In this document: positions 1-64,000 of the stretch, piece after piece
How positions within the stretch are numbered: position 1 is the stretch's first letter
How the letters are laid out: every line of letters starts with the position of its first letter
Origin: Halosolutus gelatinilyticus
GTDB taxonomy: Archaea > Halobacteriota > Halobacteria > Halobacteriales > Natrialbaceae
Direction: 5' to 3'
Length of the DNA: 64,000 bases
Assembly (NCBI RefSeq): GCF_023028105.1
Contig: NZ_CP095491.1
Span: 1,426,001-1,490,000, forward strand
Position numbers and translations under genes: made by a program
Notes under the pieces: model-generated
Database searches by the model: none
Told to the model about the DNA's origin: nothing
What the model saw: only the letters and a program-made list of their open reading frames with translations

Positions 1-190
1 GGACGTCCGCATCGTGGTCCGTCGTTCCGCTGGCGGCCGCCGCGCTCGCGGCGCCCGCATCGATCGATCCGATCGTCGGTTCCGCGGCGGATCGATCGAG
101 GCCGGGGCCGCCGCCGATCGCACCGACGCTGCCGGGGAGCGATCCGACGAGCAACGCGATCGCGAGCACGACGCCGACTCGGGAGTTCAC
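1..190 (-). CDS. N-terminus of an exported protein (partial)
   Basis: Read on the minus strand from a GTG at 190, this frame stays open to the window edge (63 codons). It starts with a short polar head containing one Arg, followed by a hydrophobic core (VVLAIALLVGSLPGSVGA) and a possible cleavage site after Ala. This is a typical Sec signal peptide. The exported part that follows is rich in Ala, Gly, Ser and Asp. The rest of the gene lies outside the window, so no function can be given. It is divergent from the lipoprotein gene at 351. Confidence 0.6.
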   Translation of the reverse strand, partial: MNSRVGVVLAIALLVGSLPGSVGAIGGGPGLDRSAAEPTIGSIDAGAASAAAASGTTDHDADV

Positions 191-281
191 GGACGTACAC
201 TGGAAAGTGACTCTCAAGTCTTTTGTGGCATTCCCGTCCAACGAACGACCGTCGTAGCGATCGTCTCGAGGCGCGACCCCC

Positions 282-300
282 GTTCAAAATCGTTTTGAAC
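282..300. promoter_or_regulatory. Dyad GTTCAAAA-tcg-TTTTGAAC between divergent genes
   Basis: Perfect 8-bp inverted arms with a 3-nt spacer, in the 160-bp gap between the exported protein (start 190) and the DUF4382 lipoprotein (start 351). The position and the AT-rich arms in a GC-rich background suggest an operator. The regulator is unknown. Confidence 0.4.
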
Positions 301-350
301 AGTTCTGAGCGGAAGAACGATCGGCGATCCTTACTGTCCCTCCGGCCGAC

Positions 351-1439
351 GTGACGACCATGACGAACCAGCAGTCGACTCGCGATCGTAGCCGAAACGG
401 CGATCGGTTCGGGCCAGCCGTCGATCGGCGGACGTTCATCGCCGCCGGCAGCGGCGTCGGCGCGACGATGCTCGCCGGGTGTACGTCGGATCGCTCGCCG
501 GCGGCGGAAAGCGATGACGGCACGGACGGGGCGGACAGCGCGGACGATGCGGGCGATGCGAATGCCGCTGGTTCGAATTTCCGGCTGCTCATCAGCGACA
601 TGCCGGCCGATATCGGGGATTTCGACAGGCTGGACGTCACCTTCGACAAGGCCCGTATCTTCGACGGCGGAAACGAGGGCGAGGACGAGACCGACGAGAG
701 CGAACAGACGGACGACGAGCGAGCGGACGGGGAAGAACGGGCGGACGCCGAGGAGCAGTCGACCGATGGGGACAGTGCCGAAGACGGGGCGAACGCCGAC
801 GGAAACGAGAACGAGAGCGAGGGGGGCGGAACCGAAGAGACGACGGACGAAACCGAGGACGCGGACGAAACCGACGACCCTGCCGACGGTGTCGAACGAA
901 AGCGGGGGTTCTACATCCTCGATCTCGACGGCGCGACGGTCGACCTCACGCAGGTCGTCGGCGACAAGGCGAGCGGCGTCTTCGAGGGCGAACTGTCGGA
1001 CGGTCGGTACCGGAAGATCGAACTCCACGTCGCGGACGTCGAAGGGATCGTCGACGGCGACGCAGTGGACGTGAACGTCCCCAGCGAGAAGCTCCAACTC
1101 ACCAACCCCTTCGAGATTCGCGCCGGCGAACCCATCGAGTTCGTGTTCGACATCAACGTGGTCAAACGGGGAAAGAACAACGGGTACAACCTGAAACCCG
1201 TGATCTCGAAAAGCGGCATCAACGGCGCGGACGTCGACGTTGACGAAGTGGCGGAAGATGGCGAAGACGGTGCTGAAGACGAAACGAAGGGCTCGAAAGA
1301 CGAGGACGACGAATCCGACGGCGACGAGGACACCATAGATGGCGCGGAAGGCGACAAAGACGGCACGGACAGCGAAAAGAACGGCGAAGCGGCAGACGAG
1401 GTCGGTGGCGATAGCGACGCCAGCAACGGCGAGAACTGA
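351..1439 (+). CDS. DUF4382 lipoprotein with acidic tails
   Basis: A 362-residue protein starting at GTG 351 (alternative ATG at 360). The N-terminus has a twin-arginine signal (Arg26-Arg27) and a haloarchaeal lipobox LAGC ending at Cys44, so the protein should be exported folded and lipid-anchored outside the membrane. Residues from about 77 (FRLLISDMPADIGDFDRLDV) and about 190-290 match the DUF4382 beta-sandwich family. That domain is split by an insert of about 85 residues (roughly 105-190) made almost wholly of Glu, Asp, Gly and Thr. A second acidic low-complexity tail fills the last 70 residues. The domain's function is not established; surface or adhesin roles have been suggested for the family. 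Confidence 0.85.
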   Translation: MTTMTNQQSTRDRSRNGDRFGPAVDRRTFIAAGSGVGATMLAGCTSDRSPAAESDDGTDGADSADDAGDANAAGSNFRLLISDMPADIGDFDRLDVTFDKARIFDGGNEGEDETDESEQTDDERADGEERADAEEQSTDGDSAEDGANADGNENESEGGGTEETTDETEDADETDDPADGVERKRGFYILDLDGATVDLTQVVGDKASGVFEGELSDGRYRKIELHVADVEGIVDGDAVDVNVPSEKLQLTNPFEIRAGEPIEFVFDINVVKRGKNNGYNLKPVISKSGINGADVDVDEVAEDGEDGAEDETKGSKDEDDESDGDEDTIDGAEGDKDGTDSEKNGEAADEVGGDSDASNGEN

Positions 1440-1455
1440 GCTCGATCGGCGATCG

Positions 1456-4400
1456 CTAGTCGGACGCTTCGGCGGCCGCCAGCGGCTCGATCGCGATCAC
1501 CATCTCGACGCCCTCGACCTCCCACTCCTTGCGGTGGCCGTCCTCGACGCTTCGAAGTTCGTCGGCGCGAACTTCCTCGCGGATAAGGGATTCGCGATCG
1601 GCGACCAGGTCGGCGACGCGATCGTCGTCGATCTCGAGTTCGAGTGCGATCCGTTCCTCGACGTCGAGATCGAGGTCCTTGCGCATCTCCTGGACGCGGC
1701 GGATGACCTCGCGGGCGTAGCCCTCGCTCTCGATGTCCTCGGTCAGCGAGGCGTCGACGTAGACGACGCCGCGATCGTCGCCGTTGAGTCCGAACGCGGT
1801 GCCGGCGACGTCCTCGGGCGTCTGGCTGACAAAGGAGATCATCTCCTCGGTGATCTCCTCGTCGTCCTCCAGGACGTCGGCGACGGCGTCCTCGATCGCC
1901 TCCACCGCGGGTTCCTCGATGCGGGCCTCGTTGAGCGCGTTCATGACCCGTCCGGCGCGATCGCCGAACGCCGGCCCGAGTTCGCTCATGTCGGCCTCGG
2001 CGCTGTACCGGAGTTCGCCCCAGCGCTCGTCGGGTCTGACGAGTTCGACCTCGCGCGCGTTGAGTCGATCGGCGAGCAGGTCGCCGTGGCGCTCGACCGC
2101 TTCGACGACCCGATCGTCGTCGGCCGCGACGACGACCCGCGGGACGGGCCAACGAAGCTTCCGGCCGGCCTGCTGGCGGGCGTTCGCGCCGGCCTCCTCG
2201 ATCGCGCGCAGGAAGGCGACGTCCTCCTCGAGTTGTTCGTCCGCCCAGTACTCGTCGATCGCGGGCCAGTCGCACATGTGGACGGTGTCGAACCCGGCGT
2301 CGCCGGTCAGCGTCCCGTAGATCTCGTCGCTGACGAACGGCGCGTACGGCGCGAGCAGGACGACGCTCTCGCGGAGCACGTGGTAGATCGTGGCGTACGC
2401 GGCCCGTTTGGACGCGCTGTCTTCCTCCTCCCACATCCGTTCGCGGACGGCCTGCACGTAGAACCGGGAGACGTCCTCGACGACGAACTCGAGCAGGGCG
2501 TCGAGCGCGCGGTCCTGGCGGTAGTCCTCGAAGTGCTCGGTCATCTCGGCCTTCGTGGACTGCAGTCGGGCCAGCACCCACTCGTCGACGAGTTCGAGGT
2601 CGTCATCAACGTCCTCCAGCGTCACCCCGGCGGTTTCACCGTCGTCTCGCGGCTTTGCCGCTCGACTGTCCGCGGAACGGCGTTCCGCGCTACCTCCGTC
2701 CCGTTGCGACGGAGTCGCAATGCCCGGCTCGAAGCCGTCCAGCCGCATGTACGGCAGCGGGAATCGGAAGACGTTCCACAGCGTCCGCAGGTGATTCTCC
2801 ATCGTCTGCATCCCCTCCCAGGAGAAGCGCATGTCGTCGCCCTGCGGGTTGTTCGACAGCAAGAACATGCGCATCACGTCCCGACCGTGGCGATCGATCG
2901 CCTCGTGGGGGTCGACCAGGATGTCCTTGGACTTGGACATCGCGCGGCCGTCGGGCATCTGTGCGAAGCCGTGCATGAGGACGGTCTCGTAGGGGATCTC
3001 GCCGACCGCGGCGGTTCCCATGCCGAGTTGTGACCAGAACCAGCCGCGGGTCTGGTCGTGGGCCTCGATGATGAGGTCCGCGGGCCAGAGTTCGTCGAAC
3101 CGGCTGTCGTCTTCGGGGTAGTCGAGGGTTCCCCACGACGCCACGGAGGAGTCGAGCCAGACGTCGAACACGTCGGGAACGCGCGTGTATGTGGTGCCGT
3201 CCTCGGTGATCGTGAGGTCGTCGACCGTGTCCTTGTGGAGATCGACCTCCTCGGGGTCGACGTCCTGGTCGACCCGCTCGGCCAGTTCCTCGCGCGTGCC
3301 GACGACGATCATGTCCTCGTCGTCGTCGCGGTCCTCGGGGGTCCAGACCGGCAGCGGGATGCCCCAGTAGCGCTGTCGCGAGACGTTCCAGTCGGGCGCC
3401 TCCTGGACGAAGTCGTGGAAGCGGTTGTCGCGGGCCCACTCGGGGTGCCACTCGCTATCCTCGATGTTTTCCAACAACTCGTCCTTGACGTCGGTGATCG
3501 TGATGAACCACTGCTCGGTGACGATCTGGATGATGCCCGTATCGCAGCGCCAGCAGTGGCCGTAGCTGTGGTGGACCGTCCCCGACGCGAGCAGCGCGCC
3601 GTTCTCCTCGAGATCCGCGGTGATCTCTGGGTCGGCGTCCTTGACGAACTGCCCAGCGTACTTGCCGGCCTCCTCGGTGTAGACGCCGTCGCTGCCGACG
3701 GGACAGAAGATCGGGAAGCCAAGTTCGCGGCCGCGGAGGAAGTCCTCCTCGCCGTGACCCGGCGCGGAGTGGACGAGGCCCGTCCCGTCGCCGTCGGTCT
3801 CGACGTAGTCAGCCGCGTAAACCTCGAAGGCGCCCTCGGCGTCGACGCGGTCGGGAACCTCTTCGGCGAGCGGGTGCTCGTACGACCAGCCGATCAGATC
3901 CTCGCCGGTCAGCTCCTCGACCACCTCGTAGTCCTCGTACCGGCCCTCCCGCAGGACCTCCTCGTGCTTGGCCTCGGCGACGTACAGCAGTTCCTCCTCG
4001 CCGTCTTTCTCGGCGCGAACGCCGACGTAGTCGCCCTCCCCGTCGACGGCGACGAACGTGTTTGCGGGGATCGTCCACGGCGTGGTCGTCCAGATGACGA
4101 TCGCGCCATCGCGGTCTTCGAGATCGAACGTGACGTAGATCGAGGGGTCCTCGACGTCCTCGTACTCGACCTCGTTGTTCGCGATGGCCGTTTCGCAGCG
4201 CGGACACTGCGAGATCGATCGGTGCCCCTTCTCGACGAGGCCGCGCTCGGCGGCCTTCGCGAAGCCCCACCAGGCGGCCTCCATGTACTCGGGACTGAGC
4301 GTCTTGTACGGATTCTCCCAGTCCATCCAGACGCCGAAGTCCCGGAAGTCAGACTGGAGGCCCTCGAGTTGCTCGTTGGCGTAGTCCTTGCACTCTTGGA

Positions 4401-4755
4401 TGAAGTTCTCCTCGCCGAACTCCTCGATGTCCTTCTTGTTCTCGAAGCCGAGGCGCTCCTCGACCCGGGTCTCGATCGGCAGGCCGTGCATGTCGTAGCC
4501 CGGTCGATCGGTCACGTCGTAGCCGCACATTCGGTGAAAGCGGATGTAGGCGTCCTTCAGGGTCTTGTTCCAGGTGGTCCCCATGTGGGCGGCCCCGGAG
4601 GTGTACGGCGGGCCGTCGACGAAGAAGAACGATTCACCGTCCGATCGATGCTCGACCGTCTGTTCGTAGGCGTCGACCTCGTCCCAGTAGTCGAACACCC
4701 GTTGCTCGAGCGCGTGGGGGTCGTACTGGTCGTCGACCTCGCCGAACCTGCTCAT
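1456..4755 (-). CDS. ileS: Isoleucine--tRNA ligase
   Basis: A 1099-residue class I aminoacyl-tRNA synthetase that charges tRNA-Ile in the cytoplasm. The HIGH-type motif is HMGT (residues 57-60) after the conserved PPYTSG segment. The editing (CP1) domain lies roughly at 190-400, with the conserved WTTTPWTIPANT segment. The KMSKS motif (AMSKS) is near residue 606. The anticodon-binding and C-terminal domains follow, and the length is normal for archaeal IleRS. A low-complexity stretch at about residues 675-710, just before the anticodon-binding domain, is encoded by three consecutive DNA palindromes (2649-2720) and looks inserted. The start ATG at 4755 is the usual MSRF-type N-terminus. The gene stands alone, convergent with the lipoprotein gene. 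Confidence 0.97.
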   Translation of the reverse strand: MSRFGEVDDQYDPHALEQRVFDYWDEVDAYEQTVEHRSDGESFFFVDGPPYTSGAAHMGTTWNKTLKDAYIRFHRMCGYDVTDRPGYDMHGLPIETRVEERLGFENKKDIEEFGEENFIQECKDYANEQLEGLQSDFRDFGVWMDWENPYKTLSPEYMEAAWWGFAKAAERGLVEKGHRSISQCPRCETAIANNEVEYEDVEDPSIYVTFDLEDRDGAIVIWTTTPWTIPANTFVAVDGEGDYVGVRAEKDGEEELLYVAEAKHEEVLREGRYEDYEVVEELTGEDLIGWSYEHPLAEEVPDRVDAEGAFEVYAADYVETDGDGTGLVHSAPGHGEEDFLRGRELGFPIFCPVGSDGVYTEEAGKYAGQFVKDADPEITADLEENGALLASGTVHHSYGHCWRCDTGIIQIVTEQWFITITDVKDELLENIEDSEWHPEWARDNRFHDFVQEAPDWNVSRQRYWGIPLPVWTPEDRDDDEDMIVVGTREELAERVDQDVDPEEVDLHKDTVDDLTITEDGTTYTRVPDVFDVWLDSSVASWGTLDYPEDDSRFDELWPADLIIEAHDQTRGWFWSQLGMGTAAVGEIPYETVLMHGFAQMPDGRAMSKSKDILVDPHEAIDRHGRDVMRMFLLSNNPQGDDMRFSWEGMQTMENHLRTLWNVFRFPLPYMRLDGFEPGIATPSQRDGGSAERRSADSRAAKPRDDGETAGVTLEDVDDDLELVDEWVLARLQSTKAEMTEHFEDYRQDRALDALLEFVVEDVSRFYVQAVRERMWEEEDSASKRAAYATIYHVLRESVVLLAPYAPFVSDEIYGTLTGDAGFDTVHMCDWPAIDEYWADEQLEEDVAFLRAIEEAGANARQQAGRKLRWPVPRVVVAADDDRVVEAVERHGDLLADRLNAREVELVRPDERWGELRYSAEADMSELGPAFGDRAGRVMNALNEARIEEPAVEAIEDAVADVLEDDEEITEEMISFVSQTPEDVAGTAFGLNGDDRGVVYVDASLTEDIESEGYAREVIRRVQEMRKDLDLDVEERIALELEIDDDRVADLVADRESLIREEVRADELRSVEDGHRKEWEVEGVEMVIAIEPLAAAEASD
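2649..2720. repeat. Run of three short palindromes inside ileS
   Basis: Three perfect dyads follow one another in frame: GCGGC-ttt-GCCGC (2649-2661), CGCGGAACG-g-CGTTCCGCG (2671-2689) and TTGCGAC-gga-GTCGCAA (2704-2720). They encode roughly residues 679-703 of IleRS, a Ser/Arg/Asp/Ala-rich linker that does not look like the flanking enzyme. The pattern suggests a palindromic element inserted into a coding region and kept in frame. Confidence 0.6.
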
Positions 4756-4881
4756 ACGTAGCGTATCTGGCTGGGGCAGTAAAGAGGAATCGATATTGCA
4801 GGTCCGGCGATCGGATCGAGGGGGCTCTCACCGGATCGCCGGGGCCGATGAACCGCGGCGGAACTGTGGGGTCGAAACCGC

Positions 4882-5103
4882 TCAGACGAACTGCGCGAGG
4901 AGCTTCTTGTAACCGAGGTTGTAGGCGCCGGCATAGAGCATCACGCAGCCGATCGCGGCGAGCCAGAGGGCGACCATCGACTCGCCCGCCCCGAGGTGCT
5001 GGAGGCTCGAATACTCCGCGACGATGCCGCCGGCCGTGAGAAGGCCGGCGACGATAGTGTAGACCAGCAGCGAGAGTGATTCGGCCAGGAGTTCCGATGT
5101 CAT
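4882..5103 (-). CDS. Small two-helix membrane protein
   Basis: A 73-residue protein with two predicted transmembrane segments: about residues 12-30 (VYTIVAGLLTAGGIVAEYSS) and about 43-63 (MVALWLAAIGCVMLYAGAYN). It ends in a short basic/aromatic tail. Such small membrane proteins are common in haloarchaea and have no known role. The gene lies between ileS and the divergent uracil-DNA glycosylase gene, with its own ATG at 5103. Confidence 0.7.
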   Translation of the reverse strand: MTSELLAESLSLLVYTIVAGLLTAGGIVAEYSSLQHLGAGESMVALWLAAIGCVMLYAGAYNLGYKKLLAQFV

Positions 5104-5319
5104 TACCAGTCACGAATCATCGAAAGAAGGTAAATCTGTCCCCTCGATCGCGATCCATTGGTGTTGACGCGCCGGCGATCGCGGCTCCGGCCCTCGTTCC
5201 GGCGGAGACGTCTTCTCGGACCGAGGTGCCCGCGAACGCGCTCGTCGCCGCATCCACGGGATAGGTGACGGATCGCGTGAACCGCACCCATTTATTCGTC
5301 CGACCCCCTGGGTTCGGGT

Positions 5320-5994
5320 GTGCCCGCCTCCGACGGAGAACCCCCGTTTCCGACCGATCGCACCGTTCTCGAACCCAACTGTCGGCGGTGTCCGGCCCTC
5401 GCGGAGCACCGGGAGCGCATCTCGTGGGGAACTGGCGATCGCGACGCGAGCGTCCTCGTCGTGGGCGAAGCGCCCGGTTACGGAGTCCCCGAGGCCGATC
5501 GGTGGCGAGGCGGCAACTGGACTGGGAAAGCCTACACCTCGCGCCACTCCGGCCGGCGGATCCGCCGCATGCTCGCGCGGGTCGGTTACGGCGACGACGC
5601 GTTCTACACGAACGCCGTGAAGTGCTTCCCGCCGGATCCGGCCGACCCGACGAGTAACCGCGAACCGACGGGCGAGGAGCGCGTGAACTGCCGGACCCAC
5701 CTGCTGGCGGAACTCGACCTCGTCGATCCCGACGTCGTCCTCGCGACCGGAAAGCACGCGACGAAGACCGTGCTCGCGGCCGAAAACCGCGATCTGGAGG
5801 GGTTCATCGACAGCGTGCTCGAGCCGATCGCCTGCGACGGACTCGGGGTGTGGCTGCTGCCGATCCTCCACCCGTCGTACCAAGACGTCTGGATCGGCCG
5901 ACTGGGGTACGAGCCCGACGAGTACCTCGCGGCGATCGGAACCGCGCTCGACGACCTCCGTACCCGTTCGACGCCTGCGGCCGATCGGGTGTAG
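5320..5994 (+). CDS. Uracil-DNA glycosylase, Fe-S type (family 4/5-like)
   Basis: A 224-residue DNA-repair enzyme that removes uracil from DNA by cutting the N-glycosidic bond. The GEAPG motif sits at residues 49-53, FYTNAVKCFPP near 95-105, and the late HPSYQ motif near 184. Four cysteines (Cys21 and Cys24 as CxxC, Cys102, Cys124) match the [4Fe-4S] ligands of family 4/5 glycosylases. The start is GTG at 5320; there is no better ATG upstream of the first cysteine pair. The Trp-rich stretch RWRGGNWTGKAYTS after the first motif is typical of this haloarchaeal subgroup. The exact subfamily is inferred. Confidence 0.88.
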   Translation: MPASDGEPPFPTDRTVLEPNCRRCPALAEHRERISWGTGDRDASVLVVGEAPGYGVPEADRWRGGNWTGKAYTSRHSGRRIRRMLARVGYGDDAFYTNAVKCFPPDPADPTSNREPTGEERVNCRTHLLAELDLVDPDVVLATGKHATKTVLAAENRDLEGFIDSVLEPIACDGLGVWLLPILHPSYQDVWIGRLGYEPDEYLAAIGTALDDLRTRSTPAADRV

Positions 5995-6393
5995 GCGCGA
6001 GTGCCGCGTCTCGTTCCGATCGTCCCCGGCGCGCCGCTCGCGATCGACGGCGTCCGGCGCGAGCGAGCTATCGACCCGGCGATCGATCGGCAAAAAAACC
6101 GATGGGTGAACGGTGGGTGCGCGGTAATCGTGCTGCAGGATCGGACGTGGTGGGTGGGTGGTGGTGGGGTGTCCGGTCGAAGGTGCAGCGCGATGTCGCC
6201 CGTCAGTGGGCACTCGATTCGAACGGCGGGATACCCTTGAACGCACCGGCAGTACACGCCAATTCTCGATAGTTTATCAGAGTTTTCGTGACTTTCCTCG
6301 AGTTCAATCCGATCGAGTCGACGGCCGGCGCCGTCGGGGCATCGGGAGCGGGCGCGAGTAAGCTTCTTACAGCGGGCCGATAGACACTCGCGT
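5995..6393. other. Gap with a G-rich tract and a doubtful small ORF
   Basis: About 400 bp between the glycosylase and HIT genes. A G-rich plus-strand tract at about 6148-6169 (runs of 3, 3, 2, 2 and 4 G) could form a G-quadruplex. A 56-codon plus-strand frame (6102-6272, starting MGERWVRGN and containing three consecutive Trp) has no clear homolog or promoter. Nothing else can be supported. Confidence 0.3.
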
Positions 6394-6813
6394 ATGAGTA
6401 CGATCTTCAGTCAGATCGTCGAGGGAGAGATTCCCGCGCGAATCGTGTACGAAGACGAGACGACGGTCGCCTTCCTGGACGCGAACCCGCTCGCGCCCGG
6501 ACACACGCTGGTCGTCCCGAAAGACGAGTACGAGCGACTGAACGACGTTCCGGAGGGTGTCGCTGCGGACCTGTACGCGACGATTCACCGGCTGGTCCCC
6601 GCCGTCGAGGAGAGCGTCGACGCCGACGCGACCACCGTCGCGTTCAACAACGGCGAGGCGGCCGGCCAGGAGGTCCCGCACGTCCACTGTCACATCGTCC
6701 CCCGATTCGAGGGCGACGGCGGCGGCCCCATCCACGCCATCGCCGGCGATCGACCCGACCTCGCGGACGACGAACTCGACGAGATCGCCGCCGACATCGA
6801 ATCGCGCGCCTGA
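6394..6813 (+). CDS. HIT-family nucleotide hydrolase/transferase
   Basis: A 139-residue cytoplasmic protein of the histidine-triad superfamily, in the Hint/HinT-like branch, which hydrolyses or transfers nucleoside phosphates. The family start IFSQIVEGEIPARIVYED is followed by the catalytic triad motif HVHCHIVPR near residues 99-107. The length matches a single-domain HIT protein. The physiological substrate is unknown. The gene is followed by the structured repeat at 6858-7034. Confidence 0.93.
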   Translation: MSTIFSQIVEGEIPARIVYEDETTVAFLDANPLAPGHTLVVPKDEYERLNDVPEGVAADLYATIHRLVPAVEESVDADATTVAFNNGEAAGQEVPHVHCHIVPRFEGDGGGPIHAIAGDRPDLADDELDEIAADIESRA

Positions 6814-6857
6814 GTCGATCGCTTCGGTGAGTACTGATAGAAGCGTAGCGAGTACGG

Positions 6858-7034
6858 ACACTACGAAAGCCCCTGGCGCTCTCGGCGGCTGCGACTCGCT
6901 GCGGTCCTCACTCCGTTGCGGTCCTTACGTCGTCTTGCACATCGAGGGCGCCAGCCCCTTTCAGTCCCGCCCGCGGTGGCTTCTCGACCAGCCGGTACGG
7001 GCGGGGATGAAAGGGGCAAGGGCTTTCGTAGTGT
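6858..7034. repeat. 177-bp element folding as a three-way junction
   Basis: Outer stem: perfect 15-bp inverted repeat ACACTACGAAAGCCC (6858-6872) with 7020-7034. Second stem: 6873-6884 with 6943-6954, 11 of 12 identical, the mismatch becoming a G-U pair in one strand. Third stem: 6955-6973 with 6998-7016, 17 of 19. The stems abut with no unpaired base between them except three bases at 7017-7019. The loop of the second stem holds two near-identical 16-nt direct repeats around TTGCGGTCCT. No coding capacity is evident. It resembles either a MITE-like palindromic element or a structured RNA; no target-site duplication was seen. Confidence 0.7.
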
Positions 7035-7117
7035 TTCCAAACGTCGTAGATAACCCACTGTACGTAACGTCAGCGAAGTGCCGTGACCCTTTTGCCGATC
7101 GCCTGCGAGCGGTGCGT

Positions 7118-7345
7118 ATGGCTCTCGCCGGACTCGTCGCGCGGTTTCGCGCCCAGCCGATCGCCGCGGTCCTCGAACTCGGGAGCGCGCTGCTCTGTTT
7201 CCTGCTGTTTATCGGGACGTTCGTTGCCCTCGCGACCGTTCCGCCCGCCGATCCGACGCCGTGGCTGGCGATCGTCTGCGTCGGAGCCGCGTTCGTCGTG
7301 TTCTGGACGGCGATCGTCCCGCTGTACGAACGACTGGTGCTCTAA
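7118..7345 (+). CDS. Small two-helix membrane protein
   Basis: A 75-residue protein starting at ATG 7118, with an Arg-containing N-terminal amphipathic segment and two hydrophobic helices (about residues 15-41 and 48-70). No domain is recognised. It follows the three-way-junction element and is convergent with the prepilin peptidase gene. The longer frame upstream of 7118 runs through the repeat element and is not credible coding sequence. Confidence 0.65.
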   Translation: MALAGLVARFRAQPIAAVLELGSALLCFLLFIGTFVALATVPPADPTPWLAIVCVGAAFVVFWTAIVPLYERLVL

Positions 7346-7401
7346 CCGAGCCGTACCGGAAGCGGCCGGCATCGAGATCGCGAGAAACCGGAGCCGTCGG
7401 A

Positions 7402-8469
7402 CTACAGCAGCGCACTGACGAGCAGATCGCCGTAGACGAGCGCGATCACCAGGCCGACGAACACCGGAACGAGAAACGGCGTTCCGGGCGAGATCCAGAC
7501 CATCTCCTGTGCGGCGAGCACCTCGAGCCCCTCGCGCAGTTCGTCGGGCGTGGTTCCGTACGCCGTCCCGTCGATATCGTCCAGAAACGCGTCGGCGCCC
7601 CAGGGGTCGTCAATCGTCCGGTCGGCTTCGCTCGTCGCCACGTCCGCGTCGGTATCGCGACCGACCGCGGCGGCCGCCGTCGAGTCGAGGTCCGCGCCGC
7701 CGTCGCTTCGGGCGTCCGGCTCGTCGACGCCCCGCACGTTCGGACCGACGGCGACGGCCCCGTCGGTCGGCGGGTTCGGCTCCGCGGGCAGCGTCGCCGG
7801 GTCCCGGTACCGATCGGGGTCCGCGCGGAGGGCGGCGAGCGTCAGCCCGCGCCAGCGGAGGTACATCCGCAGCGCGTCGAGATCGAGCCCGCCGCGAGAG
7901 AGCCCCGTCGGCGTCGAGAGGAGCGCCCCGTGGGTCTCGGCAGTCCGGTCCCACCGGACGGGCCAGCCGACGAACATGACGGGGGCGATGCGGCCGGCGG
8001 CGGCGTTGCGGATCGCGAGGGCGATCGGAATCGCGAGGCCGACGAGCACGGCGTTGGTCAGAATCGTAAACGAGAACGTCTCGATCGGGGTGCTCGTCAG
8101 GGGAACCGTCCACGAACCGACGGTGTACCGCGGAAACGTCGGGAACAGGAGCGCGACGACGAGCAGCGCCTTCGCGTCGGCGCCGCCGAAGCCGCCGAAC
8201 CACCAGAAGAGGTACGCGATCGGGACGACGAACCCCAGCCCGATCGCCGCCGGAAGCAGAAAGTCGTAGGTCCACGCGAGGCTCCCGGCCTGGCGGGCCA
8301 ACCACCCCTCCCAGACGAGCGCCACGGCGCCGAGCAGGGCGAGCGGAATCCAGACGGCGCTCGAAATCCGTCTGGTTTTGACGTCTCGAACGGCGGTCCA
8401 CGCGAAGACGGGGACGGCGACGAGTCGCAGGAGATCCGGAGCCGTCGCCGACGCGCCAGCGAGTGTCAC
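7402..8469 (-). CDS. Prepilin/archaellin peptidase, A24 family (PibD/FlaK-like)
   Basis: A 355-residue membrane aspartic protease that cleaves the class III signal peptides of archaellins and type IV pilins. The first catalytic Asp is in DVKTRRIS after the first helix; the second is in the GxGD-type segment GGFGGADAK after about 85 residues. Several hydrophobic helices follow, and the last helix sits at the extreme C-terminus. A soluble insert of more than 100 residues rich in Asp, Ala and Pro precedes it, which makes the protein longer than bacterial A24 enzymes. GTG 8469 was chosen because residues upstream of it look like out-of-frame sequence. Confidence 0.85.
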   Translation of the reverse strand: MTLAGASATAPDLLRLVAVPVFAWTAVRDVKTRRISSAVWIPLALLGAVALVWEGWLARQAGSLAWTYDFLLPAAIGLGFVVPIAYLFWWFGGFGGADAKALLVVALLFPTFPRYTVGSWTVPLTSTPIETFSFTILTNAVLVGLAIPIALAIRNAAAGRIAPVMFVGWPVRWDRTAETHGALLSTPTGLSRGGLDLDALRMYLRWRGLTLAALRADPDRYRDPATLPAEPNPPTDGAVAVGPNVRGVDEPDARSDGGADLDSTAAAAVGRDTDADVATSEADRTIDDPWGADAFLDDIDGTAYGTTPDELREGLEVLAAQEMVWISPGTPFLVPVFVGLVIALVYGDLLVSALL

Positions 8470-8519
8470 GTCTCCCCGTCTCGAGCGCGGTGGCGTTATT
8501 GTTTCGGCTGGAGCGGCGC

Positions 8520-9305
8520 TCAGATGTCCCGCCGCCGGAAGAGCAGCTGGCTGCCGAGCAGCAGGATCGCGAAGAGCGCGAGCAGGACGCCGGTGTCGGC
8601 GAGGTCGTACGTGCCGTTGATGAGCATCGGCGTCGGCTCGTAGTAGTACGTCGGGCTGACGTACTGCAGCCACTCGAAATCGCTCGCGCCGCCGACCACC
8701 GACTCGACGAGGAAGAGCGCGAAGACGACGCCGAGCGCGGCTCGCTCCGCGATGGCGGCCCGATCGACGAGGACCGAGCACACCACGCCGATCGCCACGC
8801 AGACGAGCAGGTACGGGATCGACAGCAGGTGCACCAACGCGAGATCCACCGGGTCGATCGTCTCGCCGATCGCGAGCACCAGCGCGTAGGTGACGACGGC
8901 GATGACGACGTTGAGCGTGACGAGCGGGAGCAGCAGCGAGGCGACCTTCTCGGCGAGCAGCCGCGCCCGGGAGACCGGGAACGAGAGCAGCAGGTCCATT
9001 CGATCCTTCTCGATGTCGTCCGCGATGAGCCCGCCGCCCACGTACGCGAAGTACAGCCCCAGGGCGAGCAGCCACACGAAGTTGTAGATCTGCGACCCGA
9101 GGAAGCCCTCGATCGTCGCCATCGTCTCGATGCCGAACGCGTCCATCAGCGCGGGCGGCATCGATTCGAGCATCTGGTCGTAATCGACGCCCTCCAGGAC
9201 GGTGTAGTACCAGACGATGAAGGCCACGTAGAGACTCAGCGCGACCGTCAGGACGACCGTTCCTCGAACGCGGCGGCTTGCCTCGTACCGGGCGGTCTCA
9301 AGCAT
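8520..9305 (-). CDS. ABC-2 type transporter permease
   Basis: A 261-residue membrane protein with about six transmembrane helices, in the ABC-2 export permease class. The segment DDIEKDRMDLLLSFPVSRARLLAEK (split here as DDIEKDRMD and SFPVSRARLL) is the conserved cytoplasmic coupling helix. Its start overlaps the end of the ATP-binding gene at 9298 by 8 bp, so the two are cotranscribed and should form a homodimeric-type exporter. The substrate is unknown; the divergent TetR gene suggests inducible efflux. Confidence 0.9.
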   Translation of the reverse strand: MLETARYEASRRVRGTVVLTVALSLYVAFIVWYYTVLEGVDYDQMLESMPPALMDAFGIETMATIEGFLGSQIYNFVWLLALGLYFAYVGGGLIADDIEKDRMDLLLSFPVSRARLLAEKVASLLLPLVTLNVVIAVVTYALVLAIGETIDPVDLALVHLLSIPYLLVCVAIGVVCSVLVDRAAIAERAALGVVFALFLVESVVGGASDFEWLQYVSPTYYYEPTPMLINGTYDLADTGVLLALFAILLLGSQLLFRRRDI

Positions 9306-10215
9306 CGGTCGTCACCTCCTGGCCGGCCGCCTCGAGACCGTCCGCGCCGTAGTAGTGCATGAACACGTCCTCGAGCGCCGGTTCGCTGATCTCGACGTCG
9401 ACGACGTCGTGGCTCGCGAGCGCTCGGAGGAGCGTGTTGTAGTCGCCGGCGTAGGTGAACTGGACGCCCTCGGCGAACGTGGAGACGTCGAAGACGCCTT
9501 CGAGGTCGGTGAGCGCCGCGCCGACCTCGTCGGTCGTCTGGACGCGGACGCGTTTGCCGCCCTGATCGAGCAGCGTCTCGACGTCCTCGAGGCCGACGAG
9601 TCGCCCCTCGCGGAGGATGCCGACGCGATCGCAGATGCGCCGGACCTCGCTCAGCACGTGCGAGGAGAAGAAGATCGTCGTCCCGCGCTCGCGCTCGGCC
9701 CTGATGAACTCGTTGAACGCCTCCTGCTTGAGCGGGTCGAGCCCCGACGTCGGCTCGTCCATGATGACGAGATCGGGGTCGTGCATGAAGGCCTGGACGA
9801 TCCCGAGCATCCGCTCGTTCCCGGTCGAATACTCCCGGATCGGCCGATCGACGGGCGGCGTGAAGATCTCGAGGAGTTCGTCCCGGCGGCTGTCACCCTT
9901 GATCGACGCGTGGTAGTCGAGGACGCGATCGCCGGTGACGTCCTCGTCGAATCCGAGGTGCGCGGGCAGGTACCCGACCCGACGTTTCGCCTCGAGCAGG
10001 GCGGCCTCGTCGCGAACGTCGGCACCGAGGACAGTTGCGGTGCCGGACGTCGGCGCGAGCAAGCCGAGCAGCGTGCGGATCGTCGTCGTCTTGCCGGCCC
10101 CGTTCGGTCCCAGGAAACCGAATACCTCGCCCTCCTCGACCTCGAACGACAGCGAATCGACGCCGAGGACGCTCCCGTAGTCCTTCGTCAGGTCGGCCAC
10201 TTCGATGACGGCCAT
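9298..10215 (-). CDS. ABC transporter ATP-binding protein
   Basis: A 305-residue nucleotide-binding subunit. Walker A is [10 protein letters not shown] near residue 36, a YSTGNERM segment replaces the classical LSGGQ-type signature, and Walker B (LVIMDEPTSGLDP) follows. The last 90 residues form the accessory domain usual in drug and lantibiotic-type exporters. ATG 10215 begins the canonical MAVIEVADLTKDYG and lies about 25 bp downstream of a TATA-like sequence (10238-10247), which suggests a leaderless message. It forms an operon with the permease at 8520. Confidence 0.93.
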   Translation of the reverse strand: MAVIEVADLTKDYGSVLGVDSLSFEVEEGEVFGFLGPNGAGKTTTIRTLLGLLAPTSGTATVLGADVRDEAALLEAKRRVGYLPAHLGFDEDVTGDRVLDYHASIKGDSRRDELLEIFTPPVDRPIREYSTGNERMLGIVQAFMHDPDLVIMDEPTSGLDPLKQEAFNEFIRAERERGTTIFFSSHVLSEVRRICDRVGILREGRLVGLEDVETLLDQGGKRVRVQTTDEVGAALTDLEGVFDVSTFAEGVQFTYAGDYNTLLRALASHDVVDVEISEPALEDVFMHYYGADGLEAAGQEVTTDA

Positions 10216-10227
10216 ACTCGTATCTTG

Positions 10228-10262
10228 ACCTCGTGACCATATATCTTTTCCGTTCACGAGGT
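10228..10262. promoter_or_regulatory. Operator-like inverted repeat between exporter and tetR
   Basis: ACCTCGTGA (10228-10236) and TCACGAGGT (10254-10262) are perfect 9-bp inverted arms. The minus-strand TATA box of the exporter lies between them, and the plus-strand TATA (about 10280-10287) of the TetR gene lies just beyond. A TetR dimer bound here could repress both directions. Confidence 0.6.
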
Positions 10263-10311
10263 TGTGACCGGTGACCATCTTATTTATGAAGTTTCACCGC
10301 CAAGGAGGCTC

Positions 10312-10932
10312 ATGCACGGATTCAGCGACGAAGAGCGGGATCGGATTCGAGAAGAACTCCTCGAAGTTGGGCGCGAAAAAGTCCTCACCTACGGAATAAA
10401 GAAGACGAACGTCGCGGACATCACCGAGCCAGTCGGCATCGCAAAGAGTTCGTTCTACCTCTTCTTCGACTCGAAAGCGGAGCTCTATCTGGAGATCATG
10501 CAGCAAGAGGCCAACGAGTTCATCGGGACCCTCGAGAGCGAACTGGACGGTATCGAGGATCCGCGAGAGGGATTCGAACGGCTGTGCTGGTGCTACAAGG
10601 AGTTCGTCGAGAACAACCCGCTCGTTCAGCAACTGTTCCGCGAGGACGACTACCGGATGTTTCGCGACGACGTGTCGCCGGAGCGACTCGCGGAGATCGA
10701 ACAGCAGAGCGTCGCCGAAGTCGTTCCGCACGTCGTCTCCCTGCAAGAGCGAAGCAACGGGTTACTCGCGGAGAGCGATCCGGTGACGGTTCTCGGCGTG
10801 CTCGGAACGGTCGAACTGCTCGCCCTCCACCGGGAGGATTACGACGAGTACGAGGACGGCTACTACGAGCGGGTACAGGAGCTGCTCATCACGACGCTCG
10901 CTCGGGGGTTGACGGCCGAACCGCCGACGTGA
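10312..10932 (+). CDS. TetR/AcrR-family transcriptional regulator
   Basis: A 206-residue one-component regulator. The N-terminal helix-turn-helix covers about residues 5-50; KTNVADITEPVGIAKSSFYLFF is the recognition region (given in parts: KTNVADI, GIAKSSFYLFF). The C-terminal ligand-binding and dimer domain has the family's usual length. ATG 10312 is preceded by AAGGAGG. The gene is divergent from the ABC exporter, and the inverted repeat at 10228-10262 is the likely operator, so autoregulation and control of the exporter are inferred. Confidence 0.93.
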   Translation: MHGFSDEERDRIREELLEVGREKVLTYGIKKTNVADITEPVGIAKSSFYLFFDSKAELYLEIMQQEANEFIGTLESELDGIEDPREGFERLCWCYKEFVENNPLVQQLFREDDYRMFRDDVSPERLAEIEQQSVAEVVPHVVSLQERSNGLLAESDPVTVLGVLGTVELLALHREDYDEYEDGYYERVQELLITTLARGLTAEPPT

Positions 10933-11153
10933 CCGGCTGAGCACTCACTACTCATCCGATGTTCCGCGAGAAGAAGCGTGTCTTCGCCGACGTTCTCGGC
11001 TGAACGGATCAGGGACCATCTCGACCGATCCACGCCGTCGACGTGGCCGTCACTCGAGAACGAGCACCTGCCGTCGATCGAGAGCGGCCGGAGTCGTCCG
11101 CATCGATCGCTCGAAAACACCGTATCGTCCCGTTTCGCGGTCATTCACGGGAA

Positions 11154-11171
11154 TTCAACTACATGGTTAAA
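11154..11171 (+). promoter_or_regulatory. Probable ArsR operator overlapping the arsR TATA box
   Basis: TTCAAC-tacatg-GTTAAA, an 18-bp imperfect palindrome. Its right arm runs into a TATA-like sequence (gttaaataat, 11167-11176) about 26 bp upstream of the arsR ATG, so binding would block TBP on a leaderless promoter. The same TTYAAC-N6-GTTRAA pattern recurs at 23100-23117. Confidence 0.55.
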
Positions 11172-11197
11172 TAATTGCGGCGCGTCTGTTCGATCGG

Positions 11198-11536
11198 ATG
11201 GTCGAACGACAGTCGAACGAACCGGACCTCGACGCGATCTTCGGAGCGCTGGCCCATCCGACGCGACGGGCGCTCGTCGAGCAGCTGGCCGCCGGCCCCG
11301 CGAGCGTCGGCGAGCTGGCCGAACCCCACGACGTGTCCCTGGCCGCGGTGTCGAAACACCTGCAAGTGCTCGAGGATGCGGGGCTCATCGAAGTCGAGAA
11401 GGACGGCCGTATCCGCCGTTGCTACCTGGACGCCGCGCCGCTGAGCGAGGCGTTTGGCTGGTTGACCCGGTACCGCGTCTTCTGGGACGATCGATTCGAC
11501 GCGCTCGCAGACCATCTGGAGACCGAAGACCGATGA
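11198..11536 (+). CDS. ArsR-family winged-helix regulator
   Basis: A 112-residue regulator with a single winged helix (about residues 12-95). Recognition-helix sequence LAAVSKHLQVLEDAGLIEVEK and the conserved HPTRRALVEQL opening are present. No metal-binding cysteine pair is seen, so it is not a classical metal sensor. The stop codon overlaps the ATG of the AHSA1 gene (ATGA). ArsR genes of this type are often coupled to AHSA1/START-like genes, and the ligand in such pairs is unknown. Confidence 0.93.
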   Translation: MVERQSNEPDLDAIFGALAHPTRRALVEQLAAGPASVGELAEPHDVSLAAVSKHLQVLEDAGLIEVEKDGRIRRCYLDAAPLSEAFGWLTRYRVFWDDRFDALADHLETEDR

Positions 11537-12057
11537 CAGCAGACCCACAGAGCGGAATGGACCGCGGACCGAACGAAACGACCGTAACCGCCGACCCGGA
11601 CGACCAATCGATCGTCATCACCCGCGTATTCGACGCGCCGCGCGAACGCGTGTTCGAAGCGTACACGGATCCGGACCTCATCCCGGAGTGGTGGGCCCCG
11701 CGGAGGTACACGACAACAGTCGACGAGATGGAGGTTCGCCGCGGCGGCAGATGGCGGTTCAGCAACCGCGAGCCGGACGGCGGCGAGCACGCGTTTCACG
11801 GCGTCTACCACGAGATCACTCCGCCCGAGCGACTCGTACAGACCTTCGAGTACGAGGGAATGCCCGGACACATCGCCCTCGAAACGGCGGCGTTCGAGTC
11901 GGTCGACGGTGGAACGAAGCTGACCCTGGAGGCGGTCTATCAGTCGACCGAAGACCGCGACGGGATGCTCGAGACCGGCGGCGAAGACGGAGCGATCGAG
12001 ACGATCGAGCAACTCGCCGAACTGCTGACCGCGTCCGAGGAGGAGGAGCGGCGATGA
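11533..12057 (+). CDS. SRPBCC/AHSA1-type START-like protein (first)
   Basis: A 174-residue protein whose C-terminal 145 residues form a START-like fold, with the family pattern IVITRVFDAPRERVFEAYTDP, a WWAP motif and a late GGTKLTLE strand. Such proteins bind hydrophobic ligands or act as co-chaperone-like domains. No catalytic residue can be assigned. Start ATG 11533 overlaps the arsR stop, and its own stop overlaps the second AHSA1 gene (ATGA at 12054), so all three are translationally coupled. Confidence 0.92.
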   Translation: MTADPQSGMDRGPNETTVTADPDDQSIVITRVFDAPRERVFEAYTDPDLIPEWWAPRRYTTTVDEMEVRRGGRWRFSNREPDGGEHAFHGVYHEITPPERLVQTFEYEGMPGHIALETAAFESVDGGTKLTLEAVYQSTEDRDGMLETGGEDGAIETIEQLAELLTASEEEERR

Positions 12058-12518
12058 CCGCCGCGGCGAATTCCGACCGAAGCGTGACCGTGAATCGCGT
12101 GATCGAGGCGCCACCCGACAGGGTCTACGATGCCTTCCTCGACCCCGACGATCTCGCAGCATGGTTGCCCCCGACCGGCTTCCGAGCCGAGGTTCACGAA
12201 CTCGAGCCCGAGGAAGGCGGAACGTTCCGCATGACGTTCACGGGCGAAACCGAGGAGTTCGAGTCCTACTCCCAGTCGTTTCACGGCACCTACTTGGAGC
12301 TGTCGCCGGGCGAGCGGATCGTCTACACCGACGAGTTCGAAACGGACGATCCGGAGATGGCCGGCGAGATGACGGTCACGGTCACTTTCGAGGCGGTTCC
12401 CGGCGGGACCGAGGTGACCGTCGTCCAGGAAGACATCCCCGAGGCGATCTCCGGAGACGACGCGAACGAGGGGTGGACCGACTCGCTCGGAAACCTCGCG
12501 CGACTGGTGGAGGCGTAA
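12054..12518 (+). CDS. SRPBCC/AHSA1-type START-like protein (second)
   Basis: A 154-residue paralog of the preceding gene, with VTVNRVIEAPPDRVYDAFLDP, an AWLPPTGF motif in place of WWAP, and a C-terminal helix NEGWTDSLGNLARLVEA. It is the third gene of the arsR operon. Two dissimilar AHSA1 copies in tandem may act as a pair with related ligands; this is inference. The operon is probably controlled by the operator at 11154-11171. Confidence 0.92.
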   Translation: MTAAANSDRSVTVNRVIEAPPDRVYDAFLDPDDLAAWLPPTGFRAEVHELEPEEGGTFRMTFTGETEEFESYSQSFHGTYLELSPGERIVYTDEFETDDPEMAGEMTVTVTFEAVPGGTEVTVVQEDIPEAISGDDANEGWTDSLGNLARLVEA

Positions 12519-12850
12519 CGGACGACGCCCCGCCGGCCGAGGTCGGGGTCGACTCGAGAGACGCGGCCTGGCGATCGCAGTAAGCGATGACCGTCGGTTT
12601 CGAGATCATCGCCGGAACGCCGACCTCGGAGTGGGTTCGAGGTCGCCACGACAGATCGACTCCCGACGGACCGCCTCGAACGTCGCGGACGAGCGACGTG
12701 GTACCGCGATCGCTTCGACTTCTTGCCTGAGGCCGTGGTGGAGACCTCGCGGTCGATGAGCCGCAGCCGCCGGAGCGCGAGATTCCGAAGCGCGGTTCGC
12801 AACGGGAATCCCGGCTCGGTGTAGCGGCGCGCCGCGTTCGAACCGGAAAG
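12519..12850. other. Non-coding gap after the arsR operon
   Basis: About 330 bp between convergent genes. Long frames here are Arg-rich and look like shadows. A short plus-strand segment near 12700-12760 reads like protein (WYRDRFDFLPEAVVE) and might be a decayed gene, but nothing firm supports this. Confidence 0.3.
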
Positions 12851-13357
12851 TCACCCACCGAGCGATGCGAGCGCCCCGACGTACAGGACGAACGAGACGA
12901 TCGCCGCCGCGGTCCGAACGTGGTTCCACCGCGCCCAGCGCGTCCGAGTCGCGGCCCAATCGCTCGGCGGCGACGCGGGATCCCAGGCGGCGATGGCGTC
13001 GTTCATCGGAAAGTGGACCAGCACCGTCACGGCGATCGTCCCGATCGCGTAGACGACGACGCCCGCGAGAAACAGGCGGCCGTACTGCGCCGCCCAGTCG
13101 CCGCGGAGGACCACGACCGCCGCGCAGGCCGCCGGGACCGCGATCGCGCCGAAGAACGCGACGCCGAACGCCGAGTTCCGAATCCGCTCGTTGATCGGCT
13201 GCATCACCGCGGCGTACGCGTCCGCCGGAAGCACCGCGAGCGCCGGGACCACGCTCGCCGAATAGGCGAAGAAGAATCCGGCCATGACGCCGCCGAAGAC
13301 CGCCGACGCCGCGACCAGATGGACGGCGAAACCCTCCGAGAGAACGGTCGAGATCAC
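12851..13357 (-). CDS. DUF1772 (anthrone oxygenase-like) membrane protein
   Basis: A 168-residue protein with four hydrophobic helices and the family features of DUF1772: a PMNDAIAAWDP motif after the third helix and ARWNHVRT before the last. Some fungal and bacterial members are linked to anthrone or polyketide oxidation, but most have no assigned reaction. Start GTG 13357 lies 4 bp after the stop of the upstream NAD-binding gene, so the two form an operon, probably under the divergent HxlR regulator. Confidence 0.85.
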   Translation of the reverse strand: MISTVLSEGFAVHLVAASAVFGGVMAGFFFAYSASVVPALAVLPADAYAAVMQPINERIRNSAFGVAFFGAIAVPAACAAVVVLRGDWAAQYGRLFLAGVVVYAIGTIAVTVLVHFPMNDAIAAWDPASPPSDWAATRTRWARWNHVRTAAAIVSFVLYVGALASLGG

Positions 13358-13361
13358 GGCC

Positions 13362-14144
13362 TCAGACGCCTCCGGCTCGGCCGGCGTCTCGCTCGACGGG
13401 CGTCGTGGTGTCGCCGGCCCACTCGGCCGCGACGAGACGACGCGGGTCCACGTTCTCGGCGTCGGCCCCCGCGACGACCTCGAACGTTCGGTTCGTCGTC
13501 GCCGGCGCGTCGAGCGCCGCCACCAGGAGGCGAGCGACGTCCGCTCGCGGGATCGACCCCGTTGTGGTCCCGCCGCTTTCAGTGACGAGGACGTCGTTCG
13601 TCGCCGGCTCGTCGGTTAACCACCCCGGCCGAACGATCGCGTACTCGAGGCCCGACTCGACCAGCGCCCGTTCGGCGCGGTTTTTCTCGCGAACCGTCCA
13701 CCGGAGCACGACCGCGCGCGCCCACAGCGGCATCCCCCGCCGGGAGTCGCCGGCGCCGATCGTGCTCTGGAGGACGAACCGCCGAACGCCCGCGTCGACC
13801 GCGGCCTCGACGAGGTTGCGCACGCCGGTTCCGTCGACGACGCGGCCGGGGCGGAGCAATCCGGTCGTCAGGGTCAACCCCGCGGCGAACAGGGCGGCGT
13901 CGCAGTTCTCCACAGCCGCTCGCGCGGCCGCTTGATCGAGCAGATCGCCGACGACGACCTCGTCGGCGCCGGCCGCGAGCAGCGAGTCGCGGTTCGCCGC
14001 CGATCGAGTCATCGCCCGGACGCGAACCGACGCGTCGGTTGCGGCGGTCGCGGCGGTCTCATCGGTCAGTTCGCGGAGGATTTCGCGGCCGGTCCGACCC
14101 GTCGCCCCGGCGACGAGGACGGTGGAAGTCGAGTCGTGAGTCAT
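13362..14144 (-). CDS. NAD(P)-binding atypical SDR protein
   Basis: A 260-residue Rossmann-fold protein of the NAD(P)H-binding or atypical-SDR type (NmrA/YwnB-like). The glycine motif VAGATGRTGREIL is at residues 10-22 and an RPGWLTDEP segment is late in the fold. The usual SDR Tyr-x3-Lys is not seen, so it may be a redox sensor or a reductase of a different mechanism. It is the first gene of a two-gene operon with DUF1772 and is divergent from an HxlR regulator. Confidence 0.88.
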   Translation of the reverse strand: MTHDSTSTVLVAGATGRTGREILRELTDETAATAATDASVRVRAMTRSAANRDSLLAAGADEVVVGDLLDQAAARAAVENCDAALFAAGLTLTTGLLRPGRVVDGTGVRNLVEAAVDAGVRRFVLQSTIGAGDSRRGMPLWARAVVLRWTVREKNRAERALVESGLEYAIVRPGWLTDEPATNDVLVTESGGTTTGSIPRADVARLLVAALDAPATTNRTFEVVAGADAENVDPRRLVAAEWAGDTTTPVERDAGRAGGV

Positions 14145-14340
14145 CGTTGTTCACGACGTCGTAGGTCGCCCGCGACGATAAGATGTCGAGTTTCTTAGAG
14201 GAAAGGGACTATCCCCATGGAAAGCGGCCCGAGGTCCGTGCCGACGCGGGCACACGCGGCGCCACAACCGCGTACGTCGTCCCCTCGAGCGACGCGCAAC
14301 TCGAGGCAGCTATTTGCCCCGTCCCGCCGTTATCGGACCT

Positions 14341-14802
14341 ATGGAACCACCCGAGTCCGATGAATCGACCCCGTCGAAGGCCGAGGGAGCGGCGGGGCCC
14401 TCCCGAGACGTCGATCCGCACGCCGTCGTCGAGGAGCACCTGTCTCTGCTCGACGACGCGCCCCACATCGACGACACCCCGAAGGAACTGAACGAGACGG
14501 TCGGCGAACTCCTCGAGCTGTTGAGCAACGCGCACGCGCTGGCGATCCTCTACCAGCTCTTCTGCGAGCGGCGACCGCTGCGATTCTCGGAACTCGAGGC
14601 GGCGATCGGCGTCACCCCGAAAGTGCTCTCTCGGCGCCTGGCGGAACTCGTCGACGCCGACCTCGTCTCCCGACGATCGTACGACGAGATCCCGCCGCGC
14701 GTCGAGTACGCGCCCACACCGAAGGCCGACGCGCTCGATCCCGCGTTCCAATTTCTCTACGCGTGGGCGGCTCGCTACGAGTCCGAGGGCGCGGTCGAGT
14801 GA
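14341..14802 (+). CDS. HxlR-family transcriptional regulator
   Basis: A 153-residue protein with a flexible acidic N-terminus of about 55 residues and a winged helix (about 58-145). VTPKVLSRRLAELVDADLVSRR is the recognition region and wing (written here as VTPKVLSRRLAEL and DADLVSRR). HxlR proteins often sense electrophiles or redox stress through a cysteine; the only Cys here is in YQLFCERR. It is divergent from the SDR/DUF1772 operon and probably regulates it. ATG 14341 lies about 27 bp from a TATA-like sequence, which suggests a leaderless message. Confidence 0.9.
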   Translation: MEPPESDESTPSKAEGAAGPSRDVDPHAVVEEHLSLLDDAPHIDDTPKELNETVGELLELLSNAHALAILYQLFCERRPLRFSELEAAIGVTPKVLSRRLAELVDADLVSRRSYDEIPPRVEYAPTPKADALDPAFQFLYAWAARYESEGAVE

Positions 14803-15196
14803 ACACCGAGAGACAGCTGCCCTCCGCTCCGCGACGTCAGGCGCCGGTGACGTGACGAGACGCCGCGCGGTGAGGACGATCGGAGATCGGTCCGCAGACT
14901 CGAGCGTCGGAAGACGGCCCGTCCTAATACATAATAGATATTATATATCGGTCGACCGGTATCGGTATCGACGGACGTTTGGCGCCAATATTACCAGATA
15001 TATTACTATTATTTGTTTGATCCGAATATCCCCTTATTACACCAGTGAAAACCCCATTTTTGTGCCATCGCGTTACCATGGTAGCGCCGTAACATGATCG
15101 ATAGAAAACATTATTTGGATCGCCGCCGAAGAGGGTTTGCACGGTTCGCCAACCGACTGGAATATCGCCGTCGTCGAGCGGCCGCTATCGACAATT
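14803..15196. other. AT-rich intergenic stretch upstream of the UvrA-like gene
   Basis: The section from about 14925 to 15125 is far richer in A and T than its surroundings, with many TATA-like sequences (e.g. atattatatatc near 14939). No gene is recognised. It may be a transferred or relaxed promoter region for the UvrA-like gene; frames here are short. Confidence 0.4.
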
Positions 15197-17452
15197 ATGA
15201 TAGATACACTACAATCCGATCGCATCGAACTGACGCGGGTCCGAGAGAACAATCTCAAAGATATTTCGCTCGAAATTCCGAAGCGCCAGATCACCGTCTT
15301 TACGGGCGTCTCGGGGGCGGGAAAGTCGTCGCTCGTCTTCGATACGATCGCCGCGGAGTCGCAGCGACAGCTGAACGAGATGTTCTCGACGTTCGTGCAA
15401 AATTTTCTGCCGAGGTACGGCCAGCCGGACGCAGACTCCATCGAGAACCTCTCGGCCGCGGTTATCGTCAATCAGAAACCGATCAGCGGCAACGCGCGAT
15501 CGACGGTCGGCACCTTCACCGACATCTACTCGCTGCTCAGGCTCCTGTACTCGCGCGTCGGCGAGCCCCAGGTCGGCTACTCGGACGCCTTTTCGTTCAA
15601 CGTCCCCGAAGGGATGTGCCCTACTTGCGACGGGTTGGGAGAAACGATGACCCTCGACGTGGAGCAACTCCTCGACACGTCCGCGTCGCTCGACGACGGC
15701 GCGATCCGGTTCCCGCCGTTCAAGCACCAGTGGAAGACGTACGTCGAAGCCGGTCTCTTCGACGGCGACAAGACGCTCGCCGAGTACACGGAGTCGGAGT
15801 GGGAACTGCTCCTTCACGGCGACACGTCCGTCGATCACCCGAACGACTCGATCGAGCTCAATTACGAGGGGCTCGTCGACAAGTTCACGCGGCTCTACAT
15901 CGAGCGGGACATCAGTTCGTTGGGCGAGCGCACCCGCGAGTCCGTAGACCGCGTCACGTCTCGAGGCACCTGCCCGGCGTGTGAGGGAGCGAGGCTCAAT
16001 CGAGACGCCCTGCGGAGCGAGATCGACGGCTACAACATCGCGGAACTCGCCGCGATGAACGTCACGGATCTCCTGGAAGTGGTACCCGGTATCGACGAGC
16101 CGGCCGCCGAACCGATCGTCTCGGAACTGGTCGACCGACTGGAGAACCTCGTCACGGTCGGCCTCGGCTATCTCAGCCTCGATCGGGAAACGCCCACGCT
16201 CTCCGGCGGCGAAGCGCAGCGGATCAAGATGGTGAAACACCTCAACAGTAGCCTCACGGACATGACGTACATTTTCGACGAACCGACCATCGGGTTGCAC
16301 CCGCGCGACGTTCACGGGCTGAACGAACTGCTCCGGGAGTTACGGGACGCCGGGAACACGGTGCTCGTCGTCGAACACGATCCCGACGTGATCGAGATCG
16401 CGGATCACGTCATAGACATCGGCCCCGAAGCGGGAGAGAACGGCGGGGAGATCGTCTACCAAGGGGGGGTGGACGGGTTGTACGAAGCCGACACGCTGAC
16501 GGGACGACACCTGAGTCGAGATCGGCCGGTGAAATCCGAGTTCCGTCGGCCAACCGGCCGGCTGATCGTCGCCGACGCGTCGCGACACAACCTCCGAAAC
16601 GTCACCGTCGACATCCCAACGGGCGTTCTCACCGTCGTGACGGGCGTCGCGGGAGCCGGAAAGAGCACGCTCACCGACGTGTTCCTCGAGGCGCACCCCG
16701 ACGCGATCAGCATCGATCAGTCGGCGGTGAGCACGTCGATCCGATCGGTTCTCGCCACGTACACCGGCTTGATGGACGACATTCGCGATCAGTTCGCGCA
16801 GGCCAACGGCGTCAGTACGTCGCTGTTCAGTTTCAATTCGGACGGGGCGTGTCCGGAGTGCGAAGGGCACGGATTCAACTACACCGACCTGGCGTTCATG
16901 GACCCGGTGAAATCGCCGTGCGAAGTCTGCGACGGGAGGCGGTACAGAGACGACGTCCTCCGGTACACCGTCCGCGGAAAATCGATCAGTGACGTACTGG
17001 ACATGACGGTAAGCGAAGCCCTGGACTTTTTCGAGCGGTCGTCGCTCCGACGGACCCTCGAGGCGCTCGAGGACGTCGGCGTCGGCTACCTCACGTTGGG
17101 CCAGTCGCTCCCGACGCTCTCGGGCGGCGAGTGCCAGCGGATCAAACTCTCGAGCGAGTTGCACAAGTCCGGAAGCGTCTACGTGCTGGACGAGCCGACC
17201 ACCGGCCTCCACATGGCCGACCTGGAGCGAATGCTCTCGATTCTGAACCGACTGGTGGACGAGGGGAACACGGTGGTCGTGATCGAACACAACCTCGAGA
17301 TCGTAAAGAACGCCGATTGGGTCATCGACGTCGGGCCGGATGGCGGCAGGCGCGGCGGCACCGTCGTCTTCGAAGGGACGCCGCGACAGCTGCTCGACGA
17401 AGAGGGGTCGTTCACCGCCGAGTTCTTGCGGAAGGACGTTCGGGCGGCGTGA
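15197..17452 (+). CDS. UvrA-like ABC ATPase (UvrA2/DrrC type)
   Basis: A 751-residue UvrA-family protein with two ABC modules: Walker A GVSGAGKSS (about residue 37) and GVAGAGKST, signatures TLSGGEAQRIK and TLSGGECQRIK, and CxxC zinc pairs in CPTC, CPAC, CPEC and CEVC. It is about 200 residues shorter than repair UvrA, which fits the short class (UvrA2/DrrC) lacking the UvrB-binding region. DrrC of daunorubicin producers has this architecture and gives resistance to DNA-intercalating drugs. Convergent DrrA/DrrB-type genes follow directly. ATG 15197 (MIDTLQSDRIELTRVRENN, start only) was preferred over a TTG at 15137. Confidence 0.88.
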   Translation: MIDTLQSDRIELTRVRENNLKDISLEIPKRQITVFTGVSGAGKSSLVFDTIAAESQRQLNEMFSTFVQNFLPRYGQPDADSIENLSAAVIVNQKPISGNARSTVGTFTDIYSLLRLLYSRVGEPQVGYSDAFSFNVPEGMCPTCDGLGETMTLDVEQLLDTSASLDDGAIRFPPFKHQWKTYVEAGLFDGDKTLAEYTESEWELLLHGDTSVDHPNDSIELNYEGLVDKFTRLYIERDISSLGERTRESVDRVTSRGTCPACEGARLNRDALRSEIDGYNIAELAAMNVTDLLEVVPGIDEPAAEPIVSELVDRLENLVTVGLGYLSLDRETPTLSGGEAQRIKMVKHLNSSLTDMTYIFDEPTIGLHPRDVHGLNELLRELRDAGNTVLVVEHDPDVIEIADHVIDIGPEAGENGGEIVYQGGVDGLYEADTLTGRHLSRDRPVKSEFRRPTGRLIVADASRHNLRNVTVDIPTGVLTVVTGVAGAGKSTLTDVFLEAHPDAISIDQSAVSTSIRSVLATYTGLMDDIRDQFAQANGVSTSLFSFNSDGACPECEGHGFNYTDLAFMDPVKSPCEVCDGRRYRDDVLRYTVRGKSISDVLDMTVSEALDFFERSSLRRTLEALEDVGVGYLTLGQSLPTLSGGECQRIKLSSELHKSGSVYVLDEPTTGLHMADLERMLSILNRLVDEGNTVVVIEHNLEIVKNADWVIDVGPDGGRRGGTVVFEGTPRQLLDEEGSFTAEFLRKDVRAA

Positions 17453-17548
17453 AGGTGCGCCTCGCCGCGGATGGAGGACACCCGTCGAAAACGGTACCGA
17501 AGACGGAGCCCGGCGATCGCGTTTCGATTCGACGGGTGGGATCGATCC

Positions 17549-18385
17549 CTACGTCTGATTGCGGAAGAGGTACATCGTGACGGGAGCGAACACCGCGACG
17601 AGCACCGCGGACATGAGCAGCACGATCCCAACTTCGCCGGTCGTCGCGGTCCCGTGCATCAATCCGCGCATCGCCGTAACGAGGTGACTAACGGGGTTGA
17701 CGTCGACGAACGCCTCGAGCCACCACGGCATCGTCCGCGGATCGACGAAGACGTTGCTGACGAACGTTAGCGGGAACAGGATCATCATGCTCGAGGCCAT
17801 GAGCGATTCGGGACTCCGCATCACGAACCCGAGGGCGGTCCAGATCCACGAGAGGCTAAAGGAGAACACCAGCAGGAGCGCCACCGCCGACAGCACGCCG
17901 ACGGCCCCGCCGTCCGGCCGGAAGCCGAGCACCAACCCGAGGACGATGACGATCGTCGAGGCCATCGTGTACCGCACGGCGTCGCCGAGCAGGGCACCGA
18001 CGATGACCGCGGGTTGCCAGACCGGGAGCGTCCGGAACCGGTCGAAGACCCCCTCGTCCACGTCGTCGTTCAGGGTGATCCCGGTGTAGATGGTGATGAA
18101 GACGACCGTCATGGCCAGGATTCCGGGAAGGAGGTCCTGCAGGTACGCGCTCGTCGAGCCGGCCAGCGCGCCGCCGAACAGGTAGGTGAACAGCAGCAGG
18201 AACATGATCGGGAAGACGGTGACGTCGAACAGCTGCTCGGGGACGTGCTTGATCTTCAGCAGCGCCCGCCAGCCGAACGTGAGCGACGCGGAGACGGCGC
18301 TCGGTCGCGGCGGCCGCGGCTGGTTCGACACCGCCGATCGAATAGTCTCCGCGTCGGGCTCGGCGGCGCCGTTTTCGGACGTCAT
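17549..18385 (-). CDS. DrrB-type ABC-2 export permease
   Basis: A 278-residue protein with about six transmembrane helices in the pattern of the daunorubicin-exporter permease family. Conserved elements are [24 protein letters not shown] (coupling segment) and [17 protein letters not shown]. It overlaps its partner ATPase gene by an ATGA. Acts in the cytoplasmic membrane as the channel part of a multidrug or metabolite exporter. Confidence 0.92.
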
Positions 18386-19530
18386 CGGGATCCCTCCTCG
18401 GCGATCGCTTCGTCGCGCTCGATCCCCTCAGTGCGATCGTCGCGCTCGGTCAGCGAGAGGAACACCTCATCGAGGCTGGGCTGGCCGAGCGAGAAGTCGG
18501 TGACCGCGATGTCGGCTCGGGACAGCTCCACGAACGCGTGGGCGATGCGATCGGTGTCGGCCACGCGGGCCGACAGCGCCGCCGGGTCCGACTCGAAATC
18601 GACCGGCGCATCGAGGATCCGAGTCAACGCTCGTCCGGCCTCCTCGCGCTGGTCCGGATCGCGCACGCGGACGTTCAACACGCCCGAGCCGATCGAGGCC
18701 TTGAGCTCGCCCGGCGTCCCCTCGGCGACGATCCGCCCGTCGTCGATGACGGCGATCCGATCGGCCAGCTGATCGGCCTCTTCCAGGTACTGCGTGGTCA
18801 GCAACACCGTCGTCCCGTTGGCGACGAGCGCTCGAATGATCTCCCAGACCTGGGATCGATTCCGCGGGTCGAGGCCGGTAGTCGGCTCATCGAGGAACAG
18901 CAGCTCCGGGGTGACGACGATGCTCGCGGCGATGTCGAGGCGACGGCGCATCCCGCCCGAGTACGTCTTCACCTGCCGCGTCGCCGCCTCGGTCAACCCG
19001 AAGGCGTCGAGGAGCTCCGCCGTCCGCGCTTTGGCGTCCCGTCGCGAGTAGCCGAGCAGTCGTGCGAGTAGGACGAGGTTCTCGCGACCGGTGAGGTCCT
19101 CGTCCACCGACGCGAACTGACCGGTCATGCTCACTCGACCGCGCACCGCGTCGGCGTCGGCCACCACGTCGCGACCGAACACGCGGGCCGTCCCCGCATC
19201 GGGCCGCAGCAGCGTCGCGAGCATGCGAATCATCGTCGTCTTGCCGGCGCCGTTCGGCCCTAGCAGGCCGTAGATGCCGCCCGCGGGAACGGTCAGATCG
19301 ACTCCGTCGACGGCTTTCGTGTCCCCGAAGTGCTTGACGAGCCCCTCGGTTTCGATCGCGAGCGCCCCATCTCGGTCGCTGCGCGCGGCGATCGCCGAGC
19401 CCTCGGACGGGGTGCGATCGCCGACCATCGCCGCGGAATCCGCGTCGCCCCGGTTCGTCGACGCCGGACCCTCGAGGGTCGAGGATCCTGCGAGGTCGAC
19501 GGTGCGCTTCCGCGAATCGTGTTCGGTCAT
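18382..19530 (-). CDS. DrrA-type ABC exporter ATPase
   Basis: A 382-residue ATP-binding subunit. After a disordered N-terminal extension of about 55 residues, the ABC domain starts at [13 protein letters not shown]. Walker A is [11 protein letters not shown], the signature [12 protein letters not shown], and Walker [13 protein letters not shown]. The C-terminal domain ends with [10 protein letters not shown], a DrrA-family hallmark. It overlaps the permease gene (ATGA) and a 28-codon leader frame at its 5' end, so expression is probably translationally coupled. A shorter start inside the extension is possible. Confidence 0.93.
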
Positions 19531-19613
19531 CGGCTCGCCTCGTCGGATTCGGTCCGTCGATCGCGATCGACGAACCCTGCGGTCATGTGTTCGGTCAGGG
19601 TTCGAGTAGTCAT
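19527..19613 (-). CDS. 28-residue leader peptide upstream of drrA-like gene
   Basis: Starts at ATG 19613 after a strong Shine-Dalgarno (GGGAGGA) and ends in an ATGA overlap with the exporter ATPase gene. The peptide begins [14 protein letters not shown] and is polar and charged, with no membrane segment. A TATA-like sequence (agtatatac, minus strand) lies about 25 bp before the likely transcript start. The arrangement suggests a translated leader or coupling peptide rather than chance, though it could be a degraded small gene. Confidence 0.5.
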
Positions 19614-19993
19614 AGCGTTCTCCTCCCTATTTCGTACGCTTCTCGAGCGTATATACTCGCGCCAAGAGCGGCGCGAAAGTGGTCCCCACGGGCCCAGAGA
19701 TGGCCGAAATCGACCGGTACCGAGTTCGTCGAACCACTTTCACTCGCCCCCAACTGGTCGCCCTCGCAACCGGTCGCGATCGCGATACCCGCTGGAATCC
19801 GTTCGGATACCGAGTCCCCGCGATCGGGAACGGACGCCGGCGGTCGGCATCCGCGAGCGATCCGTTCGCGATCGGGCGGCCAGGCGCGTCTTTATGCCGG
19901 CTCCAGCCGTCTCTAGACGGTGAGACGCCCACGTAACGGACCGGACGGCGCCGGTGTCACGCGGGGACGTCCGAGATCGGGAGTGAACACACC
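19614..19993. other. Divergent promoter region, no gene seen
   Basis: 380 bp between the exporter operon and the alpha/beta-hydrolase gene. It holds the minus-strand TATA near 19650 and a plus-strand TATA-like tctttatgc near 19890. Frames present are Arg/Ser-rich shadows. Confidence 0.4.
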
Positions 19994-20803
19994 ATGGCGA
20001 AACGCGACACTCACAGCACTCGCGCGGGAACCGTGCGTTCGGAAGACGGAACCACCATCGCGTTCGAACGAACGGGAGCGGGCGATCCGATACTGCTGGT
20101 CGGCGGCGCGCTCACCGATCGCTCGGCGAGCGCACCGTTGGCCGCACACCTGGCACCGCAGTTCTCCGTCTACGCCTACGACCGTCGCGGCCGAGGCGAT
20201 AGCGGCGACGCGGAATCGTACGTGGTCGAGCGGGAGGTCGAAGACCTCGAGGCGCTCGTCGAGGAGGCGGGCGGATCGGCGTTCGTCTTCGGAAAGTCCT
20301 CTGGTGCGGTCCTCGCACTGGAGGCGGCGGCTCGCGGGCTCGACATCTCGAAACTGGCGCTGTACGAACCGCCCTTCCGCGTCGACGAGGGCGGACCCCG
20401 ACCGCCGGCGGACCTCGCGGCGCGAGTCGAGGACCGCCTCTCGGACGATCGCCGGGGCGACGCGGTCGAGCTATTTCTGACGAAAGCCGTCGGGATGCCC
20501 GCCGACGCGGTCGCCGAGATGCGAAACGAACCGACGTGGCCGGCGATCGAAGAGACCGCGCCGACGCTCGTCTACGACCTCACCGTCGTCGGGGACGGGG
20601 CGTTGCCGACCGATCGGCTGGAGTCCGTCGCGGTCCCGACGCTCGCGATAGACGGCACGGAGAGTCCGGCGTGGGCGCGTCACGCGACGCGGGCGGTCGC
20701 GGACGCCCTGCCCGATGCGCGATACCGTTCGCTGGCGGGTCAGACCCACAACATCGCGCCGGACGCGCTCGCGCCCGTGGTAGCCGAGCTCTTCGCCCGC
20801 TAA
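19994..20803 (+). CDS. Alpha/beta-fold hydrolase
   Basis: A 269-residue esterase or lipase-like hydrolase. The nucleophile elbow GKSSG (Ser102), the oxyanion region LVGGALTD, a DRRGRGDS loop, a late acidic residue in LAIDGTE and the catalytic His in GQTHNI form a complete triad. The substrate cannot be deduced. The gene has its own promoter and is divergent from the DrrAB-type operon. Confidence 0.9.
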   Translation: MAKRDTHSTRAGTVRSEDGTTIAFERTGAGDPILLVGGALTDRSASAPLAAHLAPQFSVYAYDRRGRGDSGDAESYVVEREVEDLEALVEEAGGSAFVFGKSSGAVLALEAAARGLDISKLALYEPPFRVDEGGPRPPADLAARVEDRLSDDRRGDAVELFLTKAVGMPADAVAEMRNEPTWPAIEETAPTLVYDLTVVGDGALPTDRLESVAVPTLAIDGTESPAWARHATRAVADALPDARYRSLAGQTHNIAPDALAPVVAELFAR

Positions 20804-20950
20804 TCGCTACCGGCCGGCGCCGACTCGGAACGCGTCACCGGGTCACCGATCGAACTCCTCGTCGATCAGCCGTCCGGAATTCAGTCTAAACGGACGGTTC
20901 GGGAGACGATAGAGACTACGCTATCACGGCTGCCGTCGTAGTCGTAGGAT

Positions 20951-22147
20951 ATGTCCGAGACGCGGCTTCGCCCCCCACAATTGCGAACGGACGGTACGAC
21001 GGACGACAATCGGCACGCGACCTGGTTAGAACTGTTCTTCGACCTGGTCTTCGTCGTCGCCATCGCCCAACTCGCTCACCGGCTGCATGACGATCACACG
21101 TTGATCGGCGTCCTCGGATTCGTCGCGCTGTTCGTCCCCGTCTGGTGGGCGTGGATCGGCTCGACGTTCTACGCGACGCGATTCGACACGGACGACGTCG
21201 AATACCGGCTCCTGACGGCGGTCGAAATGTTCGGCGTCATCGCCCTCGCCGTCAACGTCCACGGGGGTCTCGGCGAGACGTCTCGAGGGTTCGCGCTCGC
21301 GTACGTGCTCGTCCGAAGCGTGCTCGTTTTCAAATACTTCCGGGCGCACCGCCACCTCCCTGACGTCCGTTCGCTCACGGCGCCGATGGGTATCGGCTAC
21401 ACGATCGCCGCGCTCATCTGGCTCGTCTCGGTGTTCGTCCCGACGCCCTACCGTTTCGGGCTGTGGGGGGTCGCAATCGCGATCGACATCGCGACGCCGA
21501 TTCTCGTCCGTCGTCAGCACATCGATATCCCGGTTCATCCGACGCACATCCCCGAACGGTTCGGCCTGTTCACGATCATCGTCCTCGGCGAGACCATCGT
21601 CAGCGTCGTCGCCGGAATCTCGATCCAGGAGTGGGCGCCGACGACGATTCTGATGGCAATTTGCAGCACGGTGATCGCGTTCAGCCTCTGGTGGCTCTAC
21701 TTCGACAACTACGACGAGTCGGCGCTTCGGACCGCCCGGGAGGAGGGTCGAATGGGGACGTACTTCGCGTGGATCTACGTCCACTTCCCGTTCGCGATCG
21801 GAATCACGGCGATCGGCGTCGGCGTACTCGGCGTGTTCACCGGCGGCCTCGCCGATCCGTTACCACCGACCGAACGGTGGCTCCTCGCCGGATCGCTCGC
21901 GCTGTGTCTCCTCTCCCTCGGCCTCCTTCACCGGACGACGCTCTCGTGTGCCGGCCGGCGGCCGATCGCCGGTGTGCAGTCGATCTACCGCTTCGGAACG
22001 GCTGCTCTCGTCCTCGTCGTCGGGATCGGGGGCTGGTGGATTCCGCCGATCGGGTTTATCGCGTTGCTGACGATCGCGTGTCTCCTCCAGATCGGCGTCG
22101 GATACGGCATTCGTGGACCGACCTCGACGCCCTCATGGGCCGATTGA
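20951..22147 (+). CDS. LtrA (low temperature requirement A) family membrane protein
   Basis: A 398-residue protein with about ten transmembrane helices. It opens with the LtrA hallmark ATWLELFFDLVFVVAIAQL and has GLFTIIVLGETIVSV, another conserved block with an essential-looking Glu. The family is widespread and its molecular function is unresolved; the name comes from a Listeria mutant. A decayed second LtrA copy lies at 25924-26354. The gene appears to be transcribed alone. Confidence 0.93.
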   Translation: MSETRLRPPQLRTDGTTDDNRHATWLELFFDLVFVVAIAQLAHRLHDDHTLIGVLGFVALFVPVWWAWIGSTFYATRFDTDDVEYRLLTAVEMFGVIALAVNVHGGLGETSRGFALAYVLVRSVLVFKYFRAHRHLPDVRSLTAPMGIGYTIAALIWLVSVFVPTPYRFGLWGVAIAIDIATPILVRRQHIDIPVHPTHIPERFGLFTIIVLGETIVSVVAGISIQEWAPTTILMAICSTVIAFSLWWLYFDNYDESALRTAREEGRMGTYFAWIYVHFPFAIGITAIGVGVLGVFTGGLADPLPPTERWLLAGSLALCLLSLGLLHRTTLSCAGRRPIAGVQSIYRFGTAALVLVVGIGGWWIPPIGFIALLTIACLLQIGVGYGIRGPTSTPSWAD

Positions 22148-22356
22148 GTCGTCGTCGGCAACCGAGGCCGCGCTCACCGTGCGTTCTCCTCGACCGGTCG
22201 GCCGCGGGTGAGAGCGGCCGGCCGAACCAAGCGGGCGTTCGCAGCGTTCGAAGCCGGAGGAGCCGTTCCGCGGCGCACGCTCCGGGTGGCGATACGATCG
22301 GGTGTCCGCGAACGCGGCAGGTCGATCGTCGCTCGCGCGACGATCGTGTCCGTCGC

Positions 22357-22788
22357 TTACGGCGACAGGTAGTGCCAGCGGCCGTACGCGACGAATGCTG
22401 CGAGAAGCCCCACCGCCAACGGAATCAGCGCCAGCACGATACCGCTATCGATGAGCGTGAGCACCGTGGCGCCGACCATGATACTTACCAGCCCCGCAGC
22501 GGCCAGCGGCGTCAGTTCCTCCCGGACGTGTAAGATCCCGGGGAGGAGCAACCCGATCGCGCCGAGTATCTCGGCGGCGCCGATGAACAGGATGAACGCC
22601 CCCGGCAGCGCCATCGGCAGTTGTGCTGTCATCACCTCCATCGGCGTAACGAATTTCGTGACGCCCGCGATCAAGAAGATGAGCGCGAGCGCTACCTGTA
22701 CGATCCACAGCGAATAGTTGACGAGCCGACTCCTCGATCGCGAGTTCCCGATGTTCTTCCGTATGTTGGTGGTTGTTTGTGCGGTCAT
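22357..22788 (-). CDS. DoxX-family membrane protein
   Basis: A 143-residue protein with four transmembrane helices. The family core is visible as LIFLIAGVTKFVTP, FILFIGAAEILGAIGLLLPGI and a late second pair of helices. DoxX-like proteins are associated with quinone or redox chemistry at the membrane, but this subgroup has no proven reaction. Start ATG 22788. The operator-like site at 23100-23117 is a possible upstream control point, with about 290 bp of leader if used. Confidence 0.88.
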   Translation of the reverse strand: MTAQTTTNIRKNIGNSRSRSRLVNYSLWIVQVALALIFLIAGVTKFVTPMEVMTAQLPMALPGAFILFIGAAEILGAIGLLLPGILHVREELTPLAAAGLVSIMVGATVLTLIDSGIVLALIPLAVGLLAAFVAYGRWHYLSP

Positions 22789-23260
22789 ATGGACTCACGC
22801 TTCGTGATTTGCTACCGTTCGTACCGAGTACCGCGTTCGGACGCTCGCGCGGGAGACGATCCCACCTCGCGAACGCGTTCGGACGACGGGACGAACGGTG
22901 GCCGCGCGATCGGGCTCGGCCGAGCCGAGTCCGATCGCGGGTCCGTCGGTCGTCTCGTTCGCCATCGGTCATCACTCTCCGAACGGGCGGCTGACGGGTC
23001 GAACCGGTCCGTCCGAGAGACGCGCTACCGGTTCAGCCGGCCGGTTGGACTCGTCGAAGGGCCGTTCAATCCGTCGGTGGAGTCTACGACGCGCCAATAT
23101 TTAACCGAATGGTTGAATAAAGGTGACTGACCACAGAAGTAGACGGAAATCCGCTCGGCCCCGATCTCGTTGTCGACCGGTACCGTCTCGGGACGAACGC
23201 GTATCGACGTGACCGTTCGCTGTTCGCTTCGAAACGCCCGGCTGAACGCGTCTCCCGCGG
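22789..23260. other. Long gap with an ArsR-type operator-like site
   Basis: About 470 bp without a convincing gene. A minus-strand frame 22795-22965 (56 codons, starting MANETTDG) ends just before the DoxX ATG but turns Arg-rich and is probably not a gene. The only clear signal is the palindrome at 23100-23117. Confidence 0.35.
23100..23117. promoter_or_regulatory. Second TTYAAC-N6-GTTRAA site
   Basis: TTTAAC-cgaatg-GTTGAA matches the arsR-operon palindrome at 11154-11171 in both arms and spacing. It overlaps a TATA-like sequence (minus strand ttaaatatt), so it could control transcription toward the DoxX gene. Confidence 0.45.
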
Positions 23261-24208
23261 CTATTCGTCGCTCGCGAACGGTTCGGCGGACAGCTCCGCA
23301 TTGATGACGGCGCCGATCTCACTTCCCTCAGCCGCGGCCAAACTCAACGACCATCCGTATCGATCCGACGCATCGCCCGCGACGAAGAGTCCATCAATCG
23401 ACGTCCGGCCGTTGGCATCCGTCTCCACTAAGTTCCGGGAATCGAGCGAGAGACCGAACTGCTCGACGAGAGCGGTGTGTTGTGTGACCCCCGGAAAGTA
23501 GTAGAGGGCCCGCCGGTTGATCTCTCGCCCGTCTTCGAGCGCGACGCGTTCGAGCACCCCTTCCGACCCGTCGAGAGCGGCGATCGGTTCGTCCTCGAAC
23601 TGAACTCCCTGCCCGACGAACGCGTCACGGGTCTCGTCGTCGAACGCGTCGCTACCGTCGGTAAAGACGACGAGGTCGTCACTCAGGTTGTAGACGAGCT
23701 TCGCGATCTCGATCTTCTCGGCCGAATCGACGTGAACGCCCAGCGGTCGGCCGCGGAGTTCGTACCCGTGACAGTACGGACAGCGATGGACGCTGCTCCC
23801 CCAGAACCGTTCGAACCCATCGATATCGGGGAGGACGTCGGTGACACCCGTTGCGAGAACGAGCTTCCGGCTCGAGTAGGTTTCGCCGGTTTCGAGCGTA
23901 CTTCGAAACCGATCGCTATCGTCGGTGGCGCTGCTGACCGCAGCCGCCCGATAGTCGACGGATTCGTAGGCGGTTACCTCCTCCCGAGCCAATCGGCGGA
24001 ATTTCGTCGGACTGATGCCGTCGCGAGTGAGGTACCCGTGAGCGCGCGAGGCCGGTCCGTTCCGCGGTTCGTCGCTATCGCAGAGCAGAACGCTGCGCAA
24101 CGACCGTCCCAGTTGGAGTGCGGCACTAAGACCCGCCGGACCGCCACCGACAACGATGACGTCGTAATCCGGGTCGGGTCTTCCACCGTCGAAGTCGTCC
24201 TCAACCAT
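23261..24208 (-). CDS. Thioredoxin-reductase-like FAD/NAD(P) oxidoreductase
   Basis: A 315-residue flavoprotein. The FAD-binding GGGPAGLSAALQLGRS (residues about 21-36), an NAD-domain segment, and the redox-active CPYC near residue 143 (HRCPYCHGYELRG) match the thioredoxin-reductase superfamily. The ATGVTD and FVAGDAS motifs complete the FAD site. The second dinucleotide-binding motif is not canonical (VHVDSAEKIE in place of GGGxSA), so NADPH use is uncertain. It might act on another disulfide partner or small molecule. A 20-bp palindrome lies 8 bp upstream of the start. Confidence 0.9.
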   Translation of the reverse strand: MVEDDFDGGRPDPDYDVIVVGGGPAGLSAALQLGRSLRSVLLCDSDEPRNGPASRAHGYLTRDGISPTKFRRLAREEVTAYESVDYRAAAVSSATDDSDRFRSTLETGETYSSRKLVLATGVTDVLPDIDGFERFWGSSVHRCPYCHGYELRGRPLGVHVDSAEKIEIAKLVYNLSDDLVVFTDGSDAFDDETRDAFVGQGVQFEDEPIAALDGSEGVLERVALEDGREINRRALYYFPGVTQHTALVEQFGLSLDSRNLVETDANGRTSIDGLFVAGDASDRYGWSLSLAAAEGSEIGAVINAELSAEPFASDE

Positions 24209-24215
24209 ATTAATA

Positions 24216-24235
24216 ATTAATCTGTGTAGATTAAT
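24216..24235 (-). promoter_or_regulatory. 20-bp palindrome at the flavoprotein promoter
   Basis: ATTAATCT-gtgt-AGATTAAT has perfect 8-bp arms and sits 8 bp upstream of the flavoprotein ATG (24208), within an AT-rich promoter. This is the typical place for a repressor operator on a short-leader message. Confidence 0.55.
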
Positions 24236-24391
24236 AAGACGTGCGGTTGTCGTCGGCGATGCTGCTACAGTACTAATTTCATATCGTGGTCCGGGACGTT
24301 CGTACGCGTCGGTGAGACGGGCAAGACAGCGATGTGCCGAACGCCTGCCTCCAGTTACGCGATACGTTCCGCTTTCACTGGCTAACTATCC

Positions 24392-25123
24392 CTACTCTCG
24401 GCCGGGTGTCGACCGGGTTGCGAAGCGCCGAACGATCCACGCTTCGGCCCGCTGCAGCCGATACTGGAGCGTCGACAGCGGGACCTCCAACTCCGCGGCG
24501 AGATCCGTCAGCGAGATTTCGCGCGGGGTCTGATAGTACCCACACTCGAGGGCCGCGTCGATCGCGGCGCGCTGCTCGGGCGGCAGTTCGGCGATGGCAA
24601 CCGCGTCGTCGATCCAGTAGGACGGATCGCCGACCTGCTGAAATCCCAGGCCGAGCCCGTCTCGGAGTTCGTCCCGAAGCGCGTCGTACAGGTCGCCGGC
24701 GGGAGCGTCGTCGCAGAGGAGCAATCGCCACTCGTACCGATTTCCGCGCCGTTCGGCGTGGCAGATCAGTCCGTCGCCGAGGTAACAACTCGCGAGGTGC
24801 GGAATCGACCAGCAGTCGCTTCCCGCCGGCCGGTACGTGTAGACCAGCCGGCACGTCGGCTCGCTCGAGAGCGTTTCGTACTCCCAGTTCGTGTGGCAGT
24901 GTCGCTCGCCGATGCACTCGTTGCAGTGAACCGGGTCGGTGAAGAGATCGTCCAACCGGCCGAGCGCTGTCTCGGGGCCGGTGATCTGGTCGAGACGCCA
25001 CAGTCCCTCGGCGGACACGTGACACGAAATCGTCCGCGCTCGAGCGTCGGGATTATCGATGAACACGTCCATCACGGGATCGGCCCCTCGCTCGTACTCG
25101 ACGGTAAAGATGAACTCGCGCAT
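24392..25123 (-). CDS. Bat-type HTH regulator with a Cys/His cluster
   Basis: A 243-residue regulator. The C-terminal bat-type (HTH_10) domain covers about 175-232, with ALECGYYQTPREISLTDLAAEL (cut here to ALECGYYQTP and SLTDLAAEL) and VPLSTLQYRLQRAEAW. The N-terminal part holds Cys/His residues in HCNECIGERHCH (about residues 86-97), a possible metal or redox site. This differs from the three other bat-type regulators of the window. It is divergent from the UspA gene, with a perfect palindrome between. Confidence 0.88.
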   Translation of the reverse strand: MREFIFTVEYERGADPVMDVFIDNPDARARTISCHVSAEGLWRLDQITGPETALGRLDDLFTDPVHCNECIGERHCHTNWEYETLSSEPTCRLVYTYRPAGSDCWSIPHLASCYLGDGLICHAERRGNRYEWRLLLCDDAPAGDLYDALRDELRDGLGLGFQQVGDPSYWIDDAVAIAELPPEQRAAIDAALECGYYQTPREISLTDLAAELEVPLSTLQYRLQRAEAWIVRRFATRSTPGRE

Positions 25124-25255
25124 GAGCGGTAGTCGGCGTGCACCGAAAATAGCCGTTTCGCGCCCGCACGCGAATCCGCTCGGAAACCCGCACTGCGGCG
25201 GGTTGCAGCGACTAGGAGTCGATACAGGCGACGTGACTCTGCATCCGTCGACGCG

Positions 25256-25273
25256 GTTCGGTGATCACCGAAC
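25256..25273 (+). promoter_or_regulatory. 18-bp perfect palindrome upstream of uspA-like gene
   Basis: GTTCGGTGA-TCACCGAAC has no spacer. It lies 34 bp upstream of the UspA ATG (25308), between that gene and the divergent bat-type regulator. It is a good operator candidate for that regulator or another dimeric factor. Confidence 0.55.
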
Positions 25274-25307
25274 GACGATCCAATACGAAGTGCTCGCAAT
25301 AGACTCT

Positions 25308-25805
25308 ATGAGCGAAGTACCGACGCCGACACCGATCGACGCTCCCGAACGACCCGCGAGACCGACCGTTATCGTTCCGGTCGACGATTCCGAACGGTCC
25401 CGCCGAGCGGTCGTCACCGCGGCGACCGAATTCGACGATGTCGAACTCGTCGTTCTCTACGTCCTCGAACCGTACGTCGCGATGTCGGTCACCGAGCCGG
25501 CGGTGTGGGACGACGAGTTCGCGCCCCGTCGGGAACGCGAGGCGAAACGAGTACTCGAGGACTATCGAGACCTCGCCGCTTCGCACGGTGCGGACGTCCG
25601 GACCGAACTCGCACGGGAGACACAGACGCGAGCGATTATCAATGCGAGCGAGAAATTCGGCGCGGATCGAGCGATCGTCGCTCGCCCGAGAGGGACCGGC
25701 TTCCGAGGGAAACTTACGAACCTCCTGCTCGAAATCGCGGGAAAACGAGCGCTCACGTCCGTAACTATCGTCGATCCTCGTAACGCGGAGGGCGCCTCAG
25801 ATTGA
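25308..25805 (+). CDS. Universal stress protein (UspA) family
   Basis: A 165-residue UspA-fold protein: VIVPVDDSERSRRAVVTAA opens the fold, VVLYVLEPYV follows, and the C-terminal region has ADRAIVARPRGTGFRGK (residues about 128-145). The last segment replaces the usual Gly-x2-Gly-x9-Gly-Ser ATP loop with an Arg/Gly-rich one, so ATP binding is uncertain. ATG 25308 was chosen because the sequence upstream reads as promoter, including the palindrome at 25256. Confidence 0.87.
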   Translation: MSEVPTPTPIDAPERPARPTVIVPVDDSERSRRAVVTAATEFDDVELVVLYVLEPYVAMSVTEPAVWDDEFAPRREREAKRVLEDYRDLAASHGADVRTELARETQTRAIINASEKFGADRAIVARPRGTGFRGKLTNLLLEIAGKRALTSVTIVDPRNAEGASD

Positions 25806-26594
25806 CCCTCTAGAGGGGCGCAGGATCGGATTCCGTCGCCCGGACGGCCACCGACGGCCGATCCACGTCGCCGTTGTACCGCGTCGATCCCGCCGAATCG
25901 TTTGTCGACCGATCCGGGCCATTTCACGGGGCTTCACGAGGATACTGCAGGGCGCCGCCGCCGAGTAACGAACCGATCCAAAACACGAAGCCGGCGCAGT
26001 TCCTGATCGCGAATCGATCCGTGAACCGGGTTGCGGCGAATCGATCCACCCGAGTAGAACGCACGAGAGCGCGTTGACGATCCGGAGGGTGAGATAGCCG
26101 AACACGAAGACGGTAGTTCTGCCGTGGAACACGCCGCTAAACGTCGTCAACCAGAGGAGGACGCCGAACATCGCCAGGAGCGTCGTGACCGAGTAGAGGA
26201 GATCGCCCGTATCGAACACGTCGCCGTAGTACACGTGCGTGAGCCACACCCACCAGATCGGGACGAACAGTAGGATGAACTCGAAATCGCTCCGTTCGAT
26301 GACGAGTATTCGTCCGCGGTGGTCGCGCCAGCGAGATCGATTCGCCGGCCCCAACGGTCGCGAAATGCGGGAGCGGAGTCCGGCGCTCGTATCGGCGACT
26401 TCGCCCGTCTACGCCGGATACTCCCGTACCGTTTCGAAGGAGAACGTTCGTTGGAACGCGCCGGAGAACGGCGCGTTTCGGTTCGATCGACGCCGTTCCG
26501 GGGGACACTTCGGAAAGCAGAACGCTCACCGTTCTTGACAACGAGATTACGTCTTTAATACGGTGGTCGCCCTCTCTCCGTTGAGGGAATCAGA
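25806..26594. other. Decay region between uspA-like and winged-helix genes
   Basis: The stretch contains the LtrA remnant at 25924-26354. From 26355 to about 26540 no gene can be recognised on either strand. A TATA-like sequence (tctttaatac, about 26550) then leads into the epoxide-hydrolase remnant at 26595. Confidence 0.45.
25924..26354 (-). pseudogene. Truncated, frameshifted LtrA remnant
   Basis: The frame from 26354 contains LLFVPIWWVWLTHVYYGDVF, FDTGDLLYSVTTLLAMFGV and GYLTLRIVNALSCVLLGW. These align with LFVPVWWAWIGSTFYATRF, FDTDDVEYRLLTAVEMFGV and the following helix of the intact LtrA at 20951. Near 26035 similarity passes to another frame (FAIRNCAGFVFWIGSLLG ... GGALQYP) and stops at 25924. 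The N-terminal FDLVF segment and the whole C-terminal half are missing. The copy is dead. Confidence 0.7.
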
Positions 26595-26792
26595 ATGATC
26601 CGTACAAGCGGCGCCGAGATCGAGCCCTTCCGCGTCGACGTTCTCCGTCCTGACCTCGGGGGATTCAACGAGCGTTCGAATCGAATGAACTGGCCGGACG
26701 AACTGCTCGATGTGGACCGGGGCCGCCCTGCTGCCGCGGAGAAATCCGCCCGCCGAGTCGGCGTGCAGTCGTTCGTCCGCGGGCTGCGATGA
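26595..26792 (+). pseudogene. Remnant of an epoxide-hydrolase N-terminal domain
   Basis: A 65-codon frame that contains IEPFRVDVLRPDLGGFNERS and NRMNWPDELLDVD. This is the characteristic start of the epoxide-hydrolase N-terminal (EHN) domain, which normally reads I-x-PF-x-V-D-V-x3-DL-x2-L-x2-RL-x2-T-R-WPDEL. After WPDELLDV the family pattern is lost, and the alpha/beta-hydrolase core is absent. The stop overlaps the ATG of the next gene (ATGA), so the remnant may still serve as a translated leader. Confidence 0.6.
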
Positions 26793-27904
26793 ACTCGGAA
26801 GTGCTCGATCGACGCGCACTCAACCGCGCGCTGCTGGAACGCCAGTCGCTGCTTCGCCGACGAGTGCTGTCCGCCGACGAGGCGATCGAGCGGCTCGTCG
26901 GGATGCAGGCCCAGGAGCCCGACGACCCGTACGTCGGGCTGTGGAGCAGACTCGAGGGGTTCCACCACGAGGAGCTGTCTACGTTGATCGCCGACCGGGG
27001 GGCCGTCCGCGCGTCGCTGATGCGCGTGACGATCCACCTGGTCACTGCCGACGACTACCTGCAGATCCGACCGGTCGTTCAGTCGGTACTCGAGCGGGGT
27101 GTCTACACCAATACCGCGCGACGGGCGGAGCTCGAGACGGTCGACGTGGACGAGGTGCTGGCGGCCGGCCGGGCGCTGCTCGAGGAGGAACCGCGAACCC
27201 AGGCCGAGGTGCGCGATCTGCTGGAACCCCGGTGGCCGGACGCCGACCCGACGGCGCTGGCGTTCGCAGTCCGGTGTCTGCTTCCGCTGGTGTTCGTTCC
27301 GCCGCGGGGAATCTGGGGTGAAAGCGGGCCGGCCGCGCTAACCACGGTCGAGCGCTGGCTCGGCGAGTCCGTCCCCGCGGCCGACGACGCCCTGCTGGAC
27401 GACCTGCTCCGTCGGTACCTCGCCGCGTTCGGCCCAGCGACCGTCGCCGACGCGCGGACCTGGTCGGGACTGACAGGACTGGGCGACGCCTTCGAGCGGC
27501 TCCGCCCCGACCTGCGGACCTTCGCAGACGAGGACGGCAGGGAACTGTTCGACGTGCCCGACGCGCCGCTTCCCGACCCCAATACCCCTGCGCCGCCGCG
27601 CTTTCTCCCCGAGTTCGACAACGCACTGCTGTCCCACGCCGATCGGACGCGGATCGTTCCCGCCGACCACTGGGAACGGTTCGTCGACCGACGTTTCGGG
27701 GAGGGGAGCGTCCTCGTCGACGGGTATTTCGCCGGATTCTGGAGCGTCGAACGGGATGGCGACGGGGCGACGCTGCTCGTCGAACCGCTCGACCCGCTCG
27801 ACGACGAGACGCGAGCCGCGCTGCTCGAGGAGGGGCGCCGGCTGCTCGCGTTCGTCGCCGACGATCGGGATCCGGAAGCCGTCCGGTTCGTCGCTCCCGA
27901 CTGA
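26789..27904 (+). CDS. Winged-helix DNA-binding protein (HTH_42, YcaQ/AlkX-like)
   Basis: A 371-residue protein of the winged-helix superfamily that includes the DNA glycosylases AlkX/YcaQ and AlkZ. The opening LLERQSLLRRRV and VGMQAQEPDDPYVGLWSRL are family landmarks, as are RASLMRVTIHLVT and a FLPEFDNALLSH block. AlkZ-type enzymes have a Gln-x-Gln or Gln-x-Asp catalytic motif near the MQAQ segment, and MQAQ is present here. DNA-repair activity is plausible but unproven for this subgroup. The gene overlaps the remnant upstream and may be transcribed from its promoter. Confidence 0.87.
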   Translation: MNSEVLDRRALNRALLERQSLLRRRVLSADEAIERLVGMQAQEPDDPYVGLWSRLEGFHHEELSTLIADRGAVRASLMRVTIHLVTADDYLQIRPVVQSVLERGVYTNTARRAELETVDVDEVLAAGRALLEEEPRTQAEVRDLLEPRWPDADPTALAFAVRCLLPLVFVPPRGIWGESGPAALTTVERWLGESVPAADDALLDDLLRRYLAAFGPATVADARTWSGLTGLGDAFERLRPDLRTFADEDGRELFDVPDAPLPDPNTPAPPRFLPEFDNALLSHADRTRIVPADHWERFVDRRFGEGSVLVDGYFAGFWSVERDGDGATLLVEPLDPLDDETRAALLEEGRRLLAFVADDRDPEAVRFVAPD

Positions 27905-27946
27905 ACCGGACGATCGCTCCTCGAGAACGCCTGCGCCGACGCGTTC

Positions 27947-29119
27947 TCAAACGATCAGACGCTCGAGATCGCGAGGATAGTACGTCAGCGTCTCCGTTCC
28001 GTCTTCGGTCACCGCCACGGTATCCGAGTGGCGAAAGCCGCCCAGTCCGGGGACGTAGAACCCCGGTTCGACGGTGAACAGTTCGCCCGGCCGGATCGTG
28101 CCCTCGGAGGCGACGTCGAGAAACGGGCGTTCGTGTCCCTCCAGACCGATGTTGTGGCCGACGTGGTGTTGGGTGTACTCGATGACCCCCTGTTCCTCGT
28201 AGTAGTCGACGACGGCCTCCTCGACCGCGGCGTACTCCACGCCCGGCGCGATCGCGTCGATCGCGATCTCCTGCGATTCCCGCATGATCTCGAAGTACGT
28301 CCGCTGGTCGTCGCTCGCCTCCCCGACGAACATCGTCCGCTCGAGTTCGGTCGTGTAGCCGCCGACGGTCGGTTTGACGATGGTGACGACGTTGTCGCCG
28401 CGTTCGATCCTCGTCGTCTGGTCCATGCTGTGCGGAAGCGCGGTCACGTCGCCCGTCGTGAACAGACACTGCATCGGGTTCGCCCACGAGCGCATCTCGT
28501 ACCGATCGCCGAGCGTATCGAGCATCGTCTTTACGGCCTCGGCCTCGACTTCGGCCCGGACCTCGATGGGGCGACGCCCGACCTCGATCCGCTCTTGCAG
28601 GAGCCGGTGGCCGAGGTTGGCCCAGACGCTCGCCTCCCGAATGAGTTCGATCTCGTGGTCGCTCTTCGTCTCCCGCAGTTCCGTGACGTACGCTTCGACG
28701 CCGACGTCCGCAGCGACGACCGACGAGAGCGCGGGACCGGTGTACCCGTTCCGCGCCGGGCTGCCGTCGGAATCGACCGCGATCGCGCCGTCTGCGATTC
28801 CGAGTCGATCGCACATCTCGGCGACCGACTCCATCGGCTCGTCCTGCGGATACTCGAAGTACGACGTCACGCCGTCGATCAGGAAGTCGTCTCGGGCGGC
28901 GTGCTCTCGTTCCAGGCGAGGGACGACCGCCTCGACTCGCTCGTCGGCGATACCGAGTGCGACCGGCCGTTCCGTCGGCAAGTGGTACATCCCGCTCGCG
29001 TAGTGGATGTTCAGCGAGCCGAACAGAACGAGGCCGTCGTATCCGTCCGCTTCGGCTCGCTCCAGCAGCGCCCGTTTGCGTTCGCGGTATTCTGATTCGG
29101 AGATCGAGAGATCTGTCAT
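27947..29119 (-). CDS. M24-fold hydrolase with a creatinase/ectoine-hydrolase-type site
   Basis: A 390-residue pita-bread protein with a creatinase N-domain (about 1-145) and an M24 catalytic domain. The five metal ligands of the peptidases (Asp, Asp, His, Glu, Glu) are mostly lost: the first Asp position is Val248, the second is Glu258, and the last Glu is Ser365 in RHSDT. His322 (GHNIG) and Glu351 (VEPGFY) remain, with His230 in ALPHS. Loss of the metal site together with retained His/Glu residues is the pattern of metal-free relatives such as creatinase and ectoine hydrolase (DoeA). It is divergent from a sodium/solute symporter, which suggests uptake and breakdown of a small amide or compatible solute. 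Confidence 0.85.
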   Translation of the reverse strand: MTDLSISESEYRERKRALLERAEADGYDGLVLFGSLNIHYASGMYHLPTERPVALGIADERVEAVVPRLEREHAARDDFLIDGVTSYFEYPQDEPMESVAEMCDRLGIADGAIAVDSDGSPARNGYTGPALSSVVAADVGVEAYVTELRETKSDHEIELIREASVWANLGHRLLQERIEVGRRPIEVRAEVEAEAVKTMLDTLGDRYEMRSWANPMQCLFTTGDVTALPHSMDQTTRIERGDNVVTIVKPTVGGYTTELERTMFVGEASDDQRTYFEIMRESQEIAIDAIAPGVEYAAVEEAVVDYYEEQGVIEYTQHHVGHNIGLEGHERPFLDVASEGTIRPGELFTVEPGFYVPGLGGFRHSDTVAVTEDGTETLTYYPRDLERLIV

Positions 29120-29252
29120 CGGATACCAGTAGTTTCGTCGGTATCTTAAAACCGAACCCGATCCCGGTACATTTCGTCAAGTATTTAATGTATTATAGGA
29201 TGAATGAGGCGTTAGAGGTGCATTTATCACACACGTCTTCAATTCCCATAGT

Positions 29253-30662
29253 ATGGCAGTTCAGAGCGACGCGACACTGCTGTACATCGTCGCCGGGTAT
29301 CTCGTTGTAATGCTCGGCGTCGGCGTCTGGGCGTACGGAAAGACGAAGACCGCGGAAGACTTCATGGTCGCCGGCCGAAGCCTCGGCGCGGCTATCATCG
29401 CCGGAACGCTGCTGGCGACGTGGATGGGGTCCGGAACGGTGACCGGCGGCGCGAACTCGATCGCGTACGACAACGGGCTGTGGCCCGCGATCCTCTTCGG
29501 GACGGCGTCTCTCGTCGGTATCACCGCCCTCAAGGTGCTCGCCCCGCGTATCAGGGAGTTCAACAAGCTGACGATCCCCGAAATGATCGAGGAGGAGCTG
29601 GGTCGGGAGGGGCGAATTATCAGTTTGCTCGTGATCGCGTTCGCGTACGTGGGAATCGTCTCCTACCAGTTCATCGGGCTCGGCTTCGTGCTGAACGTCA
29701 CGACCGGAATCTCGGTCACGCAGGGGACGATAATCGGGACGGGAATCATTATCGCACTCGCGGCGATGGGCGGACTCATGTCGGTCGCCTACACGGACGC
29801 GATCAGTGCCTTCCTGATGCTCCTGGGTCTCGTGATCGCAGTTCCGTTCGTGGTCCTCGAGGCCGGGGGCTGGTCGGGGATCACCGCGAACGTCCCCGCG
29901 ACCCACCTCGACGCGCTCGGTAACCTCTCTCTCTTCGAGTTCTTCGGGCTCTGGGCACCCCCGTTGTTGTTGATCCTCGCCGACCAAAACATGTACCAGC
30001 GTATCATCGCCGGCGAAACGGATGAGGGGACGAACGCCGGACTCATCGCCTGGTTCGTCGGCGCCGTCGCGACGATGACGCTCGTCCCGGTGATCGCGTT
30101 CGCCTCGCGGGCGATGTTCCCCGAACTCGACCCGGGGATGGCGCTGATCGCGACGACCACCGTGCTCCCGACGTGGGTCGGGGGCATCCTGCTGGCCGCC
30201 GCCGCGGCGTTCATCATCACGACCGGGAGCTCGTACCTGTTGTCGGCCTGTACGAACCTCTCGCAGGACCTCTACAAGGGGTTCGTCAATCCAGACGCGC
30301 CCGACGAGCGAGTGTTCTGGTTGACGCGGATCTTCGTCGTCGTTCTCGGCATCTTCGCGTTCGTTCTCGGACAGTACTTCCCGACCATCCTCGAGGTTCA
30401 GATGTACTCGTACACGGCATACGGCGCCGCGATCACGCCGCCGCTGCTGGCGATCTTTCTGATGCGAAATCGACTGACCAAGATCGGCGGCCTTACCGGG
30501 ATGGTCGCCGGCGCCGTGCTCGCGATCAGCTGGGACACGGTTCTCGGGAGCCCGTACGGACTGGACGCGGTGATCGTCGCGGCGCCGGTCGCGTGCGCGC
30601 TCATCGTTCTCGTCAGCTACCTCACGAGCACGTCGGCGTCACCGTCGCCGGCCCGAGCCTGA
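29253..30662 (+). CDS. Sodium:solute symporter (SSS family)
   Basis: A 469-residue protein with about 13 transmembrane helices, in the SSS (SLC5-like) class. Conserved blocks are AGRSLGAAIIAGTLLATWMG near the start, GGLMSVAYTDAISAFLML, and LLSACTNLSQDLYKGFV near helix 9-10. It imports a small organic solute with sodium. Divergent pairing with the M24 hydrolase suggests that the enzyme processes the imported substrate. The 133-bp gap between them holds an imperfect dyad around TCGGTATCTTAAAACCGA at the hydrolase TATA. Confidence 0.93.
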   Translation: MAVQSDATLLYIVAGYLVVMLGVGVWAYGKTKTAEDFMVAGRSLGAAIIAGTLLATWMGSGTVTGGANSIAYDNGLWPAILFGTASLVGITALKVLAPRIREFNKLTIPEMIEEELGREGRIISLLVIAFAYVGIVSYQFIGLGFVLNVTTGISVTQGTIIGTGIIIALAAMGGLMSVAYTDAISAFLMLLGLVIAVPFVVLEAGGWSGITANVPATHLDALGNLSLFEFFGLWAPPLLLILADQNMYQRIIAGETDEGTNAGLIAWFVGAVATMTLVPVIAFASRAMFPELDPGMALIATTTVLPTWVGGILLAAAAAFIITTGSSYLLSACTNLSQDLYKGFVNPDAPDERVFWLTRIFVVVLGIFAFVLGQYFPTILEVQMYSYTAYGAAITPPLLAIFLMRNRLTKIGGLTGMVAGAVLAISWDTVLGSPYGLDAVIVAAPVACALIVLVSYLTSTSASPSPARA

Positions 30663-30726
30663 TCGGTCACCCGTCGCGCCGAACTCGCACTGTAATCGTT
30701 TTCACCTCGGTGCGCGTCTGCACGTC

Positions 30727-31035
30727 ATGATCGGACGAATCTGGCACGGAACGACGCCTGCGGAAAAAGCGGATTCGTACCTGGAATTCTTGAACGATCG
30801 GGCAGTTCCGGATTACGAGTCGATCGACGGGAACCTCGGAGTCTACCTGTTTCGCCGCCTCGACGGCGACGAAGCGCACTTCCTCACGCTCACGTTCTGG
30901 GAATCGGAGGCGGCGATTCGAGCATTCGCCGGGGACCCCATCGACGCGGCGAAGTACTATCCGGAAGACGACGAGTACCTGGTCGCCTTCGAACCGACGG
31001 TCACGCACTACGAGGTGTATCCGTCGAGGGAGTAG
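30727..31035 (+). CDS. ABM-fold monooxygenase-like protein
   Basis: A 102-residue single ferredoxin-like domain of the antibiotic-biosynthesis-monooxygenase or stress-response dimeric barrel type. The pattern IGRIWHGTTPAEKADSYLEF, YLFRRLDGDEAHFLTLTFWES and AKYYPEDDEYLVAFEPTVTHYEV (shortened here to AKYYPEDDEY) is typical. Members oxidise aromatic substrates or act as heme-degrading or stress proteins; the role here is unknown. The gene follows the symporter after 64 bp, with its own TATA-like sequence. Confidence 0.85.
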   Translation: MIGRIWHGTTPAEKADSYLEFLNDRAVPDYESIDGNLGVYLFRRLDGDEAHFLTLTFWESEAAIRAFAGDPIDAAKYYPEDDEYLVAFEPTVTHYEVYPSRE

Positions 31036-31147
31036 CGATCGCATCGTACGCCCGAACGATCGGACGGTATACGCGGATCGGCGTCTCGGCGACGCTACTC
31101 GCTCGCGCCGACGACTCGCCGGCGCGACGGCGATCGGTCGCTGGTCG

Positions 31148-31570
31148 TTAGGCAGCCGACTTTCGAAGTCGATCCCAGTTTCGGTACCCCTCGACGAGCA
31201 GGTAGGCGACGACGAGCGCGATCGCGAGCGCGCCGTCCGTCGCGGCGACCGCCGGTCCGTCGACCGCGTCGGTGCCGAACCCGGCGAGGTAGACGGCGAG
31301 TGCGGCCTTGTGGAAGATCACCAGCTCCCAAACGCCCGGATACTGGTCGGGTCGGTAGGCCAGCAGCAGGAACAGTCCGGCGAAGACGAGGAAGCCGAAC
31401 AGGCGCCAACTCTCGACGACGACGGTTTCGGGACTCGCGGCGCGGACGGTCGGAATCGCCGCGACGAAGGCGTACAGCGCGCCAAGCGCGGCGAGCACCA
31501 GAATTCCGGTTGCCGCGCTCCGTCGCCATCGCGGAATCGCTTCCATCCTGCTTGTTGCGCGGGCAGTCAT
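31148..31570 (-). CDS. Four-helix membrane protein
   Basis: A 140-residue protein with four hydrophobic segments (about 18-40, 55-75, 85-100 and 112-130). It carries the short motif LLLAYRPDQYPGVWELVIFHK between the second and third (abbreviated LAYRPDQYPGVWEL). No characterised domain is recognised. ATG 31570 was chosen because upstream codons are atypical and a TATA-like ttttaa lies about 25-30 bp ahead. Confidence 0.7.
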   Translation of the reverse strand: MTARATSRMEAIPRWRRSAATGILVLAALGALYAFVAAIPTVRAASPETVVVESWRLFGFLVFAGLFLLLAYRPDQYPGVWELVIFHKAALAVYLAGFGTDAVDGPAVAATDGALAIALVVAYLLVEGYRNWDRLRKSAA

Positions 31571-31908
31571 AGGGACACTACACTTCGGCGTTAAAAGCTC
31601 GTTTCGGCGGCTGGCACGTCTCTCCGGCCAAGGCGTTTCGTCGGACTCGCCGCTCTCCGAAGGCGTCGCGTGAGACGCTCGCGAGATCGCGCGGGAAATC
31701 GATCCGAGCCGCTCCGTTGAACGCGTTTCGTCTGACGTGACGCGAACGTAACGCTGACACACGTCGACCGCGGCGTGCTCTCGCCGTTTGCGTAGTACTC
31801 GAACGGGTCAGTTGGTACCGTTGCCGACGGTCCGTTCGGCAGCGATCGTTATGCCGTTGCCGGGCGAATTACGCTCGCCGATCGGGACCGCACCGATCGA
31901 GAGGACTC
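31571..31908. other. Divergent promoter gap, no gene seen
   Basis: 338 bp between the four-helix membrane protein and the YdeI-like gene. It contains the minus-strand TATA near 31591-31597. No frame with haloarchaeal codon usage was found. Confidence 0.35.
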
Positions 31909-32493
31909 ATGGAACCGATATTCTTCACCTCGCGAACCGAGTTTCGCACCTGGCTCGAGGAGAATCACGACGCGGCCGAGGAGCTGTGGGTCGGCTACTA
32001 CAAGACGGACGCCGACGAGACCGGCATCGACTACGGAGAGTCGGTCGAGGAGGCGATCTGCTTCGGCTGGATCGACGGCCTCATTAACGCGATCGACGAC
32101 GAGACGTACAAGCGACGGTTCACCCCGAGAAAACCGGACAGCAAGTGGTCGAAGGCGAACACGGAGCGCGTCGAAGCGATGATCGATGCGGGGAAGATGA
32201 CGCCAGCCGGGATGGCGTCGGTGGACGCGGCGAAGGCGTCGGGGGCGTGGAAGGACGCGTACCGGGTGGGTGAGGATCACGAGATCCCTCCGGCGCTCCA
32301 GCGCGCCCTGAAGCGGAACGAAACGGCGTGGGAGAACTTCCGGGCGTTCTCGAACACGGACCAGCACGCGTACATTACGCTGGTCGACGACGCGAAGACG
32401 ACCGAAACCAGGGAGAAGCGGATCGATCGGATCGTGGATCTGGCGGCGCAGAACCTCCGGCCGTACGACGAGAACAACAAGCGACGGCTGTGA
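31909..32493 (+). CDS. YdeI/OmpD-associated family protein
   Basis: A 194-residue cytoplasmic protein of the YdeI/OmdA family, sometimes called bacteriocin-protection proteins. Family blocks: ELWVGYYKTDADETGIDYGES, EEAICFGWIDGLIN, RRFTPRKPDSKWSKAN, and a C-terminal YdeI helix set around FRAFSNTDQHAYITLVDDAK. The name is historical; the biochemical role is unknown. It has its own promoter region. Confidence 0.9.
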   Translation: MEPIFFTSRTEFRTWLEENHDAAEELWVGYYKTDADETGIDYGESVEEAICFGWIDGLINAIDDETYKRRFTPRKPDSKWSKANTERVEAMIDAGKMTPAGMASVDAAKASGAWKDAYRVGEDHEIPPALQRALKRNETAWENFRAFSNTDQHAYITLVDDAKTTETREKRIDRIVDLAAQNLRPYDENNKRRL

Positions 32494-32552
32494 GAGCGAT
32501 CCGCTATCGGGAGGATTTGACTCGAAATATCGACCCCTCTCGGACGTGGCGA

Positions 32553-33329
32553 CTAGAGTTCCGGCGTCTCCTCGATCCGGGGCACGCCGTCGACGGTGAT
32601 CGTCTCGCCGACGACGTGCGACGAGGCGGGACTCGCGAGGAAGCGCGCAACGTCGGCGATCTCCTCCGGGAGGGCGATCGAGCGATCGACCGCGTCCCGA
32701 TCGAGGTCCGCCGCGGAGACGCCCAGGTAGGCTTCGATCGCCGGGGTGGCGACGAACCCCGGCGCGATGCAGTTGACCCGAACGCCGTCGCTCGCCCACT
32801 CGTAGGCGAGCGTCGTCGTGAGGTCGATCACGGCGGCCTTCGCGGCGCCGTAGTGGCTCAGCGACGGCGTTCCCCGCCGGCCCGCGGCGCTCGAGAGCCC
32901 GAGGTTGATCACCGTTCCGCCGCCGCCGTCCTTGAGGTGCTCGCCGGCGGCCTGCGTACAGCGATACGTGCCGTGAAGGTTGACGTCGACGACCGTCTTC
33001 CACTCCGCCTCCGAGATCTCGTCGAAGGCGGTCGGGAACCTCGCGCCAGCGTTGTTTATCAGCGCGTCGATCGAGCCGAACGCTTCGACCGCCGCCGCGA
33101 CGAGATCGTCGACGGCCTCGCGGTCCGTCACGTCGCACTCGACGGCGAGCGCGCTGCCGCCCGAGTCCTCGATCCGCTCGGCGACGGCGTCGACGTTCCG
33201 CTGTTCGCGCGAACAAATGACGACGTTCGCTCCGTCGGCGGCGAACCGGGTCGCGATCACCTCGCCGATTCCGCTCGACGCCCCCGTGACGATCGCGGTG
33301 GTTCCCTCGACGCCGAATCGTCCGCTCAT
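32553..33329 (-). CDS. SDR-family oxidoreductase
   Basis: A 258-residue classical short-chain dehydrogenase. TGASSGIGE (residues 15-23) is the cofactor loop, NNAG follows, and the catalytic Ser (LGLSSAAG), Tyr and Lys (HYGAAKAA) are present. The Arg in CSREQ after the second strand favours NADP(H). The substrate is unknown. It is divergent from a bat-type HTH regulator, with the palindrome at 33456-33469 between them. Confidence 0.93.
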   Translation of the reverse strand: MSGRFGVEGTTAIVTGASSGIGEVIATRFAADGANVVICSREQRNVDAVAERIEDSGGSALAVECDVTDREAVDDLVAAAVEAFGSIDALINNAGARFPTAFDEISEAEWKTVVDVNLHGTYRCTQAAGEHLKDGGGGTVINLGLSSAAGRRGTPSLSHYGAAKAAVIDLTTTLAYEWASDGVRVNCIAPGFVATPAIEAYLGVSAADLDRDAVDRSIALPEEIADVARFLASPASSHVVGETITVDGVPRIEETPEL

Positions 33330-33455
33330 TCGGCCCCCTCCGTCTCCGGTCGCACGGGTACGATAAATCGAGCGGGCCTCACGGTCTCGCGCAGTTCGTG
33401 TTTCGGTTTCATCGTCTGCGGTCGTCGTAGTCCCGCGATCGGCCTAACGGTACGC

Positions 33456-33469
33456 GGAAACCGGTTTCC
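33456..33469 (+). promoter_or_regulatory. Palindrome GGAAACCGGTTTCC upstream of the HTH gene
   Basis: A perfect 14-bp palindrome immediately before a TATA-like sequence (tgtttaagc, 33471-33479) that serves the regulator start at 33502, in the gap shared with the SDR gene. Confidence 0.5.
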
Positions 33470-33501
33470 ATGTTTAAGCCGCTACGCGGTCGACGTCGTA
33501 T

Positions 33502-34137
33502 ATGCCTCGCGCGCGCCTGAAGCTCGACGCTACGGCGGCGGACGACTGGTTGGCCGATCTCTCGACGACGCTTCCGGAGACCACGATCACTGTCCTGGCG
33601 ACTATTCCGACGGAGAGGAGTCTGCTCGGGATCGTCGAAGTCCGGACGGCGGACGGCGAGACGTTCGTTCGCGCCGTCGAAGATGCACCGCAGGTGCGCT
33701 CCTGCGACGTGTTCCACGCCGACGATCAGGTGATCGTGCTCCAGTTCAGAAGCGAGATGACGGAGTCGTACGACGTCCTTCTCGCGTCGGGAACCGTCCC
33801 GCAGTACCCCGTCACCCTTCGAGACGGGTGGTTCTCCGCGCGATTGGAGGCCTCGCAGGAACGGCTGGCGGCGTACTTCGAGACGCTGTCGGAGCTCGGT
33901 ATCCCGTACGAGATCGTGTCGTTGACGCACTCGCACGACTCGAGCGGACTGCTCACCGATCGCCAGCGGCAGGTCGTTACCGAAGCGGTTGCACGTGGGT
34001 ACTACGCCACCCCACAGCGGTGTACGCTCGCCGAACTGGCCGAGGCGTTCGACGTCGGCAAATCGGCGGTGAGCAAACTCCTCCGGCGGGCCGAGGGACG
34101 CATCGTCACCGAATTCGTCTCCGAAGCGGCTCCGTAG
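33502..34137 (+). CDS. Bat-type HTH transcriptional regulator
   Basis: A 211-residue regulator. The N-terminal 150 residues form the haloarchaeal sensor module (VRTADGETFVRAVEDAPQVRSC), and the C-terminal HTH_10 domain runs from LTDRQRQVVTEAVARGYY to the end. It is a close paralog of the regulator at 38864, sharing the PQYPVTLRDGWFS-type strand and the LTDRQ start of the HTH. The target is probably the divergent SDR gene. The start at ATG 33502 lies about 25 bp from its TATA, so the message is likely leaderless. Confidence 0.92.
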   Translation: MPRARLKLDATAADDWLADLSTTLPETTITVLATIPTERSLLGIVEVRTADGETFVRAVEDAPQVRSCDVFHADDQVIVLQFRSEMTESYDVLLASGTVPQYPVTLRDGWFSARLEASQERLAAYFETLSELGIPYEIVSLTHSHDSSGLLTDRQRQVVTEAVARGYYATPQRCTLAELAEAFDVGKSAVSKLLRRAEGRIVTEFVSEAAP

Positions 34138-34379
34138 TTCGAGCGTCCTCGCTGCACTGGACTCGAGCCGTTGCGCGAGCGGGGAGCGTCGATCACCAGC
34201 GTCGCGACTGCGAGCTGCGTCGGCGGTGATTCCGTGGTGTGAGGATTCGTTCAGACGGGGCGGGCCGACGCTAGTAACGTACTGTGACGAGTCGAGTGCA
34301 ACTATCTCAGCAAAACAGGACATCGTCCGAAACGAGCGTAGTTGTTGATGAGGGCGCGCAGTGGCACGCGTCGGTGGTT

Positions 34380-35222
34380 TCAGAGATCAGTACGCCGAAA
34401 TCGCAGGTACGACAGGCCGATCGGGACGGCGAGCCAGAACGCGAGGATTACGAATCCGAACCACTCTTCGAGGTAGAACGGCGGATTCGCGAGAACCGAA
34501 GTCGGACCGCCTCTCATGTCCAGTAATGCCGCTACAGCGCCCTGGTACGCAATCGCGGGATTGAGGTACTGGAGGAACAGGTACCATTCGGCCGATTGTA
34601 CCGTCGATGACTCGACGAACGATAGTTCACCGGCGAAGTGCGCAACCACCGTAAGGAACCCATCCCAGAGGAACAAGAAAATCAGGACTAGGGTTATCGC
34701 CCCTGCTGTGGCGACCGTCGACGAACGGACCGCCGACGAGAATGCGATGGCGATCGAGACGAACACCACGCCAAGCACGATCGCCACGCTCATGAGGGCG
34801 ACGTAGTCGCCGAGGCGGAAGGTGCCGTGGAGCGTAAAGAGCGCGACTCCGCCGACGGCGAACCCAGAAATAACTGCCACTATCATAATTCCCGATAATC
34901 CGGCCAGCTTGCCCAAGACGACGTCTCGCCGGGTGTGTGGGAGTCCGAGGAGGAACTTGAGGCTCCCCAATTCGCGCTCGCCGCTAATCGATTTGTATCC
35001 GAGCATCGTCCCGATGATAGGTAATGCGATGTACGTCGGAACGAACAGTGAGAGAATGACCGTTTTTGTCCGCGGATCGTCACTGCCCCCGAGCGGTGCG
35101 ATCTCGGTAAAGAAGTACGCCGCGCCGGCCATCAGTAGCCCGAAAAGGGGAACGAGCACGAGCAGGGACCGCGACCGAATGCCGTCCTTGAATTCCTTCT
35201 TCGCGATGGTGAGAGCGCTCAT
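34380..35222 (-). CDS. ABC-2 family permease
   Basis: A 280-residue membrane protein with six helices and the coupling region SGERELGSLKFLLGLPHTRRDV, shortened here to ELGSLKFLLGLPHTRRD. The second cytoplasmic loop and the SSAVRSSTVATAG segment are typical of this export permease class (NosY/ABC2_membrane_5-like). Its ATG overlaps the stop of the ATPase gene (ATGA). The final helix ends in a short RRTDL tail. Substrate unknown. Confidence 0.9.
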   Translation of the reverse strand: MSALTIAKKEFKDGIRSRSLLVLVPLFGLLMAGAAYFFTEIAPLGGSDDPRTKTVILSLFVPTYIALPIIGTMLGYKSISGERELGSLKFLLGLPHTRRDVVLGKLAGLSGIMIVAVISGFAVGGVALFTLHGTFRLGDYVALMSVAIVLGVVFVSIAIAFSSAVRSSTVATAGAITLVLIFLFLWDGFLTVVAHFAGELSFVESSTVQSAEWYLFLQYLNPAIAYQGAVAALLDMRGGPTSVLANPPFYLEEWFGFVILAFWLAVPIGLSYLRFRRTDL

Positions 35223-36196
35223 CGGTAGTCCTCGCGATTTCCGGCCTCGATTCCGATCGGCTCATCCTTCGCGGAGTTCGCCGTACCCTCATCGTCACCG
35301 TTCGTATAGGCGTATGCCATGAACAACTCCTCGAGAGACGCCTCGTCGAGATCGAAATCACGGATCGTCGCGCCGGCAGCTTCCAGTTCGTTCAATACGG
35401 TCATCTTCGAGTCATCGCGACAACGCACGGTGACGGACGACCGAGTCGTAGTCACTTCGGAGATCCCCGGGAGCGCTCCGATCGCCGATGCCACCCCCGT
35501 CGGAACGCGATCGACTTCGATCTCGAACGTCACTTCGGTTCCAGTCGTCTCACGCAACCCCTCGACGGTATCTTCGGCGACGAGTCTGCCGTCGCGAAGG
35601 ATTCCTACGCGGTCGCAGACCGCCTCGACCTGTTCGAGGACGTGACTTGAGAAGAAGACGGTCGCGCCTCTGTCGGCTTCCTCACGGACGATTTCGCGCA
35701 TCTCGCGGGCGCCTCCGGGATCGAGCCCGGACGATGGCTCATCCAGGATGAGCAGGTCGGGAGCCCCGATCAGCGCCGCACCGAGTCCGAGCCGCTGTTT
35801 CATTCCCTTCGAATACCCGCCGACCGGTCGGTCGAGCGCGTCAGCGATTCCGACGCGGGCCGCGATTTCCTCGGGCGTCTCATCCGCGGCCTTCGATTCG
35901 ATCACGAACGCGAGGTGCTCGCGTCCGCTTAATCGGTTGTACAGGTCGAACCCCTCCGGCAGAACACCCGTTCGCTGCCGAACAGCGAGGCTCTCCTGCA
36001 GGGGATCGTAACCGATGACGCGAACCTCACCGCTGGTCGGCCGGATGAAGTCGAGAAGGACGTTAATCGTCGTCGATTTCCCAGCTCCGTTCTGACCGAG
36101 GAAGCCGTAGATTTCTCCACGCTCGACGCATAGGTCGAGGTCGTCTACGGCAACGAAATCACCATACCGCTTCGTTAGACCGCGTATCTCGATCAC
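35219..36196 (-). CDS. ABC exporter ATP-binding protein
   Basis: A 325-residue ATPase starting at GTG 36196 (VIEIRGLTKRYGDF). Walker A GQNGAGKSTTI, signature YSKGMKQRLGL, Walker B LLILDEPSSGLDP, and a C-terminal accessory domain ending LEELFMAYAY. An upstream ATG at 36289 would add 31 residues, but those codons (AAT, TAT, AAA, ACA, AGA, TTG) are unlike haloarchaeal usage, and a TATA (agtataaaac, 36261-36270) lies inside that stretch. It forms an operon with the permease and is divergent from a bat-type regulator. Confidence 0.9.
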   Translation of the reverse strand: MIEIRGLTKRYGDFVAVDDLDLCVERGEIYGFLGQNGAGKSTTINVLLDFIRPTSGEVRVIGYDPLQESLAVRQRTGVLPEGFDLYNRLSGREHLAFVIESKAADETPEEIAARVGIADALDRPVGGYSKGMKQRLGLGAALIGAPDLLILDEPSSGLDPGGAREMREIVREEADRGATVFFSSHVLEQVEAVCDRVGILRDGRLVAEDTVEGLRETTGTEVTFEIEVDRVPTGVASAIGALPGISEVTTTRSSVTVRCRDDSKMTVLNELEAAGATIRDFDLDEASLEELFMAYAYTNGDDEGTANSAKDEPIGIEAGNREDYR

Positions 36197-36414
36197 GGGA
36201 GATCCGGTCGAGCACAATCTTGCGGAGGATGTGTCCGACGTCTGCTCGATACTGCTGTCCGTTTTATACTCCGGTCGATTGCCGTTCACGGCCGTACAAA
36301 GCCTGGCGAATAGATTGAGAATGGTGCCAAGCGTGCTCGGCGAATTTAAATGGTCACACCACTCAATCCTACGAAAATGTACCGTTCAACGCGAGGACGG
36401 GACCGAAGGCCCCA

Positions 36415-36434
36415 TCCGATGAGTTCTCATCGGA
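36415..36434 (+). promoter_or_regulatory. Inverted repeat TCCGATGA-gttc-TCATCGGA
   Basis: Perfect 8-bp arms, 16 bp upstream of the regulator ATG at 36451. It may be an operator, or a hairpin in a short 5' leader that would mask the start region. Confidence 0.5.
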
Positions 36435-36450
36435 CGCTGATCGATCGAGT

Positions 36451-37104
36451 ATGAGATACGCAACGCTGGTAATCACAATCGCGAACGAGCGAGCGTCGAC
36501 CGAACGGATTCGACAGATACGGAAGGGCGACGAAATACTGGCGATCTACGAGGAAGTGTACGACGTCAGTCTGCTCGAGAATGGAACGGCGGTCAGCCTC
36601 TGCCGGTTCGAGGGTGATGCCGAACGGATCGCGGGGCTCGCCACCGAAGCCCCGGGCATGTTAACCTGCTCCGTTACCCGGGGTCGAGAGGATCTCGTGT
36701 ACATGCATTACGAACCGGTCGCCGACCAACGACGGCTCCTCGAACTCCTCGTTACGCAAGAGGTTACCGTTGAATGGCCGATGACCTTCTCCGATCGAGG
36801 CTTGCGAGTCACCCTAATCGGCGAGGACGCGGTGCTCAGTAACGTCGTCGCCGCTATTCCCGACGAGTTGAACGTGACGGTCGAACGGACGGGGACTTAC
36901 CAACCGGGTAGCCGCTCATTGCTTGCGCAACTAACGGAGCGCCAGCGAGAAATCGCGAAGACTGCGCTTTCGGAGGGGTATTACGAGATTCCCCGGCGCG
37001 CGAGTCAGCGCGACATCGCGGCGAAACTCGACGTCACTCACGGGACGATCGCCGAGCATCTCCGAAAAACAGAAGCGAAAGTAATGCGGTCTCTCTTCGA
37101 GTGA
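36451..37104 (+). CDS. Bat-type HTH transcriptional regulator
   Basis: A 217-residue regulator with the C-terminal HTH_10 domain LTERQREIAKTALSEGYYEI (from about residue 160) and ASQRDIAAKLDVTHGTIAEHL. The N-terminal module differs from the paralogs at 33502 and 38864 and contains a YVYMHY-like strand (DLVYMHYEP). It is divergent from the ABC exporter operon and is its likely regulator. Confidence 0.9.
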   Translation: MRYATLVITIANERASTERIRQIRKGDEILAIYEEVYDVSLLENGTAVSLCRFEGDAERIAGLATEAPGMLTCSVTRGREDLVYMHYEPVADQRRLLELLVTQEVTVEWPMTFSDRGLRVTLIGEDAVLSNVVAAIPDELNVTVERTGTYQPGSRSLLAQLTERQREIAKTALSEGYYEIPRRASQRDIAAKLDVTHGTIAEHLRKTEAKVMRSLFE

Positions 37105-37557
37105 CCGGTCGCGATCGAACGCACCGATCGCTAGTCGAACCTCGTCTCCGATAGACGCCATCTACGCTGGACGAGCGGAGATGAGGGGGTCGGACGCGGT
37201 CAGCGAAACGTCCTTGCCGACGGACGGCGACGGGCCGCCGCTACACCGGCACCCGAAGATCTCGGTGAGCAACGCGGCTCATCGCGAACGCCGGCCTCGA
37301 CCATCGAGTATCGACGCGCGGAACGAGCGATCCCGTGCGTCGGAGTGGAAACGTAAACCGACCTGTGTGAGTCCAGCCCGCGTGATCACTCGCTAACGGC
37401 GAGCGAGCGAGGAAAGGGAGCAGTAAATTCCTCGGGCCACGCTGTATCGAGTCCTTCCCAGGACGTCCCGTAGTCGTCGGTTCGGAATACTCCGTGTCTG
37501 TCTCCCCTGCGAGGCACACATGACGGGTGTAGTCTCGACGCCGGCTGAGTCGGCCGA
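37105..37557. other. Gap containing only a gene remnant
   Basis: About 450 bp between convergent genes. Apart from the BNR fragment at 37386-37508, no frame shows conserved motifs or haloarchaeal codon usage. Confidence 0.35.
37386..37508 (-). pseudogene. C-terminal fragment of a BNR/WD40-like repeat protein
   Basis: The minus-strand frame reads HGVFRTDDYGTSWEGLD followed by WPEEFTAPFPRSLAVSE and a stop. GVFRTDDxGxSWE is the Asp-box/BNR signature of sialidase-like beta-propellers. Only about 40 codons remain, with no start codon or upstream repeats, so the fragment is a relic. Confidence 0.5.
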
Positions 37558-37980
37558 TCACCCGGCCGTCCGAAGCGCATCGAACGTGCGGTAGACGTCG
37601 TCACTCGTGTCCAATTCGGCGAGTTCGGCGTCGACATCGATCCCGTCCTTCTCCAGCGAGTCACCCGTCCGTTTTCGCAGCAAGACCAGCTGGTACAGAT
37701 ACGAGAGGCGCAAGAGCCACAGGGCGCCGTCGACGTCGTCGTCCGATCGGATGTAGTACGAAATCCATCCGGAGTCGGGGACGACGTGGTGTTTCTCGGC
37801 TCGTCCTTCCTCGAGGAGGACGTCGCGGAGCCGTTTTGCGAACGGAATGTCGGCGAGTCGATCCCCGTGAACGTGGCCGATCTCTCGTCCGTCGAGGACG
37901 AACTCATGCCCGCCACCTCGGTCGTGAGGCCGGACCTCGACACCGGGCCAGTCGCTGACAGCGGATTCGATCCTATTCAT
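37558..37980 (-). CDS. DUF5519 (luciferase-like domain) protein
   Basis: A 140-residue protein matching the DUF5519 family: VSDWPGVEVRPHDRGGGHEF, GREIGHVHGDRLADIPFAKRL, AEKHHVVPDSGWISYYI, and a helical end LWLLRLSYLYQ. The paralog at 40195 shares all blocks. The name 'luciferase-like' is historical; no reaction is known. ATG 37980 has a GAGGAG ribosome-binding site 4 bp upstream; an ATG at 38082 is the alternative (174 residues). Confidence 0.82.
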   Translation of the reverse strand: MNRIESAVSDWPGVEVRPHDRGGGHEFVLDGREIGHVHGDRLADIPFAKRLRDVLLEEGRAEKHHVVPDSGWISYYIRSDDDVDGALWLLRLSYLYQLVLLRKRTGDSLEKDGIDVDAELAELDTSDDVYRTFDALRTAG

Positions 37981-38259
37981 GGTCTCCTCGGAGTAGCTAC
38001 GCCGGAAATAGAGATAACGCTTCGCGGAATCGTATTTTTGTACGAATTCGCACACGTACGCGTAGAGCGAGTGATGGTCCATAGACGTGCGGTCTCCAAC
38101 TGCCGACACATCGCAAATATTCACGGAATTCAGTCCCTCCGGAACAAACACAGCCGCATTCCACCGGGAGCGAAGCACTCGACTTCGATCGTCTCCGGAG
38201 TACTCCGCTCGACAATCGTGAACTGAGGTCGGTACAGTTCCGCGCGAGAAATCCGTGTG

Positions 38260-38592
38260 TTAGTCGTCGAGACGAGTATACGTCGCGAGGTCTGCCTCGA
38301 TTTCGAACCGCGTGATCAGCTCCTGTGGATCGAAACCGATACGCTCGTGCATGGCCCGAACCGCGTCCTTGGCGTCTTCGATCGCTTCCTGGCTCTCCCA
38401 CTCGACGATCGTGACGAGGTTGAATCGCCCGGGTCCGCCCGACTGCTCGAGCACGAGGTCCTGGACGAAGCCTGGCTGGTCCCGGAGGAGATCGTGCGTG
38501 CGCCGAACGTTACTGAGGACCTCGTCGATCGCTTCGACAGGGACATCGAACTTATCGACGCGGTACACGTGAGCCGGGTGACTCTCGGTCAT
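38260..38592 (-). CDS. ABM-fold monooxygenase-like protein
   Basis: A 110-residue dimeric alpha/beta-barrel protein. Motifs: VYRVDKFDVPVEAIDEVLSN, LRDQPGFVQDLVLEQSG, FNLVTIVEWESQEAIEDAK. The conserved PGF and W-x-S features are those of antibiotic-biosynthesis monooxygenases. Its ATG overlaps the stop of the small gene at 38589-38774 (ATGA), so they are coupled. It is divergent from the bat-type regulator at 38864. Confidence 0.87.
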   Translation of the reverse strand: MTESHPAHVYRVDKFDVPVEAIDEVLSNVRRTHDLLRDQPGFVQDLVLEQSGGPGRFNLVTIVEWESQEAIEDAKDAVRAMHERIGFDPQELITRFEIEADLATYTRLDD

Positions 38593-38774
38593 TCCGCCAC
38601 CTCACCTTTCGCCCCCGCCGGTACGGTGAGGTGTATTACGACGGCCGTACTGTCGTCACTGAGGCGTTTCGCGAACGGAACGGCGACGGGCGCGACCGTT
38701 CGTTCGTCGAAGAAGCGTTTCCGCCCGTCGATCCGGTCACGAATACCGTTTGGAGTGGAGTCTATCGGGTCCAT
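38589..38774 (-). CDS. Small unrecognised protein coupled to the ABM gene
   Basis: A 61-residue frame from ATG 38774 (MDPIDSTPNGIRDRIDG) ending in an ATGA overlap with the ABM gene. The second half (VAVPFAKRLSDDSTAVVIHL, then TVPAGAKGEVAE) reads as a beta-strand-rich, cupin-like fragment, but the domain is too short to be sure. A longer version from GTG 38831 would cover the dyad at 38812-38825. The coupling supports translation; the function is unknown. Confidence 0.5.
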   Translation of the reverse strand: MDPIDSTPNGIRDRIDGRKRFFDERTVAPVAVPFAKRLSDDSTAVVIHLTVPAGAKGEVAE

Positions 38775-38811
38775 ACGTGAAGAGAGGACGGCATGCACCG
38801 TAGCGGTTCGC

Positions 38812-38837
38812 GTGAATACCTTCACAACCACGTTAAC
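38812..38837. promoter_or_regulatory. Short dyad and TATA of the HTH regulator
   Basis: GTGAA-tacc-TTCAC (38812-38825) precedes a TATA-like gttaac (38832-38837). The transcript start would be expected about 25 bp on, near 38860, which places it at or just before the CTG at 38864. Confidence 0.4.
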
Positions 38838-38863
38838 AAGTCAGCGGAGCGTCGAAGGGGTAT

Positions 38864-39517
38864 CTGCCCACCGTCCGGCTGAACGTCGAGCTCCCCCGTG
38901 ATTCGTTGGTCGCCTTCTCGATCGAGCACCCGGACGACGAATTTCGGATGCTCACGTCCCACCGGACGGAAGAGGCCCTCCAGGTGGTCGTCGACGCGAA
39001 GACGTCCGATTCCGCGGCGCTTCTCCGAACGCTCGACGAGGCTCCGGAGGTCCGGTCCTACGAGGTGTTACGCACCGACAACCAGGGCGTGTTGGTTCAG
39101 CTCGAAACCGCGGAGCACGCGCCGCGAGTCGCAGCGCGCACGGCGGGGATGCTACCGCAGTACCCGATGGTGCTCCGCGACGGCCGGCTCACCGTCGAGA
39201 CGATCGTCTCGTGGGAGCGGCTGTCGCAACTGAGGACGGAATTCGATCGGGCCGACGTCTCGTTCGAGGTGCTCTCGATCACCCAGTCGGTCGAGATGAC
39301 GGACCTGCTGACCGACCGGCAGTGGGAGGTCCTCACCGAAGCGATCGAGCGGGGGTACTACGACACCCCCCGAGGCTGTTCGCTCTCCGAACTGGCGGCC
39401 GAGTTGGACGTCAATCCCTCCGCGGCGAGCGGCGTCCTCCACCGCGCCGAGGAGCGGATCGTCAAGGCGTTCGTCGCCGACGCGCGGCGAAGCGACGAGC
39501 GCCTCGGACCGGACTGA
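38864..39517 (+). CDS. Bat-type HTH regulator with a probable CTG start
   Basis: A 217-residue regulator closely related to the one at 33502: sensor module with QYPMVLRDGRLTVE and C-terminal HTH_10 LTDRQWEVLTEAIERGYYDT. Clear homology begins upstream of any ATG or GTG: codons from 38864 read (L/M)PTVRLNVELPRDS, matching MPRARLKLDATAADD of the paralog. The only candidate codons there are CTG 38864 and TTG 38906; a stop (TAA) lies at 38834. CTG 38864 gives a start equivalent to the paralog and lies where a leaderless transcript should begin. It probably controls the divergent ABM operon. Confidence 0.78.
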   Translation: MPTVRLNVELPRDSLVAFSIEHPDDEFRMLTSHRTEEALQVVVDAKTSDSAALLRTLDEAPEVRSYEVLRTDNQGVLVQLETAEHAPRVAARTAGMLPQYPMVLRDGRLTVETIVSWERLSQLRTEFDRADVSFEVLSITQSVEMTDLLTDRQWEVLTEAIERGYYDTPRGCSLSELAAELDVNPSAASGVLHRAEERIVKAFVADARRSDERLGPD

Positions 39518-39731
39518 TCCGCGTCGGCCTCGGCACACGGATCGTCGACGCTCGGCGAGCGACGAAAGACGAATACCGACGTGAAAATGTTTACGAGAAC
39601 CCCCATACCCCCCGCCATCGTACGGTATCTCGCGGGACGGCCGCCGAAGGGACCGCAGCGGACCCCGTTTCGACCGATCGATTCGACGGAGCGGGGCAAG
39701 ACGTCCCTCATCCGGTCCGCCAATTGAGATC

Positions 39732-40190
39732 ATGGTAACAGAATCAGACAACCGGATCGTCGACCGCTACTGCGGCGAAATCCTGAGTGAGGGCGATTTT
39801 ACCGCCGCCGACGAGATACTCACGCCAGAGTTCGTCATCCACGGACTGGAAACGCTCCGGGGGAGAGACCGCTTTCTCGAGGTCCAGTCGACGGTGATAC
39901 GCGAGGCGTTCCCCGACTTTCGGGTCGACGTCGAAGACGTGTTCGGAGACGGAACGAAGGTCGCGGTTCGAGCCACGGTGGGTGGAACGCACGACGGGAC
40001 GTACCTGGGAATCGAACCGACGGGGCGTCAGGTGGCGGTCGAATCGACGATGATCTGCCGGCTGTCGGACGGGCGGATCGCGGAGGTGTGGCCCCGAATG
40101 GACTCGCTGGCCTGGTTCCAGCAACTCGGGGCGGTACCCCCGATGGAGTGGCAGGAGGACGGTTCGATAGCCCCCGAGCGAGAACGCTAG
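39732..40190 (+). CDS. SnoaL-like ester cyclase-family protein
   Basis: A 152-residue NTF2-fold protein of the SnoaL-like polyketide-cyclase or ester-cyclase group. RYCGEILSEGDFTAADEIL, EFVIHG, REAFPDFRVDVEDVF, GTHDGTYLGIEPTGRQV and a DGRIAEVWPRMDSLAWFQQLG end are the family landmarks. True SnoaL enzymes close polyketide rings; most relatives have no known substrate. The stop lies 4 bp before the DUF5519 gene, so they form an operon. Confidence 0.88.
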   Translation: MVTESDNRIVDRYCGEILSEGDFTAADEILTPEFVIHGLETLRGRDRFLEVQSTVIREAFPDFRVDVEDVFGDGTKVAVRATVGGTHDGTYLGIEPTGRQVAVESTMICRLSDGRIAEVWPRMDSLAWFQQLGAVPPMEWQEDGSIAPERER

Positions 40191-40194
40191 ACCC

Positions 40195-40659
40195 ATGGAA
40201 AACGAACGACGACGCAAACCTGTCGATGAACGGATCGACGAACTGGTCTCGTCGTGGCCGGGGATCGCGCCCAAACGGGGCCGGTTCGGCGCGGTGAGTT
40301 TCGACCTCGAGGGGAGCGAAATCGGCCACGTACACCCGAGTGTGGCCGACATCGACTATCCGAAACCGCTCCGAGAGCAGTTGCTCGCCGAGGGACGAAC
40401 GGAAGTCCACCACGCCGTTCCGATGCATCCGACCGCGACGACCTACCGCATCGAATCGGCCGACGACGTGGCTCACGCCGTTTGGCTGTTCCGGCTCTCC
40501 TACCTCGTCCACGTCGCCGCGCTACAGCGCGACGAGGAGGCGACCCCATCGCTCGCCGCGATCGATATCGAGGCCGAGCTCGAGGCGCTCGAGCCGAGCG
40601 ACGCGATCCGACGCGCCTTCGACGCCGCGGTCGAACGACGGGACGACGTCCGCGGGTGA
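40195..40659 (+). CDS. DUF5519 (luciferase-like domain) protein, second copy
   Basis: A 154-residue paralog of the protein at 37558. Shared blocks are DLEGSEIGHVHPSVADIDYPK, EGRTEVHHAVPMHPT and VWLFRLSYLVH. Cotranscribed with the SnoaL-like gene. The two DUF5519 copies bracket the ABM/HTH block, which may reflect a local duplication or a shared pathway. Confidence 0.85.
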   Translation: MENERRRKPVDERIDELVSSWPGIAPKRGRFGAVSFDLEGSEIGHVHPSVADIDYPKPLREQLLAEGRTEVHHAVPMHPTATTYRIESADDVAHAVWLFRLSYLVHVAALQRDEEATPSLAAIDIEAELEALEPSDAIRRAFDAAVERRDDVRG

Positions 40660-40780
40660 GTACCAAGGAGACGACGCGACCTCGCCGTGGAGCCCAGCCC
40701 CGGCTCGTCACATACGCGGCGATTGGACGAACGAGAAACGCGACGCCGGAACGAGGCGTCGCTCGCGCGACGGAGACGGA

Positions 40781-41170
40781 TTAAATGACGCGGTTCTGCA
40801 GGTAATCGAGGTGCTTGGCGTTGTAGACGATCCTGACCTCGTCGGTCTCCGCCGATCCGATGCAGGTCAGGCGGACGTTCTTCTCCTCGACTTCCTCGTC
40901 GGAGAGGATCTGCTGCATGTCCATTTCGATCTCCCCCTCTTTGACGATCGCGGCGCAGTTCGCACATGCACCGGCGCGACAGGAGAAGGGCCAGTCGTAG
41001 CCCTGTGCCTCGGCAGCTTCGAGGATGTATTCGCCCTCGGCGACGTCGAGGGTGCCGTAATCCTCGTCGTCGAAGCCGGCGTCTGCGGCCTTCTCGAAGA
41101 GGTCGTCGTCGTCCATGTCCCAGCCCTGGTCGTCCAGTGCTTCGTAGTTGAGGTATTCTACCGTGGGCAT
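40781..41170 (-). CDS. Plant-type [2Fe-2S] ferredoxin
   Basis: A 129-residue haloarchaeal ferredoxin, the soluble electron carrier of 2-oxoacid:ferredoxin oxidoreductases and other redox enzymes. The cluster motif C-x4-C-x2-C ([13 protein letters not shown], about residues 63-71) is followed by the fourth Cys in RLTCIGS. The acidic N-terminal insert [20 protein letters not shown] is typical of halophilic ferredoxins. ATG 41170 ([10 protein letters not shown]) was preferred to the GTG one codon upstream. Confidence 0.95.
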
Positions 41171-41366
41171 CACTCGGCGCTTCGTCCCCCGTACTGGTAT
41201 AGCTTGCTGTTCAGTCCTAAATCGTTTTTGAGTCAGAATCCACAGTCACGCACAAAAAACAGTCACTAGTCACCGGAATTCGTGGATACATAGGGAACGG
41301 AACCGGAGTTCAGTGACGGGATTCAAAGCAAGCAAAACCGATCGTCGGATCGCGTTCCGACGGGAG

Positions 41367-42548
41367 TCAGAACCCGAAGATCGGGACGTATTCGAACGTG
41401 AGGAACGCGCCGACGGTCGCGATGATCGGCACGACGTTCTGCATCAGGATGACGCGAGCCGTCGTGGACGGATCGAACAGGTCCGACGCCTTCGGGATAT
41501 CCTCGGGCTCTTCCTCGCCGATCTCCGGGGCCTGCTCACCCTCTTCCTCGGCGGTGAGCGCCCCGACGGACACCCGCGTCTCCTCGCCTCGCCGGGCGTC
41601 CGAGAGCGTCGTCGTCCGGGTCGCCCGACCCCAGCCGAGCCCGATGATGGACATCGTCGCGATGATGACGAAACTCGCGGGGATGCCGATCGCCGACAGC
41701 ACGATGACGATCGCCGACGCGACGACGGCGACGACGATCGCGGCCGTCAGCGGCAGGTTGGTGATGTCGTTTCCGAGCGTCTCCATGGTCCGCCGGGCGA
41801 TCGTGAAACAGCCGACGGCGACCGCCGCCGACCCGATCACGATGAGCGGCGTCATGGGGACTTGCCCCGTGCCGTAGATGGGCGCGATCGCGTTCGCGAT
41901 GTTGCTCGTCCCCGAGGAGAAGGCCATCAGACAGCCGATCCCGACGACGACGAACGAGCCCGTTATCTCCCGGCGGGTGCCCGACCCGCCGAACTGAAAT
42001 CGCGGTACGGCTCCGCGCCAATCGATCGCGATCATCGGTTCGCCGTCGCGGCTTCCCTCGATGGCGATCCAGGCGTTGATCCGGGGATAGAAGTACCGGC
42101 CGACGACGCCGGAGACCCAGAAGCCGATGATCGGAGCGACGATCCACCAGACGACGATCTCGCCCAGCACCGCGAAGTTGAGTTCGCCCGTCGCGACGCC
42201 GAGCGCGGAGATCGCCCCGACGGCGGTCATCGACGTCGAGGCCGGAACCCCCGCGTAGTTGCCGAGAAAGAGCGCGCCGCCGATAAAGAAGAGGACAGCG
42301 ACGTTCGCCTTGAGGGTGAAGATCGCGGTCGTGTGGACGAGATCGCTGCCGAGGGTCGTGACGACCTGCGGCCCGATCGTGATCGCGCCGAGGAAGAAGA
42401 AAATCGACATCAGTCCCGCCGCCATCAGTTTCGTGATCACGTTCGCGCCGACGGCAGGCCCGAACGCCGGTCCCGTCGTCGCGCCGCCGATGTTGTAGCC
42501 GACGAAGGCGGCAACGAGAAGCCCCACGATAAGTAGTACTTCTGTCAC
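41367..42548 (-). CDS. Inorganic phosphate transporter, PiT family
   Basis: A 393-residue membrane protein with about ten helices and two inverted PiT repeats. The signature GANVITKLMAAGLMS near residue 34 and SGTSNIANAIAPIYGTG in the second half are conserved. It is a secondary transporter of phosphate, probably proton- or sodium-driven. An acidic cytoplasmic loop of about 55 residues interrupts the second half. Start GTG 42548. A second PiT gene lies at 60569. Confidence 0.92.
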   Translation of the reverse strand: MTEVLLIVGLLVAAFVGYNIGGATTGPAFGPAVGANVITKLMAAGLMSIFFFLGAITIGPQVVTTLGSDLVHTTAIFTLKANVAVLFFIGGALFLGNYAGVPASTSMTAVGAISALGVATGELNFAVLGEIVVWWIVAPIIGFWVSGVVGRYFYPRINAWIAIEGSRDGEPMIAIDWRGAVPRFQFGGSGTRREITGSFVVVGIGCLMAFSSGTSNIANAIAPIYGTGQVPMTPLIVIGSAAVAVGCFTIARRTMETLGNDITNLPLTAAIVVAVVASAIVIVLSAIGIPASFVIIATMSIIGLGWGRATRTTTLSDARRGEETRVSVGALTAEEEGEQAPEIGEEEPEDIPKASDLFDPSTTARVILMQNVVPIIATVGAFLTFEYVPIFGF

Positions 42549-42696
42549 ACTGTGTACCCACGTGGTCCGATCCTAAAAGCGCGCCTATTTGCAGTCGTCC
42601 CGTCAGCCGATTCGCTCGGTGTCAGCGGAACCGGATTACCGTGGTGTGATATATCATTCCCGCGATCACCGCCGCCCCGAGTGTCCGAAGCAGCCA

Positions 42697-42795
42697 CTAC
42701 CAGTATCGAAACAGCGCGACGATCGAGTCGGTCGCCGTCTCGGCGCCGTCGTCGGCGTTCGCTGCGTACCACTCGCCGCGGGTCGGCGTATCGCT
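42697..42795 (-). pseudogene. Coding-like tail after the SLC13 gene
   Basis: Just beyond the SLC13 stop, a different minus-strand frame reads GEWYAANADDGAETATDS then IVALFRYW and stops at 42697. Codons are of the preferred haloarchaeal type and the residues look like protein. No start codon of its own is seen, so this may be the end of a deleted gene or a frameshifted extension. Confidence 0.25.
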
Positions 42796-42803
42796 GTCGC
42801 GAC

Positions 42804-44660
42804 TCAGACCCCCCAGATGTACGCGATCCCGAGCACGGTCGCGACCGAAAGCAACACCTGCAGCGGTGCGCCGATCCGGGCGTAGTCGCCGAACCGGTAG
42901 CCGCCCGGCCCGTAGACGAACAGGTTCGTCTGGTAGCCGATCGGACCCAGGAAGGCGGTACTGGCGGCGAACGTCACCGCGAGGACGAACGCGAACGGGT
43001 TCGCGCCGATCCCCGACGCGGCCGCCGCCGCAACCGGAATGAGGAGAACGACGCTGGCGTTGTTGCTGATGACGTTGGTCACGATCGCCGTGAGCAGGTA
43101 GAACAGCCACAACACGATCAGTGTCGGGAGGAATCTGGCCGACGATACGACGAGCGCCGCGAGGTAGGCGGCCGCACCCGATCCTTCGAGCGCGACTCCC
43201 AGCGGGATGACTCCCGCCAGCAGGAAGATGATGTCCCACTCGACGGCGTCGTACAGTTCGTTCGCATCGAGGACGCCGGTGACGACCATCGCGACCACGC
43301 CCGCGAGCGCGGTGAGCAGGATCGGGTATATCTCGAGGGCCGCGATCGCGACGACGCCGATCATGATGGCGACCGCGATCGGCGCTTTATCGGAGCGGTA
43401 CTCGGGCCGTGACGGTTCGCGGGCGACGATCACGTCGTCGCGGCGGGAGAGCCGATCGAGCGTGTCGGGGGGCGCCTGGACGAGGAGCGTGTCGCCGACG
43501 TCGAGTCGGCGACCGACGATCCGCTCGCCGATCAGTTCGCCGCCACGGCGGAGCCCGAGAACGGCCGCGCCGAAGTCCTCGCGGAACCCCTCGGGATCGA
43601 GCCGTTCGCCGACGAGCCGCGAGTCGAGCGCGACGACCAGTTCCGTGATGATTCCCTCGTCGTTCCCGTCCGAGAGCTCCGCTGCGGACGACGGCTGGCC
43701 GACCAGTTCGAGCCCGGATACGTTCTCCACGGTCGAGATCGCGCCTCTGTTCGTCCGGACGACCAGCACGTCGCCCTCTTCGAGGGCCGTATCGCGCCGG
43801 GGCGCGACCGAGCGGTCCGCCTCGCGGACGACCTGAACGACATCGACCTCGAGGCCGAACCTGTCGGTCGCCTCCCCCACCGTAACGCCCGCGATCGGCG
43901 AGCCGGGAACGACGACCACGTCGGCGACGTAATCTCCGACTTCGTACTCCTCGAGGTAATCCGCGCGCGGCGGAACGCGTTCGGGGAGGAGGTAGTGACC
44001 GACGAAGATCAGGTAGAGCGATCCGGTAACGACGACGATCGCGCCGAGCGCCGTGAACTCGAACATTGAGAACGCGTGGAGTTCCGGGTAGCGAGTTCCG
44101 AGACGGGCGCTGACGTCGCTCGCGAGGATGTTCGTCGACGTCCCGATGAGCGTGAGCATCCCGCCCATCTGCGAGGCGTACGACAGCGGGATCAACAGCT
44201 TCGACGGCGACGTGTTCCCGCGGTTGGCGACGTCGGTGACGACCGGCACCAGCAGCGCGACGACGGGCGTGTTGTTCAGAAAGCCCGACGCCGGGCTCGT
44301 CGCGACGACCGTCGCGAACACCTGCTTGCGGACGCTGTCGCCGGCGTACTCGGCCATCTGGCGACCGACCTGCTGGACCAATCCGGTGCGACTGATCCCG
44401 CCGCTCAGGATGAGCATCGCGAGCACCGTGATCGTCGCGTCGTTTGCGAACCCGGAGATGCCGGTGCTCGCGTCGATGCCCGTCCACGGCTCGAGGACGA
44501 CGAGGATCACGATCAACAGGATCGCGGTCACGTCGATCGGCAGTCGTTCGGTGACGAAGAGCACGAGCGCGATCGCGACGACGCCCAGAACGACGAGGAT
44601 GTCCGGCGTGAGCGTCGGCTGGCCTGCTCCCGCCTGAGCGATAACCAGACTGGCCACCAT
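42804..44660 (-). CDS. SLC13-family permease with two RCK_C domains
   Basis: A 618-residue transporter of the DASS/CitMHS type. Two blocks of about six helices flank a cytoplasmic region (about 200-395) with two TrkA-C (RCK_C) domains, seen as DYVADVVVVPGSPIAGVTV and a second copy around ELVVALDSRLVGERLDPE. Hallmarks include LNNTPVVALLVPVV, SNNASVVLLIPVAAAAASG and the second-half TNLFVYGPGGY. It probably moves a di- or monovalent anion; the RCK_C part may sense a ligand. ATG 44660 was preferred over a TTG at 44678. Confidence 0.92.
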   Translation of the reverse strand: MVASLVIAQAGAGQPTLTPDILVVLGVVAIALVLFVTERLPIDVTAILLIVILVVLEPWTGIDASTGISGFANDATITVLAMLILSGGISRTGLVQQVGRQMAEYAGDSVRKQVFATVVATSPASGFLNNTPVVALLVPVVTDVANRGNTSPSKLLIPLSYASQMGGMLTLIGTSTNILASDVSARLGTRYPELHAFSMFEFTALGAIVVVTGSLYLIFVGHYLLPERVPPRADYLEEYEVGDYVADVVVVPGSPIAGVTVGEATDRFGLEVDVVQVVREADRSVAPRRDTALEEGDVLVVRTNRGAISTVENVSGLELVGQPSSAAELSDGNDEGIITELVVALDSRLVGERLDPEGFREDFGAAVLGLRRGGELIGERIVGRRLDVGDTLLVQAPPDTLDRLSRRDDVIVAREPSRPEYRSDKAPIAVAIMIGVVAIAALEIYPILLTALAGVVAMVVTGVLDANELYDAVEWDIIFLLAGVIPLGVALEGSGAAAYLAALVVSSARFLPTLIVLWLFYLLTAIVTNVISNNASVVLLIPVAAAAASGIGANPFAFVLAVTFAASTAFLGPIGYQTNLFVYGPGGYRFGDYARIGAPLQVLLSVATVLGIAYIWGV

Positions 44661-44826
44661 CGTTCCATCCAACACCAACCCAGCACGTAATAATTCTCCA
44701 CAGAGTTCGGACAGTGTATCGGCGATGGACGTCGCCGACCCCGGATCGTCACAGCGCGTCGTGACATCGCCGACGGCCGTCCGCGAAACCGTCGCCTTTA
44801 CTCGCGTCGGGCCCGGGCACTCGAGT

Positions 44827-45573
44827 ATGAGTACCGACGCCGACGAGGGATTCGAGGAGTTCGAGGTCGTGCCGGCGGTGGACGTGCAAAACGGCGCGGT
44901 TGTCCAGCTCGTTCAGGGCGAGCGCGGAACGGAGAAAACCTACGGCGATCCCGTCGAGGCGGCTCGACGGTGGATCGGCGCCGGCGCCCGATCGCTCCAC
45001 CTCGTCGATCTCGACGGCGCGTTCGAGGGCGAGCGGGGAAACGCTGACGCGATCGACGCCGTGCTCGACGCCGTCGACGTGCCGACCCAACTCGGCGGCG
45101 GCATTCGAACCGTCGACGACGCCGTCGATCTGCTCGATCGCGGCGTCGATCGGGTCATCCTCGGTACGGCCGCGGTCGAAAACCCCGAGATCGTGGCCGA
45201 AATCAGCGACTACCGCCCGAACAGCGTCGTCGTGAGCCTCGACGCGAAAGACGGCGAGGTCGTCGTCGAGGGCTGGACCGAGAGCGCCGGCATCTCGCCC
45301 GTCGAGGCCGCCGAACGGTACGAGGATCTCGGTGCGGCCGCGATCCTCTTTACGAACGTCGACGTCGAGGGCCGGCTCGAGGGCGTCGCGACCGATCCCG
45401 TCCGGGAACTGGTCGACGCGACCGAGATCCCGGTGATCGCGAGCGGCGGCGTGGCCTCGCTCGAGGACGTCCGCGCCCTCGCGGGCGCCGGCGCCGCGGC
45501 CGTCGTCGTCGGAAGCGCGCTGTACGAGGGGGAGTTCACGCTGGCGGAAGCGCAGTCGGCGATCGGCGGGTAA
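44827..45573 (+). CDS. hisA: Phosphoribosylformimino-AICAR-P isomerase (HisA)
   Basis: A 248-residue (beta/alpha)8 enzyme of histidine biosynthesis that isomerises ProFAR to PRFAR. The first catalytic Asp is in VVPAVDVQNG, the second in SLDAKDGEV. The phosphate-binding elements are QLGGGIRTVDD and VIASGGVASLEDV. ATG 44827 lies about 25 bp from a TATA-like sequence. hisB is 650 bp downstream on the same strand, separated by a minus-strand small gene. Confidence 0.96.
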   Translation: MSTDADEGFEEFEVVPAVDVQNGAVVQLVQGERGTEKTYGDPVEAARRWIGAGARSLHLVDLDGAFEGERGNADAIDAVLDAVDVPTQLGGGIRTVDDAVDLLDRGVDRVILGTAAVENPEIVAEISDYRPNSVVVSLDAKDGEVVVEGWTESAGISPVEAAERYEDLGAAAILFTNVDVEGRLEGVATDPVRELVDATEIPVIASGGVASLEDVRALAGAGAAAVVVGSALYEGEFTLAEAQSAIGG

Positions 45574-45660
45574 GACGTGGGAGGACGACGGAAGCCGGCA
45601 GTTCGTCGCGATCAGCGGGAGGGCGCGAAGGAGGACGAGGCTGGGGCGGCCGGCGCCGAC

Positions 45661-45933
45661 TCAGTCCCGGTTGTAGCCGTGACCGAGGTAAAGGGTGAGG
45701 ACGTTGATCGCCAAGAGGGCGACGAACGCGATCGAGACCGTCGGATCGCCCAATCCCCGTGCGAGCAGGGGGAGGTGGACGAACGGCAGGGCGATCGCGA
45801 CCCAGAACGAGAGGAACTGGGCAGGCTGCTTCACCGACCGGGCGAGTCGGCGGCGGTGGTCATCGGGCTGGCGCTCCGTCTCAGGGGAGGACGGGGCGAT
45901 CGATTCGTTCGAGAGCGGGGAGTGGTTGGACAT
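45661..45933 (-). CDS. Small two-helix membrane protein
   Basis: A 90-residue protein with a disordered N-terminal half and two hydrophobic helices (about 40-60 and 66-83). It ends YLGHGYNRD. No domain is recognised. It lies between hisA and hisB on the opposite strand, with ATG 45933. Confidence 0.65.
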   Translation of the reverse strand: MSNHSPLSNESIAPSSPETERQPDDHRRRLARSVKQPAQFLSFWVAIALPFVHLPLLARGLGDPTVSIAFVALLAINVLTLYLGHGYNRD

Positions 45934-46225
45934 CGGTGCTCGGTTCACCTCTCGATCACGACATTCACTGCAGGTATCATATAACGGGCTGAATATTGGC
46001 CGCGTTTCGGGACGTTTCACCCCGCTAGGCGGCGGTTCCGGACGTTTTCAAACTCCTTCATAAACCGTTAGACGTTTTATACGGGACGCAGATCGAGTGA
46101 AAGTCGATTTTCGGCTCGGCCGATCGAACCGGCGGATATCGTCCGGTCGCCGGACGGTTCCGACGCCGATCGAACGCCGCCGGACGAGCGCAACCGCCTT
46201 GTATCGGCGGCGGTATCGATACCGC

Positions 46226-46813
46226 ATGAGCGATCGAACGGCGACGATCACGCGCGAGACGACCGAGACCGCGATCGAGTGCGCGATCGCGATCGACGGG
46301 ACCGGCGAGGCGACGGTCGAGACGGGAATCGGCTTTTTCGACCACATGCTGACGTCGTTCGCCAAGCACGGTCTGTTCGACCTCGACGTCGACTGCGACG
46401 GCGACCTCGAGATCGACGACCACCACACGGTCGAAGACGTCGCGATCGTCCTCGGGGAGGCGTTCGACGAGGCGCTCGGCGACCGATCGGGGATCGTCCG
46501 CTACGCCGATCGGCGGGTGCCGCTGGACGAGGCCGTCGCGAGCGCCGTCGTCGACGTCAGCGGCCGCCCGCGCTTTTACTTCGACGGCGAGTTCTCGCAG
46601 GCGGCGATCGGCGAGTTCACGAGCGACATGGCCCGCCACTTCGGCGAGTCGCTCGCGATGAACGCTGGGTTGACGCTACACCTCGCGGTCGAGGGCGAGA
46701 ACGCCCACCACGAGGTCGAGGCGCTGTTCAAGGCGCTCGCCCGGACCCTCGACGACGCGACCCGGATCGACGAGCGCCGAGACGGGACGCCGAGCACGAA
46801 AGGCACGCTTTAA
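46226..46813 (+). CDS. hisB: Imidazoleglycerol-phosphate dehydratase (HisB)
   Basis: A 195-residue enzyme of histidine biosynthesis that dehydrates IGP. The metal ligands are in [14 protein letters not shown] (near residue 69) and [15 protein letters not shown] (near 160), each with the two adjacent His residues. [13 protein letters not shown] and [16 protein letters not shown] complete the family pattern. It is monofunctional, as usual in archaea. The last 4 bp overlap the convergent gene at 46810. Confidence 0.97.
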
Positions 46814-47691
46814 GCCGGACGAAGAACGCCCTCTTCCTCGACGAATTCCCCGTTCTCGATCGCGCGGTCGATGATTGCTTCCACCTCCCGGGTTTCGAGG
46901 TCGTAGGCGTTGGCGGCTAGCGACTCGATGGCCCGCCGGTCCATCGGGGCCTTGCGGTTGCGAAGGAGCCGGACGACCTTGGCGTACGTCCGCAGACCGC
47001 GTTTGCTGGCGGCCGTGGACGCCGACGGACCGCCCGTCGCGTTCGAATCGTCGGCCGGTTGCTCGTCGGTCGCGCCGTCCGCCGGCGAATCGCCGGGCGC
47101 GTCGCGATCGGCGTCGTCCGCGCCGCTGTCATCACCGTTCTCGTCGTCGCTCTCGCTCGATCGGTCGGTCGCGGCGTCGATCGCACTCGAGGAGCCGATC
47201 GCCGTCGCGTTCGAGTCGTCGGCGTCGGATCCGGAAGACGCCGCGGCATCGCGGTCCGCGTGTTCGACGGTGATGCCGCCCGTCGTCGACGGCGTGCTGC
47301 TGGCATCGGCGTCGGCGTCCCCGCCCGTCTCACCGCCGCGATCGTCGGTCGACTTCGCATCGTCGCGGGCGTCGGCGGAATCGACCGCAGAAGGGGCCGA
47401 AACGGCTGCGTTCGAACTCGTCGCTCGGGACCGCTCCGTCGTCGATTCGTCCGCGGTCGCGACGTCCGACTCCTCCGTTTCGCCGCCGTCGAGTTCGGAC
47501 CCGGGCGCGTCCGCGTCGACGCCGGCGCGGACGAGCAGCGGTTCGAGCAGCGTCTCGAGGCGGTTCTTACAGTCGTCACAGAGGATCGCGCGGCGCTGTT
47601 CGGCCTCCGTCGGTTCGAGTGCTGATGGGACGATTTCGAACGTGCCGACGGGATCACCGGCACAGAAATCACAGCGGCGAAGTGCTCGCAT
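46810..47691 (-). CDS. Zinc-finger / winged-helix protein with a long acidic linker
   Basis: A 293-residue protein in three parts. An N-terminal four-Cys zinc site (CDFC near residue 8, CDDC near residue 38) comes first. Then comes a disordered linker of about 155 residues of Asp, Ser, Ala, Thr and Glu. The C-terminal helix-turn-helix of about 70 residues reads [20 protein letters not shown] and [15 protein letters not shown]. Both ends suggest nucleic-acid binding. The family appears confined to haloarchaea and has no known role. It overlaps hisB by 4 bp, tail to tail. Confidence 0.78.
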
Positions 47692-47815
47692 GATCGAGGG
47701 GTAGCGGCCGAAAGACTAAAAAGATCCGTCAGACACCGCGCCGGTCGAACCGGCGTCGGCCGCCGCGAGTCGACCACCGGAGACTATATACCGGCCCACG
47801 TACATCCGCCAACGA

Positions 47816-48319
47816 ATGTTCGACGAGATCATGGAGAAGTTCGAGGGGTCGCCGAGCCAGCAGGCGGTGATTCGCCTGCTGCTCGAGCGGGGCTTCTCCG
47901 TCAACGACGACGGCCGCGTGGTATCCGGTGGGATCGAGATTCCGAACACGGGGATCGCTCGCGAGATCGACGTCGATCGTCGGGTCGTCGACTCGACGAC
48001 GGGTGCCATCCTCGAGGACCCCGAACTGCGCCAGATCTTCCAGAACATCTCGCAGGTGCCGAGCCTGATGGACCTGGCGCCAGTGCTCGACCTGACCGTC
48101 CTCTCGGTCGCCGTCGACGACGCTGAACAGGAGGGGATCGTCTCGCAGGTGACGGGGACGCTGGCCGAGCACGGCATCTCCATCCGGCAGACGATCAGCG
48201 AGGACCCCGAGTTCACCGACGAGCCGCGGCTGTACCTCATCACCGACGAGGATCTGCCGGGCGACGTCATCACCGCGATCCGGGACCTCGAGTTCGTTCG
48301 GAAGATCGAACTGCAGTAA
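47816..48319 (+). CDS. ACT-domain regulatory protein
   Basis: A 167-residue protein. An N-terminal helical/HTH-like part (SPSQQAVIRLLLERGFSVNDD) is joined to an ACT domain (about 90-167: LDLTVLSVAVDDAEQEGIVS, HGISIRQTISEDPEF). ACT domains bind amino acids, and haloarchaeal proteins of this layout are thought to sense amino-acid supply. The histidine genes upstream fit that idea but do not prove it. A TATA (ctatatacc, near 47784) lies about 30 bp before the start. Confidence 0.88.
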   Translation: MFDEIMEKFEGSPSQQAVIRLLLERGFSVNDDGRVVSGGIEIPNTGIAREIDVDRRVVDSTTGAILEDPELRQIFQNISQVPSLMDLAPVLDLTVLSVAVDDAEQEGIVSQVTGTLAEHGISIRQTISEDPEFTDEPRLYLITDEDLPGDVITAIRDLEFVRKIELQ

Positions 48320-48406
48320 GCATCGCGGTCTCGATCGCCGACGGCGGCTCCTGAGCGGCCGGCGATCGATCCGCCTCGCGACGGCGTCGCCTTCGATCGG
48401 GCGTCC

Positions 48407-48808
48407 TCACTCGCCGCCGTCGATCGCCACGTCGTGCTCCTCGAGGAGGGCGTCGAGTACGCTGATGAGTTCTTCGAACCGTTCGAGCGACATCTCATCC
48501 GTCGTCACCCAGACACCGTGGTCGTCCCGGATAACCCGGGTCAGGTAACCGTTCTCGAACAGCCGAATCGTCGCCTGGTACTCTCCGAGCTGCGTGTTCC
48601 GGTACGCAGACTGCGAGCGAAAACCGAGCCGCTCGTGATCGGCGAAGCCGACTAGATCGGCCGTCCGTTCGAGGTCCGATCGGAGGTACAACTGCTCGAC
48701 GTCGTCCTCGGTGAAGTACGCGATACTCCGCAGCTCGTCGCCGACCGTCGTTCGGCAGGCGCTTCGTAATTCCTCTGCGAACTCCTGATCGATCGCGGCG
48801 CCGTCCAT
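48407..48808 (-). CDS. Small haloarchaeal protein (DUF7522-like)
   Basis: A 133-residue soluble protein with blocks RSIAYFTEDDVEQLYLRSDL, AYRNTQLGEYQATIRLFENG and VTTDEMSLERFEELISVL. These belong to a family found in many haloarchaea, without known function. ATG 48808 was chosen because upstream sequence is Arg-rich shadow. The fold is probably alpha/beta, with a dimer interface. Confidence 0.75.
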   Translation of the reverse strand: MDGAAIDQEFAEELRSACRTTVGDELRSIAYFTEDDVEQLYLRSDLERTADLVGFADHERLGFRSQSAYRNTQLGEYQATIRLFENGYLTRVIRDDHGVWVTTDEMSLERFEELISVLDALLEEHDVAIDGGE

Positions 48809-49006
48809 GCGAGTGGACACCACACCCTGGCTAATAGCGTCGGGGGTGCCGGCAGAAGTCGAACTCCGAGAGGGCCGGGAGGGATGTGCGACCGGCGGAC
48901 CCGCCGCGAAGGCGATCGACGAGCGTCCGCGAGAACGATGGCCTCTTTTCGCCGGCCGGCGAAGCGCCGCCATGATCAGCGCGCGGATCCGCCGGAGGTG
49001 GCGATC

Positions 49007-49615
49007 GTGAGTCGGACCTACCGCGCCGTCGTGGAACCGGCGACCGCGCGGTTTGTCGTGCAGGGATCGGAGTTCATCGGGCACGCGCGACCCGTCGACT
49101 CCGTCGCGGATGCGGAAGCGTTCGTCGAGACCGTCGAGGCGGAGTACGACGACGCGACGCACAACGTTCCCGCCTACCGCGTTCGCGCGGACACGGATGG
49201 CGACTTCCTCCGAGAGTACTCCAGCGACGACGGCGAACCGTCGGGATCGGCGGGCAAGCCGGCGTTGAACGTGCTCGCCCAGCGGGAGATCGAGAACTGC
49301 GCGGTCGTCGTCACCCGCTACTACGGCGGGACGAACCTCGGCGTCGGTGGCCTCGTCAGGGCCTACTCCCGGGCCGTCAAGGAGGCGATCGATGAGGCCG
49401 GTGTCGTCGAGGAACGCCCGCACGAACGCGTCTCCGCGACTGTCGAGTACGACGACTCCGGGACGGTGCGCGGGATTCTGGAGAGCGAGGGCTACGAGTT
49501 CGACGCGGAGTACGAAACGGCGGTCTCCTTCGGCGTACGGGTTCCGGTCGACGAGGCCGATGCGCTGCGCGATCGACTCCGGAGCGCGACCAGCGGCCGC
49601 GTCGATCTCGAGTGA
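49007..49615 (+). CDS. IMPACT/YigZ-family protein (UPF0029)
   Basis: A 202-residue protein. The conserved core SEFIGHARPVDSVADAEAFV, then DDGEPSGSAGKPALNVLAQ, and RYYGGTNLGVGGLVRAYS form the UPF0029 signature. The C-terminal ferredoxin-like domain (about 135-202, DUF1949) is also present. IMPACT relatives affect translation control in eukaryotes; the bacterial and archaeal role is not settled. Start GTG 49007 is preceded by GGAGG at 48994-48998. Confidence 0.92.
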   Translation: MSRTYRAVVEPATARFVVQGSEFIGHARPVDSVADAEAFVETVEAEYDDATHNVPAYRVRADTDGDFLREYSSDDGEPSGSAGKPALNVLAQREIENCAVVVTRYYGGTNLGVGGLVRAYSRAVKEAIDEAGVVEERPHERVSATVEYDDSGTVRGILESEGYEFDAEYETAVSFGVRVPVDEADALRDRLRSATSGRVDLE

Positions 49616-49628
49616 ACGTCCGAAGGCC

Positions 49629-50492
49629 TCAACCGGCAGTTCGCGGCGGGGAGTTCGCGTTCGAGACGTACCGGTCGATCGCCGAGCGAAGCCCCTCGGG
49701 ATCGTCGAGTTCCGCGCTGTCGAAACGAACGTCGAAGAGGCCGCGATCGAGGACGAGTTCGTCCTCGCGCAGGCGGACGTGCGAAACGGACTCCCAGGGG
49801 ACGAGCGATCGGGTGAAGGGACGCTGTTTGACGAGACCAGCGTCGTGAACCCGAAGCCGCGGCGTCGTTCCGAGCGCGTCGACCCGCCAGCGCCCCTCGG
49901 CGACCCGACCGCCCGACCAGAGGAGGGCGAACACCGTCCAGAAGATAGCGGACGGCCAGTTTCCTTCGATCGCGTTCCCGAATACGAAGACGAGACTGAG
50001 TACGAGCAAGAGCCCGTCTATCCAGGCGGTTCCGCGAGGACTCCACCGCCACGCCGCCGCCGGTTCGTCGATGACGAGCGTCTCGACGTACCGACTCTGG
50101 GCCGCCCTCGAGAGGGCGTGTCCCGCGAGGAGGAGCGCACACGCCGCGGCGAACGCGACGACGAAGAGCGATCGGACGAGCCACTCGAACCGCGATGCGA
50201 GGGCCACCACGCCGAACGCCGCCGCCGGCAGGAGCGACACTAGCCGCCGTTTCAGGCTCCGGCCGAGTCGAGCCGGCAGTGTGCGGTCCCGTCCCGCGAG
50301 GGCGATACCGGCGCCGGATCCGAGGACGAACGCCACGAGCGCCGCACCCGCGAGAACGAGCGGAGACGTCGCTTCGAGGACGGCGATCGTCGCCGCTCCG
50401 CTCGCGAACAGCACGCCGGTGTAGACGCCGGCCGCGAGCCGAAAGAGGGCGTCCGGGTCGGTGATCGAGGAAACCGCATTTCGTTCGGTCAC
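49629..50492 (-). CDS. Membrane protein with a C-terminal PH-like domain
   Basis: A 287-residue protein with about six hydrophobic helices in the first 200 residues and a soluble C-terminal part (about 205-287) resembling a bacterial PH-like fold (RPFTRSLVPWESVSHVRLRE, RSAIDRYVSNA). No characterised homolog is recognised. Start GTG 50492. It lies 13 bp from the convergent IMPACT gene. Confidence 0.72.
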   Translation of the reverse strand: MTERNAVSSITDPDALFRLAAGVYTGVLFASGAATIAVLEATSPLVLAGAALVAFVLGSGAGIALAGRDRTLPARLGRSLKRRLVSLLPAAAFGVVALASRFEWLVRSLFVVAFAAACALLLAGHALSRAAQSRYVETLVIDEPAAAWRWSPRGTAWIDGLLLVLSLVFVFGNAIEGNWPSAIFWTVFALLWSGGRVAEGRWRVDALGTTPRLRVHDAGLVKQRPFTRSLVPWESVSHVRLREDELVLDRGLFDVRFDSAELDDPEGLRSAIDRYVSNANSPPRTAG

Positions 50493-50575
50493 GTCATGTT
50501 CGTACGCTAATCGAAGTGAAAACACTATCGAGGTCCTGCGGTCGCGAACGACGGCGATCGGATCGAGTGCCGCGA

Positions 50576-53263
50576 TCAGGCGTCACTCGGCGTCTGTGGC
50601 GCAACGTCCGCGTCCGCCTCCTCGAGCGAAGCGCGGGTGTGGTTCCGGTAGGAGATCCCGACGAGGAGCGCCAGTCCGACGACCCGAAGCGGCAGGGTGA
50701 TCACGAAGATCGTCAGCAGCGAGGGGATGCCGAACAGCGCGAAGACGCCCTCCGCGATGAGGAGGGGAATCTCCGGCACCATCAGCAGGATCGACGCGAT
50801 CGAGTAGATCCCGCGCTCGGTCGGCGAGACCGACGCGTACTGGTAGCCGATGATCGTCACCCCCAGCGCGTAGATGCCGAGGAACATGCCGAGGACGGGA
50901 ACCACAACCTCCGGGAGGAAGAACCCGACGTCGGCGACGTCGGCCCAGCCGACGATCGACCAGTCGTCGACGTCGCCGCGAATCAGGAGAATGCCGGGCG
51001 AGAAGACGAACGCGAACGGCACGAGGATCTTGTTCAGCGAGAGCAGGAACGCGATCGTCGCGGTCTTGAGTTCCTCGGCCTTGGCGACCCCCGCGCCGGC
51101 GAACGCGGCGACGGCGACCGGCGGCGTGACATCCGCCATCAGGCCGAAGTAGAGCACGAAGAGGTGCGCGGCCAGCACGATGATGCCGGCCTGGATGAGC
51201 GGCGTCTGGAGCATCGCGATCAGGATGATGTACATGGCGGTCGTCGGCATCCCCATCCCGAAGATGATCGAGGCGACGCCCGTCAGCGAGAGCAGGACGA
51301 GCATCGAACCGCCGCTGACCGCGCTGATGAGCGACGCGAGGTTCGGTCCGAGGCCGGAGACGCTGATGACCCCCGGTACGACCCCGGCGGCCGCGACGGC
51401 GACGGCGACGGTCGTCGCGGTTCGCGCGCCGGAGTCCATCGACTTCAGGATGAACGAGCCGAATCGGTAGGCCGTGTTGTTCGCCAACCGCGGCACACCG
51501 ATCGCCGCCGCGGTCCGTTCGGCGCTCTCGTCGACGTCGTCCTCGAAGTCGAGCAGCGGGGCGTCCGAACCGGGCCGGACGAGCAGGAACGCGAGGCTGA
51601 CCAGAATCGCGATCGCGCCGAGGTCGCCGGCCGCGGCGGTCGCCGCGCTTCCGATCGAGTACGCCCCCGTCGGCACGTCGGCGCCGATCGCCGCCCGCAT
51701 CGCGCCTGCGAGCCCGGTGCCGGCGACCGCGTACGCTGCGGTCTGGGCGAGGTAGACGGCGGCGATCGTCCCGAGAAGCGGCACGCGAGTTCGCTCGGTG
51801 TAGGCTGCGACGACCGCGGCCAGGGCGACGATGGCGACGATCGTGTACCAGCCCGAGCGGCCGATCGAGAGGCGAGCCACGACGAGGAAGTACAACAGGA
51901 GGACGATCGGAATCAGGTAGAACCAACCCTCGCGAAATCGCGAGCGGACGTCGGGAAGCTGGCTCCGCGGGAGGCCGCCGATGCCGCCCCGGACCGCCTC
52001 GAAGTGGACCATGATCCACATCCCGAAGAAAAAGGCGATCGCGGGTAGGGCGGCGGCGACGATGACGTCGCGGTACGGAACGCCGGAGTACTCGACGATC
52101 AGGAACGCGGCGGCGCCCATCACCGGCGGGAGCATCTGACCGCCCGAGGAGGCCGAGGACTCGACCGCGCCGGAGAACTCGGGGGTGTAGCCGGAGCGTT
52201 TCATCAGCGGGATCGTGAACGCCCCGGTCGTGACGGTGTTGGCGATCGACGACCCCGAGAGCATCCCCATGAAGCCGCTCGAAACGACGCTCGCCTTGGC
52301 GGGACCGCCCTTCTTCGTCCCGGTCAGCGAGTACGCGAGGTCGATGAACCACCTGCCGGCGCCGCTCATCTCGAGGAACGCCCCGAAGAGGATGAAGATG
52401 TAGATGTAGCGAACGCTGACGGAGACGGGCGTGCTCATGACGCCCGCCTCGGTCGTGAACCAGAGGTTGTAGATGATGTTACCCCAGCTGTCGGGCTGGA
52501 TCGCCAACATCCCGACGGCCGAGTCTCGGGGGACGAGGTAGCCCCACCGCGCGTAGACGATGAAGAACGCGACCAGCGACATGAGCAGGGCGCCGAGCGT
52601 TCGCCGGGTCGCCTCGAGAACGAGCAGGATGCCGAGAACGCCGATCAAGAACGGATACGACGTCCCGTGGAGCGGAATGCCGACCGCGGCGAGCGCCGTC
52701 ACGATCGGCTCGAGGATCGGATGGGCCTCCTGGATCGTGTGGGCCGCGTGAATGCCGAAGACCGGTACCTGGTTTTGAATTTCTTCGATTTGGGTGAGGA
52801 TGTAGTACGACGGAAGCGCGGCGAGGAAGATCAAGAGGACGTCGACGGGCGTAACGCGATCGAGAGCGGGGTCGACGAACGCCCAGCGAACGCCGTCGCC
52901 GAGTCGCTCGACGAGCCGCGTCGCGGCACTCTCGGCACCGAACCGTCGGCGCGCGGCGGGCTCGATCGCCCCGAGTCGGCGGGCGACCGCCCCGTCGCCG
53001 CGGGTTGCGGGAAACAGCAAGAACGCGAGCACCAGCGCGAAGGTCACGTGTATCGTGTTAATTTGCAGCCGTTGAAGCTGGGTGGACCCGAACGTGTTGC
53101 CGCGAGCGGCGAGCCACAGCTGGAACGCCGAGAACGCGATCCCGACGAGCGCGGCGATGACGGCTGCCGAGCCGGTGAGCGTGCGGCGGCGTTCGACCTC
53201 CTGTAGAATCTCTTCCTGTTCTTCCTCCGAGAGTGCGTCCGTATCTGGCGTATCTACGCTCAT
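50576..53263 (-). CDS. TRAP transporter fused permease (TAXI type)
   Basis: An 895-residue protein in which the small (DctQ-like, 4 helices) and large (DctM-like, 12 helices) TRAP subunits are fused, as is usual for TAXI systems. Conserved DctM blocks are GMLSGSSIANTVTTGAFTIP, FSGAVESSASSGGQMLPPVM and GMGMPTTAMYIILIAML, with LFVLYFGLMADVTPPVAVAA nearer the end. It takes up an organic acid with sodium or protons. It is the third gene of an operon with DUF1850 and the TAXI binding protein. Confidence 0.95.
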   Translation of the reverse strand: MSVDTPDTDALSEEEQEEILQEVERRRTLTGSAAVIAALVGIAFSAFQLWLAARGNTFGSTQLQRLQINTIHVTFALVLAFLLFPATRGDGAVARRLGAIEPAARRRFGAESAATRLVERLGDGVRWAFVDPALDRVTPVDVLLIFLAALPSYYILTQIEEIQNQVPVFGIHAAHTIQEAHPILEPIVTALAAVGIPLHGTSYPFLIGVLGILLVLEATRRTLGALLMSLVAFFIVYARWGYLVPRDSAVGMLAIQPDSWGNIIYNLWFTTEAGVMSTPVSVSVRYIYIFILFGAFLEMSGAGRWFIDLAYSLTGTKKGGPAKASVVSSGFMGMLSGSSIANTVTTGAFTIPLMKRSGYTPEFSGAVESSASSGGQMLPPVMGAAAFLIVEYSGVPYRDVIVAAALPAIAFFFGMWIMVHFEAVRGGIGGLPRSQLPDVRSRFREGWFYLIPIVLLLYFLVVARLSIGRSGWYTIVAIVALAAVVAAYTERTRVPLLGTIAAVYLAQTAAYAVAGTGLAGAMRAAIGADVPTGAYSIGSAATAAAGDLGAIAILVSLAFLLVRPGSDAPLLDFEDDVDESAERTAAAIGVPRLANNTAYRFGSFILKSMDSGARTATTVAVAVAAAGVVPGVISVSGLGPNLASLISAVSGGSMLVLLSLTGVASIIFGMGMPTTAMYIILIAMLQTPLIQAGIIVLAAHLFVLYFGLMADVTPPVAVAAFAGAGVAKAEELKTATIAFLLSLNKILVPFAFVFSPGILLIRGDVDDWSIVGWADVADVGFFLPEVVVPVLGMFLGIYALGVTIIGYQYASVSPTERGIYSIASILLMVPEIPLLIAEGVFALFGIPSLLTIFVITLPLRVVGLALLVGISYRNHTRASLEEADADVAPQTPSDA

Positions 53264-53268
53264 ATCTA

Positions 53269-53820
53269 TCAGTAGCGAGTAATCTGCAAATCGGTGGCTG
53301 GTATCGGTTCGGACCGATCGCCGAGCGAGAGCGGGTCCGAGAGCCGATCGGACAGCGTCCGCTCGGTTACGAAAATGACCACCGAACCGTCGGAGTGTGC
53401 GACCAGATCGTACCGGTTGTCGCCCACGACGAGTTCGTGGCCCGCGATCGATCCCGGAACGACTCGGACCGTCTCGTACGAGTCGTTCAGCGGCAGGACG
53501 AACCCCTCGTCGGTTCGCTCGTACGCCGCGTCCGTCGGCAATCCGGCTCCGTGGGAGCGAAAGACCATGCGGTCCATTCGAAGCGTCGTCCCGTCGACGA
53601 CGTAGACGTCTTCGATCGGCGTTTTTTCGACGCTATGGGTGTACGAAAGCGTTACTTCGGTGCCGTCCTCGACCGGCCGTTCGAGCACTCGGTCGCCCGT
53701 CTCGGCGTCGGCGACGACGAGGGTCCGGTTCGCCGACGCGGTCGCGACGGCCGCGGCTGCCGTCGCTACCAGCAACGCGAGGACGACGACGGCGATCTGT
53801 CGGCGAGATAGTCGGGACAC
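53269..53820 (-). CDS. DUF1850 protein of a TAXI-TRAP operon
   Basis: A 183-residue protein with an N-terminal signal or anchor (IAVVVLALLVATAAAAVATA) and the DUF1850 domain (VTLSYTHSVEKTPIEDVYVV, then RSHGAGLPTDA). DUF1850 genes are regularly found between the TAXI binding protein and the fused permease; an accessory role in uptake is inferred from that alone. Start GTG 53820; only 5 bp separate it from the permease gene. Confidence 0.9.
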   Translation of the reverse strand: MSRLSRRQIAVVVLALLVATAAAAVATASANRTLVVADAETGDRVLERPVEDGTEVTLSYTHSVEKTPIEDVYVVDGTTLRMDRMVFRSHGAGLPTDAAYERTDEGFVLPLNDSYETVRVVPGSIAGHELVVGDNRYDLVAHSDGSVVIFVTERTLSDRLSDPLSLGDRSEPIPATDLQITRY

Positions 53821-53846
53821 GATCGAAAGATGCGCGGGTTCGACGA

Positions 53847-54845
53847 TCAGTTGAAGTAGGCGTCGGCGCCCGGGTGGAGGTCGATCGGCATGCCGTCCTG
53901 CGCCGAGTCGACGCCGATGAATTCCGTTTTCTGCGTAATCTGGTCGGTGTTGTCGAAGATCGCCGCCGTGACCTCTTCGACTACCCCTTCATCGACGCCC
54001 TCGTGCGTGGCGATCATCGCCTGGACCGAGACTGTTTCGACGTCCTGGTCGATGCCGTCGTAGGTTCCCGCGGGGACTGTGTCGTCGGCGAACCACTCGG
54101 CGTCGGACTTTACGCTCTCGCGGATGTCGCCGGAGACTTCGACCAGCGAGACGCTGGAGGTCGTCGCGAGTTGCTGGACGGAACTGACCGGCCAACCGCC
54201 GACGACGAACGCAGCGTCGACGTCGCCGTCGCGAATCTGTTCGGTCGCCGTGGTGAAGTCCCCGTTCTGTTCGTCGAAGTCGCCCTCCCCGATGCCCGCG
54301 GTTTCGAGGATCTGCAGGGCGTTGACCTGCGTTCCGCTCCCGGGGGCGCCGGTGTTGACCGTCGTCCCCTCGAGGTCCTCGACGGTCTCGATTCCCGAAT
54401 CCGCCTGGGTAACGACGTGGATCGTCTCCGGGTACAGCGTCGCGACGCCCCGGATGTTCTCCATCGAGTTGCCCTCGAACTGCTCGAGACCGGTGCCGTT
54501 GACCGCGAAGTACGCGATGTCGTTCTGGATCAGCGCGAAGTCGGCCTTCTCGCGGTTGAGACTGCCGACGTTCTCGACGCTCGCACCCGTCGACTGCACC
54601 TGTAAGCTGTGCCCCGTGCTCTCCTCGACGATGGTCTTGAAGTCGCCAGAGAGGGGATAGTACGTGCCACCCTGCCCGCCGGCGTGCCACGAGAGAATCT
54701 CGCCGTCTCCGTCGGGGTTGGAATCCCCGCCGTCGCCGTCCCCATTCTCGTTCTGGACGTCGTCGCCGATACAGCCGGCCAGGCCGGCGAACCCGGCAAC
54801 CCCACTTGCCGCAATAAATTGGCGCCGATTGATAGTTCGAGCCAT
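53847..54845 (-). CDS. TAXI-family TRAP substrate-binding lipoprotein
   Basis: A 332-residue binding protein. It opens with a twin-arginine signal (RRQF) and lipobox LAGC, so it is exported folded and lipid-anchored. The mature part follows an acidic linker and has the TAXI blocks GGQGGTYYPLSGDFKTIVEE, STGASVENVGSL and VNTGAPGSGTQVNALQIL. It delivers the substrate to the fused permease. ATG 54845 gives the expected MARTINRRQF start. Confidence 0.94.
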   Translation of the reverse strand: MARTINRRQFIAASGVAGFAGLAGCIGDDVQNENGDGDGGDSNPDGDGEILSWHAGGQGGTYYPLSGDFKTIVEESTGHSLQVQSTGASVENVGSLNREKADFALIQNDIAYFAVNGTGLEQFEGNSMENIRGVATLYPETIHVVTQADSGIETVEDLEGTTVNTGAPGSGTQVNALQILETAGIGEGDFDEQNGDFTTATEQIRDGDVDAAFVVGGWPVSSVQQLATTSSVSLVEVSGDIRESVKSDAEWFADDTVPAGTYDGIDQDVETVSVQAMIATHEGVDEGVVEEVTAAIFDNTDQITQKTEFIGVDSAQDGMPIDLHPGADAYFN

Positions 54846-55028
54846 GCTTGCACTGTAACCCACGTTCTTTAATAGATTCTTCGATGCACGCCTACAAACG
54901 ATCACGTTTTGATAGAAGCGAGTGACATAGTAGCGCTCATCACACCCGCCATCGAGTGATTATGTTAAATTGGCAACCCGATCGCCGGGAGCGAACCACT
55001 AATTTGCTCGGCGTCGCAGGGTGTGGGC

Positions 55029-57128
55029 ATGCACCCGATCGAAGTTGCCGACTACCACGACATCGTCCGCGTCGCCGACCCGCAGCTCTCGCCCGACGAC
55101 GAACGGATCGCGTTCGTCCGGCGGACCCCGGAGGACGAGACGGCCGATCAGGCGACGATCTTCGTGGCGCCGATCGGCGGGGACAGTCCCGAACAGTTCA
55201 CCGCGCGTGAGGGGATCGACGGCGAACCTCGATGGCACCCCGACGGCGACCGGCTCGCGTTCGTCAGCACCCGCCGCGAGGCGAACGATCGACCCCAACT
55301 CTGGCTGCTCCCCGCCGACGGCGGCGAAGCGCGACGGGTGACGAGCGTCGTCGGCGGCGTCAGCGGTATCGAGTGGAGTCCGGACGGCAGCCGACTGTGT
55401 TTCACGCAGCGCGTGACCGCGGCGGATCGCGAGGCCGATCGCGACCTCGCGGTCGATTCCGACTACGAGCGCGAGGCGCCCGATCCGCGCGTGATCGATC
55501 GCATGGTCTACCGGGCCGGAACGGAGTACTTCGACGGTCGACGGAGCCACATCTACGTGCTCGACGTCGCGGCCGCGCTCGATCGGGACCCGGAAACGAG
55601 CCCGGATGAAACCGACGCCGTCGCGCGAGTGACCGAGGGCGATGCGGACTACGTCTCGCCGACGTGGGGCGACGACGGGACGATCTACTACGCGAGCAAG
55701 GCCGGCGATCGGCCCGACGATTCGATCACGTACGAGATCCACGAGCACGATCTCGAGCGCGACGAGGCCGATCCAATCACCCGGACGTCCGGCTGGCTCG
55801 ACGCCGGATCGGTCGCCGCGACCGAGGGCGGGAAGGTCGCCTTCGAGTACACCCCCGAGGAGAAGATGACGATGCGCCAGACCGAGATCCGGGTCCACGA
55901 TCGCGAGACCGGCGACGAGGTCGCGCCGACGGCGCCGCTCGATCGAACCGTGGGCTACCGGTGTTCGTTCGAGTGGGACCCCGAGGGCGAGCGGCTCTAC
56001 TTCAGTACGCCCGACGAGGGATCGAGGGTTCTCTGGTCGGCTCCGGGCGACGCGAGCGACGATCCGAAACGGGTGTACGGCGACGGCGTCACCGTCGAGG
56101 ACTTCTCGGTCGGCGCGAACGCGATCGCGTACGTCCAGAGCGAGTGGGACCATCCCGGCGACGTCTTCGCGACGACCCGCGGCGGCAACGAAACCGTCAG
56201 GCTGAGCCGCGTCAACCGCGGCTTCCTCGCCGATCGGCCGATCTCGCAACCCGAGGAGGTGCGGTTCGAGAGCGACGGCGTGGAGATCCAGGGGTGGGTG
56301 CTCAGACCGCCCGCGTTCGATTCCGACGAGGAGTACCCGCTGGTCGTCCAGATCCACGGCGGCCCGCACATCCAGTGGACGAACGCGGGCACGATGTGGC
56401 ACGAGTTCCAGACGCTCGCGGCACGGGGCTACGTCGTCTTCTGGTGCAACCCGCGCGGATCGACCGGCTACGGCGAGGACCGCGCGATGGCGATCGATCG
56501 CGACTGGGGAGCGGTCACCCTGCGAGACGTTCTGGCCGGCGCCGACGCGGTCTGCGAGCGCGACTACGTCGACGAGACCAACCAGTTCGTCACCGGCGGC
56601 AGCTTCGGCGGGTTCATGACCGCGTGGACGGTCGCGCACACCGATCGGTTCCGGGCGGCCGTCTCCCAGCGCGGCGTCTACGATCTCGCGAGCTTTTACG
56701 GGTCGACGGACGCGTTCAAGCTGGTCGAAGGCGACTTCGGGACGACCCCCTGGGGAGATCCCGAGTTCCTCCGGGAGAAATCGCCCGTCGCGCACGTCTC
56801 GAACGTGGACACGCCGACGCTCGTGATACACTCCGATCGGGACTATCGAACGCCGGCGAACACCGCCGAACTCTTTTATCTCGGTTTGCAGAAACATGGC
56901 GTCGACACTCGCATGGTTCGCTATCCCCGCGAGGGTCACGAACTCTCCCGCTCGGGCGAACCCGGCCACGTCGTCGATCGCCTCGAGCGCATCGTCCGCT
57001 GGTTCGACGGCTACTCCGACCACCACGACGCCCCGCCGGCGTTCGAGCGCGATCGGGACGCCGGCCTCTCCGGCGCCGCCGGATCGGAAGCCGACGATTC
57101 GGAAGCCGAGACCGCCGGAGGCCGGTAG
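55029..57128 (+). CDS. S9-family (prolyl oligopeptidase-like) serine peptidase
   Basis: A 699-residue enzyme with an N-terminal beta-propeller (about 1-410, repeats such as SPDGSRLCFTQR and EPRWHPDGDRLAFVS) and a C-terminal alpha/beta-hydrolase domain. The nucleophile is in GGSFGGFMTAW, the Asp in HSDRDYRTP, and the His in EGHELSRSGEP, so the triad is complete. It probably works in the cytoplasm on short peptides, as no signal peptide is present. The first codon pair offers GTG 55023 and ATG 55029; ATG is taken. Confidence 0.94.
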   Translation: MHPIEVADYHDIVRVADPQLSPDDERIAFVRRTPEDETADQATIFVAPIGGDSPEQFTAREGIDGEPRWHPDGDRLAFVSTRREANDRPQLWLLPADGGEARRVTSVVGGVSGIEWSPDGSRLCFTQRVTAADREADRDLAVDSDYEREAPDPRVIDRMVYRAGTEYFDGRRSHIYVLDVAAALDRDPETSPDETDAVARVTEGDADYVSPTWGDDGTIYYASKAGDRPDDSITYEIHEHDLERDEADPITRTSGWLDAGSVAATEGGKVAFEYTPEEKMTMRQTEIRVHDRETGDEVAPTAPLDRTVGYRCSFEWDPEGERLYFSTPDEGSRVLWSAPGDASDDPKRVYGDGVTVEDFSVGANAIAYVQSEWDHPGDVFATTRGGNETVRLSRVNRGFLADRPISQPEEVRFESDGVEIQGWVLRPPAFDSDEEYPLVVQIHGGPHIQWTNAGTMWHEFQTLAARGYVVFWCNPRGSTGYGEDRAMAIDRDWGAVTLRDVLAGADAVCERDYVDETNQFVTGGSFGGFMTAWTVAHTDRFRAAVSQRGVYDLASFYGSTDAFKLVEGDFGTTPWGDPEFLREKSPVAHVSNVDTPTLVIHSDRDYRTPANTAELFYLGLQKHGVDTRMVRYPREGHELSRSGEPGHVVDRLERIVRWFDGYSDHHDAPPAFERDRDAGLSGAAGSEADDSEAETAGGR

Positions 57129-57232
57129 CGCGGCCGGCACCGCCGATCGATCAGGGGCCGGTTTCACGGACGCTGCGAGGCGCGTCGAATGCAGGGACGA
57201 CAGCTACGGCTCTCGCGACCCGTCGTCACCGT

Positions 57233-57439
57233 ATGGACAAGAACGTCGGCGGACTCGATCGAACGCTTCGAACCGTCCTCGCCGTCGTCCTGTTGATCGT
57301 CGGGTACCGGAACCGCGATCGGACGGCCGGAACGCTCGCGTTCCTCGCGGGGAGCGACATCGCCGCGACGGCGGTGATCCAACGCTGCCCGGCGAACGCG
57401 CTCTTCGGGATCGACACCTGCCCCGGGTCGGACTCCTGA
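57233..57439 (+). CDS. DUF2892 (YgaP-like) small membrane protein
   Basis: A 68-residue protein with two short hydrophobic segments: MDKNVGGLDRTLRTVLAVVL at the start and GTLAFLAGSDIAATAVIQRC later, ending CPANALFGIDTCPG. This is the two-helix DUF2892 module found alone in many haloarchaea and fused to rhodanese in bacterial YgaP. The final pair of cysteines is a family feature. Function unknown. Confidence 0.88.
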   Translation: MDKNVGGLDRTLRTVLAVVLLIVGYRNRDRTAGTLAFLAGSDIAATAVIQRCPANALFGIDTCPGSDS

Positions 57440-57547
57440 ATTCGGTGCGCTGGGCGACTCGGCCGATCGTCCGCGATCGTACCGCCGACGTCCGGGAATC
57501 GGCGCGATCGACGTCGATCGCGAAGCGGCGTCGCTCGACGGCCGGTA

Positions 57548-58228
57548 TCAGGTCGTGCGAAACGCCCGATCGCCGGCGTCGCCCAGACCGGGGACGATGA
57601 AGCCGTCGTCGTCTAAGTGATCGTCGATCGAGACGGTCAGCAGGTCGACCTCCGGGAACGCCCCGCCCACGCGGAGCAGTCCGTCGGGCGCGGAGACCGC
57701 GGAGAGCACGATCAGGTGCTCGGGTTCGGCTTCGGCGCTTTCGAGAACGTGGTCGAGGACGGTGCACATCGTACTCCCCGTCGCGAGCATCGGATCGGCG
57801 ACGATCACGGTGTCCTCCTCGTGGATCTCGGGGAGTTTTACGTAGTCGACCGTGATCGGGAACGACCCGTCCTCGCCGCGGCCGGCTTCCTCGTCTCGGC
57901 TCGCGCTGATGACCCCCTGCCGGGCGCGGGGAAACGCCTTCAGGAGCCCCTCGACGAACGGCGTCGCCGCGCGCAACACGTTGATGATGACGACGTCGTC
58001 GAGCCCGCGGACGCGTTCGCCCATGGTCGTCTCCAGCGGCGTCTCGATCTCGACGTACTCGGTCTCCATGCGGCCGTCGATGATCTCGTAGCCGCAGATC
58101 CGTCCGAGTTTGACGAGCCCCTTCCGGAAGCTGACCTGTTCGGTCTCGACGTCCCGGAGCCGCGAGAGCGTGTCCTTCGCGAGTGCGTGCGTGACCAGAT
58201 ACGCGTTATCCCGGTCTTCGATCGTCAT
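57548..58228 (-). CDS. upp: Uracil phosphoribosyltransferase
   Basis: A 226-residue pyrimidine-salvage enzyme that joins uracil to PRPP to make UMP. The PRPP loop [14 protein letters not shown] (about residues 140-153) and a C-terminal uracil-binding segment [15 protein letters not shown] are intact. ATG 58228 ([16 protein letters not shown]) matches the usual haloarchaeal N-terminus; the ATG at 58258 would add ten residues. It is divergent from the Gln/Gly-rich protein. Confidence 0.96.
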
Positions 58229-58480
58229 ACCCGAATTCGCATCCGCAGGGTAGTTCATGGTATCGATCCCGCTTCACCCTCGAACGCGCGTCGCGCGACG
58301 TCGGTGGACGGTCGACGCCCCGTCCAACCGCCGGTTACTCGCTCGAATCGATCACAGCGTCCCGCTGTCCGAGGAAAAATCGCGCGAAAGAGCGGATTAG
58401 CCCGCGAAACGATCGTAACGGTTGGCCCGCTTTAATCGGCCGATCGGCGTACCGGGCCGTGCCTCAAGAGGCGAATCTCG

Positions 58481-59305
58481 ATGAGTCACCAGTACCAACA
58501 GACGGGCGACCAGTACGGCGGACGTACCGGTCAATACGAGCGATCGAGCGGCCAGTATCGTCACCCAACGGAGCAGTACGGACAGCCGGGCGGGCGACGA
58601 CCCGGCGGCCGGACGGGACGGACAGACGGAAGTCAACGGGGCGGGCAACAGACGGGCGGCCAGCGCGGAGGGACGTGGCAATTCGGCGGTCAGTACGGGG
58701 GCTCCCGAGCGCAGCAGCCGCGGTCCTTCGAGGACCACATGACCGACGAACTGCGCATCGCCCTGGAAGACTTCGGCGAACTGTCCCACGTCGCCGCCTG
58801 GTGTGCGAAGGAGTGCGCCGTCGGCGCACCCGAAATCGGGATCTGCGCCCGGATCTGCCAGGACGTCGCCGAGATCGCCGCGCTCAACGAGATGTTGATC
58901 GCCCGCGACTCGATGTTCGGTCCCGAGGTCGCCGACGCGTTCCTCCGGATCGGAACCGAAGCGCTCGCCGAACTCCGGCGGTTCGAACACCGGTCCCACG
59001 TCGCCGAGACGATCGCCACGATCGATCGGACGATGAACGCCTGCGAGAGCGTTCTCCAGCAGGTGGACGGCCGGCGGATGGGCAACACGACCGCTCGACC
59101 GGCGGACCAGATGAGCGGACAGCCGACCTGGCAGAGGGGACGTCAGCGGACCGGACAGGTGGACAGCCAGCAGTACGGCGGCCAGTCGACGGGTCGCTAC
59201 TCCGGCGGGTACGGAATGCAAGGGCCGTCCGAGCAGGGACAGTACGGGCAGGGGACGAGCGGCTATCCGCCTGACGAACGGCCGGCCGACGAGCAGCGGT
59301 ACTGA
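58481..59305 (+). CDS. Gln/Gly/Tyr/Arg-rich protein with a CxxxC helical core
   Basis: A 274-residue protein in three parts. Residues 1-80 and 205-274 are low-complexity, made of Gln, Gly, Tyr, Arg, Ser and Thr with recurring QYGG and GQYG units. Between them (about 82-200) is an all-helical core with Cys108-x3-Cys112, Cys122-x3-Cys126 and Cys188. CxxxC pairs on helices recall DUF326/Csp-type four-helix copper-binding proteins, but most of their cysteines are absent, so metal binding is only possible. The tails resemble prion-like or RGG/Tyr-rich condensate-forming regions and are unusual in an acid-proteome halophile. No signal peptide is seen. A TATA (ctttaat, near 58429) lies about 50 bp upstream. 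Confidence 0.75.
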   Translation: MSHQYQQTGDQYGGRTGQYERSSGQYRHPTEQYGQPGGRRPGGRTGRTDGSQRGGQQTGGQRGGTWQFGGQYGGSRAQQPRSFEDHMTDELRIALEDFGELSHVAAWCAKECAVGAPEIGICARICQDVAEIAALNEMLIARDSMFGPEVADAFLRIGTEALAELRRFEHRSHVAETIATIDRTMNACESVLQQVDGRRMGNTTARPADQMSGQPTWQRGRQRTGQVDSQQYGGQSTGRYSGGYGMQGPSEQGQYGQGTSGYPPDERPADEQRY

Positions 59306-59434
59306 CCGCCGGCCGATCGACGAGATCCATCCACTGCATCGATCGCCCCGTCGCTCGCGGCCGCCGCGATCGCCGACGGACGCTGCCGGCAACGAAGTTT
59401 ATACCGATCGGTCTCTTACCCCCGACCCAGCCGA

Positions 59435-60157
59435 ATGGAAGAGAGCATCTCGGGATTCAAGGTCCGCGGTGACTGGGGCGACGTCGTCGAACACGGCGAG
59501 CGCATCACCCGCGCGCTCCGCGACGCCGGCGTTCACGACCCTGACGCCGACTACGGCGTCCGCTTCGCCCGCGCCTTCGAGGAGTGGGAGGAGTGGCGTC
59601 CGAAGGCCCACGAAACGCTCGAAACGGAGGTCAGCGAGAAGACCGCCGACCAGGCGAGCGTGGAGGAAGGAAAGGGCGAGAAGGCCGGCAGAGAACCCGA
59701 CGAAGACATCAAGACCGCCGGCGAGAAACTCTCCGAGTCGTACGAACGGCTCGAAAAGGACGACGCGGAAGGCGCGGTCGGCACCTGGCGGGAGTCGATC
59801 GACTACGTCGCACGCGCCGCCGACTCGGCCGGCCGCAAGGCGCTTCGCCGGGTCGAGGATACCGTCTACCAGAACGTGATGACCCAGCTCGCACCGTACT
59901 ACTTCGACAACGAACTCATCAGCGCCAACATCCAGCAGTCGGCCCGCGGCAACGGCGACGAGGAGCAGTTCATCTTCGAGGTCAACGTCAACGACGACGT
60001 CCTGAAAGACGACGTCTCCGACCGCCTCGACGAACTCGAAGACGAGGTCGATCGGTGGCACGTCCAGGTCGAGAAGGACACCGACGCCGCCGAGGCGATC
60101 GAGGGGGTCGAACCGCCGCCGGAAAGCGAGGACGAGACGAAGTCGACGACGAACTGA
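59435..60157 (+). CDS. DUF5828-family protein
   Basis: A 240-residue acidic protein of a haloarchaeal family. The N-terminal block FKVRGDWGDVVEHGERITRA is followed by a charged coiled-coil-like region (about 60-115). The C-terminal part reads RVEDTVYQNVMTQLAPYYFD and EEQFIFEVNVNDDVL. Function unknown. A TATA (gtttatacc, near 59397) lies about 35 bp upstream, and a terminator-like structure follows at once. Confidence 0.85.
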   Translation: MEESISGFKVRGDWGDVVEHGERITRALRDAGVHDPDADYGVRFARAFEEWEEWRPKAHETLETEVSEKTADQASVEEGKGEKAGREPDEDIKTAGEKLSESYERLEKDDAEGAVGTWRESIDYVARAADSAGRKALRRVEDTVYQNVMTQLAPYYFDNELISANIQQSARGNGDEEQFIFEVNVNDDVLKDDVSDRLDELEDEVDRWHVQVEKDTDAAEAIEGVEPPPESEDETKSTTN

Positions 60158-60161
60158 CCAC

Positions 60162-60213
60162 GAGCCGCTGCGGAGCGGAGCCGCTACCGGCCTTGCCGGC
60201 GGGCTCCTTTTTT
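60162..60213 (+). terminator. Branched hairpin with a T tract after the DUF5828 gene
   Basis: Outer stem GAGCC (60162-60166) with GGCTC (60202-60206) encloses two hairpins: CCGCT-gcgg-AGCGG (60165-60178, sharing two bases with the outer stem) and CCGGC-ctt-GCCGG (60187-60199). Six Ts follow at 60208-60213. This fits a transcription terminator, here with a small three-way-junction shape. Confidence 0.6.
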
Positions 60214-60215
60214 GG

Positions 60216-60398
60216 AGTGTCCACATTATCTCAGGGTTTTTCGAGGTTCTCGAATCAGGTACCGTCGAAGATGACGTCGATCTACTACTGGGTATCGTGG
60301 CTGCCACAGCACTCTGGGTGGCCGAAGTATGGATTCTGTACGGAAGCGGTGATTTCTTTGTCGAGCACGCCGCAGCTGATTCCGAGCTGGTCGAGTAA
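60216..60398 (+). pseudogene. Fragment of a membrane protein
   Basis: The frame from 60216 reads FFEVLESGTVEDDVDLLLG, then IVAATALWVAEVWILYGSGD and FFVEHAAADSELVE before a TAA at 60396-60398. It contains one convincing transmembrane helix and natural-looking codons. No ATG lies in frame, and a GTG at 60297 would cut the helix. It looks like the 3' end of a lost gene. The remaining bases to 60568 contain no recognisable gene; the PiT promoter should lie at the end. Confidence 0.4.
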
Positions 60399-60568
60399 TT
60401 TGGGCGAGTCTCCGGCGAGACCGAAAACGGGTACGGCGATCGAGCAGTACTCGCGGACTCACCCCCGCGTCGACTCGAGCGTGCCCCGTACGATCGCGAT
60501 ATCCGCGCCGTCACTGGCAACTGCAGGTCGGCACACACTTGTAGGGTCACCCAATAGGAACCGGATAG

Positions 60569-61762
60569 ATGGTCGAAATCGCCACGCTCGGAACTTTCCT
60601 CGTGGCCGCAATCGCCAGCCTCTTCATGGCGTGGGCGATCGGCGCCGGGTCGAGCGGATCGACGCCGTTCGCACCCGCCGTCGGCGCCAACGCGATCTCC
60701 GTGATGCGGGCGGGGTTTTTCGTCGGCGTCCTCGGATTCGCAGGCGCGGTGTTACAGGGAGCGAACGTCTCCGAGGCGGTCGGCGCCGAACTGATCCGGA
60801 ACGTGACGCTGTCGCCGCTGGCGGCGACGATCGCGCTGCTCATCGCCGCCGCGTTGGTCGCTATCGGCGTCTTCACGGGCTATCCGATCGCGACGGCGTT
60901 TACCGTCACCGGCGCGGTCATCGGCGTCGGGCTGGCGATGGGCGGCGATCCCGCGTGGGCGAAGTACACCGAAATCGCCGCCCTGTGGATCCTCACGCCG
61001 TTCGCCGGCGGCGGTCTCGCCTACGCCATCGCCCGACTCCTCCGTGCCGAACCGGTCGCCGAGGAGTACCTGATCGTCGCGCTCGCGGCGTTCGTCGGGG
61101 CGCTCGTCGCGAACATCGAGTTCGCGATCCTCAATCCGGACGAGGCCGGCGGCGCGTCGATCGCCCAGGTGGCCGGCGGCTGGTTCCCCCTGACGACGGA
61201 CGTCGGGGTCGTCGTCGCGACGACCGCCATCGCGGCCCTGTGGGCGCTGGCGATCGGAGTCGATCTCCGAAACGGTACCGAGCGCGGCGAGCGGCACTTC
61301 CTGCTCGTCCTCGGCGGCCTCGTCGCCTTTTCGGCCGGCGGCAGTCAGGTCGGGCTGGCGGTCGGCCCGCTCATCCCGCTCTCGGGCGACGTCGGCCTCC
61401 CGTTGCCCGCGCTCCTCCTCGGCGGTGGCTTCGGCCTCCTGCTCGGCTCGTGGACCGGCGCGCCGCGGATGATCAAGGCGATCTCGCAGGACTACTCCTC
61501 GCTCGGCCCGCGGCGGTCGATCGCTGCGCTCATCCCGTCGTTCATCATCGCCCAGGCCGCCGTCCTCTACGGCATCCCCGTCTCGTTCAACGAGATCATC
61601 GTCAGCGCGATCATCGGCAGCGGCTACGCCGCGGCGGGGGCCGGCGGCGGCGTCAGCGCCCGCAAGATGCTGTACACGGTGCTCGCGTGGGCCGGCTCGC
61701 TCGCCGGCTCGATCGTCGTCACCTACGCCGGCTACGTCGTCATCTTCTCGCTGATCGGTTAA
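60569..61762 (+). CDS. Inorganic phosphate transporter, PiT family (second)
   Basis: A 397-residue membrane protein with about eleven helices. Both PiT repeats are seen: AIGAGSSGSTPFAPAVGANAISVM in the first (shortened to GSTPFAPAVGANAISVM) and FSAGGSQVGLAVGPLIPL in the second. It differs from the PiT gene at 41367, which suggests different affinities or partners. The end of the protein has a conserved GGGVSARKMLYTVLAW segment. ATG 60569. Confidence 0.92.
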   Translation: MVEIATLGTFLVAAIASLFMAWAIGAGSSGSTPFAPAVGANAISVMRAGFFVGVLGFAGAVLQGANVSEAVGAELIRNVTLSPLAATIALLIAAALVAIGVFTGYPIATAFTVTGAVIGVGLAMGGDPAWAKYTEIAALWILTPFAGGGLAYAIARLLRAEPVAEEYLIVALAAFVGALVANIEFAILNPDEAGGASIAQVAGGWFPLTTDVGVVVATTAIAALWALAIGVDLRNGTERGERHFLLVLGGLVAFSAGGSQVGLAVGPLIPLSGDVGLPLPALLLGGGFGLLLGSWTGAPRMIKAISQDYSSLGPRRSIAALIPSFIIAQAAVLYGIPVSFNEIIVSAIIGSGYAAAGAGGGVSARKMLYTVLAWAGSLAGSIVVTYAGYVVIFSLIG

Positions 61763-61813
61763 CCGCGCTTACCGCTCGAGCGTAGTGATCCGAGGTCGTT
61801 GCACGCTCTGTTA

Positions 61814-61860
61814 CCGCCGCGGAAGTCCTTGCCGAGCCCTTTCGTTCCCGTCCGCGGCGG
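61814..61860. repeat. Hairpin with CCGCCGCGGA / TCCGCGGCGG arms
   Basis: A perfect 10-bp inverted repeat (61814-61823 with 61851-61860) and a 27-nt loop. The section AGCCCTTTCgTTCCCGtCC resembles the third stem of the three-way-junction element (AGCCCCTTTCaGTCCCGCCC). It lies 52 bp after the PiT stop and 69 bp before the next gene. Confidence 0.5.
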
Positions 61861-61928
61861 CAGCCCAATCAGGCGACCGCGTAGCGAGACACCGAACCGC
61901 CTTTACACGACCGGTTCCGAGGTCGAAC

Positions 61929-62666
61929 ATGGACGATTCCGAATCGGACCCGATCGGCTGGCGCCGGGACGCCTCGACCTCGCTCACGGTTCGCGCCCTG
62001 TGGGCGCTCGGCGTCGGCACCTTCCTCGCGGCCATCGTCATGGTCGTCTTCTGGCGAATCTACGAACTCGCCTATCAGGTCAGCCCCTTCGGCGCGCAGC
62101 TGGTCGTCGCGAGCTTCGCCGCGATCGTCGCCACGGCGCTCGCGCTCGCGGTCTCCGGGCGGGCGGAGCGGTACGCCGAGCGGGCGACGGACGCCATCGT
62201 CGGGGCGGTCGTCATGGGAGCGATCATCGGCTCGCTGATGCTCGTCGGACGGATCGTCTCCCAACGGGAACTACTCGACGCCGGCGCCGGTCCGTTCACG
62301 GGACTGGCCGCGCTGACGATCCCGCTCGCGCTCGTCGCGCTCGTACTCGCGTCGTTCTTGCGGTCCGTCGGCGCGTTCGACCGCGACGAGGGAATGCTCT
62401 ACTTCTACGATCCCGAGCAGGCGATCGACCTCTCGGTGATCGACGCCGTGTCCAGTCGACGGATCGGTGACGCGGCCGTCGTGACGCTCGAGTACGCCCA
62501 ACCGGACGGACAGTACGTCGCGGGGCCGCGTCGAATCGTGGTCCCGCCGCGGGTCGCAAGCGAGATACACGCGATCGTCGGCTCGCGACGGGTGCGCGTT
62601 TCGGAGCGGGTGAAAAAGCGGCTGCAGAACGCGAAACGACGGCTCCGTCGCGCGCTTCGATCGTAG
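61929..62666 (+). CDS. Four-helix membrane protein with a basic tail
   Basis: A 245-residue protein with four transmembrane helices in the first 145 residues. A soluble C-terminal domain (about 160-230) reads MLYFYDPEQAIDLSVIDAV and GDAAVVTLEYAQPDGQYV. The final 25 residues are basic (VKKRLQNAKRRLRRALRS), unusual in a haloarchaeal protein and suggestive of membrane-surface or nucleic-acid contact. No named domain is recognised. ATG 61929. Confidence 0.72.
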   Translation: MDDSESDPIGWRRDASTSLTVRALWALGVGTFLAAIVMVVFWRIYELAYQVSPFGAQLVVASFAAIVATALALAVSGRAERYAERATDAIVGAVVMGAIIGSLMLVGRIVSQRELLDAGAGPFTGLAALTIPLALVALVLASFLRSVGAFDRDEGMLYFYDPEQAIDLSVIDAVSSRRIGDAAVVTLEYAQPDGQYVAGPRRIVVPPRVASEIHAIVGSRRVRVSERVKKRLQNAKRRLRRALRS

Positions 62667-62707
62667 CGGGCGGCTGGTGGTTCACGAAGGGCTCCGTTCC
62701 GACCGAT

Positions 62708-64000
62708 CTACTCGAGCGGGCTATCCGTCACGTCGCCGGTGTCGGCCTCGTCATCCGGCGTCTCGTCCGCGTCGATCGTCGACGCCTCGCCTTCGAGTTT
62801 GCGGAGCCGCGCCATCATGATCCGGGTGTTCTCGACGTCCTCGACCGTGATGCGGACGCTGTCGTAGGTGATCTCCTCGCCCTCCTCGACGAGTCGACCC
62901 GCGCGGTTGAAGATGAAGCCCGCGATGGTCTCGAACTCCTCGCCCTCGGGCAGTTCGACGTCCAGCGCCTCGTTGACGTCCTCGATGTTGACCTCGCCGC
63001 GGACGAGGACGGTGTCGTCGTCGATCTCCTCGATCGGCTGCTCCTCGCCGCCCTCTAAGATCTCGCCGATGATCTCCTCGACCATGTCCTCCATCGTGAC
63101 GAGCCCTTCGGTGGTGCCGAACTCGTCGATGACGATCGCCATGTGCATCCGGTTTTCGCGCATCTCGGTGAGCAGTTCGTCGACGTTTTTCGACTCGGGC
63201 ACGTGCAGCGTCGGCTGGATGAGGTCGGCGAGTTCCAGGTCGTCGGCGTCGGTCTCGCCGTAGTTCAGGTCGCGGACGAGGTCGCGGATGTGGACGACGC
63301 CCTGGACGTTGTCGAGGCTACCCTCGTAGACCGGGATACGCGCGTGGCCGCTCTGGATACAGGTTTCGATCGCCTCGTCGATGCCGGCGCCTTTCGGGAC
63401 GGCCGTCATGTCCAGTCGCGGCGTCATCACCTCCTTGACGATCGTGTTGTTGAATCTGAAGATCCGGGTGAGCATCTCGTGCTCTTCTTCCTCTAAGACC
63501 CCCTCCCGCTCGCCGGACTCGATCATCTCCTGAATCTCGTCGCGGGTCACGTAGGGCGACTCGATCGCCCCCGTAGAGCCGATGAGGCGGTTCACCTGTC
63601 GGGTGAGGTAGTCGAACAGGACGATGAGAGGGTAGAGGAGGTACTCGGTGCCTCTGAGCGGCTTCGCGATGCGAACCACCCACGAGTCGGTGTTCTCGAC
63701 CGCGTAAGACTTGGGAACGCTCTCGCCGAACAGGAGGACGATTGCGGTGACGCCGAACGTCGCCAGCAGAATCGATGCGAGCCCCTCGAAGTAGATCCCG
63801 AGCAGGGCCGTGGCGATCGATGACATCGCGATGTTGACGAGGTTGTTGCCGACGAGGATCGTCACGAGCAGCCGATGCGGATCGCTTTTGAGTTCCTGTA
63901 CTAACGTTGCACCTTCGGTGCCGTCCTCGACCATTCCCTCTAGCCGGTGTTTCGACAGGTTGAACATCGCGATCTCGGACGAGGAGAAAAAGGCGGAGAG
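62708..64000 (-). CDS. Hemolysin/CNNM-CorC family membrane protein (partial)
   Basis: The frame is open to the right window edge, so the N-terminus is missing. The visible order is: end of the DUF21/CNNM membrane domain with SAFFSSSEIAMFNLSKHRL and FGESVPKSYAVENTD, a CBS pair (VMTPRLDMTAVPKGAGIDEA, then HMAIVIDEFGTTEGLVTMED), and the CorC_HlyC domain (VLVRGEVNIEDVNEAL, then TIAGFIFNRAGRLVEEGEEI). The CBS pair probably binds an adenine nucleotide and gates ion (often Mg) transport. The last 30 residues are acidic. The ATG at 63967 is internal. Confidence 0.93.
   Translation of the reverse strand, partial: LSAFFSSSEIAMFNLSKHRLEGMVEDGTEGATLVQELKSDPHRLLVTILVGNNLVNIAMSSIATALLGIYFEGLASILLATFGVTAIVLLFGESVPKSYAVENTDSWVVRIAKPLRGTEYLLYPLIVLFDYLTRQVNRLIGSTGAIESPYVTRDEIQEMIESGEREGVLEEEEHEMLTRIFRFNNTIVKEVMTPRLDMTAVPKGAGIDEAIETCIQSGHARIPVYEGSLDNVQGVVHIRDLVRDLNYGETDADDLELADLIQPTLHVPESKNVDELLTEMRENRMHMAIVIDEFGTTEGLVTMEDMVEEIIGEILEGGEEQPIEEIDDDTVLVRGEVNIEDVNEALDVELPEGEEFETIAGFIFNRAGRLVEEGEEITYDSVRITVEDVENTRIMMARLRKLEGEASTIDADETPDDEADTGDVTDSPLE

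What the first reader, a model, noticed from the sequence alone, without database searches (positions are those of the whole stretch)
6858..7034. 177-bp element that folds into a near-perfect three-way junction
Three nested or adjacent inverted repeats abut each other with only three unpaired bases at the junction: outer stem 15/15 bp, second stem 11/12 (the exception becomes a G-U pair), third stem 17/19. One loop carries two tandem 16-nt repeats. So exact a layout with wobble-type changes suggests selection on an RNA, or a mobile palindromic element copied as a unit. It sits between the HIT and small-membrane-protein genes and codes for nothing. Part of one arm recurs in degraded form at 61814-61860.
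Basis: partly seen in the sequence, partly recalled or inferred. Interest (0 to 1): 0.7.

Follow-up and report, generated by a model that had tools for sequence, protein, structure and literature searches.

The report
Mobile hairpin element of salt-loving archaea
The 177 bases are an old, partly deleted copy of a small transposable element found in most salt-loving archaea; other copies show that it was most likely spread by an IS6-type transposase, and it carries a hairpin whose pairing has been kept while its sequence changed almost completely.

Summary
The geometry is confirmed: stems of 15, 12 and 10+9 bp, three junction bases, z -9.3. It is not unique: about 35 places in this genome, none in a predicted gene. 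A model of its main hairpin ('A') hits 110 of 146 genomes of the order and none outside it. Same-genus genomes have empty sites. The parent form is an inverted dimer (outer stem, A, B, A'), a four-way junction; the window copy lost the A' hairpin, leaving GAAAGCCC-TT-GCCCC. In Natronococcus pandeyae and a second family, dimers have terminal inverted repeats like those of haloarchaeal IS6 elements and 8-bp target duplications (13 of 20 copies match at 7-8 of 8 bases; shuffled control 0). So: a MITE moved by IS6-family transposase. The core's pairing is truly conserved (86% Watson-Crick against 40% shuffled). Single-A copies sit about 500 bp upstream of a plasmid RPA-like gene, always in the same orientation. 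Mobile element: supported. Free-standing RNA: not shown; mispairs favour the opposite strand. Function of the core is open. The window copy's own ends and target duplication have decayed.

The parts
6858..7034 (+). structured core: three-way junction (outer stem, hairpin A, hairpin B)
   Evidence: matches about 35 places in the own genome
6858..6872 (+). 5' arm of the outer stem, inner part of the left terminal inverted repeat
   Evidence: 15/15 pairs with 7020-7034
7020..7034 (+). 3' arm of the outer stem, inner part of the right terminal inverted repeat
6865..6972 (+). A unit: GAAAGCCCC, variable-stem hairpin, GCCCCTTTCAGTCCCGCCC
   Evidence: model R1, 102 bits, E 1.8e-21
6874..6953 (+). hairpin A, covarying stem with conserved loop motif CTCGCTGCGGTCC...TTGCGGTCCTT
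6954..7017 (+). hairpin B, the tail-to-tail junction of the inverted dimer
6999..7027 (-). remnant of the second, inverted A' unit with its hairpin deleted (GAAAGCCC-TT-GCCCCTTTC)
   Evidence: model R1 25.9 bits, E 5.5e-4; sequence
7017..7054 (-). right terminal inverted repeat, degenerate
   Evidence: terminal-repeat profile match, E 8e-5
6827..6875 (+). left terminal inverted repeat, degenerate (GTGAGTACT conserved); full element probably about 6810-7075
   Evidence: weak profile matches E 0.45 and 0.0047; limits inferred by comparison with relatives

Best explanation
It is a decayed copy of a non-autonomous transposable element (MITE) of haloarchaea. Shown in relatives: the element is about 240-340 bp when its core is kept, with two inverted half-units, each a terminal repeat plus a conserved hairpin unit (A), joined tail to tail; its tips match those of haloarchaeal IS6-family insertion sequences and it makes 8-bp target duplications, so an IS6-family transposase supplied in trans most likely moves it by acting on the terminal repeats. 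Shown for the window copy: family membership, empty orthologous sites, deletion of the A' hairpin. Inferred: that the window copy itself was inserted by IS6 transposition, since its tips and target duplication have decayed. The A hairpin is under a structural constraint that IS6 transposition does not need. I infer that it acts as folded single-stranded DNA or RNA, probably on plasmids, where a single-A form sits upstream of an RPA-like gene, and that the dimers are captured copies.
For: About 35 diverged places in one genome, all 34 analysable ones outside predicted genes and in every gene arrangement. HIT-to-membrane-protein gaps without the element in same-genus G001 and G002 and in several further genera. 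N. pandeyae: 13 of 20 copies with flanks matching at 7-8 of 8 bases, shuffled pairs 0. Second family: 307-308 bp elements with tips GGCAGTGTTTAGTT/GGCGGTGTTTAGTT and GGCGGTGTTTAGTT/GGTCGTGTTTAGTT and perfect duplications GAAAGAAT and ATCGAGGA. IS6 elements L229 and L222 have the same or nearly the same tips with 8-bp duplications, and the own genome has one with such tips (L227). The transposase of L222 passes the NCBIfam IS6 cut-off, 197 against 125 bits. Literature: IS6 elements make 8-bp duplications and IS6 MITEs are known (PMC7986276, PMC6807381). Terminal repeats in the own genome are related to those of N. pandeyae.
Against: The window copy has no readable target duplication and its tips match weakly. 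No autonomous element sharing more than the tips was found. Several lineages carry the A unit with other flanks, so IS6 ends are not the only setting. IS6 transposition does not explain the covariation.
Confidence: 0.77

Rival explanations
1. A free-standing or cis-acting structured RNA family (sRNA, leader, terminator) conserved for its fold.
For: Strong compensatory change: 86.4% Watson-Crick at stem positions 2-10 against 40.0 +/- 2.3% for shuffled arms, 91 clusters; repeated on new loci, 89.5 against 40.4%. The closing stem changes in step (GAAAG/CTTTC, CAAAG/CTTTG, GGAAG/CTTCC, GAACG/CGTTC).
Against: No preferred orientation to neighbouring genes in the own genome (7 same, 11 opposite among tandem pairs; 12 divergent, 4 convergent). 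Not in Rfam. Mispairs on the strand read are A-C 48 against G-T 16 and 13 against 2, the reverse of what an RNA from that strand would give.
Confidence: 0.15
2. The ancestral core is a single-strand-active control or replication site of haloarchaeal plasmids, for example a single-stranded promoter or primer site for an RPA-like gene, as Frpo does for ssb on plasmid F. Dispersed copies are captured versions. (Compatible with the MITE reading of the dispersed copies.)
For: In 13 of 19 annotated plasmid loci the A unit lies about 450-600 bp upstream of a 285-300 aa OB-fold protein, same orientation; in 14 of 30 OB loci drawn from genomes it is detected, always at that place and orientation. The space between is conserved and apparently non-coding. 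The wobble-tolerant strand would be the template strand of that gene.
Against: The plasmids are typed non-mobilizable, the MPF_T label given to many of them is a software call, the strand bias is not significant in the OB-linked copies alone (9 against 5), and no transcription data exist.
Confidence: 0.2
3. Chance palindrome, or a hairpin produced only by copying errors that perfect inverted repeats, without selection.
For: Template switching can perfect palindromes (own knowledge). Hairpin interiors are found inverted in a few copies (L161, L175, L184).
Against: z -9.3; order-wide conservation of the same architecture and of tail and loop motifs; strand-biased mispairs.
Confidence: 0.05

Closest known systems
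IS6-family MITEs (MITEHarch3, MITEBth2 in ISfinder; PMC6807381, PMC7986276)
   Same: No transposase gene, IS6-type tips, 8-bp target duplication expected, listed sizes 227 and 336 bp
   Different: I could not compare sequences, so MITEHarch3 may be this very family; no conserved covarying core or plasmid RPA-gene link was seen described
Haloquadratum MITEs, PATEs and SMRs (PMC3119063)
   Same: Abundant transposase-free repeats of haloarchaea
   Different: PATEs lack terminal repeats and target duplications; SMRs cause no target duplications; no Haloquadratum element was compared by sequence
Frpo single-stranded promoters of plasmid F (PMC9849209)
   Same: Conserved non-coding region with a stable hairpin upstream of an ssDNA-binding protein gene
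   Different: Archaeal, no promoter activity or conjugation shown; also dispersed on chromosomes
Bacterial REP/BIME repeats
   Same: Dispersed intergenic palindromes, singly and as inverted pairs
   Different: Here 8-bp target duplications and IS6-type tips; a RAYT partner was not looked for

Membership tests
IS6-mobilised MITE | No transposase gene | tested here: met
   No recognisable coding sequence in the element
IS6-mobilised MITE | Terminal inverted repeats matching an IS6 element | tested here: met
   In relatives. In the window copy only degenerate repeats
IS6-mobilised MITE | 8-bp target duplication | tested here: met
   In relatives. Not readable at the window copy
IS6-mobilised MITE | Multiple copies and empty sites | tested here: met
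IS6-mobilised MITE | Moves when IS6 transposase is present | not testable with these tools
   Needs an experiment
Structured RNA family | Compensatory base changes | tested here: met
Structured RNA family | Transcript from a defined strand | not testable with these tools
   No expression data; indirect mispair test points to the other strand
Structured RNA family | Match to a known Rfam family | tested here: not met
PATE / IS200-IS605 derivative | No terminal repeats, no target duplication | tested here: not met
   Both are present in well-preserved copies of relatives
Frpo-like single-stranded promoter | Promoter activity of the folded single strand | not testable with these tools
   Only position and orientation upstream of an RPA-like gene shown

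The most novel reading that the evidence does not exclude
The A unit is an order-wide single-strand-active DNA signal of haloarchaeal plasmids, folding on the template strand upstream of an RPA-like gene to start transcription or priming when the plasmid is single-stranded. Transposons have captured it, doubled it as inverted pairs and spread it through chromosomes.
Probability: 0.15. Interest if true: 0.88.

Novelty: new variant of a known kind. Interest (0 to 1): 0.6.

Why it matters
A covarying hairpin present in most genera of an archaeal order, without an Rfam match here, implies a shared function on single-stranded DNA or RNA that has not been assigned. Its fixed place upstream of a plasmid RPA-like gene gives a direct entry point for experiments, and its ride on IS6-type ends explains how it spread. 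Even if it is only a parasite, it annotates dozens of intergenic regions per genome.

Tried and rejected
Known RNA: no Rfam match at gathering score; sub-threshold hits are chance. tRNA: none. Virus or phage origin: no match in phage records or IMG/VR. IS1595 transposase as mover: no match in the own genome or in N. pandeyae. An autonomous copy between N. pandeyae ends: none among 23 loci. A terminal-repeat pattern from the second family found nothing in 41 relatives, so that end sequence is lineage-specific. Gene-regulatory role of chromosomal copies: no orientation preference.

Full report
OBSERVATION. The three stems, the three unpaired junction bases and the wobble pairs are as described. 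The fold energy is far outside shuffled sequence on both strands (z -9.3 and -7.9). The region lies between the HIT gene and a 75-residue membrane-protein gene and is not recognisably coding.

COPIES. The own genome holds about 35 places, mostly 70-90% identical over the matched part, all on contig C1 and none on the other contigs. In 34 copies analysed with a simple codon-usage gene finder none overlaps a gene; neighbours are tandem 18, divergent 12, convergent 4, and the element points with or against tandem genes 7 and 11 times. A pattern scan of 84,980 species gave 103 stretches; every record listed is haloarchaeal. In a sample of 197 genomes across the phylum every genome with a match belongs to the order. 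The DNA matches 32 haloarchaeal plasmids and nothing in phage records or viral contigs.

ARCHITECTURE. The common unit is GAAAGCCCC, hairpin A, GCCCCTTTCAGTCCCACCC. Many lineages carry a single unit. Natrialbaceae and other families also carry two units inverted, tail to tail, so that the tails pair as hairpin B and the outer repeats pair as an outer stem: a four-way junction. Smaller forms have lost one or both A hairpins. The window copy is such a form: its A' half reads GAAAGCCC-TT-GCCCCTTTC. That the dimer is ancestral to the window copy is inferred from this remnant.

MOBILITY. The HIT gene is followed by the same small membrane-protein gene without the element in same-genus G001 and G002 and in further genera. 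In N. pandeyae the copies share about 50-bp terminal repeats with tips GGCCGTGTTCA and GACGGTGTTCA; 13 of 20 copies have flanks matching at 7 or 8 of 8 bases within one position, against none of the shuffled pairs. In a second family two 307-308 bp dimers have perfect 8-bp duplications and tips of the form GGCGGTGTTTAGTT and GGTCGTGTTTAGTT. IS6-family elements of these archaea have the same or nearly the same tips and 8-bp duplications (L229, L222), and the own genome carries one with GGTCGTGTTTAGT at both ends (L227). The L222 transposase is IS6 by NCBIfam. IS6 elements make 8-bp duplications, and two IS6 MITEs are listed in ISfinder, one of them MITEHarch3, probably haloarchaeal by its name (PMC7986276, PMC6807381). 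Own-genome copies have related but decayed terminal repeats; I could not read a target duplication at the window copy.

STRUCTURE UNDER CONSTRAINT. Between 91 clusters of A units the 5' stem arms are only 40% identical, yet 86.4% of pairs at positions 2-10 are Watson-Crick, against 40.0 +/- 2.3% when arms are shuffled. A second set, mostly from other genomes, gives 89.5 against 40.4%; its units were kept only if at least 5 of 11 stem pairs formed, which raises that figure somewhat. The closing stem also changes in step. Mispairs on the strand written here are A-C far more often than G-T (48 to 16; 13 to 2), so the wobble-tolerant strand would be the complement. Caveats: the first set was partly fetched with a pattern fixing GAAAGCCCCTG and CAGCCCCTTTCA, the set was filtered for at least 6 of 10 pairs, related copies are not independent, and a strand-biased mutation process could mimic the bias.

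PLASMID CONTEXT. In 13 of 19 annotated plasmid loci, from about eleven genera, a single A unit lies about 450-600 bp upstream of a 285-300 residue OB-fold protein, in the same orientation. The protein resembles replication factor A below the curated cut-offs. Of 30 such genes drawn from genomes of the order, 14 show a detectable A unit, all at that place and orientation. The space between is conserved and has indels that break any frame. This recalls Frpo upstream of ssb on plasmid F (PMC9849209), but only position and orientation have been shown.

VERDICT. A MITE moved by IS6-family transposase is the best reading of the element. The covarying core is something more than the vehicle needs; its role is open.

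Noticed in passing
L021, L024, L028, L032, L040, L045 (A-unit loops): A second palindromic repeat (GTTCGAGAGAGC..GCTCTCTCGTGATCACGAAAGGCGC..GCGCCTTTCGAAC type) is nested inside the loops of some A units, with arms that vary but stay self-complementary.
   Followed up: no
L161, L175, L184: The interior of hairpin A is inverted relative to its stem in a few copies, as if the loop had flipped between the inverted arms.
   Followed up: no
L106, L112, L151, L189, L134, L056: Single-A copies are preceded by one or more extra CAGAAAGCCCC-like motifs spaced about 45-70 nt, in one case an exact tandem repeat with identical spacers.
   Followed up: partly
L241-L259, about 3100-3600: About 450 bp of strongly conserved, apparently non-coding sequence between the A unit and the plasmid OB-fold gene, across several haloarchaeal families.
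   Followed up: partly
L094, L109, L122, L180-L191, L307-L309: A GGCTGGGGAGG / CCTCCCCAGCC module flanks the A unit on either side in other subfamilies and may form an alternative outer stem.
   Followed up: no
window 61821-61853: Weak match to the A-unit model (15.4 bits, E 0.14), possibly a hairpin-less remnant.
   Followed up: partly
own genome, contigs C2-C4: None of the roughly 35 copies lies on the smaller contigs, although these make up about 18% of the assembly.
   Followed up: no

Follow-up and report, generated by a model that had tools for sequence, protein, structure and literature searches.

A haloarchaeal protein family with glutamine- and glycine-rich tails around a thiol-depleted four-helix core homologous to the copper-storage protein Csp3

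The gene described here lies in a 64-kb stretch of haloarchaeal DNA (referred to as the window, which means the whole stretch analysed) and forms an open reading frame that starts with ATG and ends with TGA. Its product possesses five cysteines, all of them in a central core, and a long low-complexity tail on either side of that core (Table 1). The flanking upp and DUF5828 genes are also found at most of the examined loci of window-family orthologs. A TTTAAT stretch about 45–50 bases upstream of position 58481 is a candidate archaeal TATA element.

Table 1. Features of the tailed gene and its neighbours, with coordinates of the window.
Feature	Coordinates	Strand	Remarks
CDS of the tailed, cysteine-poor, Csp-derived protein	58481..59305	+	274 aa plus stop; conserved in 29 close orthologs
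N-terminal Q/G-rich low-complexity tail, aa 1-79	58481..58717	+	Predicted disordered; composition conserved, sequence not
Core, aa 80-200, predicted Csp-fold four-helix bundle	58718..59080	+	AF2, Foldseek, VIA-align, hhalign
C108xxxC112, end of helix 1 (core C29, C33)	58802..58816	+	C29 aligns with MtCsp3 Cys38 at the bundle mouth
C122xxxC126, start of helix 2 (core C43, C47)	58844..58858	+	C43 aligns with MtCsp3 Cys54 at the mouth; C47 takes the position of MtCsp3 Asn58 / BsCsp3 Asp42
His173 (core H94)	58997..58999	+	Aligned with MtCsp3 His110 at the mouth; 63/63 rows
Cys188 (core C109), helix 4, towards the far end	59042..59044	+	17/17 of the window's family and 20/20 untailed Csp3s; absent in other tailed groups
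C-terminal Q/G-rich tail, aa 201-274	59081..59302	+	Predicted disordered
C-terminal aromatic residue Tyr274	59300..59302	+	Tyr, Phe or Trp end in 41/58 tailed proteins
upp (uracil phosphoribosyltransferase), divergent neighbour	57548..58258	-	Synteny marker
DUF5828, downstream neighbour	59435..60157	+	Synteny marker in the window's family

The N-terminal tail contains 16 Gln, 22 Gly, 6 Tyr and 10 Arg among its 79 residues, the C-terminal one 13, 15, 6 and 7 among its 74, and neither has any Cys or Lys. Gln and Gly together reach a fraction of 0.48 over 60 aa of tail. We compared this with the window itself and 20 stretches of 20 kb sampled from the host genome, where a 60-aa segment with at least 12% Gln and a Gln plus Gly fraction above 0.33 was found in none of the other 1517 ORFs (≥100 aa) and in none of 406 rough gene models. 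The rule behind the 406 models favours acidic ORFs and itself omitted the basic-tailed gene at 58481–59305, which makes the list of 1517 ORFs the better comparison. These tails are extreme for the host genome and not a product of chance. In addition, they are basic in an acidic proteome, as the initial annotation had held: net acidic residues per amino acid amount to +0.045 in the background genes and +0.083 in the acidic core, versus −0.039 in the tails. The AlphaFold2 model of the whole protein gives the tails a pLDDT of about 40–49 and no secondary structure, and shows the core as helical and confident. The layout first read from the sequence, Gln/Gly-rich tails around a CxxxC core, is thereby confirmed as two Cys-free, predicted disordered tails around two CxxxC pairs, and both composition and disorder prediction agree with a prion-like domain rich in Gln, Asn, Gly, Ser and Tyr.

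The tails are present in all 29 close orthologs that were read (L031, whose frame is broken, was excluded from this set), so that the tail-less orthologs named beforehand as evidence against the initial reading did not appear. Their median composition is 24% Gln, 23% Gly, 7.6% Met and 1.6% Tyr, without Cys. The window protein departs from these medians with 8% Tyr and only 2% Met in its tails, the genome sample having 1.3% Met. As judged from the ortholog sequences, the richness in Tyr and Arg is peculiar to the window ortholog and the conserved make-up is Gln and Gly with Met. The initial description of Gln/Gly/Tyr/Arg, RGG-like tails therefore holds for Gln and Gly and fails for Tyr and Arg, and its analogy with eukaryotic low-complexity proteins is weakened to a shared Gln/Gly-rich disorder, since the Tyr and Arg stickers are not conserved. 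For the same reason we give very little credence to an RGG-type RNA- or DNA-binding protein; the basic, Arg-containing tails of the window ortholog would suit it, but Arg is not kept in the tails of the family, most distant tails contain only a few percent of charged residues, and our Pfam and NCBIfam searches found no nucleic-acid-binding domain.

We then compared cores and tails in the 294 ortholog pairs whose core identity is at most 75%. The median identity is 0.64 for the core and 0.38 for each of the N and C tails, with shuffled tails giving 0.31 and 0.33, respectively; a slight sequence signal thus survives in the tails, and it is mainly their composition that is conserved, as had been anticipated. 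Distant relatives, whose N-tail lengths depend on the start codons as called, have Q-rich tails as well. L088b is an exception, its tail being short, basic and charged and the C-tail absent; L095, L097 and L098 depart as well in having the N-tail only. Moreover, 41 of the 58 tailed proteins terminate in Tyr, Phe or Trp, compared with 5.2% of the 406 background gene models, although this count is not a probability because related sequences are not independent. Ten of the 17 non-aromatic ends belong to one genus (g15) and are Arg or Gly.

The core was modelled by AlphaFold2 from 13 sequences as four long helices, with pLDDT 90.9 and pTM 0.84. A Foldseek search of the PDB placed Csp1 and Csp3 entries on top (best E 3.9e-3, TM 0.77), and VIA-align gave Z 15.5 to 5nqn, the Cu(I)-Csp3 structure (rms 2.6 over 112). 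The first 20 rows of the latter are Csp entries or the Csp-like entry 3lmf, and they rank above the PA2107 entries (Z 13.5–13.7), the first designed bundle (Z 12.7) and many unrelated helical bundles (Z 9–12). With Foldseek E-values as modest as these, fold similarity by itself would leave kinship with Csp undecided, and it is sequence that decides it. In fact, the host genome also encodes two untailed Csp3 paralogs, L002 and L003, which both match DUF326 and reach E-values down to 3.9e-19 and 9.7e-16, respectively, against Csp3s of the PDB; the window core matches L003 in BLASTP with E 6e-11, and the family profile matches the haloarchaeal Csp3 profile in hhalign at 99.0% and E 4.2e-18. The link to Csp is drawn from these own-genome paralogs, the profile-profile comparison and the fold search, since neither the window protein nor its 22-row profile retrieved a Csp when searched by sequence against the PDB, the hits being only designed helical bundles and a chaperonin. 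The protein has no match to DUF326 (PF03860) even at E 10, and no Pfam or NCBIfam model recognises it; a Pfam Bee_toxin match at E 0.3 was dismissed as chance. From the predicted structure and these comparisons, the core is a homologue of Csp3 and forms a four-helix bundle with the Csp/DUF326 fold, which bears out the family that the initial annotation had named.

The thiols of this bundle are mostly gone. Untailed haloarchaeal Csp3s (n = 20) have 13–17 Cys, mostly 15, which is also the number in L002 and L003; the window protein, with five, lies far below the 13 or more core Cys that we took as the mark of high capacity. A core matching a known family had been named in advance as grounds for doubt. 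Such a family was indeed found, but most of the Cys that define it are lost here. The residues were mapped to MtCsp3 through a BsCsp3 alignment and the numbering in PMC10155185, and C29, C43, C47 and H94 correspond on this basis to the Cu(I)-entry mouth (Table 1). The AF2 helix boundaries, from which the mouth geometry was read instead of from coordinates, put the mouth residues at the end of helix 1 and the starts of helices 2 and 4, which all lie at the same bundle end. Four of the five Cys and one His are thus predicted to line the copper-entry mouth. The H104/H108/H110 mouth motif of MtCsp3 is reduced to the equivalent of H110, core positions 89 and 92 being Phe and Arg. Among 63 rows, untailed proteins included (the 64 tree rows minus L088b, with L032 not among them), H94 and C47 occur in 63, C43 and C29 in 62 and C33 in 58; the ortholog L032 has lost the equivalents of both C122 and C126. 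That this mouth of four Cys and one His persists across widely diverged members of the thiol-bearing branch says that the thiols still matter there, and it argues for a part of copper or redox in the branch of the window.

This conservation, with its mapping to the MtCsp3 mouth, is the chief argument for a low-capacity Cu(I) sensor, buffer or chaperone, in which the mouth cluster would be the function and the tails would only solubilise the protein or dock it to a partner. Methionine is a possible Cu(I) ligand, and its enrichment in the tails of the close orthologs would fit as well. However, the tails persist in a Cys-poor branch that has no CxxxC pairs, the loci examined have no conserved copper-gene neighbour, and Met is scarce in the tails of the window protein; we regard this explanation as rather unlikely, although as the strongest of the alternatives. 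For the window ortholog, the idea of a Met-rich copper tail is ruled out by that scarcity. It is improbable too that the protein is a redox switch, whose paired CxxxC motifs (or tail Met) would oxidise under stress and toggle assembly. Both pairs do lie at the same bundle end and many orthologs have Met-rich tails, yet the Met enrichment is not universal, and Csp3 thiols are reported in PMC5171941 to be slow to oxidise.

The phylogenetic trees, one of 64 rows with 15 of the 29 close-ortholog cores and one of 72 rows, contain a single change of tail state, the untailed group forming one side of a 100/100 branch; removal of the Cys columns leaves this grouping as it is. Later trees dispense with L213 and with six more rows, namely near-copies together with the long-branched L088b. 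Among the tailed proteins, the basal ones hold 8–9 Cys, having lost those at core positions 15, 19, 75, 79, 105 and 109, which lie nearer the far end; the family of the window and three other groups have 4–6, and a further branch has 0–2. This Cys-poor branch, which has lost the CxxxC pairs and the mouth His and retained the Q-rich tails, is nested among the tailed proteins (99/95), and still so after deletion of the Cys-bearing columns (95/94). Its profile matches that of the window family with E 1.7e-16 and that of the untailed Csp3s weakly (85.7%, E 5.5e-6). The sequences thus indicate that thiols were lost stepwise, from 15 to 8–9, to 4–6 and to 0–2, and that the tails were kept, an order that presumes a root on the untailed side and fits the two bacterial Csp3s with 18–19 Cys in PMC5171941. 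Deep forks are unsure, because the alignments hold only 107–123 columns and several branches are long. The Cys-poor branch, which keeps its tails, argues for a role of the tails without the mouth site. One Q-tailed protein, L206 (G295:C1:1535167-1535880), has two Cys-poor bundle cores in tandem. At the L088 locus (G367:C1:1074786-1075898) two tailed genes form a tandem pair, the second of which has a short basic tail, no C-tail and a long branch.

Of 125 genomes of the window's family, 35 gave a match at E 2.1e-41 or better, the named relatives being Natrinema, Haloterrigena and Halopiger (Natrialbaceae), Natronorubrum and Natronoglomus. With a class-wide core profile (E ≤ 1e-20), tailed, thiol-bearing relatives were found in 55 of 391 haloarchaeal genomes, in 21 of 86 genera and five family codes. 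At E ≤ 1e-15 a broader profile matched 202 of the 391, mainly through lower-scoring Csp-like loci; of 20 such loci that were read, 18 are untailed and two (L158 and L161) tailed, so 55 is a lower bound. In a phylum-wide search at E ≤ 1e-10, 16 of 196 genomes gave a match; they all belong to the same order, and no match lay outside it. Public plasmid records label untailed relatives 'four-helix bundle copper-binding protein', and matches over more than 90% of the core in Halorussus vallis and a Halolamina strain are labelled 'hypothetical protein'. The neighbours of distant relatives are NAD kinase, uracil-DNA glycosylase, nuo genes and an amidohydrolase; as these differ from those of the window gene, we dropped the attempt to deduce function from genome neighbours. 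The tailed gene at the L095 locus adjoins an IS605/TnpB-like ORF.

The gene is also patchy. We picked 17 genomes of relatives for the absence of a strong hit, and all of them have both upp and DUF5828; between the two lies a gap of 109–450 bp without a core in 15 cases and a broken remnant of the tailed gene in two (L185 and L187, from G060 and G059). The gene, being lost in relatives, is dispensable and not essential. Such losses, even in genomes chosen for them, would be expected if the tails were neutral baggage that slippage in GC-rich repeats had added to a decaying Csp paralog, and so would the hypervariability of the tails and the tandem repeats present in those of some orthologs, for example L039. 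Against this, no tandem array exists in the tails of the window protein itself, the tail composition is held across families, most members retain the aromatic C-terminus, and the core is strongly constrained, with 32 invariant columns across 29 sequences. We therefore think it improbable that the tails are mere baggage.

That the Cys were mostly or wholly lost while the tails stayed suggests that the tails, and not copper storage, are now what the protein is for. The explanation that we favour, with moderate confidence, is a haloarchaeal family derived from Csp3 and turned into a cytosolic, multivalent low-complexity scaffold, with the mouth as a Cu(I)/thiol regulator in the branch of the window. 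Its ancestor would be a cytosolic Csp3 whose bundle was extended on either side by a long, mostly uncharged Q/G-rich tail and then relinquished copper storage through stepwise loss of thiols, with the tails retained; storage could be covered by the two untailed 15-Cys Csp3s of the same genome. If the core is still tetrameric, as in characterised Csp3s, it would display up to eight tails, and these, with their mostly aromatic C-terminal ends, could drive multivalent assembly into a condensate or soft aggregate. The contacts would be hydrogen bonds and aromatic interactions that need no charge, so they would survive molar KCl. In the branch of the window, packing or the oligomeric state would be tuned by a small number of Cu(I) ions at C108, C112, C122, C126 and H173, or by disulfides at this site; the scaffold of the Cys-poor branch would act metal-free. 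We propose more tentatively the full course of events, a salt-tolerant condensate scaffold that gained its tails first and shed its storage thiols later, with a Cu(I)/thiol switch surviving at the mouth in one branch and gone in another. Several observations count against a scaffold: the mouth site is conserved, the gene is patchy, some orthologs have tail repeats, which slippage alone can make, the tail of L088b is charged and basic, the C-tail is missing in L088b, L095, L097 and L098, and L032 has lost its second Cys pair. The overall interpretation of the initial annotation is partly supported: it was right on the DUF326/Csp fold and on the conserved tail composition and weaker on the eukaryotic analogy, and a metal-, redox- or stress-linked assembly protein able to condense in high salt would be its hypothetical part.

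Three kinds of known proteins are comparable. First, the Csp3s (MtCsp3, BsCsp3 and SlCsp3; DUF326, PF03860) share the four-helix bundle, homologous sequence, CxxxC pairs and mouth His with the window protein, which like them has no evident signal peptide by eye. They are tetramers of Cys-lined bundles according to PMC5171941, which gives the 18–19 Cys of two bacterial members. The window protein differs from them in its five Cys, against those numbers and the about 15 of haloarchaeal Csp3s, in the loss of all helix 3–4 thiols save C188, in its long Q/G tails and in escaping the DUF326 model. Within the Csp3s, the RkCsp3 subgroup is likewise a natural variant with copper sites partly missing, but, according to PMC10155185, it lacks the mouth Cys and His motif and retains the core clusters, so that the window family, with the mouth kept and core thiols lost, is the reverse case. 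Second, the untailed haloarchaeal 'four-helix bundle copper-binding proteins' such as L002 and L003 are a sister group with a homologous bundle, 13–17 Cys and no tails. Third, prion-like low-complexity domains, as in FET proteins and yeast prions, are Q/G-rich disordered tails. The tails of the window protein resemble them in being Q/G-rich and predicted disordered; they differ in that the Tyr/Arg stickers are not conserved, no RNA-binding domain was found, the host is prokaryotic and assembly is what we infer. We found no description of tailed Csps, haloarchaeal Q-rich proteins or haloarchaeal phase separation in the literature searched, which was mostly open, with few preprints or subscription journals. 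The archaeal prion screens that Zajkowski et al. are said to have made in 2021 might include some of the tailed proteins.

If the favoured explanation is true, the family would be a prokaryotic low-complexity scaffold whose descent from a metal store can be traced stepwise in living species. The natural series of 15, 9, 5 and 0–2 thiols, tailed and untailed, invites the questions of what a Csp bundle does when it does not store, and whether low-complexity tails assemble proteins in a cytoplasm of molar salt, in which phase separation driven by charge should fail. Moreover, the family assignment gives an identity to proteins currently annotated as hypothetical.

Two further loci, L194 (G009:C2 near 928366) and L195 (G014:C1 near 1693317), contain long low-complexity frames rich in Q/G/R or Q/G/H, in which no Csp core was seen by eye; they are possibly partners of the tailed proteins or a separate family.
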